From the NCBI GenBank assembly GCA_002839765.1, contig PGYR01000020.1, forward strand, positions 1-42,304: DNA of 42,304 nucleotides, read 5' to 3'. This stretch comes from Ignavibacteriae bacterium HGW-Ignavibacteriae-4 (GTDB lineage Bacteria; Bacteroidota; Ignavibacteria; Kapaibacteriales; UBA2268). This document shows positions 1-42,304 of the stretch, piece after piece. The notes under the pieces were generated by a model. The model was not told the DNA's origin and did no database searches. It saw only the letters and a program-made list of their open reading frames with translations. The translations under genes and the position numbers were made by a program. Positions within the stretch are counted from its first letter, which is position 1; the number at the start of each line of letters is the position of its first letter.

Positions 1-2398
1 ATTCTTGAACTGTTAGATCACTAGAAATTCCAGTTATGTGAAGTGCATTATCTCCATCATTTTTAATCTGAATTGCTTTGGTTACAGTTCCTGTAGTCGC
101 TATATTGAGAGGACCAAAGTCCCAATCTCCAACCACTATTATAGGAGCTCCTAAGTAAGCATCTTGGAGTGTTTCATACCCAAAATAGCACTCAACAAAA
201 TTCTTATCTCCATAACCAACACCGAGAGAGTCCTTGTAAACAGGTCGTTTACCTAGAGCTGAAGCTACAACAGGATCAAATTTAACATTGACTACAACTT
301 CTTGACCAGCAGCAATAGGCATAGGAGGAGTCCAGCCAGCAGGCTCGTAAGAATCTATGCTGAATCCTTGATTCTTGTTTTGTAATTCAACTTTTGTTAT
401 ATAAAGAGGAGAAATAGTTGATAAATTTCTTATAGTATCTTTCAAGATAACTGGAGCACCAGTTTCAGCCAAAGTACCATAATGCAAATCACCAGTTACT
501 TCATACTCAGTAGGCTTATACTCTACAGTTATTGTCGTGTCATTACCAGCTCTATCTGTAAAGTATATAACAGCTTTGGCATATTTCTTTTTATCTATTA
601 CTGTCAACCACCAAGAAAGTGTTCTTTGTTGTCCTGGAATAAACTCACCTGCAGTCGATCTCCAATCAAATTTATAATTCTCACTTAATTCTTTAATTAG
701 ATACAAATCAGCCATATTTGAACGAAATTTATCATCATTTGGCATATCTGTAACAATCCCCATATCCTTTTCTATATCCCCATCACAAGATTGAACATAA
801 CTTGGAATAGGTGCATTAGTATCAGGTATAGTCAAATCATTTAATGCAGCAGAAGTTGGGAATCCATAAGAATCATACCAACCGTATCCATAAGAGTAAG
901 CAGCAAATCTAGTTGAATCAGACTTAATACCATAAACTCCTTCGGTGGCTAATTTTAATTTTGTTGCTCCATATCTTTTTCCTTTATAAGGAATCGCAAA
1001 TTCTTCATATCCAGCACTAAATACATCACTTAATGGTTTCCAAATAGGTTTAGTCCCATTTCTAGAAAATTCGGCAAATTTTAAATCTTGAGGCATAAAG
1101 TCTTCGTGCAATTCGAAAACTAAACTAATATAATTTTCAGTAAATGGTAACAATCCAGCAGTAGCATTTGGTGAAGGAAAGTAAATTTCTGTTTGATATT
1201 GTTCAATAGGAGTATAGATAAGCATAAATGGATCTGTATCCACTGGTTTCGTATCTTCAGAGGTTCCAGGATTATAATACATAACTGATATCGGTTTATT
1301 TGCACTTATTGTAGCAATTTTAGGTGCAATCGGTTGACCAAAATCGTCAGTTTGTGGCCAAACCCTCATTTCTAAATATCCGATACCCATAGCAGCACCA
1401 CCACCTTTTTTGATAGTACCAATATACTGGCCATCACGATAAACTTCAGTTTTATCTTCTGCTGCAAAGATACGGATAATACCATTATATGTTCTTCCTT
1501 TCATAGGTGTAATATAATACTGCTTACCCCAAGAATAAATTGGTAGTTCCATTTCGACGGTGTAATCACAAGCATAAACACCTAGAGGGAAGTTAGCACA
1601 ATGCACACCTGAAACAATAGAAAAGGGTTTTGTTCCTTCAATTCTACTTCCAGACAAATCTTGTCTGTGATCGTTGATAGATAATAACCAAACGTCCCCT
1701 TGTTCTAAAAATGCAGTAGCTGTTTCTCCAGTCTTAAGTAAACGACCACCATCTAATGGTACTGCATCGTTTCCTTCATCACCACCTCCCATTGTAAATC
1801 TAATTTGAGTTTGGTCGTATGCGGCAGTAATACCTGTGAACGGAGCCATCAAACCACTAGTAATATTAGGTTCCTTATATACCATGTTGATATATGCTGT
1901 CCCAAATGCAGATGTAGGTATTGCTAAGAACCCATCAGATGTAGCACGATATCTTACAACTACATAAACCACAATAGGGTCATCCGAAAAGATGTGTACC
2001 CCAGCGGCTTTATAAACTTGACCGGGAGGTGGTTTTTTTGTATTCCCAGCATGTAAAATAGCTTGTGCTTGAGTCGGAGTAAGCTTAAATTCAATAACCC
2101 CATTAGCAATAGTAGTTTTTTGTTTACTAAAACCCTTACCTGGTACTTCTATAGTTACTTGTGTTTCTGTAGGTGATGTAATTAATACTTTCACAAAATT
2201 ATCGAAGCCACCACTTTCTTCTTCATAGCATGGTGGTATTGTGAACCAATAATCTTTACCGACATTACTTTGCCCCATCATCATTGGGAGCTTTTCTTTC
2301 ATTTCTTCCTCGTCCACACCAGCTTTCAAATCTTTTGGTACGGTCATAGCGAGGACTAAAAATAGCACCAGTGCTAATTTAGTATATACATTCTTCAT
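1..2398 (-). CDS. IgGFc-binding-like secreted surface protein (3' end outside window)
   Basis: The gene starts at 2398 and stays open for 799 codons to the window edge, so its C-terminus is missing. An N-terminal signal peptide (MKNVYTKLALVLFLVLAM...) indicates export. Residues about 45-480 match the IgGFc-binding-like domain also seen in the protein at 8205-10568; both keep a block of the type SGxxCAxxP...C...VE...P..SWGKxxYI. The last ~150 residues look like an ASH or choice-of-anchor D immunoglobulin-like domain, common in T9SS cargo, so a sorting domain probably lies beyond the edge. Upstream at 2513-2540 is the bipartite promoter-like motif shared with the ECF sigma gene, leaving a leader of about 115 bases. 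The ligand is unknown; the IgGFc name comes from domain similarity only. Confidence 0.82.
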   Translation of the reverse strand, partial: MKNVYTKLALVLFLVLAMTVPKDLKAGVDEEEMKEKLPMMMGQSNVGKDYWFTIPPCYEEESGGFDNFVKVLITSPTETQVTIEVPGKGFSKQKTTIANGVIEFKLTPTQAQAILHAGNTKKPPPGQVYKAAGVHIFSDDPIVVYVVVRYRATSDGFLAIPTSAFGTAYINMVYKEPNITSGLMAPFTGITAAYDQTQIRFTMGGGDEGNDAVPLDGGRLLKTGETATAFLEQGDVWLLSINDHRQDLSGSRIEGTKPFSIVSGVHCANFPLGVYACDYTVEMELPIYSWGKQYYITPMKGRTYNGIIRIFAAEDKTEVYRDGQYIGTIKKGGGAAMGIGYLEMRVWPQTDDFGQPIAPKIATISANKPISVMYYNPGTSEDTKPVDTDPFMLIYTPIEQYQTEIYFPSPNATAGLLPFTENYISLVFELHEDFMPQDLKFAEFSRNGTKPIWKPLSDVFSAGYEEFAIPYKGKRYGATKLKLATEGVYGIKSDSTRFAAYSYGYGWYDSYGFPTSAALNDLTIPDTNAPIPSYVQSCDGDIEKDMGIVTDMPNDDKFRSNMADLYLIKELSENYKFDWRSTAGEFIPGQQRTLSWWLTVIDKKKYAKAVIYFTDRAGNDTTITVEYKPTEYEVTGDLHYGTLAETGAPVILKDTIRNLSTISPLYITKVELQNKNQGFSIDSYEPAGWTPPMPIAAGQEVVVNVKFDPVVASALGKRPVYKDSLGVGYGDKNFVECYFGYETLQDAYLGAPIIVVGDWDFGPLNIATTGTVTKAIQIKNDGDNALHITGISSDLTVQE

Positions 2399-2512
2399 TG
2401 TGGAACCTCTTAAATTATAATAATTAATTGTAATTTCTTATTTATAGACAGCTAAAGTTACAAACTTTCAATTCATTTTAAAAATAAAATAGTATTACAT
2501 AACTGTGATTAT

Positions 2513-2540
2513 AATAACAGTTGAATGTGCATTTTGTCAC
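2513..2540 (-). promoter_or_regulatory. Putative ECF-sigma promoter, copy 1 (GTGACAAAA-N11-CTGTTATT)
   Basis: Read on the minus strand, GTGACAAAA is followed after exactly 11 bases by CTGTTATT, then TATAAT-like sequence. The same two blocks with the same spacer occur at 18516-18543 before the ECF sigma gene and at 42160-42187 before a T9SS cargo pseudogene. The arrangement fits a -35/-10 pair read by an ECF sigma factor. It lies in the gap between ppx and the IgGFc-like gene and points towards the latter. Confidence 0.6.
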
Positions 2541-2543
2541 AAC

Positions 2544-4082
2544 TTATTCGAAAATAATTTCAAGATTTAATGCTTCTTCTAACATTGCCTTTCGTCTATC
2601 GGCTCCCCACACCTCAATATCAGGGGTTTCAGAGCCATTCTCTATTATTTTAATTTTTAATTTATTTTCTTCAATTGTTAGCTCTACATCTTCTACATTC
2701 TGTATTTGACGTCTGTCTAGGCCTTCTGCTATTCGCAGTATTCCTGCTAATAGCCAAACAATTTGCTGTTTTTTGGGGCTGAGCATATTATAACTACCAT
2801 GGGAGCGGTTTGGATGACTCTTTCTGTGGTATCTTGCTATGTTCGCTATTAATTCTGCTTCATCGTTCGTGAAACCAGTCATTATACTGTTTTTTATTAG
2901 GTAGAAGCTATGTTTGTGGTGTTTGTCGTGTGATATGTGGAATCCAACATCATGTAGATATGATGCTGATTCTAATAGTTCTCTTTCATAATAACCTTTA
3001 CCATGTATTGGCTCTAATTGATCGAACATCTTATTGCATAGCTTTCTTATGTGTTCGGAGTGCTTCATATCAGCACCATATTTAGTAGCCAAACCAGTAA
3101 CAGTTTTGTATCTAAGCTTAGTGAGTTGGTGATATTGTTCCAAATTCTGTGTTTTCTCTACCGTATCGAAAACAACACCTTCTCTCAGTGAGTAATTAGA
3201 AATCACAAAATTCTTGATTCCAAGTTCCTCAATTGCTACTTCTACAATCAGAGCACCAGCTGTGATAATATCTGCTCTAGTAATATCCATTCCATTAAGC
3301 AGTGCAATGTTTTCGGGAGAAGATGCTTGCTTTATGTCTCGGATTACTTTGAGTACATGCTTCGCCTTTACTGTTAGTCCATTGAGCACTGTGGGTAATT
3401 CAGTGTTTTTTCTGAGGTAAGCCATTGATATCAGAGTTGTCATCGTCCCCGAAGTACCAACAGTAGTAGTAAAACCAACACCCTCAATTTTATCTAATGT
3501 TTGAGCCCATTCTCCTTTGATGAATTTCTTACATTTGGAAATGCTTATTTCATTTGAAGGTATTCCATCGAAGTATTTTTTAGTTAATCTGATAGCACCT
3601 AGTTTATTGCTTTGTAAGTGTATCATCTCCCCTTGTTCGGTTATAATAGTCTCTGTACTACCACCACCGATGTCTATTATTAGAGCTTTTTCTGCAAGAA
3701 TAGGTAATGCATGTATTACTCCTAGAGATATAAGTCGAGCCTCCTCAATCCCAGAAACTACTTCTAGTTCTATACCAGTTTCTCTTTTTATAAGGTCTAT
3801 GAACTCATCTTTGTTTTTAGCTTCTCGGACGGCTGAGGTTGCCACTGCCCTTATCTGCGAATTCTCATTGATTGCAAGTTTGTAAAATGCTCTGAGAGTA
3901 GTTACAGCTCTCTTTATTGCGTCTCTTTGCAAATAGCTCATATCACCACTACTCGAACCAAGTCGAACTATTTCTTTTTCTCTAGATATTATATTAAGTA
4001 AACCATTGTCATCAACTGATGCGGTTACCATGTGAAATGAATTTGTACCTACGTCAATTGCAGATATAATTTGTGAGTTCAT
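2544..4082 (-). CDS. ppx: Exopolyphosphatase / pppGpp phosphohydrolase (Ppx/GppA family) with HD-like C-terminus
   Basis: A cytoplasmic enzyme of 512 residues, the usual length for full-length Ppx/GppA, predicted to remove phosphate from polyphosphate and/or the 5' phosphate of pppGpp. The N-terminus has the ASKHA phosphate-binding start AIDVGTNSFHMV, and near residue 140 a second loop, DIGGGSTE, as expected for the family. The C-terminal half has an HD-type region (SASYLHDVGFHISHDKHHKH and IARYHRKSHP), typical of the long form. Ppx and GppA cannot be separated by eye, so the symbol is provisional. It follows the 77-residue membrane protein gene by two bases and is probably co-transcribed with it and perhaps cdsA. 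Confidence 0.92.
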   Translation of the reverse strand: MNSQIISAIDVGTNSFHMVTASVDDNGLLNIISREKEIVRLGSSSGDMSYLQRDAIKRAVTTLRAFYKLAINENSQIRAVATSAVREAKNKDEFIDLIKRETGIELEVVSGIEEARLISLGVIHALPILAEKALIIDIGGGSTETIITEQGEMIHLQSNKLGAIRLTKKYFDGIPSNEISISKCKKFIKGEWAQTLDKIEGVGFTTTVGTSGTMTTLISMAYLRKNTELPTVLNGLTVKAKHVLKVIRDIKQASSPENIALLNGMDITRADIITAGALIVEVAIEELGIKNFVISNYSLREGVVFDTVEKTQNLEQYHQLTKLRYKTVTGLATKYGADMKHSEHIRKLCNKMFDQLEPIHGKGYYERELLESASYLHDVGFHISHDKHHKHSFYLIKNSIMTGFTNDEAELIANIARYHRKSHPNRSHGSYNMLSPKKQQIVWLLAGILRIAEGLDRRQIQNVEDVELTIEENKLKIKIIENGSETPDIEVWGADRRKAMLEEALNLEIIFE

Positions 4083-4084
4083 AG

Positions 4085-4318
4085 TTATTGTTCTTTATGT
4101 TTGTTGCCTGCCATTCCTTTGAATACCTTCGTTTCGCCTTTCTCATATAGCACATCGCTATTCTCAGGAGTTCTACTACTGTTATTGTTACTTTCTTTAC
4201 TTGGTGGATTATTTGCTTTCTTGAACCCAGTTAGAGCTAGGATTAACTTCGTCGCTCCTTTGAAAAAGACTACTATAATCCCTAGTATTATTACTAGAAA
4301 AATTAATATTTTTCCCAT
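4085..4318 (-). CDS. Small single-pass membrane protein, unknown function
   Basis: A 77-residue protein. Residues about 1-30 form one hydrophobic segment (ILIFLVIILGIIVVFF), and the rest is a polar Asn/Ser/Lys-rich tail, presumably cytoplasmic. I do not recognise a family. The stop codon is two bases from the ppx start, which argues for a shared transcript and translational coupling. An opposite-strand open frame covers the same bases, but the minus frame has the operon position and a protein-like hydrophobic/polar layout, so it is preferred. Confidence 0.6.
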   Translation of the reverse strand: MGKILIFLVIILGIIVVFFKGATKLILALTGFKKANNPPSKESNNNSSRTPENSDVLYEKGETKVFKGMAGNKHKEQ

Positions 4319-4407
4319 CTTTATATTTTCTTTTATTGTTTAGTAATTATATATTTGAACAAAAGTTAGTTCATATTTAATGACTATTAAATACTATTAT
4401 TATTCTA

Positions 4408-5244
4408 TCATACGATTAATACTAGTATAAATAGTATGATAGGAGAAATAAATATAACCCCATCAAATCTATCTAAAAAGCCCCCATGTCCCGGGAAAAA
4501 GTTCGAGCTATCTTTAACCTCTGCGTCACGCTTGAAATGAGATTCTATCAAATCACCTAGTTGGCAGAATGTTGTAATTATCGCTCCTACTATTATACTA
4601 TTTGCTAATCCAAAGCTCGGATTGAGCCAAGCTGTAAGCCCAACGAAACCAATTGCACCGAATACAAATCCTGCTATCGCACCTTCCCAAGATTTCTTAG
4701 GACTATGTCGAGGGAATAGCTTATGCTTTCCGATTGCCCTACCAATAAAGTAAGCGGCACTATCGCATAGCCAAATAGCAATGAATAGAGTCAGTACAAA
4801 ATACCCCCAATCTATTTCAGAAGAACTCAAATAATTAAATTCACGTATCGCAATCAAACACAAAAGTGGAAAAGCAACATACATAATACCACCTATACTT
4901 ATAGAGATATCAGTAATTGCAGAAATACCATTCTTATATAAAGCTAAAGTAATTAGGAAAGTTCCTATTAATGTAGGTGCAAGAAAAGTATAAATTAGTT
5001 TATATTCCAATACACCTGTGAGTGTAAGAAAAAAGATGACTCCTGCAATCAAGCTAACAACAATCGAAGCCCACTTCATTGGGTGATAGCCCTTGTTTTC
5101 AGCCATAGAGTAAAATTCGTGTAGTCCAAAACCTATAATTATAAGTATTCCCACAGCGAAGAAAATCCCTCCTTGTAGAAATAAAAATATCGCTAAAGGT
5201 ATCCCAATTGCTGCTGTAAGTATTCTTTTTCCCAACTCTTTCAT
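4408..5244 (-). CDS. cdsA: Phosphatidate cytidylyltransferase
   Basis: This integral membrane enzyme makes CDP-diacylglycerol from phosphatidate and CTP, the branch point of bacterial phospholipid synthesis. The 278-residue protein is mostly hydrophobic helices, a normal CdsA length. The C-terminus carries the CdsA signature: S-H-F-K-R-D-A-E-V-K-D, then FFPGHGGFLDRFDG, with the conserved acidic and basic residues intact. The family motif SPKKSWEGAIAGF is also present. The gene is divergent from the HAD phosphatase gene with only 36 bases between start codons, so their promoters must be compact or overlap. Downstream lie the small membrane protein and ppx on the same strand. Confidence 0.96.
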   Translation of the reverse strand: MKELGKRILTAAIGIPLAIFLFLQGGIFFAVGILIIIGFGLHEFYSMAENKGYHPMKWASIVVSLIAGVIFFLTLTGVLEYKLIYTFLAPTLIGTFLITLALYKNGISAITDISISIGGIMYVAFPLLCLIAIREFNYLSSSEIDWGYFVLTLFIAIWLCDSAAYFIGRAIGKHKLFPRHSPKKSWEGAIAGFVFGAIGFVGLTAWLNPSFGLANSIIVGAIITTFCQLGDLIESHFKRDAEVKDSSNFFPGHGGFLDRFDGVIFISPIILFILVLIV

Positions 5245-5280
5245 ATTTTACCAGAAATTAAAATGAAAATATAAGAAAAA

Positions 5281-6000
5281 ATGTCAATAAAATTTGATGA
5301 TATAAAAGTATTCTGTGATTTTGATGGGACAGTTACACTCCAAGATGTTGGAAATGAACTATTTAAAGATGTTGAAGATTTTGAAATTTTGAATAAACTT
5401 TTCATAGAAGAAAAATTAACTATTTATGAATATTGGCATAAGCTTTGTAGTAAACTACCTGAAGGCACGAGTACAGAAATGATTAGGGAACAATCTCGAA
5501 AATTTGAGATTGACCCTTATTTCAATAGCTTTGTGGAGTTTTGTCAACAAAATAAAATAAAACTCTATATAGTAAGTGATGGTTATGATATTTATATCAA
5601 TGAAATATTGGGTATAAATAATATAAAGCTACCAATTTGTAGCAACAAATTGCTTGACAAAGGCACTCATTTAGAGCCCGAGTTTACATATGCTTCTGAA
5701 TCGTGTAATTGCTATTCGGCAAATTGTAAACGCAATTTCGTTCTCAATCAAAGTGATGAGAATACATTAAAAATATATATTGGTGATGGCTACTCTGATT
5801 TTTGTGGAGCGGCTCATTGCGATATTATTTTTGCAAAAAAATATTTGGCTACTTACTGCAATGAGAATAGCCTGCCACATTATAATTTTAAATCCTTTTT
5901 CGACGTAAAGAGGATATTGGAAAAGAAATTAAATGACAATCAGTTTAAGAAGAGAAATCGCGCAACAGTTGATTCGAATAATGCGTTCAAATATGAATAG
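5281..6000 (+). CDS. HAD-family phosphatase (MtnX / phosphoserine phosphatase-like)
   Basis: A soluble HAD-IB type phosphatase of 239 residues. Motif I is DFDGTVT near residues 13-19, with the nucleophile and acid/base aspartates. Motif II is in YIVSDGYD around residue 100, and motif IV is IGDGYSD near residue 166. The overall pattern, with a Cys-rich stretch SCNCYSANCKR between motifs, resembles the MtnX-like group (2-hydroxy-3-keto-5-methylthiopentenyl-1-phosphate phosphatase), but no other methionine-salvage gene is nearby, so the substrate is open. The last codons overlap the start of the following histidine kinase gene. Confidence 0.8.
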   Translation: MSIKFDDIKVFCDFDGTVTLQDVGNELFKDVEDFEILNKLFIEEKLTIYEYWHKLCSKLPEGTSTEMIREQSRKFEIDPYFNSFVEFCQQNKIKLYIVSDGYDIYINEILGINNIKLPICSNKLLDKGTHLEPEFTYASESCNCYSANCKRNFVLNQSDENTLKIYIGDGYSDFCGAAHCDIIFAKKYLATYCNENSLPHYNFKSFFDVKRILEKKLNDNQFKKRNRATVDSNNAFKYE

Positions 6001-7525
6001 AATATTACTTTTCATATCGTTAGCATTATTTGGACTATTAACTTCAAACCATCTTCTATTGGCTAAAGACTATATAGTAAATATAGACGAAGTTAATGTG
6101 AATGGGGATACTGCCGATACTTATTATGGTGATAAAATTGTTATTTCGAACAGTGACTCTATATTATTTAAGTATTCAGTTAATCCAAAATTAGAAAGCG
6201 ATCCGATACTTTATAGAGTTATGCTTATTATGGGGACTGATACTTCCGTTAACATAATAAGTGGTATGGAAGTAAGGTATGCAAATTTGCCACAATCAGA
6301 CTACAAATTCATTATAAGTGCATTTGATAGTAGTGGTGAATGGAACGCAAAAGAAGACAGATTCGAATTCAAGGTTGATAATAACTTGAATTCCGTATTA
6401 GTTAAATCTAATAATTTGGAAGTCCAAATTGCAGATTTGAAAAAGAAATTGAAAGAGTTACAGGAAAATAATGGGATTGTTTCTATTATTTCTGATATTG
6501 CTCTTATTATACTGGTAACAATAATTTTAATATTTGTAGTGCTCTTCTTCAAAAACAGACCAATGAAGAAGAAGAAGAAAACTTCACTTGCTACTACACA
6601 AAAAGGGGTAAAAGTGGCTAACTCGAATCAAAACGATATTGCATTGGAAAATGCTAATCTAAAAGCAGAACTAAAAGCTTTGAGAATGCAAATAGATAAA
6701 ATGCAGGAACAAAGTAGAAATCTGGTGCTCCAAAACAAAGGACTACAAGAGACTTTAAACGTTAGTAATAAGTCTAAAACAGAGTTAGAGGAGCTACAAA
6801 AACAGAAAGAAGAGCTTTTCGCAGTCATAGTACACGATATCAAAAACCCTGCATCTGTAATTAAAGGTCTAGTTGATCTATTAACTAATTACGATAGTAC
6901 TGCTTCTGATTTCGAAGATATAATGAAAGATATAGCCGCTAGTTCAAGCCGCATACTCATGCTTTCTTCCGAGATAAGCAAGATAATGGCGCTAGAAGGT
7001 ACAGGTCTGAAATTGCATTACGAAGATGTAGATATTAATGATATAGCTCAAGATGTTTTCACTCGTAACTCATACAATGCTAAAAATAAGAACCTTACTT
7101 ATGAGTGTATGTTCGACAATAACTTACCTGAAATAACTCTCGATGTACTTCGAATAGATGAAGTAATGGATAATCTAGTATCAAATGCTATCAAATACAC
7201 GGAGAGAAGTGGTTCTATACTAGTTGAAACAACTTTTGATAAAGAAAAGAATCATATTGTATTTAGTGTTAGCGACACTGGGCAAGGTCTTTCTGAAGAA
7301 GATATAAAGAGTACCTTCCAAAAAGGAGCCACACTAAGCAGTAAACCCACGGCTGGTGAATCAGCAACAGGGCTTGGCTTGTGGATAGTGAAGAAGATGG
7401 TAGAAGCGCATGACGGTTACGTATGGGTGAAAAGTAAGAAAGGTGAAGGTTCAACCTTTGCATTCTCTATACCTGTGAAAAGAAAAATAAAATTAGAAGA
7501 TAAAAAAGAAGTTGCTACAGCTTAA
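5993..7525 (+). CDS. Membrane sensor histidine kinase
   Basis: The open frame begins at 5933, but I place the start at 5993: the ATG there gives a clean signal sequence (MNRILLFISLALFGLL...) and overlaps the upstream stop by eight bases; an ATG at 5981 is an alternative. Order: signal peptide, periplasmic domain of about 140 residues, one transmembrane helix (about 162-187), Lys-rich stop-transfer, coiled coil, then a HisKA domain with H-box VHDIKNP (His about 281). The HATPase has N-box DNLVSNAIKYTE (about 392), G1 DTGQGL (about 428) and G2 GLGLWIV (about 460). All key residues are present. No response regulator is adjacent, so the partner and signal are unknown. Confidence 0.9.
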   Translation: MNRILLFISLALFGLLTSNHLLLAKDYIVNIDEVNVNGDTADTYYGDKIVISNSDSILFKYSVNPKLESDPILYRVMLIMGTDTSVNIISGMEVRYANLPQSDYKFIISAFDSSGEWNAKEDRFEFKVDNNLNSVLVKSNNLEVQIADLKKKLKELQENNGIVSIISDIALIILVTIILIFVVLFFKNRPMKKKKKTSLATTQKGVKVANSNQNDIALENANLKAELKALRMQIDKMQEQSRNLVLQNKGLQETLNVSNKSKTELEELQKQKEELFAVIVHDIKNPASVIKGLVDLLTNYDSTASDFEDIMKDIAASSSRILMLSSEISKIMALEGTGLKLHYEDVDINDIAQDVFTRNSYNAKNKNLTYECMFDNNLPEITLDVLRIDEVMDNLVSNAIKYTERSGSILVETTFDKEKNHIVFSVSDTGQGLSEEDIKSTFQKGATLSSKPTAGESATGLGLWIVKKMVEAHDGYVWVKSKKGEGSTFAFSIPVKRKIKLEDKKEVATA

Positions 7526-7533
7526 GCCGTAGT

Positions 7534-8205
7534 TTAATCTTTGAAGATAAAATCGAAGAGTAGGTAAGATGCTGTAATAACAGCTCCTGCATAAGCGAGT
7601 GTGACTCCCAAATCGGAGTTAATTCTCTCAGGTGATGCACCAACTATACTCAGTATAGTAGCATCTATAGACAATAAGATAATAGGTAGTATAAGGGGAA
7701 AAGCTAGCACCGGAAATAGTGCCCCCTTTGATGAAGCTTTTGCTATCAATGCAGAGATAATAGTAGAGGCCGCAGATATACCAATACTCCCCGTAAGTAC
7801 ACTTAACCAATACATTCCCATTTCAGCTATTATAAAAGTAGAATTGAATAGTAGTAGTAAAGCAACTGTAAGCAAATTAGCGGCTATACCGAATATTATA
7901 TTATAGATTAATTTTCCGAAGTATATGCTAGTTGAGTCTGAGTTGATTTTCAAGAACATCCAAGTGCCTCTTTCCTCTTCTGTAACGAAGACTCGACTCT
8001 GTCCTATCATAGAAGTGAAGAAGATTAGTATCCAAGTGATACCGGCAAATATCTCATCAGATAGTTTATTCGAAGAGACCGAATAGCTGACGATAATAAC
8101 GGATGTAAGTACAAATAAAAATACTGATGCTGCTGATGAAAAATTCTTAAATTCAGTTAAGAATTCTTTATACAGTACCCCGTATATTCTTCTGAAAATA
8201 TCCAT
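7534..8205 (-). CDS. ccmB: Heme exporter protein CcmB (cytochrome c maturation)
   Basis: A 223-residue polytopic inner-membrane protein with about six helices, the usual CcmB length. With CcmA and CcmC it acts in system I cytochrome c maturation, where release of heme-loaded CcmE needs the CcmAB ATPase. Family features include the N-terminal KEFLTEFK amphipathic stretch and the loop VFVTEEERGTW before the second hydrophobic block. The start codon shares one base with the stop of the upstream IgGFc/barrel gene (TAATG), so translation is probably coupled. No ccmA, ccmC, ccmE or ccmF is in the window; the operon partner is a surface protein, which is unusual. Confidence 0.88.
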   Translation of the reverse strand: MDIFRRIYGVLYKEFLTEFKNFSSAASVFLFVLTSVIIVSYSVSSNKLSDEIFAGITWILIFFTSMIGQSRVFVTEEERGTWMFLKINSDSTSIYFGKLIYNIIFGIAANLLTVALLLLFNSTFIIAEMGMYWLSVLTGSIGISAASTIISALIAKASSKGALFPVLAFPLILPIILLSIDATILSIVGASPERINSDLGVTLAYAGAVITASYLLFDFIFKD

Positions 8206-10568
8206 TATAGAGGGAATCTAATTCCAGTTCTAATCCCTACAACTGAAACTGTCCAATCTGCATCATCTACCATATTGGTCAATCGCTGTGTGTATCCAGC
8301 TTCTAGAAATGCGTTTATATTCTTATATGCATTTATTCGGAAGCCAAGACCAAAATTAGCAGAGATTCCTATTTTATTAATTGAGCCAAGCGAACTCAAA
8401 CCAATCTCAGATTTATTAGTTCCGTTTGCGAAATTGTAATCTTGTGGTTCGATAATTTCTTTTTCGGCTGTTATACCTGTGCTAAGGGGTAAATCGAATT
8501 GCATTCCACCCATTATGTATATATTATTAGTAAATAGATATTCTACTCCTAATACAACGTTTGTATATATACCGTCCAATTCGAAGTTAACAGATTCTCT
8601 ATATGGCTCTAAACCATTGGTGAGTGGATTCCTAACTTGACTAGTTGTAGAATCAGGCGATTGCATCTGTCCAGAATACTGAAGGAAGTTCAATCTCCCC
8701 ATCAAATTGACTTTTTGATTTATTCTATATGTTGCTAATAGTCCGAACTCTGCTGTGCTCGATACTATATCTGAGAATGTACCTTTACTTACTAGATTAC
8801 CCGTTCTACTGAAATCAGCATAGTGGTTTATATAGCTATAACCAAGTGATATACCGTATTCCCAAGGGTCAGATTCGCCGCAACTTGCTTGCAGTCCTTC
8901 TTGCAGAGTATATTGGTATCGATTCGTAATCTGGTTGAAAGTATAGCAAAGTGTATATTCCGCTAGATTACCAGCTAAATCCGTAGCTTCAATTTTAACA
9001 GATAAATCTTTGTTATAATTTTCATTTCCAAAATTAACTATAACGAGTGGAGTACCAGGTTCAAATTTAGTAATATTATAATCGAATCCTGTGTTTTCGA
9101 ATAGTTCTACTTTTGCTACTCCCCTATCATTGTTCCTATCATCTCTGATTAATAATTTGAAGCCATCTTTATCAGTCGTATAGTCTATAAATGGTTTCTC
9201 TTTATCTGGGATTTCTATGAATTCAGAGAACGATTGACCACCTAAAGAACCATAAGCGTCATATCTATCTTCTCCATACCCAAATCCGTAAGATGTCATT
9301 CCAAATGGCTCACTACACTCTATAACGTGGGTACCGTAATTCACACCAATCTGTGCAAATGAATACCGTGTATCACCCAATTTGCGGAATTTATTTACAT
9401 CTACTTTTATTCCATTCAATCGAATAGAGTTCAATGAATTAGTTGGCGCAACAACATTCACAAAGTGCTCCCAAAATCCATCTACAGGAGTTGCGAATCT
9501 ATATTTTTTCAAAAATTGTTGAGTCGGACTAATCAGACACATCATCGGATCACCGATTCTGTCGCCATTGTCAAATCCTTGTGAGAATTGGGCTACCAAT
9601 ACAGGATTGGAAGCAGTAACTTGTACTGACTTATCTGTCTCTCTTTCTAAGTGCTGACCAGCATTCAAAGTCCCCACTAGTTTCGAATCTTCAAACACTC
9701 TAGTCCCATCTACATCAGCTAAAACTCTATAATTATAGAAAGTACGTTTCTTGAATGCACCTATGTAGAAGTGTTTCCCCCAAGAGTGCAAAGGTGGAAT
9801 TTGCTCCACTAAGTGATTACAAGCAATAACATCTGTAGGTACATAAGCACATTGGTGACCACTAAATACAGCTATTTTCTTGTTAGATTCTATCAAACTA
9901 CCAGTCAAATCACAGTTACTTATACATGGCACTGTGTTAGCCGCAGCTACTTGATATACATCGCCTTTGTTTAGAACTACAGAAAAAGGTTGACCTCTTT
10001 TGTGTCCACCGTCAGTATCTACTGTAGGCGTTATAGTTATTCTTGTACTGTCCTCTGTGGCTACTACAGCCATCTCTGCCATTAGCTTAATTGAAACGTC
10101 ATAGCACATAACTCTATATGAAGTTCCCAATACATTCAGTGGCAATCCCATAAATGTATCAGTTGTTAGCTTTCTTCTATTAAGTCCATATACCGAAATA
10201 GGTACATCGGAAGTTACGTGCAACGCTCTGCCACTTTCTATTATCTCCGAGCTAGTGATTTGTGCCAAAGGAGAAATCTGTATCGCCTTGACAGTACCTC
10301 CTTTAACAAAAACTTGCTCTTTGAATCTTATACTTTTTATTTCAATAGTAACGTTTGCATCTTTGTCAGAAGTTAAGAATAGCTTCAGGTCTAACTGTGT
10401 TGCATTCGGGTTATTTTTATCAGCATCATTATGATTACGCATAAAGCACAGCCAAAACTCCGTCCCTTCTGGGCTTTTCTCAGATAGAATTTTGTTTTTA
10501 TCTACTTGAGAGTATGCGGTAAATGTAACACTGAAAAGCAATATTAATCCAGTTAATAATCTCATCAT
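8205..10568 (-). CDS. IgGFc-binding-like domain fused to an outer-membrane beta-barrel
   Basis: The protein has 787 residues. After a signal peptide (MMRLLTGLILLFSVTFTAYS), residues about 25-440 form an IgGFc-binding-like domain (TEFWLCFMRNH, SGHQCAYVP, HSWGKHFYI) paralogous to that in the gene at 1-2398. A short Ig-like or Cys-containing section follows. From about residue 563 to the end there is a string of alternating amphipathic strands (YGISLGYSYI, AEFGLLATYRI, GIRTGIRFPL) typical of an OmpA-like or porin-type barrel. No T9SS sorting domain is seen; the barrel would anchor the domain in the outer membrane. It overlaps the upstream gene by four bases and ccmB by one. The ligand is unknown. 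Confidence 0.8.
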   Translation of the reverse strand: MMRLLTGLILLFSVTFTAYSQVDKNKILSEKSPEGTEFWLCFMRNHNDADKNNPNATQLDLKLFLTSDKDANVTIEIKSIRFKEQVFVKGGTVKAIQISPLAQITSSEIIESGRALHVTSDVPISVYGLNRRKLTTDTFMGLPLNVLGTSYRVMCYDVSIKLMAEMAVVATEDSTRITITPTVDTDGGHKRGQPFSVVLNKGDVYQVAAANTVPCISNCDLTGSLIESNKKIAVFSGHQCAYVPTDVIACNHLVEQIPPLHSWGKHFYIGAFKKRTFYNYRVLADVDGTRVFEDSKLVGTLNAGQHLERETDKSVQVTASNPVLVAQFSQGFDNGDRIGDPMMCLISPTQQFLKKYRFATPVDGFWEHFVNVVAPTNSLNSIRLNGIKVDVNKFRKLGDTRYSFAQIGVNYGTHVIECSEPFGMTSYGFGYGEDRYDAYGSLGGQSFSEFIEIPDKEKPFIDYTTDKDGFKLLIRDDRNNDRGVAKVELFENTGFDYNITKFEPGTPLVIVNFGNENYNKDLSVKIEATDLAGNLAEYTLCYTFNQITNRYQYTLQEGLQASCGESDPWEYGISLGYSYINHYADFSRTGNLVSKGTFSDIVSSTAEFGLLATYRINQKVNLMGRLNFLQYSGQMQSPDSTTSQVRNPLTNGLEPYRESVNFELDGIYTNVVLGVEYLFTNNIYIMGGMQFDLPLSTGITAEKEIIEPQDYNFANGTNKSEIGLSSLGSINKIGISANFGLGFRINAYKNINAFLEAGYTQRLTNMVDDADWTVSVVGIRTGIRFPL

Positions 10569-11386
10569 TTTATCACCACAAATCTTTGTGATAATACCTT
10601 GTAATCTGTCTCTATTATTAATAGATAAACGCCAGCAGCCAGAGTACTAAAATCATTTCTTAGCTGTAAAGTATATTTACCTTCCATCAATAATTCATCG
10701 CCCATATACTCTACTCCAGCAGCGTCTGTTAATCGGAAATGCTTTTGAACGCAATCAGTATTGCAGAACTCATAAAGTTGGTCAGATCCATTTAGATTAT
10801 ATGTAGATAGCTTTATTCTAGTCGGCTTAGTAAATCTGATCTCCGCTTTCGCTTCTCTATGAAAAGGGTTAGGATAGAAATTACTAATATATGATTTGTC
10901 TGTTTCGATAACTGGTTCGGGAATGCTAATATTCCCAGCATTGAACTCAGATTTTATTTCTTCATTTCTCAATGTAAAAGAAGTTGGAGTAATAGTAGCT
11001 AAAGTGTCGGGTCCAGCAAGTACTTCGAATTCCAAATAGAATAGTATGCCATTAGCATTGTCTATTTCCTGAGAAAACTCAATCGAAAAAGAAGAATTTC
11101 TGAAATTATCTGGGTTCAGAGTAGTTGTACTCGTTAGCTCAGTATCTACTATTATTGATTCGCCTTTGAGCACAACTTTTTTGAAGTCCAGCATCAAAGC
11201 ATTAAAATTAAAATCTATTCGGAATAGATTATTTTCGTCATTATAGACAAATGTCTCAGTTATATCTGCATATACTGGAACATGGATTATTTGCCCTTTT
11301 TCGGCAGTAGCATCGTTTACTGTTATGCTTGTCGAGAAAGCAGTATGAGTAAATATTATTATAAAAATTGTTATTAGTAGCTTCAT
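10565..11386 (-). CDS. Secreted protein with cohesin-like domain and T9SS type A sorting domain
   Basis: A 273-residue protein with a signal peptide (MKLLITIFIIIFTHTAFS). Residues about 20-150 look like a cohesin or other beta-sandwich module (AEKGQIIHVPVYADI near the start). The last ~90 residues are a type IX secretion sorting domain, with SNFYPNPF at its beginning and LAAGVYLLIIETDYK...RFVVIK at its end. It should therefore be exported by T9SS and attached to or released from the cell surface. It shares a four-base overlap with the IgGFc/barrel gene, suggesting the two work together on the surface; that pairing is inference. The cohesin call is by eye. Confidence 0.82.
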   Translation of the reverse strand: MKLLITIFIIIFTHTAFSTSITVNDATAEKGQIIHVPVYADITETFVYNDENNLFRIDFNFNALMLDFKKVVLKGESIIVDTELTSTTTLNPDNFRNSSFSIEFSQEIDNANGILFYLEFEVLAGPDTLATITPTSFTLRNEEIKSEFNAGNISIPEPVIETDKSYISNFYPNPFHREAKAEIRFTKPTRIKLSTYNLNGSDQLYEFCNTDCVQKHFRLTDAAGVEYMGDELLMEGKYTLQLRNDFSTLAAGVYLLIIETDYKVLSQRFVVIK

Positions 11387-11458
11387 AAGAGCGAAATTAC
11401 GGATTAATTACCATTAGAGAATATACAAAAATACTCAAACTTTCGTTCTAAGAAAAAA

Positions 11459-12718
11459 TTAAGTCTTTTGCTTTTTCTTTTTAGCCGCTGGGAAAAGAAT
11501 ATTATTCAATATTAATCTGTACCCAGGTGAATTTTTATGCAAATCCAAATCCGTTGGAGGGTCTCCTATACCGTGTCTATAGTCCTCTGGATCGTGTCCG
11601 CCGTACCAAGTGTAAGTGCCACGACCGAAGTTACCGTGTATATAGCGAACTTCGTTAGTGCCTTCTCTTTCTGCTAATATAGTCACCGATTTTTTTATTT
11701 TTTCTTTGGCAAAAGCAGTGGTTTGTCCCAAAAACCCTTGGACAATACCTGTGTGACATTGAGTAAGCATAGTTGGAACGGGATCATATTTGGCTGAAAA
11801 CTCAAAAAGAGTGAAATAATCAGTCTCGGGATTATTCAAACTAGTAGCTCCCACATCAATATCAGAAAACTCATATTCAGAAGGATCCATAGTCAATCTA
11901 AAATTCTCAAAAGCAAATGTCTTACCGAAATCTAATTTGTCTTGGGCACCCATATCAGCAGGGTCACCGTCGAACATAGATGCCACTATATCTACTCCCT
12001 CAGCTGCCAATGCAATATCATAAGAGTCAGTCGCCGAACACATAGCAAAGAGAAATCCTCCATTTGCTACAAATTCCTTAATTGTCTTTGCAACAGCTAA
12101 TTTCATTTGCGATACTTTAGCAAAGCCCAGTTTTTTAGCCATATTCTCATTCAGAGCAACTTGCTGTATGTACCAAGGTGCATTTCTATAGTTCGCCCAA
12201 AATTTACCGAATTGACCAGTAAAATCTTCGTGGTGGAGGTGTAGCCAATCGTATTCTTTTAACTTGCCATTTATCACATCTTCGTCCCACACCATATCAT
12301 AATCCACTTCGGCATATTCTAATGCCATACGAACAGCATCATCCCAGGGCTGTGTACCTTTGGGTACATATACCGCTATTTTGGGAGCTTTTTCGAGCTT
12401 TACTACATCCTCGTTTACATTATCGGCTTGCACTTGCTTATAGATTTGCGCTGCATTACCATCAGAAATTTGCTCGAAAGTTACCCCACGTACACGGCAC
12501 TCCAAAGCGAGTTTCTCCGAGTAATCGGCCATGAATGCACCGTCACGATAATTGAGTAGCCAATCCACAGTTTTATTGTCTTTGATAACCCAGAAAGCAA
12601 TGCCATAAGCTTTCAGGTGATTGGTCTGAGCCAAATCCATTGGTATTAGTATCTTCTCTGCCTTTGCAGAAGAGAAAACGAGAGCCGAAATTATAAATAG
12701 TAGTAGTGTTTTCTTCAT
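11459..12718 (-). CDS. Secreted Bacteroidetes-type 'asparagine synthetase B' family protein, function unknown
   Basis: A 419-residue protein with a signal peptide (MKKTLLLFIISALVFSSAKA). It matches a conserved family I remember from Bacteroidota: ILIPMDLAQTNHLKAYGIAF near the start, then WLLNYRDGAF and YDWLHLHHEDFTGQ. Database records often call this family asparagine synthetase B, but neither the N-terminal glutaminase Cys nor an ATP-pyrophosphatase motif is visible, and the protein is exported, so that name should not be taken as function. The fold may be a class I glutamine amidotransferase-like shell (inference). It lies 72 bases upstream of the T9SS cargo gene on the same strand. Confidence 0.8.
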   Translation of the reverse strand: MKKTLLLFIISALVFSSAKAEKILIPMDLAQTNHLKAYGIAFWVIKDNKTVDWLLNYRDGAFMADYSEKLALECRVRGVTFEQISDGNAAQIYKQVQADNVNEDVVKLEKAPKIAVYVPKGTQPWDDAVRMALEYAEVDYDMVWDEDVINGKLKEYDWLHLHHEDFTGQFGKFWANYRNAPWYIQQVALNENMAKKLGFAKVSQMKLAVAKTIKEFVANGGFLFAMCSATDSYDIALAAEGVDIVASMFDGDPADMGAQDKLDFGKTFAFENFRLTMDPSEYEFSDIDVGATSLNNPETDYFTLFEFSAKYDPVPTMLTQCHTGIVQGFLGQTTAFAKEKIKKSVTILAEREGTNEVRYIHGNFGRGTYTWYGGHDPEDYRHGIGDPPTDLDLHKNSPGYRLILNNILFPAAKKKKQKT

Positions 12719-12859
12719 TATTTTAAAACTTTATTTCTTATATTAGCGTAGTTTAAAGTGAAACGATTAACTCGGTAAAATGTTAGGTTGATAACAAATT
12801 ACTCTAAAAACAAAGTTAAGGAATAAATAGGTGGGAGTAGGGATGGGGAGAAATAACAA

Positions 12860-13306
12860 ATGAAATTATTAATTGCAATCATAACAATAATACTTTTAAC
12901 CCTCTTATTGTATTGGAAAATAATATTAACAACTGATGAAATAATTGAATATTTGCCGTTAAAATCACCTAAGAGCTATAAAGTATTACGAGACACTACT
13001 TCAGGAAATGGTGAATGGCGTACAGTTAAAATTGTAGTAGATAAAGAATACTATAACAAAACTAAGAAAATGATAATGGGGCATGAGAAATTTAGAAACT
13101 TAGGATATAATCAAGATAGTCTACGAAGTTATAAAAAAAATTATCTTAAAAATGGATGGCGACCCAGTGTTTACTCATTTAAAGGAAGTTATTTTTATGA
13201 AGAATTTAGTGGAAGCAATCAAAGGTTAGAAGGTAATTTTCTTTTATTCTTTATAGAATTGAAAAAAGATTCTATGATAACTATAGTATGCCAACCTAAT
13301 TGGTAG
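12860..13306 (+). CDS. Hypothetical protein with one N-terminal membrane helix
   Basis: A 148-residue orphan. Residues about 2-22 form one hydrophobic helix (LLIAIITIILLTLLLYW); the rest is a basic, Tyr/Lys-rich soluble domain that would face the periplasm. I do not recognise a family. A GGGGAG-like stretch lies about a dozen bases before the ATG. It is the first of three small plus-strand genes (12860-14013) that are visibly AT-richer than their neighbours, lie between minus-strand and plus-strand operons, and are followed by palindromic repeats, so acquisition by transfer is possible. Confidence 0.6.
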   Translation: MKLLIAIITIILLTLLLYWKIILTTDEIIEYLPLKSPKSYKVLRDTTSGNGEWRTVKIVVDKEYYNKTKKMIMGHEKFRNLGYNQDSLRSYKKNYLKNGWRPSVYSFKGSYFYEEFSGSNQRLEGNFLLFFIELKKDSMITIVCQPNW

Positions 13307-13373
13307 AAAAGTAAGGAACCAATATGAACAATAAAAAATTAGTTGGCGTAAATGAAGTATAAAGAGGATTAAT

Positions 13374-13685
13374 ATGAAATACAGAAGTCATAAATTAGAG
13401 AATTCATTGAACATAAAGGATATGAACCTATTTGAAAAATTCACGGTTGCGTTAACAGTCTTATTATTGGTTACATCTTTTTTATTACACAATCTAGATT
13501 TTGAGTTCACTCAACAAGCGCTGCACGGTATTATAGTTAGTGAAATAGTAGCCTATTTGACTGTATTCTGTATTATATGTAGTTTGATAATAGTTATTAA
13601 AAGTAATTTTCTAGGTTTTTCTTTATTGTTCTTTAACATCATGATTTTTATGTCAATGGTTATTTATGCTTATATAGGGGAATAG
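13374..13685 (+). CDS. Small polytopic membrane protein, unknown
   Basis: A 103-residue protein with three hydrophobic helices (about residues 23-42, 52-75 and 80-100) after a polar N-terminus. The start has an AAGAGGA Shine-Dalgarno-like sequence a few bases upstream. The following gene begins one base after its stop, so the pair is probably one transcript. No family recognised. Confidence 0.6.
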   Translation: MKYRSHKLENSLNIKDMNLFEKFTVALTVLLLVTSFLLHNLDFEFTQQALHGIIVSEIVAYLTVFCIICSLIIVIKSNFLGFSLLFFNIMIFMSMVIYAYIGE

Positions 13686-13686
13686 T

Positions 13687-14013
13687 ATGAAAGATGACTC
13701 AAAATATATTTATAATGATAATGAAGCATTTGAAGATTTATTAATAATTAGTAAGCTTTTTTATTGGTTGAATGCAATCATTTTTCTGATTGAATTACTT
13801 AAAGTCTGTGCTGGGTTGTTTGGATTTGAAAACTTGGTAAATGTTGGATCAGTTATAATATTACTTTTTTTCCTATTTATTTTCTCCTTTCTGTTTCTAT
13901 TGATAATTACACTAAATAGGAGGGTAACATTTATTCTATTGTTAAAACATTTTGTTATTCAAATCATTACAATAGCTCCCTTTATTTGGGCATTTAGTCA
14001 AATAAAAATTTGA
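13687..14013 (+). CDS. Small polytopic membrane protein, unknown
   Basis: A 108-residue protein with about three hydrophobic segments (residues about 21-40, 54-77 and 84-104) after an acidic N-terminus. It directly follows the 13374-13685 gene and has a similar size and topology, so the two could form a heteromeric membrane pair, or be diverged duplicates; sequence similarity by eye is low. No family recognised. GC content is low here. Confidence 0.58.
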   Translation: MKDDSKYIYNDNEAFEDLLIISKLFYWLNAIIFLIELLKVCAGLFGFENLVNVGSVIILLFFLFIFSFLFLLIITLNRRVTFILLLKHFVIQIITIAPFIWAFSQIKI

Positions 14014-14030
14014 TTTAATTAGAAGGAATT

Positions 14031-14172
14031 GCCGTCGGCTTCAGCTGACGGATTGAAAGCATACTCGAAGCACTAGGACCTCAAGTCCCATAATATGTAG
14101 CCCCGGTGGGGCAAATTTGGAATTATCATTTTTGCCTGGACTCTTCTAAGGCCCGCGGCGTTAGAAGAGTGA
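14031..14172. repeat. Cluster of short palindromes (REP-like) in a gene-free stretch
   Basis: The 343-base gap 14014-14356 holds no gene. It contains four hairpin-forming units that are more GC-rich than the surroundings: CCGTC/GACGG with further pairing inside (14032-14051); GGAC/GTCC (14076-14088); GCCCC/GGGGC with a three-base loop (14100-14112); and a perfect ten-base inverted repeat ACTCTTCTAA/TTAGAAGAGT around an 11-base GC-rich loop (14140-14170). After 14180 there is CTGTGACCTCTGTG-type low-complexity sequence. Such mosaics resemble dispersed intergenic repeats of Bacteroidota; genome-wide copies cannot be checked here. Confidence 0.5.
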
Positions 14173-14356
14173 CGAAAACTCTGTGACCTCTGTGTTAAAA
14201 TAAATAATCTACGGAATCCTTAAATCCGATTAATCTGTGATTGTGATATAAAGAGATTACCCTTACCTTCGGCTCTGAAACTAAATTTACAAATAATTGT
14301 ATTATATCTAAGATTGTTTTTAATTTAGTAGTTATCATATTTTTTGAGGAGGAGAA

Positions 14357-15010
14357 ATGAAAAGAAAATTTATACTGATTACATTACTATTATTAGCAAC
14401 TATTATATTTACGTCATGTATTCGCAGGACTGTGAATATGACCTCGTACACTCACCCAGATTACTTTGGTAAGACATATCAAAAGGTTTGTGTACTAGTC
14501 GAAGGTCGCACTCTAGCTGAACGGAAATTCTACGAAAAAATAATTGTTAGTTCTTTCCGAGATTATGGAACATTCGCTACGGAAGGGTCTATCCTATTCC
14601 CTCCTCTCGAAGAATGGTCAGAAGAATATTACAATACTGTATTGAACAAAAATGGCTATGATGCTTTTTTATTAGTAACTTTGTCAGAAGAAGTTGTGCG
14701 AGATGAACTAATTCCTAAAGTAGTTACGAATACTCAAACGAAAGTTGACAATGACACAACTAAGAAGAATACTAAGACGACTACTTCCGTTTCTACTCAC
14801 AAGGAAATGCAAAGAATACTTGAGATAGAGATGCAAATGCAGATGAAGATAATCGATGTGAAAAACAATCAACTCTCATGGCAAGGTGAAAGCGTGAAGT
14901 ACATGGACGGCGAAGTAGGTATGTACCAATTTGGTAACCGTATTAGCTACTTGGCTGATGATTTAGTATTAGATTTGCAAAATAAAAAACATTTGATGAT
15001 TTATGATTAG
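14357..15010 (+). CDS. Lipoprotein of unknown function
   Basis: A 217-residue protein with a lipoprotein signal ending in the lipobox FTSC (Cys about 21). The mature part has a mixed alpha/beta look (KVCVLVEGRTLAERKFYEK, AFLLVTLSEE) with a Thr/Lys-rich insert near residue 130, broadly like DUF4136-type or GNA1162-like envelope lipoproteins, but I cannot assign it. A strong GGAGGAG Shine-Dalgarno lies about five bases before the ATG, unusually good for this window. The 3' end overlaps the mannose-1-phosphate guanylyltransferase gene by eight bases. Confidence 0.75.
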   Translation: MKRKFILITLLLLATIIFTSCIRRTVNMTSYTHPDYFGKTYQKVCVLVEGRTLAERKFYEKIIVSSFRDYGTFATEGSILFPPLEEWSEEYYNTVLNKNGYDAFLLVTLSEEVVRDELIPKVVTNTQTKVDNDTTKKNTKTTTSVSTHKEMQRILEIEMQMQMKIIDVKNNQLSWQGESVKYMDGEVGMYQFGNRISYLADDLVLDLQNKKHLMIYD

Positions 15011-16070
15011 AAACGTAGTGATAATGGCGGGTGGCTCTGGTGAGCGATTTTGGCCATTAAGCAGAAAAAATAAACCGAAACAATTATTAGAACTGACTTC
15101 ATCGGGTAAATTGATGATAGCCGAGGCTATAGACAGAATAGCACCAATGATAGATTACGAAAATGTATATATCATAACAGGGGAGCATCTGAAAAAGCCC
15201 ATAGAAGACGCGCTACCGCAGCTCCCCAAAGAGAACATAATAGCAGAGCCAGCTAAGCGGAATACTGCACCATGTCTTGCCCTAGCAGCAGGGATATTAG
15301 CTAATAAACACAAAGGCAAGGAGCAATCAATTGCTGTACTTACTGCTGATCAGATAATAGCGCCTGAAGAAAACTTTAGAGAAACAATTTCCAAAGCTCT
15401 TGACTATGTTGAACAACACGGTGTTATCTCGACTATTGGTATAGTACCAGATAGACCGGAAACGGGTTACGGATATATAGAAACAGGAAGTATGTTGAAC
15501 GATGATGAGATAGGAATATTCGAAGTAGTTAGTTTCAAAGAAAAACCAAACGAAGCGACTGCCAAAAAGTATTTAGCTTCTGGTAAATACCTATGGAATA
15601 GTGGTATGTTCTTCTACAGATTAGATACTTTTATAGAAGAAATGAAGCTAAATGCTCCTGAAATAGGAAACAAGATCGAACAATTGACCGAAATCAACCC
15701 TGATATGAGAAGCATATTCGAATCCTTTGCTGGTATATCTATTGACTATGCCCTAATGGAAAAAACAAAGAAAGCAGTTGTGACAGAAGCCAACTTCTAT
15801 TGGGATGATTTGGGTGCTTTCGATGCTCTGGATAGGGTGAATAATAAAGATGAAAATGGCAATATAATCAAAGGAAATGTAGTGGCTATTAATTGCAAAG
15901 ATTCCATTATCATCAACTCTACGAATAAATTAGCGACAGCTTATGGATTATCCGAAGCGGTATTGATTCAGACAGATGACGCTGTGATGAGTTGCTCTAA
16001 AAAAGATGCTCAGCACGTAAAACAGATAGTAGATGCAATTAAAGCTAAAGGATTAGAAAGGTATTTATAA
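15003..16070 (+). CDS. manC: Mannose-1-phosphate guanylyltransferase
   Basis: This cytoplasmic nucleotidyltransferase makes GDP-mannose from mannose-1-phosphate and GTP for glycan synthesis. The 355-residue protein has the N-terminal signature MAGGSGERFWPLSR followed by KPKQ, the conserved EPAKRNTAP loop, and TADQ and FKEKP motifs. It is the short, single-domain form without the C-terminal isomerase domain of long ManC proteins, so the symbol is used in the broad sense. It overlaps the upstream lipoprotein gene by eight bases and shares one base (TAATG) with hutI, so the three are one translation-coupled unit despite unrelated roles. Confidence 0.93.
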   Translation: MIRNVVIMAGGSGERFWPLSRKNKPKQLLELTSSGKLMIAEAIDRIAPMIDYENVYIITGEHLKKPIEDALPQLPKENIIAEPAKRNTAPCLALAAGILANKHKGKEQSIAVLTADQIIAPEENFRETISKALDYVEQHGVISTIGIVPDRPETGYGYIETGSMLNDDEIGIFEVVSFKEKPNEATAKKYLASGKYLWNSGMFFYRLDTFIEEMKLNAPEIGNKIEQLTEINPDMRSIFESFAGISIDYALMEKTKKAVVTEANFYWDDLGAFDALDRVNNKDENGNIIKGNVVAINCKDSIIINSTNKLATAYGLSEAVLIQTDDAVMSCSKKDAQHVKQIVDAIKAKGLERYL

Positions 16071-17314
16071 TGGCTATTTTATTCAAGAATATAAGCTCAC
16101 TAGTTACAGTGAATAGCGATGGCGCTCTCTACAAAATAGGCGAGCAAATGCAAAATATTGGTGAGATAAAGAACGGTGCTATGATAGTCTCAGAAGTTAT
16201 CGAATGGATAGGTGAAACTAATGATTTGGGCAATATAATAGCACACTATAATATAGAAAAAGAAATTGATTTGAAAGGAAAGACCGTATTACCCGGATTA
16301 GTTGACTCTCATACACACGTAGTTTTTGGTGGGAATAGAAGTGCAGAATTTGGTAAGAGATTGCGTGGTGCTACTTATGCTGAAATAGCAGAAGCTGGTG
16401 GTGGAATACAAACCACAGTTAACGCAACTAGAAAAGCAAGTATAGAAGAGCTAGCAGAAGTTGGAAGAAACTTAGCTATGTCCGCTGCTAAATATGGTAC
16501 CACCTCCATGGAAATAAAGTCGGGTTATAGCTTGACAGTCGAAGGTGAGATAAAGCAACTAGAGGCTATTCGCCATCTAAGTAAGACCTTACCGATGAGG
16601 ATAACTCCCACATTTATGGGTGCTCACGATTTCCCCAAAGAATTAAAAAACAATAGGAACGCATATATAGACCAAATAGTCAATGAAATGCTACCCTACA
16701 TTTCTGAGAATAAGTTAGCTGAGTTCAATGATGTTTTTGTAGATAAGGGTTATTATACTACTGATGAAGGTACGAGAGTATTAGAAGCAGGGAAAGAGTA
16801 CGGACTTATGCCCAAAGCTCACTGCGATGAGTTGGCCGATGTGGGAGCTGCGACTATGGCTGCTAATGCTGGTGCAATATCAGCTGACCATCTGCTCTTT
16901 GTATCGGATGAGGGTATAGAAAATCTAAAAAATGCAGGTACAGTCGCTGGACTCCTACCGGGTACAGCTTATTTCATCAAAATGCCTTATGCTCCTGCAA
17001 GAAAGTTGATAGACTCAGGAGTGATAACTGCTATTGCTACTGATTGTAATCCTGGTTCATGTTTCACTGAGAATATGCAAACGATTATGTCACTCTCAGT
17101 TATTAATATGGGAATGACCGCAGAAGAAGCTATAAGTGCTGCTACTATTAACGGTGCATACTCTATTCGAAAGTCAAACGAGGTTGGAAGCTTAGAAGTT
17201 GGCAAAAAAGCGGACTTTATTGTTTGCAATTGTGCTGATTATGTCGATATTTTTTATCATTTTGGTATTAATCATGTTAATCAAACATGGATAAACGGAA
17301 AACAAATAATTTAG
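16070..17314 (+). CDS. hutI: Imidazolonepropionase
   Basis: The third enzyme of histidine degradation, hydrolysing imidazolone-5-propionate to formiminoglutamate. The protein has 414 residues, a normal length for this amidohydrolase-superfamily enzyme. Metal-site and substrate motifs are present in order: DSHTHVVFGG (about residue 80), MGAHDFP, AHCDEL, SADHL and ATDCNPGS. No hutH, hutU or hutG is in the window, so the pathway would be completed elsewhere. The start shares a base with the manC stop. Confidence 0.95.
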   Translation: MAILFKNISSLVTVNSDGALYKIGEQMQNIGEIKNGAMIVSEVIEWIGETNDLGNIIAHYNIEKEIDLKGKTVLPGLVDSHTHVVFGGNRSAEFGKRLRGATYAEIAEAGGGIQTTVNATRKASIEELAEVGRNLAMSAAKYGTTSMEIKSGYSLTVEGEIKQLEAIRHLSKTLPMRITPTFMGAHDFPKELKNNRNAYIDQIVNEMLPYISENKLAEFNDVFVDKGYYTTDEGTRVLEAGKEYGLMPKAHCDELADVGAATMAANAGAISADHLLFVSDEGIENLKNAGTVAGLLPGTAYFIKMPYAPARKLIDSGVITAIATDCNPGSCFTENMQTIMSLSVINMGMTAEEAISAATINGAYSIRKSNEVGSLEVGKKADFIVCNCADYVDIFYHFGINHVNQTWINGKQII

Positions 17315-17321
17315 GTTTAAT

Positions 17322-18380
17322 ATGAAATTTATAAATTTACTCTTTTTAACTGCGGTTATGCTTACGTTCAACGCTAAAGCAGAAGATTTATCGAAGTTAA
17401 TCAATGAAGATTACAAAGCATACAGCGATAGTTTGGAACATAATATAACATCATTCACTTATTTAGATGATGATGGTAGCTATAAGACTTACTTATTGAG
17501 TAGCCAAGAATCGGACAACAATAATCCAATTTTCCAAATAGGGAGTGTTTCAAAGCTATTCACAGCGCATGCTTTGAGTAATCTAGTTATCAACGGCGAT
17601 CTGAAATTGACAACTAAAGTGAAGGAAATACTTCCTTTCATAACTTTCAAAGATGAGAACATTGCTAATATAACATTGGAGCAGCTAGCTAACCATTCTT
17701 CGGGTTTACCTAGATTGCCAGTTAATATATTTGTTGGTATGACTGATTCTCTGCAACCATATCAGAATTATACTAAAACTATGCTATATAATTTCCTAGC
17801 TAACTACGAACTAGTAAGAGCTCCCGGAAAATCTTATGAGTATTCTAATCTTGGGTTTGGACTATTAGGGAATATATTAGATACTTATCTTGCAAAAAAC
17901 AAGAATACAACATTAGAGAAATACATTCAAAAAGAAATATTCGACAAAGCCGGAATGAAAGATACAGGTCTTGAGCTTACAGCTTCTCAAAAAGAGCGCG
18001 AAGTGCAGCCATATATTGAAAATTCACCAACTCCTGCTTGGGAATTCGATGTTATCAAATGGGCTGGAGCTTTTTATAGCACGACTCAGGATTTGGCGAA
18101 GTATTTGAATCAATTCGTGACTAAAACACCAGTATTCGACCAAAAAGTATTAGAACTTTCTCGTACTATCACATTTGAGCCAAATCCGAATATGCGCATG
18201 AGTTTGGGATGGCATATTACTCCTCTTGGTAGTAATACTGTTTATTGGCACAATGGAAATACTTATGGTAATTCTGCATTTATCGGTTTTACTTCTTCAG
18301 GTAAATTTGTGGCTGTACTATCTAATAGTAACAGGATACTTGACAGTTTCGCTGTTGATGTATTGAACAGTATGAAATAA
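17322..18380 (+). CDS. Exported serine hydrolase, class C beta-lactamase / PBP4*-like
   Basis: The protein has 352 residues with a signal peptide (MKFINLLFLTAVMLTFNAKA), placing it in the periplasm. It carries the serine beta-lactamase-like triad: SVSK near residue 84 (catalytic Ser and Lys), YSNLGFG near residue 183 (Tyr-x-Asn), and HNG (third motif, HxG form) near residue 310. This family includes D,D-peptidases, esterases and class C-type enzymes; nothing here shows antibiotic hydrolysis. It follows hutI by seven bases and ends before a strong terminator. Confidence 0.9.
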   Translation: MKFINLLFLTAVMLTFNAKAEDLSKLINEDYKAYSDSLEHNITSFTYLDDDGSYKTYLLSSQESDNNNPIFQIGSVSKLFTAHALSNLVINGDLKLTTKVKEILPFITFKDENIANITLEQLANHSSGLPRLPVNIFVGMTDSLQPYQNYTKTMLYNFLANYELVRAPGKSYEYSNLGFGLLGNILDTYLAKNKNTTLEKYIQKEIFDKAGMKDTGLELTASQKEREVQPYIENSPTPAWEFDVIKWAGAFYSTTQDLAKYLNQFVTKTPVFDQKVLELSRTITFEPNPNMRMSLGWHITPLGSNTVYWHNGNTYGNSAFIGFTSSGKFVAVLSNSNRILDSFAVDVLNSMK

Positions 18381-18404
18381 GAACTCACAAAATAATTTCA
18401 ATCT

Positions 18405-18443
18405 AAAAAATCTACATTTCCAAAGGGGAAAGTAGATTTTTTT
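18405..18443 (+). terminator. Rho-independent terminator
   Basis: AAAAAATCTAC, one bulged A, then TTTCC pairs across a short loop with GGAAAGTAGATTTTTT and runs into a T-tract. The stem is about 16 bp and lies 25 bases after the hydrolase stop. The A-run at its left end means it may also terminate minus-strand transcripts. It isolates the following ECF sigma unit from upstream readthrough. Confidence 0.85.
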
Positions 18444-18515
18444 GTATCTATACTATTAGTTTTATAATATTTATCATTATAATACTACTATAATTAGAGA
18501 AATTATCATTATTTT

Positions 18516-18543
18516 GTGACAAAACGGAAACATAACTGTTATT
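18516..18543 (+). promoter_or_regulatory. Putative autoregulatory ECF promoter, copy 2 (GTGACAAAA-N11-CTGTTATT)
   Basis: GTGACAAAA, 11 bases, then CTGTTATT, ending 12 bases before the sigma gene ATG. It matches copy 1 (2513-2540) in both blocks and in spacer length, and copy 3 (42160-42187) with one change in each block. Position directly before an ECF sigma gene fits autoregulation. The distance leaves a very short leader if the ATG at 18556 is used; the in-frame ATG at 18601 would give a normal one. Confidence 0.65.
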
Positions 18544-18555
18544 GTATTAAGAGCA

Positions 18556-19125
18556 ATGGGCAAAAATTATAAAGACATATCGGATACGGTGCTCTACTAT
18601 ATGCTGAAAGGTTCTAAATCAGAATCTAAGAAGGCGTTTGATGAGCTATATAGGAGACATTCTACGAATGTTTATACCTATTGTCGTAAAGTGTTAAATA
18701 ATGACCCATTGGCTGAAGATATATTCCAAGAGACGTTCACCCGGTTCTTTGAGGGAGCAAAAAAAGAGAGAGAAATGACCAATGTACTTGGATATCTCTT
18801 GAAAATAGCTAGAAATCTTTGCCTAAATGAAAAAGCAAAGAAGTATAATAACAAAGTCGCTTTAGAAGATTTGCATTTACCACAATATGATGTGAGTTAT
18901 GCTAATATACAACTAAATGAATTGTTACAGACTGCACTAGATGCTTTACCCAAAAAGTACCGAGAAGTAATTGTTCTGCGTGAGTACTTGGATATGTCAT
19001 ATAAAGAAATAGCTGAGGCAGTAGGAACTACTATGCCTGTAGTTCGTATAAGGATATACAGAGCCAAAGGTAGAATTAGAGACCTATTAGCACCTTATTT
19101 TGAAGAAATGAAAGATTATAATTAG
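18556..19125 (+). CDS. ECF-type RNA polymerase sigma factor
   Basis: A 189-residue sigma-70 family protein of extracytoplasmic-function size. Region 2 spans about residues 26-95, with AFDELYRRHS at its start and DPLAEDIFQETFTRFFEG as the conserved region 2.2-2.4 stretch. Region 4 spans about 125-182 (LPKKYREVIVLREYLDMSYK and AEAVGTTMPVVRIRIYRAK), the -35-binding helix-turn-helix. Start at 18556 gives a 15-residue N-terminal extension; ATG 18601 is an alternative. The next gene starts right after its stop and looks like its anti-sigma factor. The motif at 18516-18543 suggests it drives its own transcription. Confidence 0.95.
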   Translation: MGKNYKDISDTVLYYMLKGSKSESKKAFDELYRRHSTNVYTYCRKVLNNDPLAEDIFQETFTRFFEGAKKEREMTNVLGYLLKIARNLCLNEKAKKYNNKVALEDLHLPQYDVSYANIQLNELLQTALDALPKKYREVIVLREYLDMSYKEIAEAVGTTMPVVRIRIYRAKGRIRDLLAPYFEEMKDYN

Positions 19126-20400
19126 ATGAATATGGATAATACAAATATTACAACATCGGAAAAGCTACACCTAATCCTTGACGGGGAATCAGAAGGTATA
19201 GATACTGCAGAAGTACTAAACGAGGTTTCGAATAGCCCAGAGCTAACACAAGAGTTCACTGACCTTGTGAGAATGAAACAGATGATGAGAGGTGCCACTG
19301 AGGCTCCGCCTGAACATCTTCGCCGTGGTATAATGGCTGGGATTGGTCTTGGTGGAAGTGGATTATGGTACTACTTACAGAATAGTGGTATGGTCGCTGC
19401 TTCAGCAGCATTCGTATCTAGCAAAGTAGGTGCTGCACTAATAGCAGGTATGGTCGGCGTATTTGCTACTTTTATGATAATGGACAATAGTGATAAACCG
19501 AACACACTTGATTATACTACTCAAAGTATTACTAATAGCCAATACACAGAGCTAGCTAGTGCTATGCCAATAGTGATGGAAGTTCCGGTTGTATCATCAA
19601 AATCTAAAAATACAAATACACGAAATAGCTCAAGCCAAGTCACTCGTAGGTATAACGAGAACCAAAGCTCTGTTAATTCTAATACTAGTCAAGTGGCTAC
19701 AAATTCGGAAAGCACTATTGCAGAAAATAATTTCTTTGAAGTTAGTGAAAGTAAAAAGGCATATAATACAAATGAGAATGTGCAAATTCTACCCACTTCT
19801 TCAGAAAGCTTAGCTGCTAATCAGGAAATACTACCAAGTATTCAATCTGAAAGACCTAGTGGATTCATAATAAATCCGACTAATAGAATCATGAGCAACG
19901 AAACTGAACAGCAAATGCTTTTTAGTCTGCAAGGAAGAGGGATTTCTAATAATTCACTACAAGCTCCAAACCTTTCTACTACGGAAGCCCCAGCTATCAA
20001 TGATATTGGTATCGCTCTGATGTATTCTGTTAATGATGAATTCGAATTAGGATTAGAGTTTGGACAAGAATTTTTTGTGAAGAAAATTAAATCAAATACG
20101 TTCAATAGCGAAGAAACTATGCTCGAGAATCAACTTACATTTTGGGGTGGAGTAAGAGCGACATATAAGTTCAATGATATGCAAATACTAGACGGATTCA
20201 GACCAATGACCTCTATTCTAATAGGTGGTACTAATCGTGGTTGGGTGACTAGAGCATCTGCTGGATTAGTATATGATATATCTAATAAATTGACAGTATT
20301 CGGTGGCCCCGAGTGGACTTCTGGATTCTACCAATTCGACTCTAAGCTATTATCTACTCACAAGTGGGGATTCCAATACGGACTTGCTCTGAAATTCTAA
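19126..20400 (+). CDS. Putative dual membrane-spanning anti-sigma factor (cytoplasmic domain + TM helix + C-terminal outer-membrane barrel)
   Basis: A 424-residue protein starting at the base after the sigma stop. Residues 1-60 are polar with an anti-sigma-like LILDGES...LNEVSNSPELTQEF pattern. A hydrophobic inner-membrane helix lies at about 101-119. Residues 120-285 are a Ser/Asn/Thr/Gln-rich, low-complexity linker, long enough to cross the periplasm. Residues about 288-424 are alternating amphipathic strands (IGIALMYSV, FELGLEFGQEFF, ASAGLVYDI) ending in LALKF with the C-terminal Phe typical of BAM-folded barrels. No signal peptide. As I recall, this order matches dual membrane-spanning anti-sigma factors described in Bacteroides. 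That it restrains the adjacent sigma is inference from position and layout. Confidence 0.75.
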   Translation: MNMDNTNITTSEKLHLILDGESEGIDTAEVLNEVSNSPELTQEFTDLVRMKQMMRGATEAPPEHLRRGIMAGIGLGGSGLWYYLQNSGMVAASAAFVSSKVGAALIAGMVGVFATFMIMDNSDKPNTLDYTTQSITNSQYTELASAMPIVMEVPVVSSKSKNTNTRNSSSQVTRRYNENQSSVNSNTSQVATNSESTIAENNFFEVSESKKAYNTNENVQILPTSSESLAANQEILPSIQSERPSGFIINPTNRIMSNETEQQMLFSLQGRGISNNSLQAPNLSTTEAPAINDIGIALMYSVNDEFELGLEFGQEFFVKKIKSNTFNSEETMLENQLTFWGGVRATYKFNDMQILDGFRPMTSILIGGTNRGWVTRASAGLVYDISNKLTVFGGPEWTSGFYQFDSKLLSTHKWGFQYGLALKF

Positions 20401-20471
20401 TAGTGAATAGAGTAGATCATTTTCAAACACTATTCATAACAAGATTGCAGGATGGATAAGATATTTATGAT

Positions 20472-20514
20472 GACTTTCTATGTCACAGCGAGGTCTAAAA
20501 AGGACGTAGAAGTC
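20472..20514. repeat. Imperfect inverted repeat in the gap after the anti-sigma gene
   Basis: GACTTTCTATGTC (20472-20484) faces GACGTAGAAGTC (20503-20514), which pair with one bulge and one mismatch around an 18-base loop. It lies in the 215-base gap between convergent genes ending at 20400 and 20616, which holds nothing else recognisable. It has no clear T-run, so a dispersed repeat is as likely as a terminator. Confidence 0.35.
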
Positions 20515-20615
20515 TCAATGTTACTTATTTTAATAAACCTGTGTTGAGTTCAATGAACGAAATTAAAATGAGGTCATTTTAACGATGGCCTATGCAATTT
20601 TAATCAACAACCCAC

Positions 20616-21128
20616 TTATTCCACTTGAGCGCTAAATTCTTGTTCTATTCTTAATCTACCGTTATTCTTTTCCCATAAACCATACTTGATTTTCATCTTA
20701 TTAACTTCTGTACCCAAATCCCAAAAGTTAACAGCCAAAAACATAACGTCCTTATAAGCTATTAGTCCAAATTTATACTTGATTTTATCGTATAAAAATG
20801 GATTTCTTTCATTAATATTATTACCATATATGATCATATTACAATTGAATTGTGGGCTAATTCTAGAATCCTCTTTAAACACACCGTCATTAATCGAATA
20901 ACCAATTTTCATACTTATTGACGGTCTAAAATGTACTGTATCAATTGGTGTAACCGCAAAAAGAGCTGTAACATCGTCTTTATCAGTAGTGTCTCTTGAA
21001 TAAATACCTAGTAGCTCTAGATTATAAAGTGGCTTTGTGTAAGTAGCAGGATCAACAAAATTTGGATTATATGTACCACAAGCACTTATTAAAATTAAAC
21101 TTATTAAAATTCCAATTGCTATCCGCAT
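20616..21128 (-). CDS. Lipoprotein D of the repeat-punctuated cluster, unknown function
   Basis: A 170-residue protein with lipobox SACG (Cys about 17) after a hydrophobic signal, so a lipoprotein. The mature part has beta-rich character and no family I recognise. Upstream (21179-21327) lies a truncated copy of two other genes' 3' ends, then a 13-codon ORF (21141-21182), before this gene's ATG. It is the last of four lipoprotein genes on the minus strand, each preceded by the membrane protein gene's 3' end or by another cassette member. Confidence 0.7.
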   Translation of the reverse strand: MRIAIGILISLILISACGTYNPNFVDPATYTKPLYNLELLGIYSRDTTDKDDVTALFAVTPIDTVHFRPSISMKIGYSINDGVFKEDSRISPQFNCNMIIYGNNINERNPFLYDKIKYKFGLIAYKDVMFLAVNFWDLGTEVNKMKIKYGLWEKNNGRLRIEQEFSAQVE

Positions 21129-21140
21129 AAACAGCTCCTA

Positions 21141-21182
21141 TCATTTTATCACTTGGTTTCTATATTTCATTCTCTCTATCAT
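21141..21182 (-). other. Vestigial 13-codon ORF coupled to repeat copy R2
   Basis: The ATG overlaps the stop of the duplicated membrane-gene tail as ATGA, exactly as the real downstream lipoprotein genes do at 23514 and 22228. It runs only 13 codons. It looks like the remnant of a former cassette gene's start rather than a functional peptide. Confidence 0.4.
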
Positions 21183-21327
21183 TTGAACACCCTCCTCTTC
21201 CACCACCAAAGTACAGCTATAACAATACTCCACTCAGCAAAGCCGATTACCGCAGGTATTAGCTCCGAATGGGCTGGGAATAGATTGAAATTATTATTTT
21301 ACATTCCTTTTAAATTTTGCAAAAGCT
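21179..21327 (-). repeat. Repeat unit R2: 3'-end fragments of lipoprotein B and the membrane protein gene
   Basis: On the minus strand, 21327-21298 repeats the last codons of lipoprotein gene B (AFAKFKRNVK and stop). A short AT linker follows, and 21287-21179 encodes NLFPAHSELIPAVIGFAEW...RRVFK and stop, a near-copy of the last 35 codons of the gene at 23511-24848. Differences from the parent include silent changes, and the ATGA stop/start overlap is kept. It resembles R1 (22225-22372) in layout. Confidence 0.8.
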
Positions 21328-21328
21328 T

Positions 21329-22228
21329 CTAATTATTTTTCTTTAATATTGTATAATACATTCCAAAATATAATATATTTAAGAAGCCCATTGATTCTCG
21401 AGATTTAAGCATCCCATTATTATAATATGAGTAGTTAACTACATTATTTAATACTGTATCTTTATTACGGATTGAGTAATCTTCATATTTTATTATCTGG
21501 CTAAACTCATTGTAATAATATTTATAATGAAATTGTACATCTTTGATTAGATGACTATATTTATTTATTTGAATGATTCTATTATTAAAATCATACCCAT
21601 ATTCAATATCTTTATATTTATCATGTAATTGCGTGCTTTGTGTTATACTTATAATGATACCATCTTTATAATATTTAATTGATTTTAAATCTATTAAGTT
21701 ATCATAATCAATAACAATTTGCATCGAATCATTCGATTCATATTCGTAATTATTTATACTGATTATTTTACCAATAGAGTCGTAGTTAATTATTTCTTTC
21801 AATTCATTTTTATTATTGCGAATGAAATCAATTTTTTTTCCAGCATAATTATCTTTGTTTAATTCCATTTTATAAAGGTAAGAATCATTGTAATAATATC
21901 TTGATTGAATTGAATCATTGACCTTTTTAATTAAAACGGAATCCGATTCAAAATAGAATTTTCTTGGACTATGTTTGTTTTTATAATATGTAATTAATAA
22001 AGTATCTTTATTAATGTAATCCAATACATTTGATTCTAAATCAAATCTTTTTTCATAATCATAACTTATTCTAAATCTTTCAGGAACATTTCTAGTCTTG
22101 TCCATTTGACATGAATTAATTAAAGATCCAATAATAAATAAAAAAGAAAAGTAAGTAATTCTAAGTACTTCCCAAGACACATCAAGCCTACTGCCAATCG
22201 TATTTCTTTTAAGTTTCACCAGTTTCAT
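21329..22228 (-). CDS. Lipoprotein C of the repeat-punctuated cluster, unknown function
   Basis: A 299-residue, very AT-rich gene. The ATG at 22228 overlaps the TGA of repeat copy R1 (ATGA). A GTG near 22180 would start directly before the signal segment (LRITYFSFLFIIGSLINSC, lipobox INSC) and may be the true start, the first ~16 codons being an extension created by the fusion to R1. The mature protein is full of Tyr/Asn/Asp repeats of the kind seen in YD or MORN-like envelope proteins (NNYEYESNDS, YYYNEFSQIIKYED). No assigned family. It ends directly before repeat copy R2. Confidence 0.7.
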   Translation of the reverse strand: MKLVKLKRNTIGSRLDVSWEVLRITYFSFLFIIGSLINSCQMDKTRNVPERFRISYDYEKRFDLESNVLDYINKDTLLITYYKNKHSPRKFYFESDSVLIKKVNDSIQSRYYYNDSYLYKMELNKDNYAGKKIDFIRNNKNELKEIINYDSIGKIISINNYEYESNDSMQIVIDYDNLIDLKSIKYYKDGIIISITQSTQLHDKYKDIEYGYDFNNRIIQINKYSHLIKDVQFHYKYYYNEFSQIIKYEDYSIRNKDTVLNNVVNYSYYNNGMLKSRESMGFLNILYFGMYYTILKKNN

Positions 22229-22372
22229 TTAAATACCCTCTTCTTCGACCACCACAGCACTACAATAACTACCCCCCACTCCGCAAAGCCGATAACAGAT
22301 GGTATTAGCTCCGAATGTGTTGGGAATAAATATAAATTATTATTTTACGTTCCTTTTAAATTTTGCAAAAGC
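22225..22372 (-). repeat. Repeat unit R1: duplicated 3' end of the membrane protein gene after lipoprotein B
   Basis: After the stop of lipoprotein gene B (its last codons are part of the unit), bases about 22330-22225 encode PTHSELIPSVIGFAEWGVV...KKRVFK and stop. By eye this is about 90% identical in DNA to the end of the gene at 23511-24848 (R0). The TGA overlaps the ATG of lipoprotein C as ATGA. There is no start codon or membrane domain for this fragment, so it is a remnant. Confidence 0.82.
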
Positions 22373-23065
22373 TGAACCATATGGTATAAATATTCTAGGT
22401 CTATATTTCCCGTCCATTACTTTGAAGAGGGAATTAGTACTATCGTGTTCAGGTGGCGTATCTGAACCATTCCAAGTATCAATTATTGCAAATTTTAGCT
22501 CTAGTGAAAACCCATCAACTCTCACAGAATATTTTTTAAGAAGTTTATTCAGTCTAGTTGTCTCTGGGGTATGTAATAAAACATACTCGGTTCGAATATA
22601 ATCTTCGTTCCTAGTTCTAACTACCTTAGTGCCATATATACTAATATATGTATCACTAAGATTCTTCTCTAGTTCATTTTTAGGAAATAGGTTTGGGAAA
22701 TTAATATATTCAAGAGAATCCAGAAAGTAATCTTTTTCAATTTCTGTCAATAAATACTTAAACTCTTCGAAGTTAGTTTCAAAAAGAATTGATTCGATAA
22801 ACCCCCACCCAACTCGATTATGAAAATAAATTGAAATAGTTTGTTCTTGGTCAACACTTACATTTACGACGAAACTCGAAGTATCTTTTCCAATAGTAAT
22901 AAAATACTTCGATTCTCTTTCTGAATAATTCTTTTTAGGAATATCCACTTTTAATATTGTAGTATCTAATTTTTGTTCAAGACTTTCATTCTGATTTTTA
23001 TTAGAACAACTGATTAATAGTATAAAAAGAAATATATAATTTAGATAGTTGTAGTTTCTGTTCAT
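22340..23065 (-). CDS. Lipoprotein B of the repeat-punctuated cluster, unknown function
   Basis: A 241-residue lipoprotein: hydrophobic signal ending in lipobox LISC (Cys about 20), then a Lys/Glu-rich, mixed alpha/beta domain with no family I recognise. It follows lipoprotein gene A by five bases. Its C-terminal codons (AFAKFKRNVK) recur as a fragment downstream of lipoprotein C (R2), showing that this gene end took part in the local duplications. GC is low. Confidence 0.72.
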   Translation of the reverse strand: MNRNYNYLNYIFLFILLISCSNKNQNESLEQKLDTTILKVDIPKKNYSERESKYFITIGKDTSSFVVNVSVDQEQTISIYFHNRVGWGFIESILFETNFEEFKYLLTEIEKDYFLDSLEYINFPNLFPKNELEKNLSDTYISIYGTKVVRTRNEDYIRTEYVLLHTPETTRLNKLLKKYSVRVDGFSLELKFAIIDTWNGSDTPPEHDSTNSLFKVMDGKYRPRIFIPYGSAFAKFKRNVK

Positions 23066-23070
23066 CTTTA

Positions 23071-23514
23071 TTATTTCGGTTTGTAATTATTAAAGTTTAT
23101 TCCATTACGTTTAAAATAATAATCAAAATACTTGTTGCTAAATCTTACTAATTCTCCATTAGTAGACCCAGTTAAAAAATAGCTTCTGTTCTCTATATAT
23201 ATTTCTATATTGATATTTCCGGCTTTTACCGAAATATTATTTTCAAATTCCATTGTTGAAATTTCCTTCCTAAACTTCTTTAATTGCGGTTGACTTAGAA
23301 GAAAGCTCCCATTAATATTACTCATTCTTACTGAATCTATATTCTCAATTTTAATGACATCAGATAAAGTATTATAAATATCTTTTAGTCTAATTGTATC
23401 TGCACATGCATAAGTTTCAGATTCTTTTGATTTTTCAATTGACATTTCTTTTTCATAACAACCTAATAAAAATTGGAAAACAATTAATAAAATTATGAAC
23501 TTAATTGATTTCAT
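23071..23514 (-). CDS. Lipoprotein A of the repeat-punctuated cluster, unknown function
   Basis: I place the start at 23514, giving MKSIKFIILLIVFQFLLGC, a lipoprotein signal with lipobox LLGC. The longer open frame from 23634 is a shadow of the membrane protein gene's 3' end. The chosen ATG overlaps that gene's TGA (ATGA), so it is translationally coupled. The 147-residue protein has a short Ser/Glu-rich spacer after the Cys and then a compact domain with no assigned family (VRMSNINGSF, NISVKAGNINIEIYIENRSY). Confidence 0.75.
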   Translation of the reverse strand: MKSIKFIILLIVFQFLLGCYEKEMSIEKSKESETYACADTIRLKDIYNTLSDVIKIENIDSVRMSNINGSFLLSQPQLKKFRKEISTMEFENNISVKAGNINIEIYIENRSYFLTGSTNGELVRFSNKYFDYYFKRNGINFNNYKPK

Positions 23515-24848
23515 TTCAATACCCTCCTCTTCCACCACCACAGCACTACAATAACTACCCCCCACTCCGCAAAGCCGATTACCGCAGGTATTAGCTCCGA
23601 ATGGGCTGGGAATAGATTGAGGTAGGGAAAGCAATTACCGATTGGTGTTAATAGAACTGTTGTGCTATCGCAATTACTAGGGTAATCTGGTATAATACTG
23701 AATAATCTCTGTGACACTACCTGTATTAGAAGAAGTGCATACAGGAAGTTTTTGTTCGCTTTCGTTAGCTCTATCTCGTCTAATATTCTACCGGCTAATA
23801 TGAAAACTACTGGGAAACCCCAATATGCTATTCGCTCTGTATCAGCACCGCCAATGTATGAGAATACAAAGATAATTGCTAGATATGTCGCCATTATCTT
23901 GTGTTGTTTCAAATAATCAATTGTCTGTCTGTAGAATAGTACTGGTACTATTATCACAGCTCCATAAGCGACTACCCACGAATGGAAGAACCTGAATAGC
24001 GATTTGGTGTAGAGCATATCAGCGGCAGCATTATAGAACTTGTGTGAGTTAGTTGGTTCGACAGCTAGAGCTATTATTGCATATACTATTAGGAAGAATA
24101 TTAGCGGTAAGACTAATAAATGCTTGTTCACTTGTATTAAGTTCACTGAACCTGTACTTCGACCCCGCTCAGCAACCATCGAAGTGAGCTTAGCTGAATC
24201 CTTGGCTTCGACAAGCTCAGCCAACGAATTAGAAGCCGAGGATTCCGTAATAAACTTAGATTTCTTATAATAAAAATACGCCTTAGCAAGTATCAGTAAT
24301 GAAGGTATCACGACTATCTCACGAACGAAGGTTCCAAATAAAGTTATAGCTGAGAGTAGGATAATGTCAAGTAAAGTTATTCCTCTTTTCAGCAATACTA
24401 ACAAAGAAGCTAGTATCAGTGAAATAGCCAAAGGATCAACTTGCACTGGATAGAATGAACCGAATCTATGATATCCATGCCACTGAGTTATATAAAAGAA
24501 TACGAGCAGATATATCACCCAATTGCGATTGATAAACCTTGCTAATAGTAATGCTAATAGTATTGAGTTTAGTATCGAGAATAGCCAATTCAGATATAGA
24601 AATCCAGATTTTATATTATCAGGAAAAATCTTTGCGACTAGATAAGGCAACCCTACACGGCTGACAAATGGGGCTTTCGTACTGATTTGCTCACCTTTAG
24701 CAGATTGCTCTGCCATTTGGTGGTAGTTTACTCCGTCCCAACCTAAACCGTTGTTGTATGAGATTTCGGGTTGTACGAAATGCGATATAGCAATAGTGAT
24801 GATAGAAAGAATAATAGCGAATAGGATATATTTTGCATTATCTTTCAT
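23511..24848 (-). CDS. Polytopic membrane protein, possibly GT-C-type glycosyltransferase, with in-frame repeat insertion
   Basis: The protein has 445 residues with about ten hydrophobic helices. The first loop has GWDGVNYHQMA and later FGTFVRE and GGADTERIAYW, reminiscent of GT-C integral-membrane glycosyltransferases that use polyprenyl-phosphate sugars (inference). It follows the UDP-sugar dehydrogenase gene by eight bases, which supports a polysaccharide role. Between two helices, residues about 201-237 (LAELVEAKDSAKLTSMVAER and flanks) are polar and encoded by palindromic repeat DNA at about 24150-24250. The last 35 codons occur in near-copy at R1 and R2 downstream. Its TGA overlaps the start of lipoprotein A. 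Confidence 0.75.
   Translation of the reverse strand: MKDNAKYILFAIILSIITIAISHFVQPEISYNNGLGWDGVNYHQMAEQSAKGEQISTKAPFVSRVGLPYLVAKIFPDNIKSGFLYLNWLFSILNSILLALLLARFINRNWVIYLLVFFYITQWHGYHRFGSFYPVQVDPLAISLILASLLVLLKRGITLLDIILLSAITLFGTFVREIVVIPSLLILAKAYFYYKKSKFITESSASNSLAELVEAKDSAKLTSMVAERGRSTGSVNLIQVNKHLLVLPLIFFLIVYAIIALAVEPTNSHKFYNAAADMLYTKSLFRFFHSWVVAYGAVIIVPVLFYRQTIDYLKQHKIMATYLAIIFVFSYIGGADTERIAYWGFPVVFILAGRILDEIELTKANKNFLYALLLIQVVSQRLFSIIPDYPSNCDSTTVLLTPIGNCFPYLNLFPAHSELIPAVIGFAEWGVVIVVLWWWKRRVLK
24156..24245. repeat. Palindromic repeat element inserted in frame within a coding sequence
   Basis: Two inverted repeats lie side by side inside the membrane protein gene: ACTTCGA (24156-24162) with TCGAAGT (24179-24185), and GAATCCTTGGCTTC (24196-24209) with GAAGCCGAGGATTC (24232-24245), 13 of 14 bases pairing. 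The stretch includes CTTCGACAAGCTCAGCC, the type of sequence seen in dispersed intergenic repeats of many Bacteroidota genomes. It is higher in GC than the gene around it and keeps the reading frame open. Confidence 0.65.
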
Positions 24849-24856
24849 TGCATTTC

Positions 24857-26128
24857 CTATCTACCTATTCCTTTGTAAGCTATTTTGCTGTTATCGAATG
24901 CGACTTTATCCAAGCAATTCTTACCGTCTATCACCACTTTTACTCCTTTCGATTGGAAGTATTCTGGTGTTAGAGATTTGAATTCTGTATGGTCGGTGGC
25001 TATTACTACAGCCGTTACGCCTTCTAATGCTTCATCTAAGCTATCTACGTTAGAGCGGTCAGGGAAATGCGGATCGAAAACAGTCAGAACTGCCCCTTTA
25101 TCATGCAGCTCTTTACGCATTACAAGAGAAGGACTTTGACGAATATCGCCTACATTTGCCTTATAAGATAGCCCTAGTAAAGCTATTTTAGTTCCTTTAA
25201 TTGCTCTAGCAAATTCATTCAACTCATCTGCTAGCAATCCTATAGTATAAGCCGGCATAGAGTTATTAATCTCCCTTGCTAACTTCAAGAACTTATGGTC
25301 GAATCCACTTTGTTTAGCTCGCTCTATCAAGTAATATGGGTCAACTGGTATGCAGTGTCCACCTACTCCACAGCTCGGATAATGTGCCATAAACGCAAAT
25401 GGCTTATTAGCGGCAGCATCAATTACAGTTTTCAAATCAATATCTAGAACGTCGAATGATTTCGCCAACTCGTTAACGAATGCTATGTTAATATCTCGAA
25501 AAGTATTCTCGATAATCTTGGTTGCTTCTGCTGTTTTCAAGCTCGGCATTTCGTTGATTTCAGCGTCTATGAACTCTCTGTAAAGGTCTGCCGTTCTCTT
25601 CGTAGCTTCGGCACTGGTCGAGCCGATATTACGAGGAATATTATAGACATTCCACTTAGGATCTCCGGGGTTTATTCGCTCTGGGCAGTGAGCCAAATCG
25701 AAGTCAACGCCAGCTTTCATACCTGTTTTTTCTTCTACAAGTGGTATAAGTACTTCATCGCAGACCCCAGGGTTGATAGTAGATTCGACTATTATCACGT
25801 TGCCTTTTTTCAAGTGATTACACACCTCCGTAACAGCACCAATAACAGGCGTTAGGTCGGGCATATAGTCGTCCAGCACAGGCGTTGGTACGCATACTAT
25901 GAATATGTCTGTGTCAGTAAGGGATGATGACTCATCGCTCACATTCAGAGTTATTTCCTTTAGGTCTTTGGCACATTGCTCATCGTCTATGGGGCTGACG
26001 CCTTGCTTTATACTATTAACTTTGGAGCTATCTATATCATAGCCCTGTACATTGTGATCGGTTAATTTCGCTATGGCTGCGGCTAGTGGTAAACCCACAT
26101 AACCCAGGCCTAGTACTGATATTTTCAT
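24857..26128 (-). CDS. wecC: UDP-N-acetylhexosamine 6-dehydrogenase (WecC/WbpA-type nucleotide sugar dehydrogenase)
   Basis: This cytoplasmic NAD-dependent enzyme oxidises C6 of a UDP-sugar to a uronic acid for capsule, O-antigen or exopolysaccharide. The 423-residue protein has the N-terminal Rossmann motif GLGYVGLPLA, the ESTINPGV segment, the catalytic-Cys motif GVGGHCIPVDPYYL (about residue 255-268), and the C-terminal UDP-binding domain with LGLSYKANVGDIRQSP. HCIPVDP rather than the UDP-glucose dehydrogenase pattern points to UDP-GlcNAc or UDP-ManNAc as substrate; the symbol is provisional. It is followed after eight bases by the putative GT-C membrane protein. Confidence 0.9.
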   Translation of the reverse strand: MKISVLGLGYVGLPLAAAIAKLTDHNVQGYDIDSSKVNSIKQGVSPIDDEQCAKDLKEITLNVSDESSSLTDTDIFIVCVPTPVLDDYMPDLTPVIGAVTEVCNHLKKGNVIIVESTINPGVCDEVLIPLVEEKTGMKAGVDFDLAHCPERINPGDPKWNVYNIPRNIGSTSAEATKRTADLYREFIDAEINEMPSLKTAEATKIIENTFRDINIAFVNELAKSFDVLDIDLKTVIDAAANKPFAFMAHYPSCGVGGHCIPVDPYYLIERAKQSGFDHKFLKLAREINNSMPAYTIGLLADELNEFARAIKGTKIALLGLSYKANVGDIRQSPSLVMRKELHDKGAVLTVFDPHFPDRSNVDSLDEALEGVTAVVIATDHTEFKSLTPEYFQSKGVKVVIDGKNCLDKVAFDNSKIAYKGIGR

Positions 26129-26272
26129 TTTACTTTAAATTCAAATTTATAGGATTACTAAAATAGGGATTATTTTGGTAAATAATGCAAAACAGGGAAT
26201 GGAAGAATTTCATTAGTTCAAATAATATCGTATTTTAATCACTTCTTAAATCTAATATTTATTAAAAACGAA

Positions 26273-27457
26273 ATGAAATTAATACTAACTATAATCTTTT
26301 CCATATTTACTTTACTAATAAATATCTCAATTCCCTCTTATAGCAAAAGTTTAATTACGTACAAATTAACAGAAAATGATACTATACATTACCAAAATAT
26401 AAAGAATATAAAATATACTCCAAATTCAAAGTATTTTGTAGTGAATCAGAGATCGTATGACAAAAAGATAAATATTTTTGAAGAAAATGGTGAATTGTAT
26501 AAGTCATATAATATTGACGATAGCTACACAGATAAATATTTAGATTTAATAAACCAGAATCCTGAAAGTGATACTATTTTAACTACTAATTCTCTAAAAG
26601 AGTTTTTTGGTAATAAGAGTGATATTTATGGAAATACAATTTCTGAATCTTTATTTATTAGTGATTCCGTTTTAGTTACAATTGGTATTTTAAATTATAT
26701 TATAAACTCAAAGTATAGGAATATTGGTTACGATATGCTAAGCTGTAATACAGTTGTACTATTTCGTATTAATATTTTTACTGATATAGTGGATGTAATA
26801 CCGCTAAAATTTATTGATCAAAAATTATATCCTCAAGCAAATTCACTTGAATTCGTGAATAATCACTTCTATTTTATTTTATTTCCAATGGGACAATTTA
26901 AGAAAATACCAAATAGTCCTGAGGAAATAATAGGTCGATTTAACTTTAATGAAAACATCTGGTCACCTATTCTTAGGTTACCTAATGAGTATATAACTTC
27001 TAATATCAACCAAGGTTTGGATTATAACTATAAGATTTCTAGTTATAAAGATGAAACTTATTTTATTTCGCCATTTACAAATTACCTTTTCAATAGTAAA
27101 AATGATACTATTTGGCTTTCAGATTTACAAGACCCAATCAAATTTTCCTTAAATACTCATAATGCAATTAGGATTTATGATGAACAAGACTTATCTAAAT
27201 TAGATAGTTTAAGTCATAATATAGTTGATTTTTCTTTTTTAGAAAACCAAATATTAGTTTTATTGAATAAGCCTGTTAATTATGATGGAAAAGTATATTT
27301 AAATAAATATTCTTTATCCGGTAAATTGATTGATTCAACAATTGTACATATTGGAGAATCACTTGAAACAATTTTCATATCAGAAAATAGAAAGAAAATA
27401 ATTAAAGTATATATGGAAAATGAGGATTGGTGGGTTGAAGAAATTAATATTAATTAG
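26273..27457 (+). CDS. Exported protein of unknown function, possibly beta-propeller
   Basis: The protein has 394 residues with a signal peptide (MKLILTIIFSIFTLLINISI). The mature part has repeated short strands with NSKYFVVNQ, NHFYFILFP, ETYFISPF and NQILVLLN elements spaced about 50-60 residues apart, suggesting a periplasmic or surface beta-propeller of the six-bladed type, but no family is certain. The gene is AT-rich. Its last 38 bases overlap the next gene, which carries a CKPC motif; such propeller/thioredoxin neighbours occur in Bacteroidota. Confidence 0.6.
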   Translation: MKLILTIIFSIFTLLINISIPSYSKSLITYKLTENDTIHYQNIKNIKYTPNSKYFVVNQRSYDKKINIFEENGELYKSYNIDDSYTDKYLDLINQNPESDTILTTNSLKEFFGNKSDIYGNTISESLFISDSVLVTIGILNYIINSKYRNIGYDMLSCNTVVLFRINIFTDIVDVIPLKFIDQKLYPQANSLEFVNNHFYFILFPMGQFKKIPNSPEEIIGRFNFNENIWSPILRLPNEYITSNINQGLDYNYKISSYKDETYFISPFTNYLFNSKNDTIWLSDLQDPIKFSLNTHNAIRIYDEQDLSKLDSLSHNIVDFSFLENQILVLLNKPVNYDGKVYLNKYSLSGKLIDSTIVHIGESLETIFISENRKKIIKVYMENEDWWVEEININ

Positions 27458-27827
27458 TTTTATTCTTCTCCTTAGTACTCCTGTTACTGGCATAACTAAA
27501 GAGAAGTTATTCATGTTTACCGACATTGAAAAATGTAAACCCTGTATCAATCCTGTTTTGAATGCTATAAATTATCATACACCGTTATTCGATAGTTTAG
27601 ATATTAATTACGAATTAATCTTAAAATGTAGGAGATCAAAAGATCTTGAATATTATAAACATTACTTTCATCTAGACAGTAGTTTAAGAATTGTTACACT
27701 TACTGATAGTATAAAAACATTATACAATCCTACATCAACAGAGCAATTCTTCGTATTGACTAGAAACGATACAATCATATTTACTACTGAGAATCTTGAC
27801 TTATTACTTGGTTACATTACAAGATAA
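27420..27827 (+). CDS. Exported thioredoxin-like protein with CKPC motif
   Basis: A 135-residue protein with a signal sequence (LKKLILISFILLLSTPVTG). After it comes KLFMFTDIEKCKPCINPVLN, placing a CxxC (Cys about 39 and 42) at the end of a beta-strand and the start of a helix, as in thioredoxin folds. The domain is short, and the usual cis-Pro is not obvious; TSTEQFFVLTRND could be the matching strand. The ATG at 27420 lies 38 bases inside the upstream gene; a TTG at 27435 is a weaker alternative. Redox activity is inferred from the motif. Confidence 0.6.
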   Translation: MRIGGLKKLILISFILLLSTPVTGITKEKLFMFTDIEKCKPCINPVLNAINYHTPLFDSLDINYELILKCRRSKDLEYYKHYFHLDSSLRIVTLTDSIKTLYNPTSTEQFFVLTRNDTIIFTTENLDLLLGYITR

Positions 27828-27909
27828 GTTTCTCATTAAATATTCTGTTTCCATGTCTCAAGTATTCTTCCTATATTCAACGATTATAAGAAACCCAAAA
27901 CGCTTATTT

Positions 27910-28707
27910 ATGAAAACCACAACCATTCTTCTCCTATTCCTACTTGCAACATCCCTTGCCTTCTCACAAACCACAGAGTCTATTAATACAGATAGACCGG
28001 GGCAAACAACTAACCCACATACCGTGGGGGTGGGTGTTTCACAAATTCAGTTTGGGATAAATTATTATGACCCAAATATATCTAACAACAATTTTGTTTT
28101 TCGGCATGGCATAACAGAAAAATTTGAGTTGAATGGTGGGTTCAAAACAACATTGGATTTCAAAGAAGAAACAAGACACGGAAATGATGGTTTAGTTAAT
28201 GGAACTCAATTTGGCATTAACTATTTCAACTTAGGGGCAAGGTACAATCTGCTACAGCGTGACGATTATACACCTGGTATTGGGATTCAAGGGACTGCTT
28301 ATATAGAAGCTGGTGGGTACTATGATTCGGATGTTAGTTCATTTCAATTTCTTGTGTCTGCTGACCAAAAAATTATTGGTGATTTATCTCTGGGCGGTAA
28401 TCTGATAATGAATAATGGTGCTGATTTAAGTTTGACAAACTTTTATTACACCGCTTACACTTCGTACAGCTATAATGATTTTTCTTTCCTTTTAGAAATG
28501 TATGGTCGTCTTGACCTCGGTTTCGAGACATTTTGGGACTTTGGAGTTAGTTACCAAACAAACCAAAATTTGATTTTTGACATTAACTATGGTCAGAGAA
28601 GCTTGATAATTGTTGATTATTCACAAAGGGAATTTCCTTTCCCTTTTCATTATGAGAACTTTTGGAATGCAGAAATTGGTTTAACTTACAGATTACCAAA
28701 GAACTAA
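27910..28707 (+). CDS. Outer-membrane beta-barrel protein, phenol MetA/transporter-like family (copy 1)
   Basis: I start at 27910, which gives a clean signal peptide (MKTTTILLLFLLATSLAFSQ); the open frame extends upstream to 27796 without protein-like sequence. The 265-residue product has the ESINTDRPGQT start of the mature protein typical of a Bacteroidota outer-membrane family annotated as transporter or phenol MetA-pathway protein, then alternating strands ending in EIGLTYRL. It is paralogous to the gene at 28887-29678. The first 60 bases differ at only four positions between the two, while the mature parts are far more diverged. Confidence 0.82.
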   Translation: MKTTTILLLFLLATSLAFSQTTESINTDRPGQTTNPHTVGVGVSQIQFGINYYDPNISNNNFVFRHGITEKFELNGGFKTTLDFKEETRHGNDGLVNGTQFGINYFNLGARYNLLQRDDYTPGIGIQGTAYIEAGGYYDSDVSSFQFLVSADQKIIGDLSLGGNLIMNNGADLSLTNFYYTAYTSYSYNDFSFLLEMYGRLDLGFETFWDFGVSYQTNQNLIFDINYGQRSLIIVDYSQREFPFPFHYENFWNAEIGLTYRLPKN

Positions 28708-28713
28708 TGGAAT

Positions 28714-28890
28714 ATGAGAAACGCTTTTGAATCAATATATGAAAAATACTTAGAACTACTTGCGTCACAAAAAATGCACGTTGAAGTTTTGGATTATTCC
28801 AAATTTACTTTTCAATTAACTATTTTAGACCAAATATCTTCTATCAAGAAAAGTGGGCTGACTGTTAAACAAAATGAAATCTTATTATGA
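28714..28890 (+). CDS. Small protein of 58 residues between two outer-membrane paralogs, unknown
   Basis: An ATG six bases after the copy-1 stop opens 58 codons (MRNAFESIYEKYLELLASQK...) ending in TGA, which overlaps the ATG of copy 2 as ATGA. The product is Leu/Lys/Glu-rich, likely helical, with no signal peptide. Operon-style spacing on both sides supports real translation; it might instead be a remnant of a longer gene. No family recognised. Confidence 0.5.
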   Translation: MRNAFESIYEKYLELLASQKMHVEVLDYSKFTFQLTILDQISSIKKSGLTVKQNEILL

Positions 28891-29678
28891 AAACCACAAC
28901 TATTCTTCTCCTATTCCTACTTACTACTTCCCTTGCCTTCTCACAACGACAAGAGGGAATTGACTCCGATAGACCGGGGCAATCAATTAGCCCTCTAACA
29001 GTTGGCAAGAATGTATTACAAGTGCAGACGGGCTTTAATTATTTCGACAAGCAATATTACGATGTCTTAAATCTTAATAGTTATTCAAATGCAACTAAAA
29101 TTCGATTTGGTTTCACAGAAAATTTTGAGCTAAATAGCACTGTTGGTTACAGGATAAATATAAGTGATTTTGATGAACCAAATAGGCCAAATTTAGTTGG
29201 CTCAGGTATAGATAAATTGAAATTAGGTGCAAGATTAAATATATTAAATAGAGTTGGACTTACTCCTAAGGTAGCAATTAATGCAGAATTACTGTTTACA
29301 TTGGATAATGAAGTAATTTATTTCCCTAAGAATGGGATTGAAATAATGGCGTCAATAAAGCAACCTATAACAGACAAATTAGCATTGACTACTAATGTAG
29401 GCTTTCTCTGTAATACAGTTTACCCAAATAATTATTATCCATATACTCTTAACTCATCCTATAGTTTTAGTGATGAAATTTTTGCTTTTGTAGAAATTTA
29501 CGGGCATTGGTATTCTTATTTATCAATAAATTATAACGGTGGAATTGGTTTCAACCTAAATAATGATTTTTTAATAGATATTTCATCTGGTTTAGAGCCA
29601 AGTGAAGATCATAATGGTTGGTTTATTGACGCTGGTGTTTCTTTCAGATTCAGTGTAGCTGAGAGTAAAGAAGAATAA
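28887..29678 (+). CDS. Outer-membrane beta-barrel protein, phenol MetA/transporter-like family (copy 2)
   Basis: A 263-residue paralog of the gene at 27910-28707. Signal peptide MKTTTILLLFLLTTSLAFSQ, then EGIDSDRPGQS and alternating barrel strands (VLQVQTGFNYF, KLGARLNIL, AGVSFRF) to near the C-terminus, followed by a short acidic tail. The ATG overlaps the stop of the 58-codon ORF. It ends five bases before the convergent glycosyltransferase gene, with no terminator visible between. Substrate unknown. Confidence 0.82.
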   Translation: MKTTTILLLFLLTTSLAFSQRQEGIDSDRPGQSISPLTVGKNVLQVQTGFNYFDKQYYDVLNLNSYSNATKIRFGFTENFELNSTVGYRINISDFDEPNRPNLVGSGIDKLKLGARLNILNRVGLTPKVAINAELLFTLDNEVIYFPKNGIEIMASIKQPITDKLALTTNVGFLCNTVYPNNYYPYTLNSSYSFSDEIFAFVEIYGHWYSYLSINYNGGIGFNLNNDFLIDISSGLEPSEDHNGWFIDAGVSFRFSVAESKEE

Positions 29679-29683
29679 ACTCT

Positions 29684-30994
29684 TTAACTTAACTTATCTA
29701 GTATCTCTGCCAATTTCTTACTCGCATTTCGTCGTTCGTATTGCTCGATAGCTTTCACATTAGGTATTGTGATTGGTAATGCTTTTTCCCAATGGTAATA
29801 GAATTCGAATAAGTTTTCAGCAATTTTATCTATTTCAGATTGGTGAGCTACCAGCCCAGCTTCAGTCTCGTATATTAGCTCAGCTATGGCACTCTCATTA
29901 GGTGCAATAGCGAATAAGGGTCTCATAGTACCCAAGTACTCGTAAACCTTACCAGGGACTATTTCCTCGCTTTCCTTAGCTTCATCTACTATTAGCAGCA
30001 AAGCCTCTGATTTGATTAGATAGCTTATGCTTTCTTTATGAGTTACATAGCCGACAGTCTCTATACATTCCTTGAAACTGGCATTCTCAAACATCTCTAT
30101 TACTTCTTCACCGAAACGACCTACGAAGACCAGTTTTAGCTTTTCCTTGTCTATTTTACCCATCTGAAGTAGCTTTTCAATTGCTTCGAAAAGACTCTTT
30201 GGGTTACGTCTGCCGTATAGTGAGCCAGTATAAGTAAGAGTGAATTTCTCATTTCTTTCATATTCACCTTTGGGGAAATCAGTAGAATCATATCCATTAG
30301 GTACGTGATGGAACTTGGATTCATCTAGATCATCGTACTTTCCTAAAGCATCTTTGATTATTCCTTGCCATGCAGCCTCGACCGCTGTGGCATTTTTGAA
30401 TACGCTATGCTCCATACTTCTATCTATAGCAGCAGGTAAAAACCAACGATTAGGAGTAGTCAAAAAGCCAGTCCATGGGTCACGAAAGCCCGCTACCCAA
30501 GGTAGTTTTGTTTGTTTTTGTAAACTATTGGCAATCACAGAACAAGTATAAGGCGGTGAACTACTATAAATAGCATCAATTTTGTATTCTTCTAATATCT
30601 TTTTTGCTTCTTTTTTAGCAGAGAAGAACCAGCCAATACGGGCATCGGGAATGAAGATTGTAGCACGAATAAGCTCGGCAACTCTATCTACGAATGGAGA
30701 TTTCTGATTATCATTTTTGATATTATTAACGTCTAATGCCTCCCCTTTCTTACGGCCAGTGAACCTACGATAAATATCATAGGGTTCGAAAATTCTGCTT
30801 TTTCTGACGATTGTACTTTCAGGAATTTCTTTTAGTAAACTCATATCTATCGCTTGGTATTCACCGTTCTCTACAGTTAGGACTATTGGGTTCCAGCCAA
30901 ATTCGGGTAAATACTTTATATGCTTGAGCACTCTTTGTACACCCGGCCCACCAGAAGGAGGAAAATAATAAGCGATTATAAGTAAGTTTTTCAA
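29684..30994 (-). CDS. Glycosyltransferase (family 4-like, GT-B fold)
   Basis: A 436-residue cytoplasmic or peripheral-membrane enzyme. The N-terminus YYFPPSGGPGVQRVLK is the family 4-type acceptor-domain loop; the C-terminal half has LTYTGSLYGRRNP, LKLVFVGRFG and VPGKVYEYLGTMRPL, the donor-binding E-x-x-G region of GT4 enzymes in variant form. It would transfer a sugar from a nucleotide donor to a glycan or lipid. It abuts the glutamine amidotransferase gene with no gap, so they are probably co-transcribed. Confidence 0.85.
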   Translation of the reverse strand: MKNLLIIAYYFPPSGGPGVQRVLKHIKYLPEFGWNPIVLTVENGEYQAIDMSLLKEIPESTIVRKSRIFEPYDIYRRFTGRKKGEALDVNNIKNDNQKSPFVDRVAELIRATIFIPDARIGWFFSAKKEAKKILEEYKIDAIYSSSPPYTCSVIANSLQKQTKLPWVAGFRDPWTGFLTTPNRWFLPAAIDRSMEHSVFKNATAVEAAWQGIIKDALGKYDDLDESKFHHVPNGYDSTDFPKGEYERNEKFTLTYTGSLYGRRNPKSLFEAIEKLLQMGKIDKEKLKLVFVGRFGEEVIEMFENASFKECIETVGYVTHKESISYLIKSEALLLIVDEAKESEEIVPGKVYEYLGTMRPLFAIAPNESAIAELIYETEAGLVAHQSEIDKIAENLFEFYYHWEKALPITIPNVKAIEQYERRNASKKLAEILDKLS

Positions 30995-31672
30995 TTAGCC
31001 TTCAAAGAAGTTATTTAGAAAATTAGCTAGTAGTCTATTATTCGCATCGAATATATCTTCTGAGTCAAATAAATTGTCATGACTTTGTGTGTACGGATTA
31101 TCTTCTATATCATCGAAGCAATGAGCATAAATATCTATTAATGAATCCATAGTTTGTTCTAGATGACATTGGAAACCATAGCAATTATCGTTTACTTTGA
31201 ATATCTGGACTTCGCATTGAGCCGATTTGCCTAATATCTGGATTCTATCATTTGGAATTATCTCCTCTCCATGCCAATGCAGTGTTTCGATTATATCATA
31301 TTCTGGAATTATATCTCTTTCCTCAGCTAAGATAACATCGAACCAGCCAATTTCTTTCTGCCTCATTGGTACTATTTTGCAACCTACTGTACTAGCGACT
31401 AGCTGAGCTCCCAAGCAAATTCCCAATACTTTCTTATTAGCACGGATTAGATTGCTTATGAATTGTTTTTCGTCTAATAACCAAAATAGTTCATTGTGGT
31501 CATTTGCACTCATATTACCACCCATAAGAATATAACCATCATATTCATCATCGGGCATCACACCATCTTTGTAAATATGAATTTCTTCTAACTCGTGACC
31601 ATTATCAGCAGCCCAATCAGCTACATAAGCTGGACCTTCGAAATCACAATGTAATATTACAGCTAATCTCAT
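30995..31672 (-). CDS. Class I glutamine amidotransferase-like protein
   Basis: A 225-residue protein resembling the GMP synthase-type GATase subfamily. The nucleophile elbow is GICLGAQ (Cys about 96) and the dyad His-x-Glu is in GFQCHLE (about 169-175); the oxyanion region is LMGGNMSAND. All catalytic residues are present, so it may release ammonia from glutamine or act on gamma-glutamyl compounds. It has no synthetase domain and none is adjacent. It directly precedes the glycosyltransferase gene. Confidence 0.85.
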   Translation of the reverse strand: MRLAVILHCDFEGPAYVADWAADNGHELEEIHIYKDGVMPDDEYDGYILMGGNMSANDHNELFWLLDEKQFISNLIRANKKVLGICLGAQLVASTVGCKIVPMRQKEIGWFDVILAEERDIIPEYDIIETLHWHGEEIIPNDRIQILGKSAQCEVQIFKVNDNCYGFQCHLEQTMDSLIDIYAHCFDDIEDNPYTQSHDNLFDSEDIFDANNRLLANFLNNFFEG

Positions 31673-31732
31673 CTCTCATCTTCACTATTATCAACGAATA
31701 ATTTAGTTTCAAAATTCTATAAAATCAATTTT

Positions 31733-31972
31733 CTAATCAGATCCTTTTATAGCTTTGATTACGAAAGCAGCTCTATTCTCTTCGAATACTTTTGGCACTT
31801 CGGATTTGAGCAAATCGAATATCACATCGCTTTCGCCTCTGATCTGAGTGCTCATTTTATTTGTAGTTACTATTAGCCCTTCAGTAGATTTCAGGGCTGC
31901 TATGAAACCTTTGATAGGAGCTATATAATCCTCATTAAGAGGATATAAACTAATGTCTATTGATATTATCAT
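31733..31972 (-). CDS. Thiamine-binding-like protein (MTH1187/YkoF family)
   Basis: A 79-residue protein starting MIISIDISLYPLNEDYIAPI and containing STQIRGESDVIFDLL, the pattern of the small MTH1187/YqgV ferredoxin-like-fold proteins grouped with YkoF and annotated as thiamine-binding. Full length for the family. The ligand is known only by family analogy. It lies between the DUF2442 and amidotransferase genes on the same strand. Confidence 0.75.
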   Translation of the reverse strand: MIISIDISLYPLNEDYIAPIKGFIAALKSTEGLIVTTNKMSTQIRGESDVIFDLLKSEVPKVFEENRAAFVIKAIKGSD

Positions 31973-31987
31973 TTTTTTCTATTACAG

Positions 31988-32251
31988 TTAACTATACACT
32001 TCGTTTCGAGTTTCCTTCTTATCATTGGCAAGCATTCTCAAAAAGTTAGGACAAAAGTCAAAGCCATTATAAAATGCTATACCACCGCTACCGTCTAAAT
32101 CTAAAGTATTAAATTTTTCTCTTTCTAGTAAATTTTTCGCAATACCTTTACCTAAGAAAGGTTTCAAATCCAGCTCGGTACTAAATCCGTCTTCGAACTT
32201 TAACCAAACCAAATAATTTTCTTTTATTCTAAGTTCTATTATCTTATTCAA
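31988..32251 (-). CDS. DUF2442 domain protein
   Basis: An 87-residue protein with the DUF2442 outline: VWLKFEDGFSTELDLKPFLG, then a short acidic turn and GGIAFYNGFDFCPNFL near the end. Such proteins often sit beside toxin-like partners, but no toxin gene is adjacent here. It follows ychF by 27 bases on the same strand. Function unknown. Confidence 0.72.
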   Translation of the reverse strand: MNKIIELRIKENYLVWLKFEDGFSTELDLKPFLGKGIAKNLLEREKFNTLDLDGSGGIAFYNGFDFCPNFLRMLANDKKETRNEVYS

Positions 32252-32278
32252 AATATTTCAAAATTCTTTAAACAAATC

Positions 32279-33388
32279 CTATACATTAAATCTGAAGTGA
32301 ACTACATCGCCATCTTTTACTATATACTCTTTACCTTCTATACGAAGTTTACCAGTTTCTTTTATTTTCTGCTCACTCTCTAATTCGAACAAATCGGTAC
32401 AATGATAAACTTCTGCTTTGATAAATCCTTTCTCAAAATCAGTATGTATTACGCCTGCTGCTTCTGGAGCAGTACTCCCCTCTGGGAAAGTCCAAGCACG
32501 AACTTCTTTCTCACCAGCAGTGAAATATGTTTTCAGATTTAGAAGTTCATATCCTTTTCGGATTAGTTTATCCAAACCACTTTCTGCTAATCCCATATCG
32601 TTTAGGAATTCTAGTTTTTCTTCAGCAGTGTCTAGTCCAGCTATTTCTGATTCCAATTTACCACAGATAACAACAACTTCACTATCATTTTTCTCAGCTA
32701 TATCTCTTACCATTTGAACGAATTTATTCTCGCCTTGAAGGTCGTCTTCGTTTACATTACAGCAATACACTTGAGGTTTTAGTGTAATAAGGTGTAGATC
32801 TCTGATAGCTTTTACTTCATCTTCCGAAAGACCTATACTTCTTGCTGCTTCACCTTGATTAAGCGTATCAGCCAACTTTTGATATATTGGAGCTAATATT
32901 TTAGCAGCGTCAGCCGCTTTTTTATCACTTGACTTTAATAGCTTTTCGTTCTTATCTTTTCTTTTTAAAACAGATTCCAAATCAGCTAGAGCAAGCTCTG
33001 TTTCTATAGTATCTACGTCACGAATTGGGTTTATATTACCATCTACGTGGATTATATTCTCATCTTCGAAACAACGTACAACGTGGACAATAGCCCCAAC
33101 TTGGCGTATATTGCCTAAGAATTGATTACCTAATCCTTCCCCTTTGGAAGCACCTTTTACCAAGCCCGCTATATCTACGAATTCTACAATAGTAGGTATT
33201 ACTTTTTGAGGTTTTATGAACTTAGTTATTTGGTTTAATCTAGCGTCAGGAACGGCTACCACACCGATATTTGGTTCGATAGTACAAAAAGGATAGTTCG
33301 CCGCTTCCGCAGGTGCAGAAGTCAACGCTTGGAAAATTGTTGATTTACCGACATTCGGCAAGCCAACTATACCGCAATTCAAAGACAT
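32279..33388 (-). CDS. ychF: Ribosome-associated P-loop ATPase YchF (OLA1 family)
   Basis: A 369-residue protein of the Obg-like family that prefers ATP. P-loop GLPNVGKST at residues about 8-16, switch region [20 protein letters not shown], and a C-terminal TGS domain ([30 protein letters not shown]). Length and motifs are typical. It is known as a redox-stress-related translation-associated ATPase. A TAATTTTG element about 34 bases before the ATG (33422-33429 on plus) may be its promoter. Confidence 0.97.
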
Positions 33389-33421
33389 ATTATTTCTCTT
33401 GAGTTAATTTTAATTTGATTA

Positions 33422-33429
33422 CAAAATTA
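33422..33429 (-). promoter_or_regulatory. Possible Bacteroidota-type -7 element upstream of ychF
   Basis: Minus-strand TAATTTTG fits the TAnnTTTG consensus of the major Bacteroidota sigma factor. Twenty bases upstream is TTTA, a weak match to the -33 TTTG. Placement just before ychF and after the kinase gene stop supports a separate ychF promoter. Confidence 0.35.
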
Positions 33430-33462
33430 ACCTTTATTCAGCGAAAATCTAAATATTAGAAT

Positions 33463-34965
33463 CTAATGTTTATTAATTGGAAGTACTAGCGTGAAATTCG
33501 ACCCTTTTCCGATTTGACTATCATACGTAATATGTCCATCCAAGGATTCTGCATATCGCTTAGATATTGCCAATCCAAGACCTGTTCCACTATTACCGAT
33601 TGTATTTTCACCTCTGTAAAATGGCTCGAATATTTTATCTATATCGTTATCTGTTATTCCTATCCCTTTATCCATAACAGTGACCCTTACATGGTGATTT
33701 ACTCTTTCTATAATGATAGTAATTTCAGGTATACCACTTGAATAATAAATTGCATTCTTGATAAGATTATTCAGTATTAGTCTTACTTTTCGGGCATTCG
33801 TATTTATATGTAGTGGGTTTTCCGAATAATCTAGTATAACATTGAACTCTTTTTTCTCTTGATTTTTAAAATTAGTTATTATAGTATTGACTTGGTGAAT
33901 TAAATCTATATCTACAATATCGTGGTCATTCTCGTCTATATCGCTATGACTAAACCTAATAACTTCTTCTAGTAAGTCCGTCATACTCACAACTGAATGG
34001 TTTATCTTACTCAAACTATCATCGAATTTCTTTTTTTCATTCAATTCAAAATATTTATCAAGTAGATAAGTCGAGTTCATCAGTACTGTTAGTGGTGTTC
34101 TATACTCGTGAGATATCATGGATATAAATTTAGATTTCATCTCATTGAGGGCTTTCTCCTTATCTAAAGAAAGTATCAACTCTTCACGAGTTATAATAAG
34201 TTCTTGTTCAGTTTTCTTATGATTAACAATTTCATTTCTTAAATCAGCAAGTGTCTCTCTAATACCGATTTCTTGCTCTTCTACTTTAACAGACAATCTC
34301 GAATTTGCAATTTCTAATTCATTCTTTAAATTATCTATTTCATTTAATTTTATTTCTAAAAATTTGTTAGTTGCTTCAATTACTACTTTCTCACTACTAA
34401 GTTCCTTCCGAGCTCTACGCTCATTTTCTAAAGATGAGATAGCCTTTCTTATTATTTGACTATTTACATACAAAATACCACCTAATAAGAAGATCATACT
34501 ATTAGTACTCTTGATATATAAATATAAGCCACTTAGTCTATGAACTGGTAAATACCAGTTATAAAAATAGTTAAAATACCAAAGAGTTACTAATATTATA
34601 CTTACTATAATTACATAAATATACTGCCGGCTTTCTAAAAATGTTACTGCAAAAAATACACTATACACTAACCAAATTATCCCGACAATTATATCACCTT
34701 CTAATATCATAATTACAAGAGCTAAAATAAAGGTCATAACGATTAACGAATACACTTTAAAATTATATGTAAGTCCTTTTTTATAAGCTGAGTAAAGTGC
34801 AATAAAATAGACAACAACATATAATGAAGTTTGTACATAAAACCCACTTAGCAGAGTAACTGTTCCAGAAACCAACAGAGTAAAGATTCCAAAAACTACC
34901 GCAAAACGGTACAATTTTTCTAGTAAATTAGCTTTCCAATGGTATAAATGGTCTTGATTTTTCAC
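33463..34965 (-). CDS. Membrane sensor histidine kinase with polytopic N-terminus
   Basis: A 500-residue protein. Residues about 15-175 contain six or so hydrophobic helices with short loops, so sensing is probably in or near the membrane. A coiled coil (about 180-270) leads to HisKA with H-box ISHEYRTP (His about 286), then a HATPase domain with N-box NNLIKNAIYYSS, G1 DKGIGI and G2 GTGLGLAIS. All catalytic boxes are intact. No receiver domain and no adjacent response regulator, so the partner is unknown. It is divergent from nadC. Confidence 0.9.
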   Translation of the reverse strand: MKNQDHLYHWKANLLEKLYRFAVVFGIFTLLVSGTVTLLSGFYVQTSLYVVVYFIALYSAYKKGLTYNFKVYSLIVMTFILALVIMILEGDIIVGIIWLVYSVFFAVTFLESRQYIYVIIVSIILVTLWYFNYFYNWYLPVHRLSGLYLYIKSTNSMIFLLGGILYVNSQIIRKAISSLENERRARKELSSEKVVIEATNKFLEIKLNEIDNLKNELEIANSRLSVKVEEQEIGIRETLADLRNEIVNHKKTEQELIITREELILSLDKEKALNEMKSKFISMISHEYRTPLTVLMNSTYLLDKYFELNEKKKFDDSLSKINHSVVSMTDLLEEVIRFSHSDIDENDHDIVDIDLIHQVNTIITNFKNQEKKEFNVILDYSENPLHINTNARKVRLILNNLIKNAIYYSSGIPEITIIIERVNHHVRVTVMDKGIGITDNDIDKIFEPFYRGENTIGNSGTGLGLAISKRYAESLDGHITYDSQIGKGSNFTLVLPINKH

Positions 34966-35026
34966 TTAATTAGTTCTAATTATTTCTTTTCTTATTTTTG
35001 TAAGATATAAATTAAGAAATATTGAT

Positions 35027-35881
35027 ATGATAAAGTATAATCAAGTAAAAGAAATATCGAAAGAATATATAACTGCTAAATTGAATGAATACCTAGAAGA
35101 AGATTCACCTAATGGAGACATAACAACTGAGGGTACTGTAAATCCTAAATCTAAGATAGTCGCTCAACTAATTGCTAAAGATAATCTCGTGCTTGCTGGC
35201 AGAAACGTAGTTGAGGCGATGTTTGGGAGTGAGACTAACGTAACTTTCAATTTCTCCGATGGAGATACTGTAGCCAATAGAGATTTGATAGCTACTATAG
35301 AAGGTAATGCAATAGAGATACTCCGAAAAGAACGTATTTTTTTAAATTTGATGCAACGAATGTGCGGTATAGCAACGACTACAAAAGCTTATGTAGAAAT
35401 AGCAAAGCCCAACAATGTAATAGTACTAGATACAAGGAAAACTACTCCAGGCCTACGAATGTTCGAGAAATACTCTGTTTGCATGGGTGGAGGTCAGAAC
35501 CACAGGTATAATTTATCTACGGGAATACTAATCAAAGATAATCATATAGTAGCTGCTGGTGGAGTTAGGGAAGCTGTACTAGGATGCAAAAAGTTAGATA
35601 GCACACTCCCTGTACAAATAGAGGTCGATAGCAAAGAACAAATTCCCAATGCAATAGAATCGGGAGCTGATGGTCTATTATTGGATAATATGACACCTGA
35701 TTATTTGTCAGAATGTGTTAAATTTGCAAGAGAGCTAAGAAACGATATTTTCTTAGAAGCTTCTGGAGGTATTACACTTCAGAATCTAGCTGGGTACGTA
35801 ACTACTGGAATAGATGCAGTATCAGTTGGTGCACTCACACACAGTGTCAAAAGTTCAGACATAAGTTTAAAATTTATATAA
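35027..35881 (+). CDS. nadC: Nicotinate-nucleotide pyrophosphorylase (carboxylating)
   Basis: This enzyme converts quinolinate and PRPP to nicotinate mononucleotide in de novo NAD synthesis. The 284-residue protein has the hallmark block around residues 133-170: DTRKTTPGLRMFEKYSV then GGGQNHRYNLSTGILIKDNH, plus SPNGDITTEG near the N-terminus and LEASGGITLQN near the end. Length and motifs are canonical. nadA and nadB are not in the window. A TATTTTTG element at 34993-35000 could be part of its promoter but lacks a clear upstream partner. Confidence 0.96.
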   Translation: MIKYNQVKEISKEYITAKLNEYLEEDSPNGDITTEGTVNPKSKIVAQLIAKDNLVLAGRNVVEAMFGSETNVTFNFSDGDTVANRDLIATIEGNAIEILRKERIFLNLMQRMCGIATTTKAYVEIAKPNNVIVLDTRKTTPGLRMFEKYSVCMGGGQNHRYNLSTGILIKDNHIVAAGGVREAVLGCKKLDSTLPVQIEVDSKEQIPNAIESGADGLLLDNMTPDYLSECVKFARELRNDIFLEASGGITLQNLAGYVTTGIDAVSVGALTHSVKSSDISLKFI

Positions 35882-35895
35882 AAGAGGAAAATAGA

Positions 35896-36393
35896 ATGAT
35901 TTCTAAAAAATTAGAAAAAGCAATAAACGAACAAATAGCAAAAGAGATATATTCATCAAACTTATATCTATCTATGGCTGGATATTTTCATTCTATCAGC
36001 TTAGCAGGAATGGCGAATTGGATGAGAACTCAATCTACTGAAGAATTGCAGCACGCATATAAGTTATTCGACTTTTTGTTAGACAGAGGCGGGTTACCGG
36101 TAATTGGTCAGATAGATTCTCCTCCAAACCATTGGAAAAGTCCACTAGACGGATTCCAAGTAGCTTTGGAACATGAACAAATAATTTCAAAAAGTATAAA
36201 CGACCTTGCACGTTTAGCAAGAAAAGAAGATGATCTTTCACTAGAAGTACTATTGCATTGGTTCATAACTGAGCAAGTAGAAGAAGAGGCTACTGTAAGC
36301 GAATTAGTAGATAGATTAAAGCTAGCATCTGATTCTCCAGGTGGATTATTCATTTTGGATAATGAACTAAGAAACAAAACAGCTGCTAAATAA
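35896..36393 (+). CDS. ftnA: Ferritin (non-heme iron storage protein)
   Basis: A 165-residue protein assembling into the ferritin cage that oxidises and stores iron. Ferroxidase-centre residues occur at family positions: Glu17, Tyr24, Glu50, His53, Glu94, Gln127 and Glu130. An AGAGGA ribosome-binding sequence lies about eight bases before the ATG. It follows nadC by 14 bases and its TAA shares a base with the smpB ATG, so nadC-ftn-smpB-tyrS are likely one unit. Confidence 0.95.
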   Translation: MISKKLEKAINEQIAKEIYSSNLYLSMAGYFHSISLAGMANWMRTQSTEELQHAYKLFDFLLDRGGLPVIGQIDSPPNHWKSPLDGFQVALEHEQIISKSINDLARLARKEDDLSLEVLLHWFITEQVEEEATVSELVDRLKLASDSPGGLFILDNELRNKTAAK

Positions 36394-36872
36394 TGGCTAA
36401 ATCTGATTCAATGAGTGGGCCTAAGTTCAAAGTAATCACAACAAACCGTCGTGCGAGTTATGATTACACCCTAGTTAGTCGGTACGAAGCAGGCATAATG
36501 CTCACTGGTACGGAAGTTAAAGCCCTGCGCGAGAACAAATGTAGTTTGCAAGAAGCGTACGTTATGTTTCCCAAAAATGGTGATGATTTATTCATCATGA
36601 GTATGACTATACCTGAATACTCGATGGGTAATAGAGAGAACCACGAACCAACTAGAACTAGAAAACTCCTACTGCATAGACGTGAAATTAAAAAGCTACA
36701 AGATGCTGTAAAAGAAAAAGGTATGACTATCATTCCATTGCAGATTTACTTCAGCGACCATTTGGTAAAGTTAGAGATAGCACTTGCAAAACCAAAGAAA
36801 AACTACGACAAGAGAGAATCTACTAAAACTAAAGAAGTAGAAAGAGACCTAAAACGAAAATATAAAGTATAA
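36393..36872 (+). CDS. smpB: SsrA-binding protein SmpB
   Basis: SmpB binds tmRNA and takes it to stalled ribosomes for trans-translation. The 159-residue protein has the conserved NRRASYDYTLVSRYEAGIML start of the OB-fold, then GTEVKALRENK, and a basic C-terminal tail (KKNYDKRESTKTKEVERDLK) that in the family reaches the decoding centre. It starts on the last base of the ferritin stop. No ssrA gene was seen in the window. Confidence 0.97.
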   Translation: MAKSDSMSGPKFKVITTNRRASYDYTLVSRYEAGIMLTGTEVKALRENKCSLQEAYVMFPKNGDDLFIMSMTIPEYSMGNRENHEPTRTRKLLLHRREIKKLQDAVKEKGMTIIPLQIYFSDHLVKLEIALAKPKKNYDKRESTKTKEVERDLKRKYKV

Positions 36873-36880
36873 GGATACAA

Positions 36881-38107
36881 ATGATGTTCCCTAGCGTAAA
36901 CGAACAAATGGATATAATAAAATCTTCTGCAATCGACGTATTACCAGAAGAAGAGTTAGTTAGAAAATTAGAAAAGTCCATAAAAACTAAGAAACAATTA
37001 ATAATAAAATTGGGTGCCGACCCTAGTCGCCCAGATTTACACATTGGACACGCAGTAGTGCTAAACAAAATGCGACAATTCCAAGATTTGGGACACAAAG
37101 CAATACTAATCATAGGTGATTTCACAGCTATGATAGGTGACCCTTCTGGGAAATCTAAGACTAGACCCCAACTAACCCTAGAAGACACTAGAGTAAATGG
37201 TCAATCTTACCTCGATCAAGCAGGACTAATACTAGACGAAAGCCCAGAGAAATTCCAAGTGCGTTATAATAGCGAATGGCTCAATGCGATGAACTTCCGC
37301 GATGTAGTAGAACTAGCTGCAAAATACACTGTCGCACAACTATTAGAAAGAGACGATTTCAATAAGCGATATAACTCGGGTACTCCTATAAGTATGCACG
37401 AGCTACTTTATCCACTAGCTCAAGCAATGGATTCTGCTGAGATAGAGTCAGACGTTGAACTTGGAGGAACCGATCAGAAATTCAACCTAATAGTAGGACG
37501 TGATATACAAAGAGCTTATGGTAAAGAACCTCAGTGTATTGTTACTCTTCCTATATTAGAAGGTACTGACGGTAAAGAGAAAATGAGTAAGTCACTCGAC
37601 AATTACATAGCTCTAACAGATAAACCATCTGAGATATTCGGTAAAGTGATGTCAGTTCCGGATGATGTGATTCTTCGTTATTTCGAATATGGTGCTTTTG
37701 CAACCCTTGAAGAAATCACTGAGATGAAGCAATTCTTAGAAACGGAAGGCAATAACCCTCGAGATGCCAAAGTTAAAGTAGCAATGAGAATAACAGACAG
37801 ATATCACGAAGTCGGTTCAGGTCAGTCTGCTTATGAAGAATTCCTTCGTATTTTCACCAAAGGTGATATACCAGATGACATAGAAGAAATTGAACTAACA
37901 ACGTCACCAACTGAATCAAAAGTCATAGACATAATATCAGATTCGGGAATGGTCAGTTCAAAGAAAGACGCTAGGCGAATGGTAGAGCAAGGAGCTGTAT
38001 CAGTTGATGACGTAAAGATACTAGATATTAACGAGTTTATAGACCTTACCGAGTATAGAATATTCAAAGTAGGTAAGCGCAGATTTATGAAAATAAAGGC
38101 CAAGTAA
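36881..38107 (+). CDS. tyrS: Tyrosyl-tRNA synthetase
   Basis: A class I aminoacyl-tRNA synthetase charging tRNA-Tyr. The 408-residue protein has the HIGH motif (HIGHAVVLNKM) around residue 56 and the KMSKS motif (EKMSKSLDNY) near residue 236, with the Tyr-binding region in between, and a C-terminal S4 RNA-binding domain (SSKKDARRMVEQGAVSVDD). Two adjacent ATGs at 36881 and 36884 are both possible starts. It is the last gene of the nadC-ftn-smpB-tyrS run and converges with the lipoprotein gene at 38276. Confidence 0.96.
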   Translation: MMFPSVNEQMDIIKSSAIDVLPEEELVRKLEKSIKTKKQLIIKLGADPSRPDLHIGHAVVLNKMRQFQDLGHKAILIIGDFTAMIGDPSGKSKTRPQLTLEDTRVNGQSYLDQAGLILDESPEKFQVRYNSEWLNAMNFRDVVELAAKYTVAQLLERDDFNKRYNSGTPISMHELLYPLAQAMDSAEIESDVELGGTDQKFNLIVGRDIQRAYGKEPQCIVTLPILEGTDGKEKMSKSLDNYIALTDKPSEIFGKVMSVPDDVILRYFEYGAFATLEEITEMKQFLETEGNNPRDAKVKVAMRITDRYHEVGSGQSAYEEFLRIFTKGDIPDDIEEIELTTSPTESKVIDIISDSGMVSSKKDARRMVEQGAVSVDDVKILDINEFIDLTEYRIFKVGKRRFMKIKAK

Positions 38108-38181
38108 TAGTAACTCTAGCAAAGCATATTATAATTGCGTTATCCTTTTCCGTACTATTTTTAGACACTCCAAGAATAAAA

Positions 38182-38249
38182 CAAAAAAAGGTCGTTCCTA
38201 TTGTAATGGAGACTGATTACAGCCCAAACTACACTCGGAAACGACCTTT
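38182..38249 (-). terminator. Rho-independent terminator with a branched, long-loop stem (minus strand)
   Basis: AAAGGTCGTTCC (38187-38198) pairs with GGAAACGACCTTT (38237-38249) with one bulge. The 38-base loop holds a second perfect stem, TGTAAT (38202-38207) with ATTACA (38216-38221). On the minus strand the outer stem is followed by TTTTTTTG, as expected of the terminator for the lipoprotein gene at 38276-38797. It could also stop plus-strand readthrough from tyrS less efficiently. Confidence 0.7.
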
Positions 38250-38275
38250 AATTAAGCGAATTAATATCAGAGATA

Positions 38276-38797
38276 TTATTTAGTAACTGTAATGTTATAA
38301 ATAATAGTGTCTCTGTTTGCTTCGTTTTCTTTTTCATAAACTATATATCTTATCTTAGCTACGCCACCTTGCAAATCATCAGAAATATACTGTAAGAAAT
38401 TACCTGGGGGTGTAGTTGTACCAGCTTTCACAGTCATTATTCTATCTGAAAGAAAATCCTCTTTCAATGGAGGATAACAAGTTCCCTCATTATTATCTAT
38501 ATCTCCCCAGCAGAAATATGAAAATTGACCATCAGCCATTTCCATAATTTCCATCTTTGCATAAAGTAATATATCTCTGGTACCCTTATTCGTAATTGTT
38601 GTGTGGTAACTAATTATTAGTTCTGTCTGGCCTTCTTGAGGGAATCCTATAGATTTAGTGATATCAGTCCCTTCGACTGCAGTAAGCTCTATACTATTTG
38701 TCTCTTTTGCGTCAGGAACGACTGGAGAATCCTCTTCGCTACAAGAAAACATAAACGAAAGTAAAGCAATTGCCATTAAAATTTGTAACTTTTTCAT
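38276..38797 (-). CDS. Lipoprotein, unknown function
   Basis: A 173-residue protein with lipobox FSCS (Cys about 19) followed by an acidic Ser/Glu/Asp spacer (EEDSPVVPD), a layout common in surface-exported Bacteroidota lipoproteins. The mature part looks like one immunoglobulin-like beta-sandwich (QTELIISYHTTITNKGTRD, VAKIRYIVYEKENEANRDT). No family assigned. It is divergent from the TlpA-like gene and followed by the branched terminator. Confidence 0.75.
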   Translation of the reverse strand: MKKLQILMAIALLSFMFSCSEEDSPVVPDAKETNSIELTAVEGTDITKSIGFPQEGQTELIISYHTTITNKGTRDILLYAKMEIMEMADGQFSYFCWGDIDNNEGTCYPPLKEDFLSDRIMTVKAGTTTPPGNFLQYISDDLQGGVAKIRYIVYEKENEANRDTIIYNITVTK

Positions 38798-38899
38798 AAA
38801 TTGAAACCTATATGATTATTAATTTTTCGTAAAACTATTATAGTAATAGACACGTAATATAATTATAAGTTACAAAATAAACAAATAAAGGTAAAAGCT

Positions 38900-39415
38900 T
38901 TGAAAAAAATGAACAAACTACTAGCAGTTTCTATGTTCCTTGTGTTCGCATTATTAGTGACTACAGAAGCAAAGGTAAAATCAGATATTCCCTCAGTTAC
39001 AGTTAAAAGTATGAAAGGAAGAAACGTGAATACCTCTACATTCAATAATGATGGGAAGCCATTTATTATCAATTTTTGGGCTACTTGGTGCAAACCATGT
39101 ATTCTTGAGCTAAATAATATAAACGACAAATATGCCGCTTGGCAAAAAGAAACTGGCGTAAAGATAATCGCTATCTCCATAGACGATTCACGTAATAGTC
39201 GTAGAGTTGCCCCTTTCGTAAAAGGAAGATCTTGGGATTATGAAGTATATCTTGATGAAAATAGTGATTTCAAAAGAGCGATGAATGTAAGTAATCCGCC
39301 ACACACTTTCCTATATGATGGAGATGGTAATTTGGTCTATACTCACAATGGATACGCTCCAGGTGACGAAGATGAGCTATACGAGAAATTAAAAGAGATT
39401 TCTACTAAAAAATAG
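38900..39415 (+). CDS. TlpA/ResA-like thioredoxin-fold protein
   Basis: A 171-residue protein with an N-terminal signal or membrane anchor (KLLAVSMFLVFALLVTTEA) and one thioredoxin-like domain facing the periplasm. The active site is FWATWCKPC (Cys about 64 and 67), with the cis-Pro region NPPHTFLYDGDG further on; both are as expected. Such proteins reduce disulfides, for example in cytochrome c apoproteins, which would fit the distant ccmB, but the target here is unknown. A bidirectional terminator follows. Confidence 0.9.
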   Translation: MKKMNKLLAVSMFLVFALLVTTEAKVKSDIPSVTVKSMKGRNVNTSTFNNDGKPFIINFWATWCKPCILELNNINDKYAAWQKETGVKIIAISIDDSRNSRRVAPFVKGRSWDYEVYLDENSDFKRAMNVSNPPHTFLYDGDGNLVYTHNGYAPGDEDELYEKLKEISTKK

Positions 39416-39440
39416 CACAAATAATTAGCAATAATAAGAC

Positions 39441-39477
39441 AAAAAAAAATCCCGTTTAAAGCGGGATTTAATTTTTT
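39441..39477. terminator. Bidirectional Rho-independent terminator between tlpA-like gene and rplS
   Basis: AAATCCCG (39447-39454) pairs with CGGGATTT (39462-39469) around a seven-base loop. An A-run lies on the left and a T-rich run on the right, so it can stop transcripts from both convergent genes. Confidence 0.88.
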
Positions 39478-39865
39478 ATTTACGTCTTGCAAGTTTTTGT
39501 CTAGTTTTCTTGTCTGACATACCACGTAAGTAATAAAGTTTAGCACGTCTAACACGTCCTTTGCTTAATACTTCTATGCTTTGAATCATAGGTGAATGGA
39601 ATGGGAAGATTCTCTCAACACCGATACCATTAGAAATTTTTCTTACATTAAAAGATTTAGATATACCGCCACCTTGGATGCCGATTACTATACCTTTATA
39701 ATTCTGAATTCTCTCTTTTTCACCCTCTATTACTCTTACTGCTACATTGACAGTATCACCTGGGCTAAACTCAGGCATTTCTTGGTACTTATCGCCGTCT
39801 TTTTCTTTTTTCGTTGCGATAACTCTGTCTTTAGCTATTTGCTCTATGTATTGTAATGAAGTCAT
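39476..39865 (-). CDS. rplS: 50S ribosomal protein L19
   Basis: A 129-residue ribosomal protein at the 30S-50S interface. The L19 pattern is clear: [60 protein letters not shown] and AKLYYLRG near the end, with a basic C-terminus ([11 protein letters not shown]). Length is slightly above the usual 115. It stands alone, with its own promoter upstream and a terminator downstream, not with trmD and rimM as in many bacteria. Confidence 0.97.
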
Positions 39866-39893
39866 TTTCTTGCTCCCAATTTTATCAAGACTA

Positions 39894-39925
39894 CAAAAAT
39901 AAGCCCTTGATTTATTAATTCCAAA
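39894..39925 (-). promoter_or_regulatory. Bacteroidota-type promoter of rplS (TTTG-N20-TAnnTTTG)
   Basis: On the minus strand TTTG (39925-39922) is followed after 20 bases by TATTTTTG (39901-39894), the classical -33/-7 arrangement of the major Bacteroidota sigma factor. The -7 ends about 28 bases before the rplS ATG. This supports the taxonomic reading and gives a contrast to the GTRACAAAA sites. Confidence 0.65.
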
Positions 39926-39986
39926 CTTTTTTATAGATAAAGTTAATGTTATTTTCGTATCTGATTAAAAAGCTAGATACAAATAT

Positions 39987-40589
39987 ATGAAAAAAATGAA
40001 TATCGCCTTCTTCGCATCTCATGGTGGATCTAATTTTCAGACCATAGTTGAGAATATACAGAACGGAAATATCAACGCAAATGCAGCGTTGCTGATTTCT
40101 AATAATTCAGATTGTTTTGCTTTCGAAAGAGCCAAGAAACTAGGTGTGCCATATAAGCACATTAGCTCTGCCCTATTCGCAGATAGCCAAGAATTTCAGA
40201 ATGCACTACTTGCATTACTCGAAGAATATAAAATAGACCTAATTGTATTAGCCGGTTATATGAGGAAAATCCCACAATCGATTATACAAAAATACAAAAA
40301 CAGAATACTAAATATACATCCCGCATTGTTACCCAAATACGGGGGACAAGGAATGTATGGTATGTTCGTCCATAATGCAGTTCATGAAGCAGGAGATGCT
40401 ATTTCTGGTGCAACTGTGCATATCGTTAGCGAGGAGTATGACGAAGGTAAAATACTGAAACAAGAATCTGTTAAGGTAGAAAGCAGCGATACACCAGAAA
40501 CAATCGCCGAAAAAGTATTAGCAATAGAACATAAGATATATTCAGAAACAATAAAAGAAATTGCCGATGGTGAGATATTCCTTGATTAA
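39987..40589 (+). CDS. purN: Phosphoribosylglycinamide formyltransferase
   Basis: GAR transformylase, third step of purine synthesis, using 10-formyl-tetrahydrofolate. The protein has 200 residues. The active-site segment NIHPALLPKYGGQGMYG carries the catalytic Asn-x-His, followed by HNAV, GATVHIV and EEYDEGKIL with the conserved Asp. The N-terminal nucleotide-phosphate loop reads FFASHGGSNFQ, where SGxGSN is more usual, a mild variant. The start is set by the N-terminal beta-strand; MKKM has a second ATG four codons in. Confidence 0.93.
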   Translation: MKKMNIAFFASHGGSNFQTIVENIQNGNINANAALLISNNSDCFAFERAKKLGVPYKHISSALFADSQEFQNALLALLEEYKIDLIVLAGYMRKIPQSIIQKYKNRILNIHPALLPKYGGQGMYGMFVHNAVHEAGDAISGATVHIVSEEYDEGKILKQESVKVESSDTPETIAEKVLAIEHKIYSETIKEIADGEIFLD

Positions 40590-40615
40590 TTCCATTAGTA
40601 TATTTATTTTGAAAT

Positions 40616-41077
40616 ATGACAAATACCAAAATATATAAGCAAAGATTTGATTTCTATTGGAAATCGGTAGTGATATACATTGTAGTCCTTATAGGCTATG
40701 GACTTATACGAATGATAATAGGCCATGAGAATTTTGGTATTATAACTCACGATCCAGTATTTATATTACTATCCCTATTTATATCGGGTTCATTACTTAT
40801 GTATCTTCATAAATTGTTCTGGCTTAGGACTTTGGTAATAGATGAAAACTCTATTACTATCAAAAATAGATTCAACGAATCCACTTTCACTAAAGATAAT
40901 ATAACTAAGATATTTTTAGGAAGAGAAAGACCGTTCCAATCGCGTGAGACTTTCAGAGTAGTAAAGATTGATTTGCTTAATAGAAAAAGAAAAATCCGTA
41001 TCAGACCACACAACTATTGGGATGACAAACAATTATTCGATGATATTAGACGCGTTAAAGATAGAATAGGCAAATGA
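40616..41077 (+). CDS. Membrane protein with PH-like domain, unknown
   Basis: A 153-residue protein with two hydrophobic helices (about 16-36 and 46-65) followed by a cytoplasmic beta-rich part (TLVIDENSITIKNRFNE, FTKDNITKIFLGRERP, FRVVKIDLLNRKRKIRIRP) like bacterial PH-domain proteins of the YdbS/DUF type. Function unknown. Its TGA overlaps the ATG of the next gene (ATGA). Confidence 0.65.
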   Translation: MTNTKIYKQRFDFYWKSVVIYIVVLIGYGLIRMIIGHENFGIITHDPVFILLSLFISGSLLMYLHKLFWLRTLVIDENSITIKNRFNESTFTKDNITKIFLGRERPFQSRETFRVVKIDLLNRKRKIRIRPHNYWDDKQLFDDIRRVKDRIGK

Positions 41078-41613
41078 GAGCGCTATTTATAATCTTAATA
41101 ATGTCTTATTCTATTTCGGTGGCAACCCCCACAAACTTAGAAGTAATTATTAATTCTATCGATTCGCTTGCACAAAAATCTAAAGTCAATATTAATAATA
41201 ATAATTTAAAACTTCACTCCGAGTACAGCGATCTATTCGATAAACTAGAATCTTCATACAAAAATCTAGACAGCAACTACCAAATAACAAATTCGACAAA
41301 ATACGGCACATTAATCTCATTGGATACAATCCAAATAGAATACAATACAGCCAACAGCACTAGAACTATACGTCTAGTCGCTAATATACAGACCCTAGAC
41401 GATTCGATTATAGCAAGCTACACTACGCCTTACATTTATACAGATACTATCGACACGGACAATATAAACCAATTTGAGAATGAATCTTACCTTTTCACTA
41501 AGGGCCGATTAATCGAGGAATCATCTTTTTGGGATGATGCAATCGAACCAGCCATTTACGTAGGCTCCGCTGTAGTTATCATTTATTTGCTTTTCACTGT
41601 CCGCTCTAGCTGA
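41074..41613 (+). CDS. Exported protein with C-terminal membrane helix, unknown
   Basis: A 179-residue protein with a short signal sequence (LFIILIMSYSISVATP), a periplasmic Asn/Ser/Thr-rich region with helical and strand segments, and a C-terminal hydrophobic helix (AIYVGSAVVIIYLLFTV). Translationally coupled to the PH-like membrane protein gene upstream, so the two may form a complex. No family recognised. Confidence 0.62.
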   Translation: MRALFIILIMSYSISVATPTNLEVIINSIDSLAQKSKVNINNNNLKLHSEYSDLFDKLESSYKNLDSNYQITNSTKYGTLISLDTIQIEYNTANSTRTIRLVANIQTLDDSIIASYTTPYIYTDTIDTDNINQFENESYLFTKGRLIEESSFWDDAIEPAIYVGSAVVIIYLLFTVRSS

Positions 41614-41615
41614 TA

Positions 41616-42124
41616 TTACTTTGTTATCATTATCTTCTGAGTGATTATTCTACCGTCTGGAGTTTGCATTTTCAATAAATATACTCCAGAAGAAACATCA
41701 CTAATGTCGATATTCAATATAGTTTCATTTTCGTATTTAGCTTTGTTGGTAGTGTATTTATCCTGCTTTACTATGCTACCTTGCAGATTAGTTAATACGA
41801 ATTTGAACACGCCTGTCTCTTCCGAAGTCAGCTTAATACTTAAAGTATTGTCTTTATAGATTGAATCTTTGATTTTCCACTAGTAGATGAGAGACACAAG
41901 TAATATAACAAATCACCTTTGTCGTCTGAAATTGAAGAAGTTCCTTCGGTAAAACTAAAATCCTAACTTATATCAAAGGTCTTAGGCTCTCCATCACTTG
42001 TACTAAAAGTTATACCGGCACTTTTACCAAATATCCAGTTATTGTAATGTTCAATTTTGGGTTTAGTGATACCAGTGCTCACAAGCAATGTCAATATGAA
42101 TAGACTTGTTATTATTTGCTTCAT
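41616..42124 (-). pseudogene. Decayed T9SS cargo gene: N-terminus, in-frame stop, frameshift and C-terminal sorting domain
   Basis: From ATG 42124 the reading gives a signal peptide (MKQIITSLFILTLLVSTGIT) and NNWIFGKSAGITFSTSDGEP, the typical start of large Bacteroidota surface proteins. TAG at 41963-41965 interrupts, but the same frame continues as DFSFTEGTSSISDDKGDLLY, which is family-like, so the stop is a nonsense change. At about 41880 the frame shifts, and SIYKDNTLSIKLTSEETGVF to GVYLLKMQTPDGRIITQKIM is a T9SS type A sorting domain. The hundreds of residues normally between are missing, so a large internal deletion is also implied. The upstream ECF-type site at 42160-42187 is intact. 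Confidence 0.75.
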
Positions 42125-42159
42125 AGTAAATTGGATTATCTGTTGAAAATAATATTTAG

Positions 42160-42187
42160 AATAGCAGATGAACATTCATTTTGTTAC
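42160..42187 (-). promoter_or_regulatory. Putative ECF-sigma promoter, copy 3 (GTAACAAAA-N11-CTGCTATT)
   Basis: Minus-strand GTAACAAAA, 11 bases, CTGCTATT, then CTAA. It matches copies 1 and 2 except for G-to-A in the first block and T-to-C in the second; the spacer length is identical. It ends 35 bases before the ATG of the decayed T9SS cargo gene. Confidence 0.55.
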
Positions 42188-42200
42188 ATTTATAATTCAC

Positions 42201-42232
42201 AAAAAAACCCTGAGCTTTTGTTGCCCAGGGTT
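42201..42232 (-). terminator. Rho-independent terminator of the gene at the right edge
   Basis: AACCCTG (42206-42212) pairs with CAGGGTT (42226-42232); on the minus strand a run of seven T follows. It lies 32 bases downstream of the stop at 42264-42266 and separates that gene from the pseudogene's promoter. Confidence 0.8.
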
Positions 42233-42263
42233 CTGAATTTTAGTTCTGTATGTAGTGTTAGTA

Positions 42264-42304
42264 TTATCTAACTACGCTTAGTTGTCTTGATTGGATACCG
42301 TTTG
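42264..42304 (-). CDS. C-terminal end of a T9SS-secreted protein (partial, right edge)
   Basis: Only 12 codons and a stop are visible: NGIQSRQLSVVR. The final strand with Arg-rich ending is typical of T9SS type A sorting domains (compare RFVVIK and QKIMITK in two other cargo here). A terminator follows, supporting a real gene end. The rest lies outside the window. Confidence 0.55.
   Translation of the reverse strand, partial: NGIQSRQLSVVR

Follow-up and report, generated by a model that had tools for sequence, protein, structure and literature searches.

A fused anti-sigma factor of Dma-type layout, probably anchored in both membranes, lies behind an ECF sigma factor gene

The window, by which we mean the whole stretch of DNA that was analysed (42,304 nucleotides), is contig 96 of the 110 contigs of a 3.36-Mb genome, and it carries on its forward strand two open reading frames that abut with a gap of 0 nt. 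The upstream frame (18556 to 19125, + strand) encodes a protein of 189 amino acids that matches Sigma70_r4_2 (E=6.4e-16) and Sigma70_r2 (E=5.6e-12) above the cut-offs; among the 25 NCBIfam matches listed for it, only the sigma70-ECF superfamily exceeded its cut-off. Judged by these Pfam and NCBIfam profiles, the identity of the product as an ECF sigma factor is firm, in agreement with an earlier note on this DNA. The downstream frame (19126 to 20400, + strand), annotated from its open frame and its full-length relatives as the gene of a Dma-type anti-sigma factor, encodes 424 amino acids. The four parts that the earlier note had placed in it (an anti-sigma-like N-terminus, a membrane helix, a linker and a beta domain) do follow one another in a single unbroken frame behind the sigma factor gene. 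On its own, the 424-residue protein matched no Pfam or NCBIfam family at cut-off, and no RseA-type C-terminal periplasmic domain was found in it by Pfam at E≤1. Rfam gave no match at gathering score within the window. At 18405 to 18445, between a Beta-lactamase-family gene (17322 to 18380) and the sigma factor gene, lies a hairpin with a run of T, conserved in part, which looks like a terminator separating the two units.

Upstream of the sigma factor gene, we found a predicted ECF promoter, TTTTGTGACAAAA-N12-TGTTATT (18512 to 18543, + strand); a site with at most one mismatch precedes the orthologous operon in four of four genomes of the genus. Between the end of the predicted -10 box and the sigma start codon lie 12 nt (18537-18556). 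On the assumed start codon the message would have a leader of about five nucleotides, and would therefore be nearly leaderless, unless the true start lies further in. A motif scan located a second exact copy of TTGTGACAA-N14-TGTTATT (2513 to 2542, − strand) upstream of a predicted target gene (2 to 2398, − strand) for an IgGFc_binding protein (PF17517, E=6.8e-45) of 799 amino acids, truncated by the contig end. When up to two mismatches were allowed, the four genomes of the genus contained 14, 15, 14 and 16 sites, against 5, 2, 4 and 0 for the reversed pattern (59 versus 11 in total). Intergenic sites make up 43 of the 59, the other 16 falling inside open frames of at least 120 codons; 41 of the 43 stand within 120 nt of a possible start, defined as the first ATG, GTG or TTG opening at least 90 codons. 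Ahead of the sigma factor gene, the looser pattern TGNNAC-N14..19-TGTTA occurs in 7 of 48 family loci, a set that contains the window's locus but not its three near copies (L005-L007), compared with a mean of 0.25 in shuffled sequences. The possibility of a housekeeping promoter was rejected, the window's genome holding 4 exact sites and 14 within two mismatches (5 for the reversed pattern).

The gene clusters that stand behind a site in all four genomes are the sigma-dma operon itself, a paralogous sigma operon (the L069 locus in the window's genome), IgGFc_binding proteins (nine genes, one being that at 2 to 2398), a CarboxypepD_reg lipoprotein, RlmN, and an FKBP-type isomerase that is, by eye, a lipoprotein; domains were taken from one member of each cluster in the window's genome, and from two for IgGFc_binding. 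A GSDH gene, sucC and one cluster with its sites inside a coding frame are preceded by the motif in two of the four. Each genome has two or three IgGFc_binding genes preceded by the motif, and two longer relatives in the genus (L154, L160) have a type IX secretion (T9SS) sorting tail. Of seven target genes, chosen non-randomly and taken at greater length, the six whose frame is complete were scanned for such tails, namely two IgGFc_binding genes, the lipoprotein and three without a counterpart among the clusters. A T9SS type A sorting domain exceeded the NCBIfam cut-off in five of the six, in three of these the Pfam cut-off as well; none was above cut-off in the CarboxypepD_reg lipoprotein scanned. 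The GSDH protein has a Por_Secre_tail above cut-off. Read against the at least 150 T9SS sorting domain matches in the genome, type IX tails are likely to be enriched among the predicted targets. The -35 box varies between the 43 intergenic sites (GTGACA in 17, GTAACA in 8, GTTACA in 6, GAAACA in 5), and variants other than GTGACA precede RlmN, the isomerase and the paralogous operon, three units that may be under other sigma factors. Because the box differs between groups, paralogous sigma factors may account for part of the targets.

In a protein search with the anti-sigma factor of the window, 54 of 60 genomes from genus to order level, its own among them, contained a match at E≤0.001. The family set comprised 84 loci, E. 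coli not counted, which yielded 69 distinct ORFs matching the family profile. Full-length proteins (at least 370 amino acids, with model positions 25 to 415 covered) numbered 51, among them the window protein and its three near copies, and 18 ORFs were dropped. Those dropped include two paralogues from the window's own genome with diverged C-termini (L069, L070) and the locus L014, which is divided between two ORFs. Three more of the dropped proteins, at class level (L072, L073, L076), are 442-480 amino acids long and extend to model positions 396-404; in another eleven ORFs, at class or phylum level, the match falls mainly within the N-terminal half. Both halves are fused in all 51 distinct full-length proteins, and an ECF sigma factor gene lies immediately upstream on the same strand in every case (median gap 14 nt, range -122 to 167), as it also does, directly upstream, for 14 of the 18 dropped ORFs. 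The homolog check proposed in the earlier note, which asked whether N-terminus and barrel co-occur behind ECF genes, was thereby answered positively, L014 alone being split. Since the window's genome has only 20 Sigma70_r2 matches, chance adjacency of a sigma factor gene would be rare; together with the conservation of both ends and the adjacency in 51 of 51, this indicates from sequence comparison that the fused, sigma-adjacent arrangement is more than chance. A fusion of two unrelated genes confined to the window's genome was rejected in view of the 51 fused proteins.

In the alignment of the 51 proteins, mean pairwise identity amounts to 32% over residues 1-75, 29% over the barrel and 11% over the tether. 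The family profile identified six sigma-dma-like loci in the window's genome, four of them full-length matches, and matches in 136 of the 395 genomes of a phylum sample. Among the matches listed, those outside the window's own order mostly cover the N-terminal part only, and many of them may therefore be ordinary anti-sigma factors. At one place (G000:C12:121798-126203; L067, L068), a stretch of about 5 kb contains a pair of sigma-dma operons in tail-to-tail orientation. The window anti-sigma factor has 18 matches in a 7.9-Mb genome of its own order (G050), which suggests that the family is greatly expanded there.

Residues 1-100 of the window protein (19126 to 19425, + strand) are predicted, from the matches of its relatives and the family profile, to form an RseA-like sigma-binding domain. 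At E≤0.1, the N-termini of the family matched RseA_N in 20 of 47 cases and zf-HC2 in 14 of 47; when full-length members served as the query, RseA_N was matched by 7 of 32, zf-HC2 by 3 and OMP_b-brl by 2. Against the PDB, the family profile matched the RseA chain 1or7_C (E=2.1e-4) and the anti-sigma factor DdvA (E=0.0042). The window N-terminus alone matched no Pfam family, RseA_N included, and it was through its relatives that the anti-sigma-like character claimed for it was borne out. The single helix that had been put at about 101-119 was recovered by hydropathy at residues 101-119 (19426 to 19482, + strand), with a Kyte-Doolittle mean of 2.21 over 19 residues; in 51 of 51 proteins, the most hydrophobic 19-residue stretch averages at least 1.44. 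Lysines and arginines flanking the helix favour an N-in orientation in 23 of the 51, oppose it in 16 and are tied in 12, thus lending it weak support.

Behind the helix, residues 120-263 (19483 to 19914, + strand; 144 amino acids) appear to form a polar periplasmic tether rich in Ser, Asn, Ala and Thr, a composition from which we judge it probably disordered. The linker of the earlier note is upheld, though the 51-protein alignment gives it 144 residues and not about 165. Its great length and disorder, which had been taken as distinctive, are not so, as Dma has already been described with a long intrinsically disordered tether (PMC13088901). Inspection of the alignment led us to choose the pattern P[ILVM][ILVTM][ST][ST], represented in the window protein by PVVSS (residues 154-158; 19585 to 19599, + strand), which begins 35 residues behind the helix. 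With L005-L007 excluded, 13 of 48 members have this pattern within 60 residues of the start of the tether (over 1000 shuffles, the mean was 0.38 and the maximum 3), and it occurs a single time in the rest of the tether; the exact box is absent from those first 60 residues in the other 35. The column of its proline is conserved in 80% of the 51 proteins. In E. coli RseA, DegS cleaves after Val148 (Val148|Ser149) according to PMC8098476, and the cleavage context reads KASPV|SLG. By its likeness to this site, the PVVSS box is a candidate site-1 cleavage site.

The window's genome also encodes proteases of the types that such cleavage would call for. Two Trypsin_2 matches correspond to HtrA-type proteins of 506 and 383 amino acids, the shorter of which has, by eye, one PDZ domain, as does DegS; two Peptidase_M50 matches include an RseP-like protein of 455 amino acids. 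As HtrA proteins were found in 12 of 14 control genomes and M50 proteins in 14 of 14, their presence proves little.

The C-terminal part, residues 264-424 (19915 to 20397, + strand), is predicted to be an outer-membrane beta-barrel from OMP_b-brl matches in relatives, a BAM beta-signal and alternation. It had been placed at residues 288-424 (about 137 residues); sequence evidence upholds the beta domain, whereas the alignment and its column pattern move the start to about 264. The domain thus measures 161 residues in the window protein, the family length being 160 (sd 2.4), and it probably has eight strands, on our reading of the alignment. OMP_b-brl was matched at E≤0.5 by 8 of 48 members (best 1.7e-5), and other barrel families at the same threshold by a few (OprF 2, PorP_SprF 2, MipA, Porin_4 and Omptin 1 each); the family barrels also match unrelated families. 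The window barrel alone did not match OMP_b-brl and gave weak unrelated matches far below cut-off, such as Kelch repeats (E=0.0032), and the best match of the barrel profile in the PDB was FapF at E=0.27. A beta-signal, defined by the consensus as quoted in PMC10945584, is present within the last 16 residues in 50 of 51 proteins (shuffled mean 5.5, maximum 15), and the final residue is Phe in 33 of 51. Hydropathy alternation in the barrel exceeded that of all 1000 shuffles, a non-specific result in that the N-terminal domain lay about two sd above its own shuffles, with more power at 170 degrees than at 100 degrees. AlphaFold models had low mean pLDDT values: 31.6 for the full protein with three relatives, showing nine strand elements from residue 265, and 28.0 for the last 175 residues with three relatives, showing five strands and a helix but no barrel; we take neither model as evidence.

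The domain order, the family matches, the gene order, the beta-signal and the promoter footprint can be read directly in the sequences. We consider that the locus as a whole is best explained by a two-membrane anti-sigma leash with regulated release of the sigma factor, and we hold this explanation with good confidence. Insertion into two membranes, sigma binding, a signal, proteolysis and a regulon are what we infer, and the functional steps are modelled on RseA (PMC10202637) and Dma (PMC13088901). The sigma factor would be retained in the cytoplasm by the RseA-like N-terminus. The protein would span the inner membrane with its one helix and the periplasm with an unstructured chain of about 144 residues, and BAM would fold its last 160 residues into an outer-membrane barrel, probably of eight strands. 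A trigger at the outer membrane (an unfolded barrel, a bound ligand or a pulled tether) would lead to cleavage of the tether; an HtrA protease would most likely make this cut, close to the Pro-Val-Val-Ser-Ser box, and an RseP-like protease a second one within the membrane. Once free, the sigma factor would transcribe the operon that encodes it, together with surface-protein genes, many of whose products are secreted by the type IX route.

We considered the possibility that ligand binding or mechanical pull is transmitted as such, without proteolysis. The periplasm is usually 20-30 nm across, and the contour length of the tether is about 52 nm in the window protein and 41 nm for the shortest member, so that the chain would be enough to cross it; this length would suit such a signal, as would the conserved charged residues of the barrel (E315, E396, R271, K413). 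Yet, no ligand site is visible in the sequence, and the kinship with RseA points to regulated proteolysis, which makes a signal of this kind possible but rather improbable. A more specific form of the two-membrane leash with regulated release would be an RseA to which an outer-membrane sensor is joined in cis: if the barrel did not assemble, or a jam arose at the outer membrane, the protein's own beta-signal would be exposed to the PDZ domain of an HtrA protease, the tether would be cut at P-V-V-S-S, and the sigma factor would tune the supply of type IX surface proteins. We regard this version as speculative and on balance unlikely; if it were true, one molecule would couple outer-membrane assembly and surface secretion.

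Alternatively, the tether might be cut constitutively, leaving a separate barrel and a short conventional anti-sigma factor with no physical link between them in the cell. The short box near the helix could then be a processing site. All 51 proteins, however, keep the fusion, with tethers of 114-190 residues (mean 139, sd 14, n=51) at about 11% pairwise identity, which suggests that the link is retained, and we think constitutive cleavage improbable. That the beta domain is a soluble periplasmic sensor of an RseA-like anti-sigma factor and never enters the outer membrane would fit the fact that neither a model nor a solved relative confirms a membrane barrel and that the window protein itself has no barrel match, but we judge it very improbable in view of the beta-signal in 50 of 51 proteins, the matches of relatives to OMP_b-brl and other barrel families, and a composition rich in Gly, Phe and Tyr. 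If the two-membrane link of the preferred explanation is real, this would be among the few routes from an outer-membrane protein to RNA polymerase without a diffusible messenger.

Compared with known systems, the protein resembles E. coli RseA in its N-terminal domain, by profile, and in the position of its helix (101-119 here, against 101-118 in RseA); the DegS cut lies about 30 residues behind the helix in RseA, and PVVSS starts 35 behind it here. RseA differs in having 216 residues and no barrel, and in the RseA/sigma-E system unfolded OMPs are sensed in trans via DegS (PMC10202637). Cell-surface signalling through FecR/FoxR likewise conveys the state of the outer membrane to an inner-membrane anti-sigma factor and on to an ECF sigma factor, but there receptor and anti-sigma factor are separate proteins (PMC11637429).

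The closest parallel is provided by Dma1 and Dma2 with Das1 and Das2 of Bacteroides thetaiotaomicron, for which PMC13088901 describes an anti-sigma N-terminus, a helix, a long disordered tether, a barrel and an adjacent ECF21 sigma gene; the mention in the earlier note of dual membrane-spanning anti-sigma factors in Bacteroides agrees with this published layout. The same paper states that the Dma family occurs solely among Bacteroidota. Two of the three nearest named genomes (L005, L007) are labelled as Ignavibacteriota/Ignavibacteriae MAGs, the third (L006) simply as a bacterium, in keeping with the earlier surmise of another lineage. NCBI treats Ignavibacteriota as a phylum within the Bacteroidota/Chlorobiota group; GTDB places Ignavibacteria inside Bacteroidota, so that whether the host range is widened depends on which taxonomy is followed. 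Among the papers listed in the literature searches, which were short of most subscription titles, none named a Dma protein in Ignavibacteria, and we did not find the lineage, the promoter, the predicted regulon or the tether box described there; these, and the six matching loci in one genome, appear to be new here. This analysis carries the Dma layout to genomes filed under Ignavibacteriota, where the family is multi-copy, corrects the domain borders, and adds a promoter, a predicted regulon and a candidate cleavage box. Having the same four-part layout as Dma2 and an adjacent ECF sigma factor gene, the window protein is by its sequence layout a Dma-type factor. Unlike Dma, it belongs to a lineage outside NCBI Bacteroidota, and the targets predicted here are surface proteins, in many cases with type IX secretion, whereas the effects recorded for B. 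thetaiotaomicron Dma in PMC13088901 are on vesicle production and polysaccharide utilisation loci.
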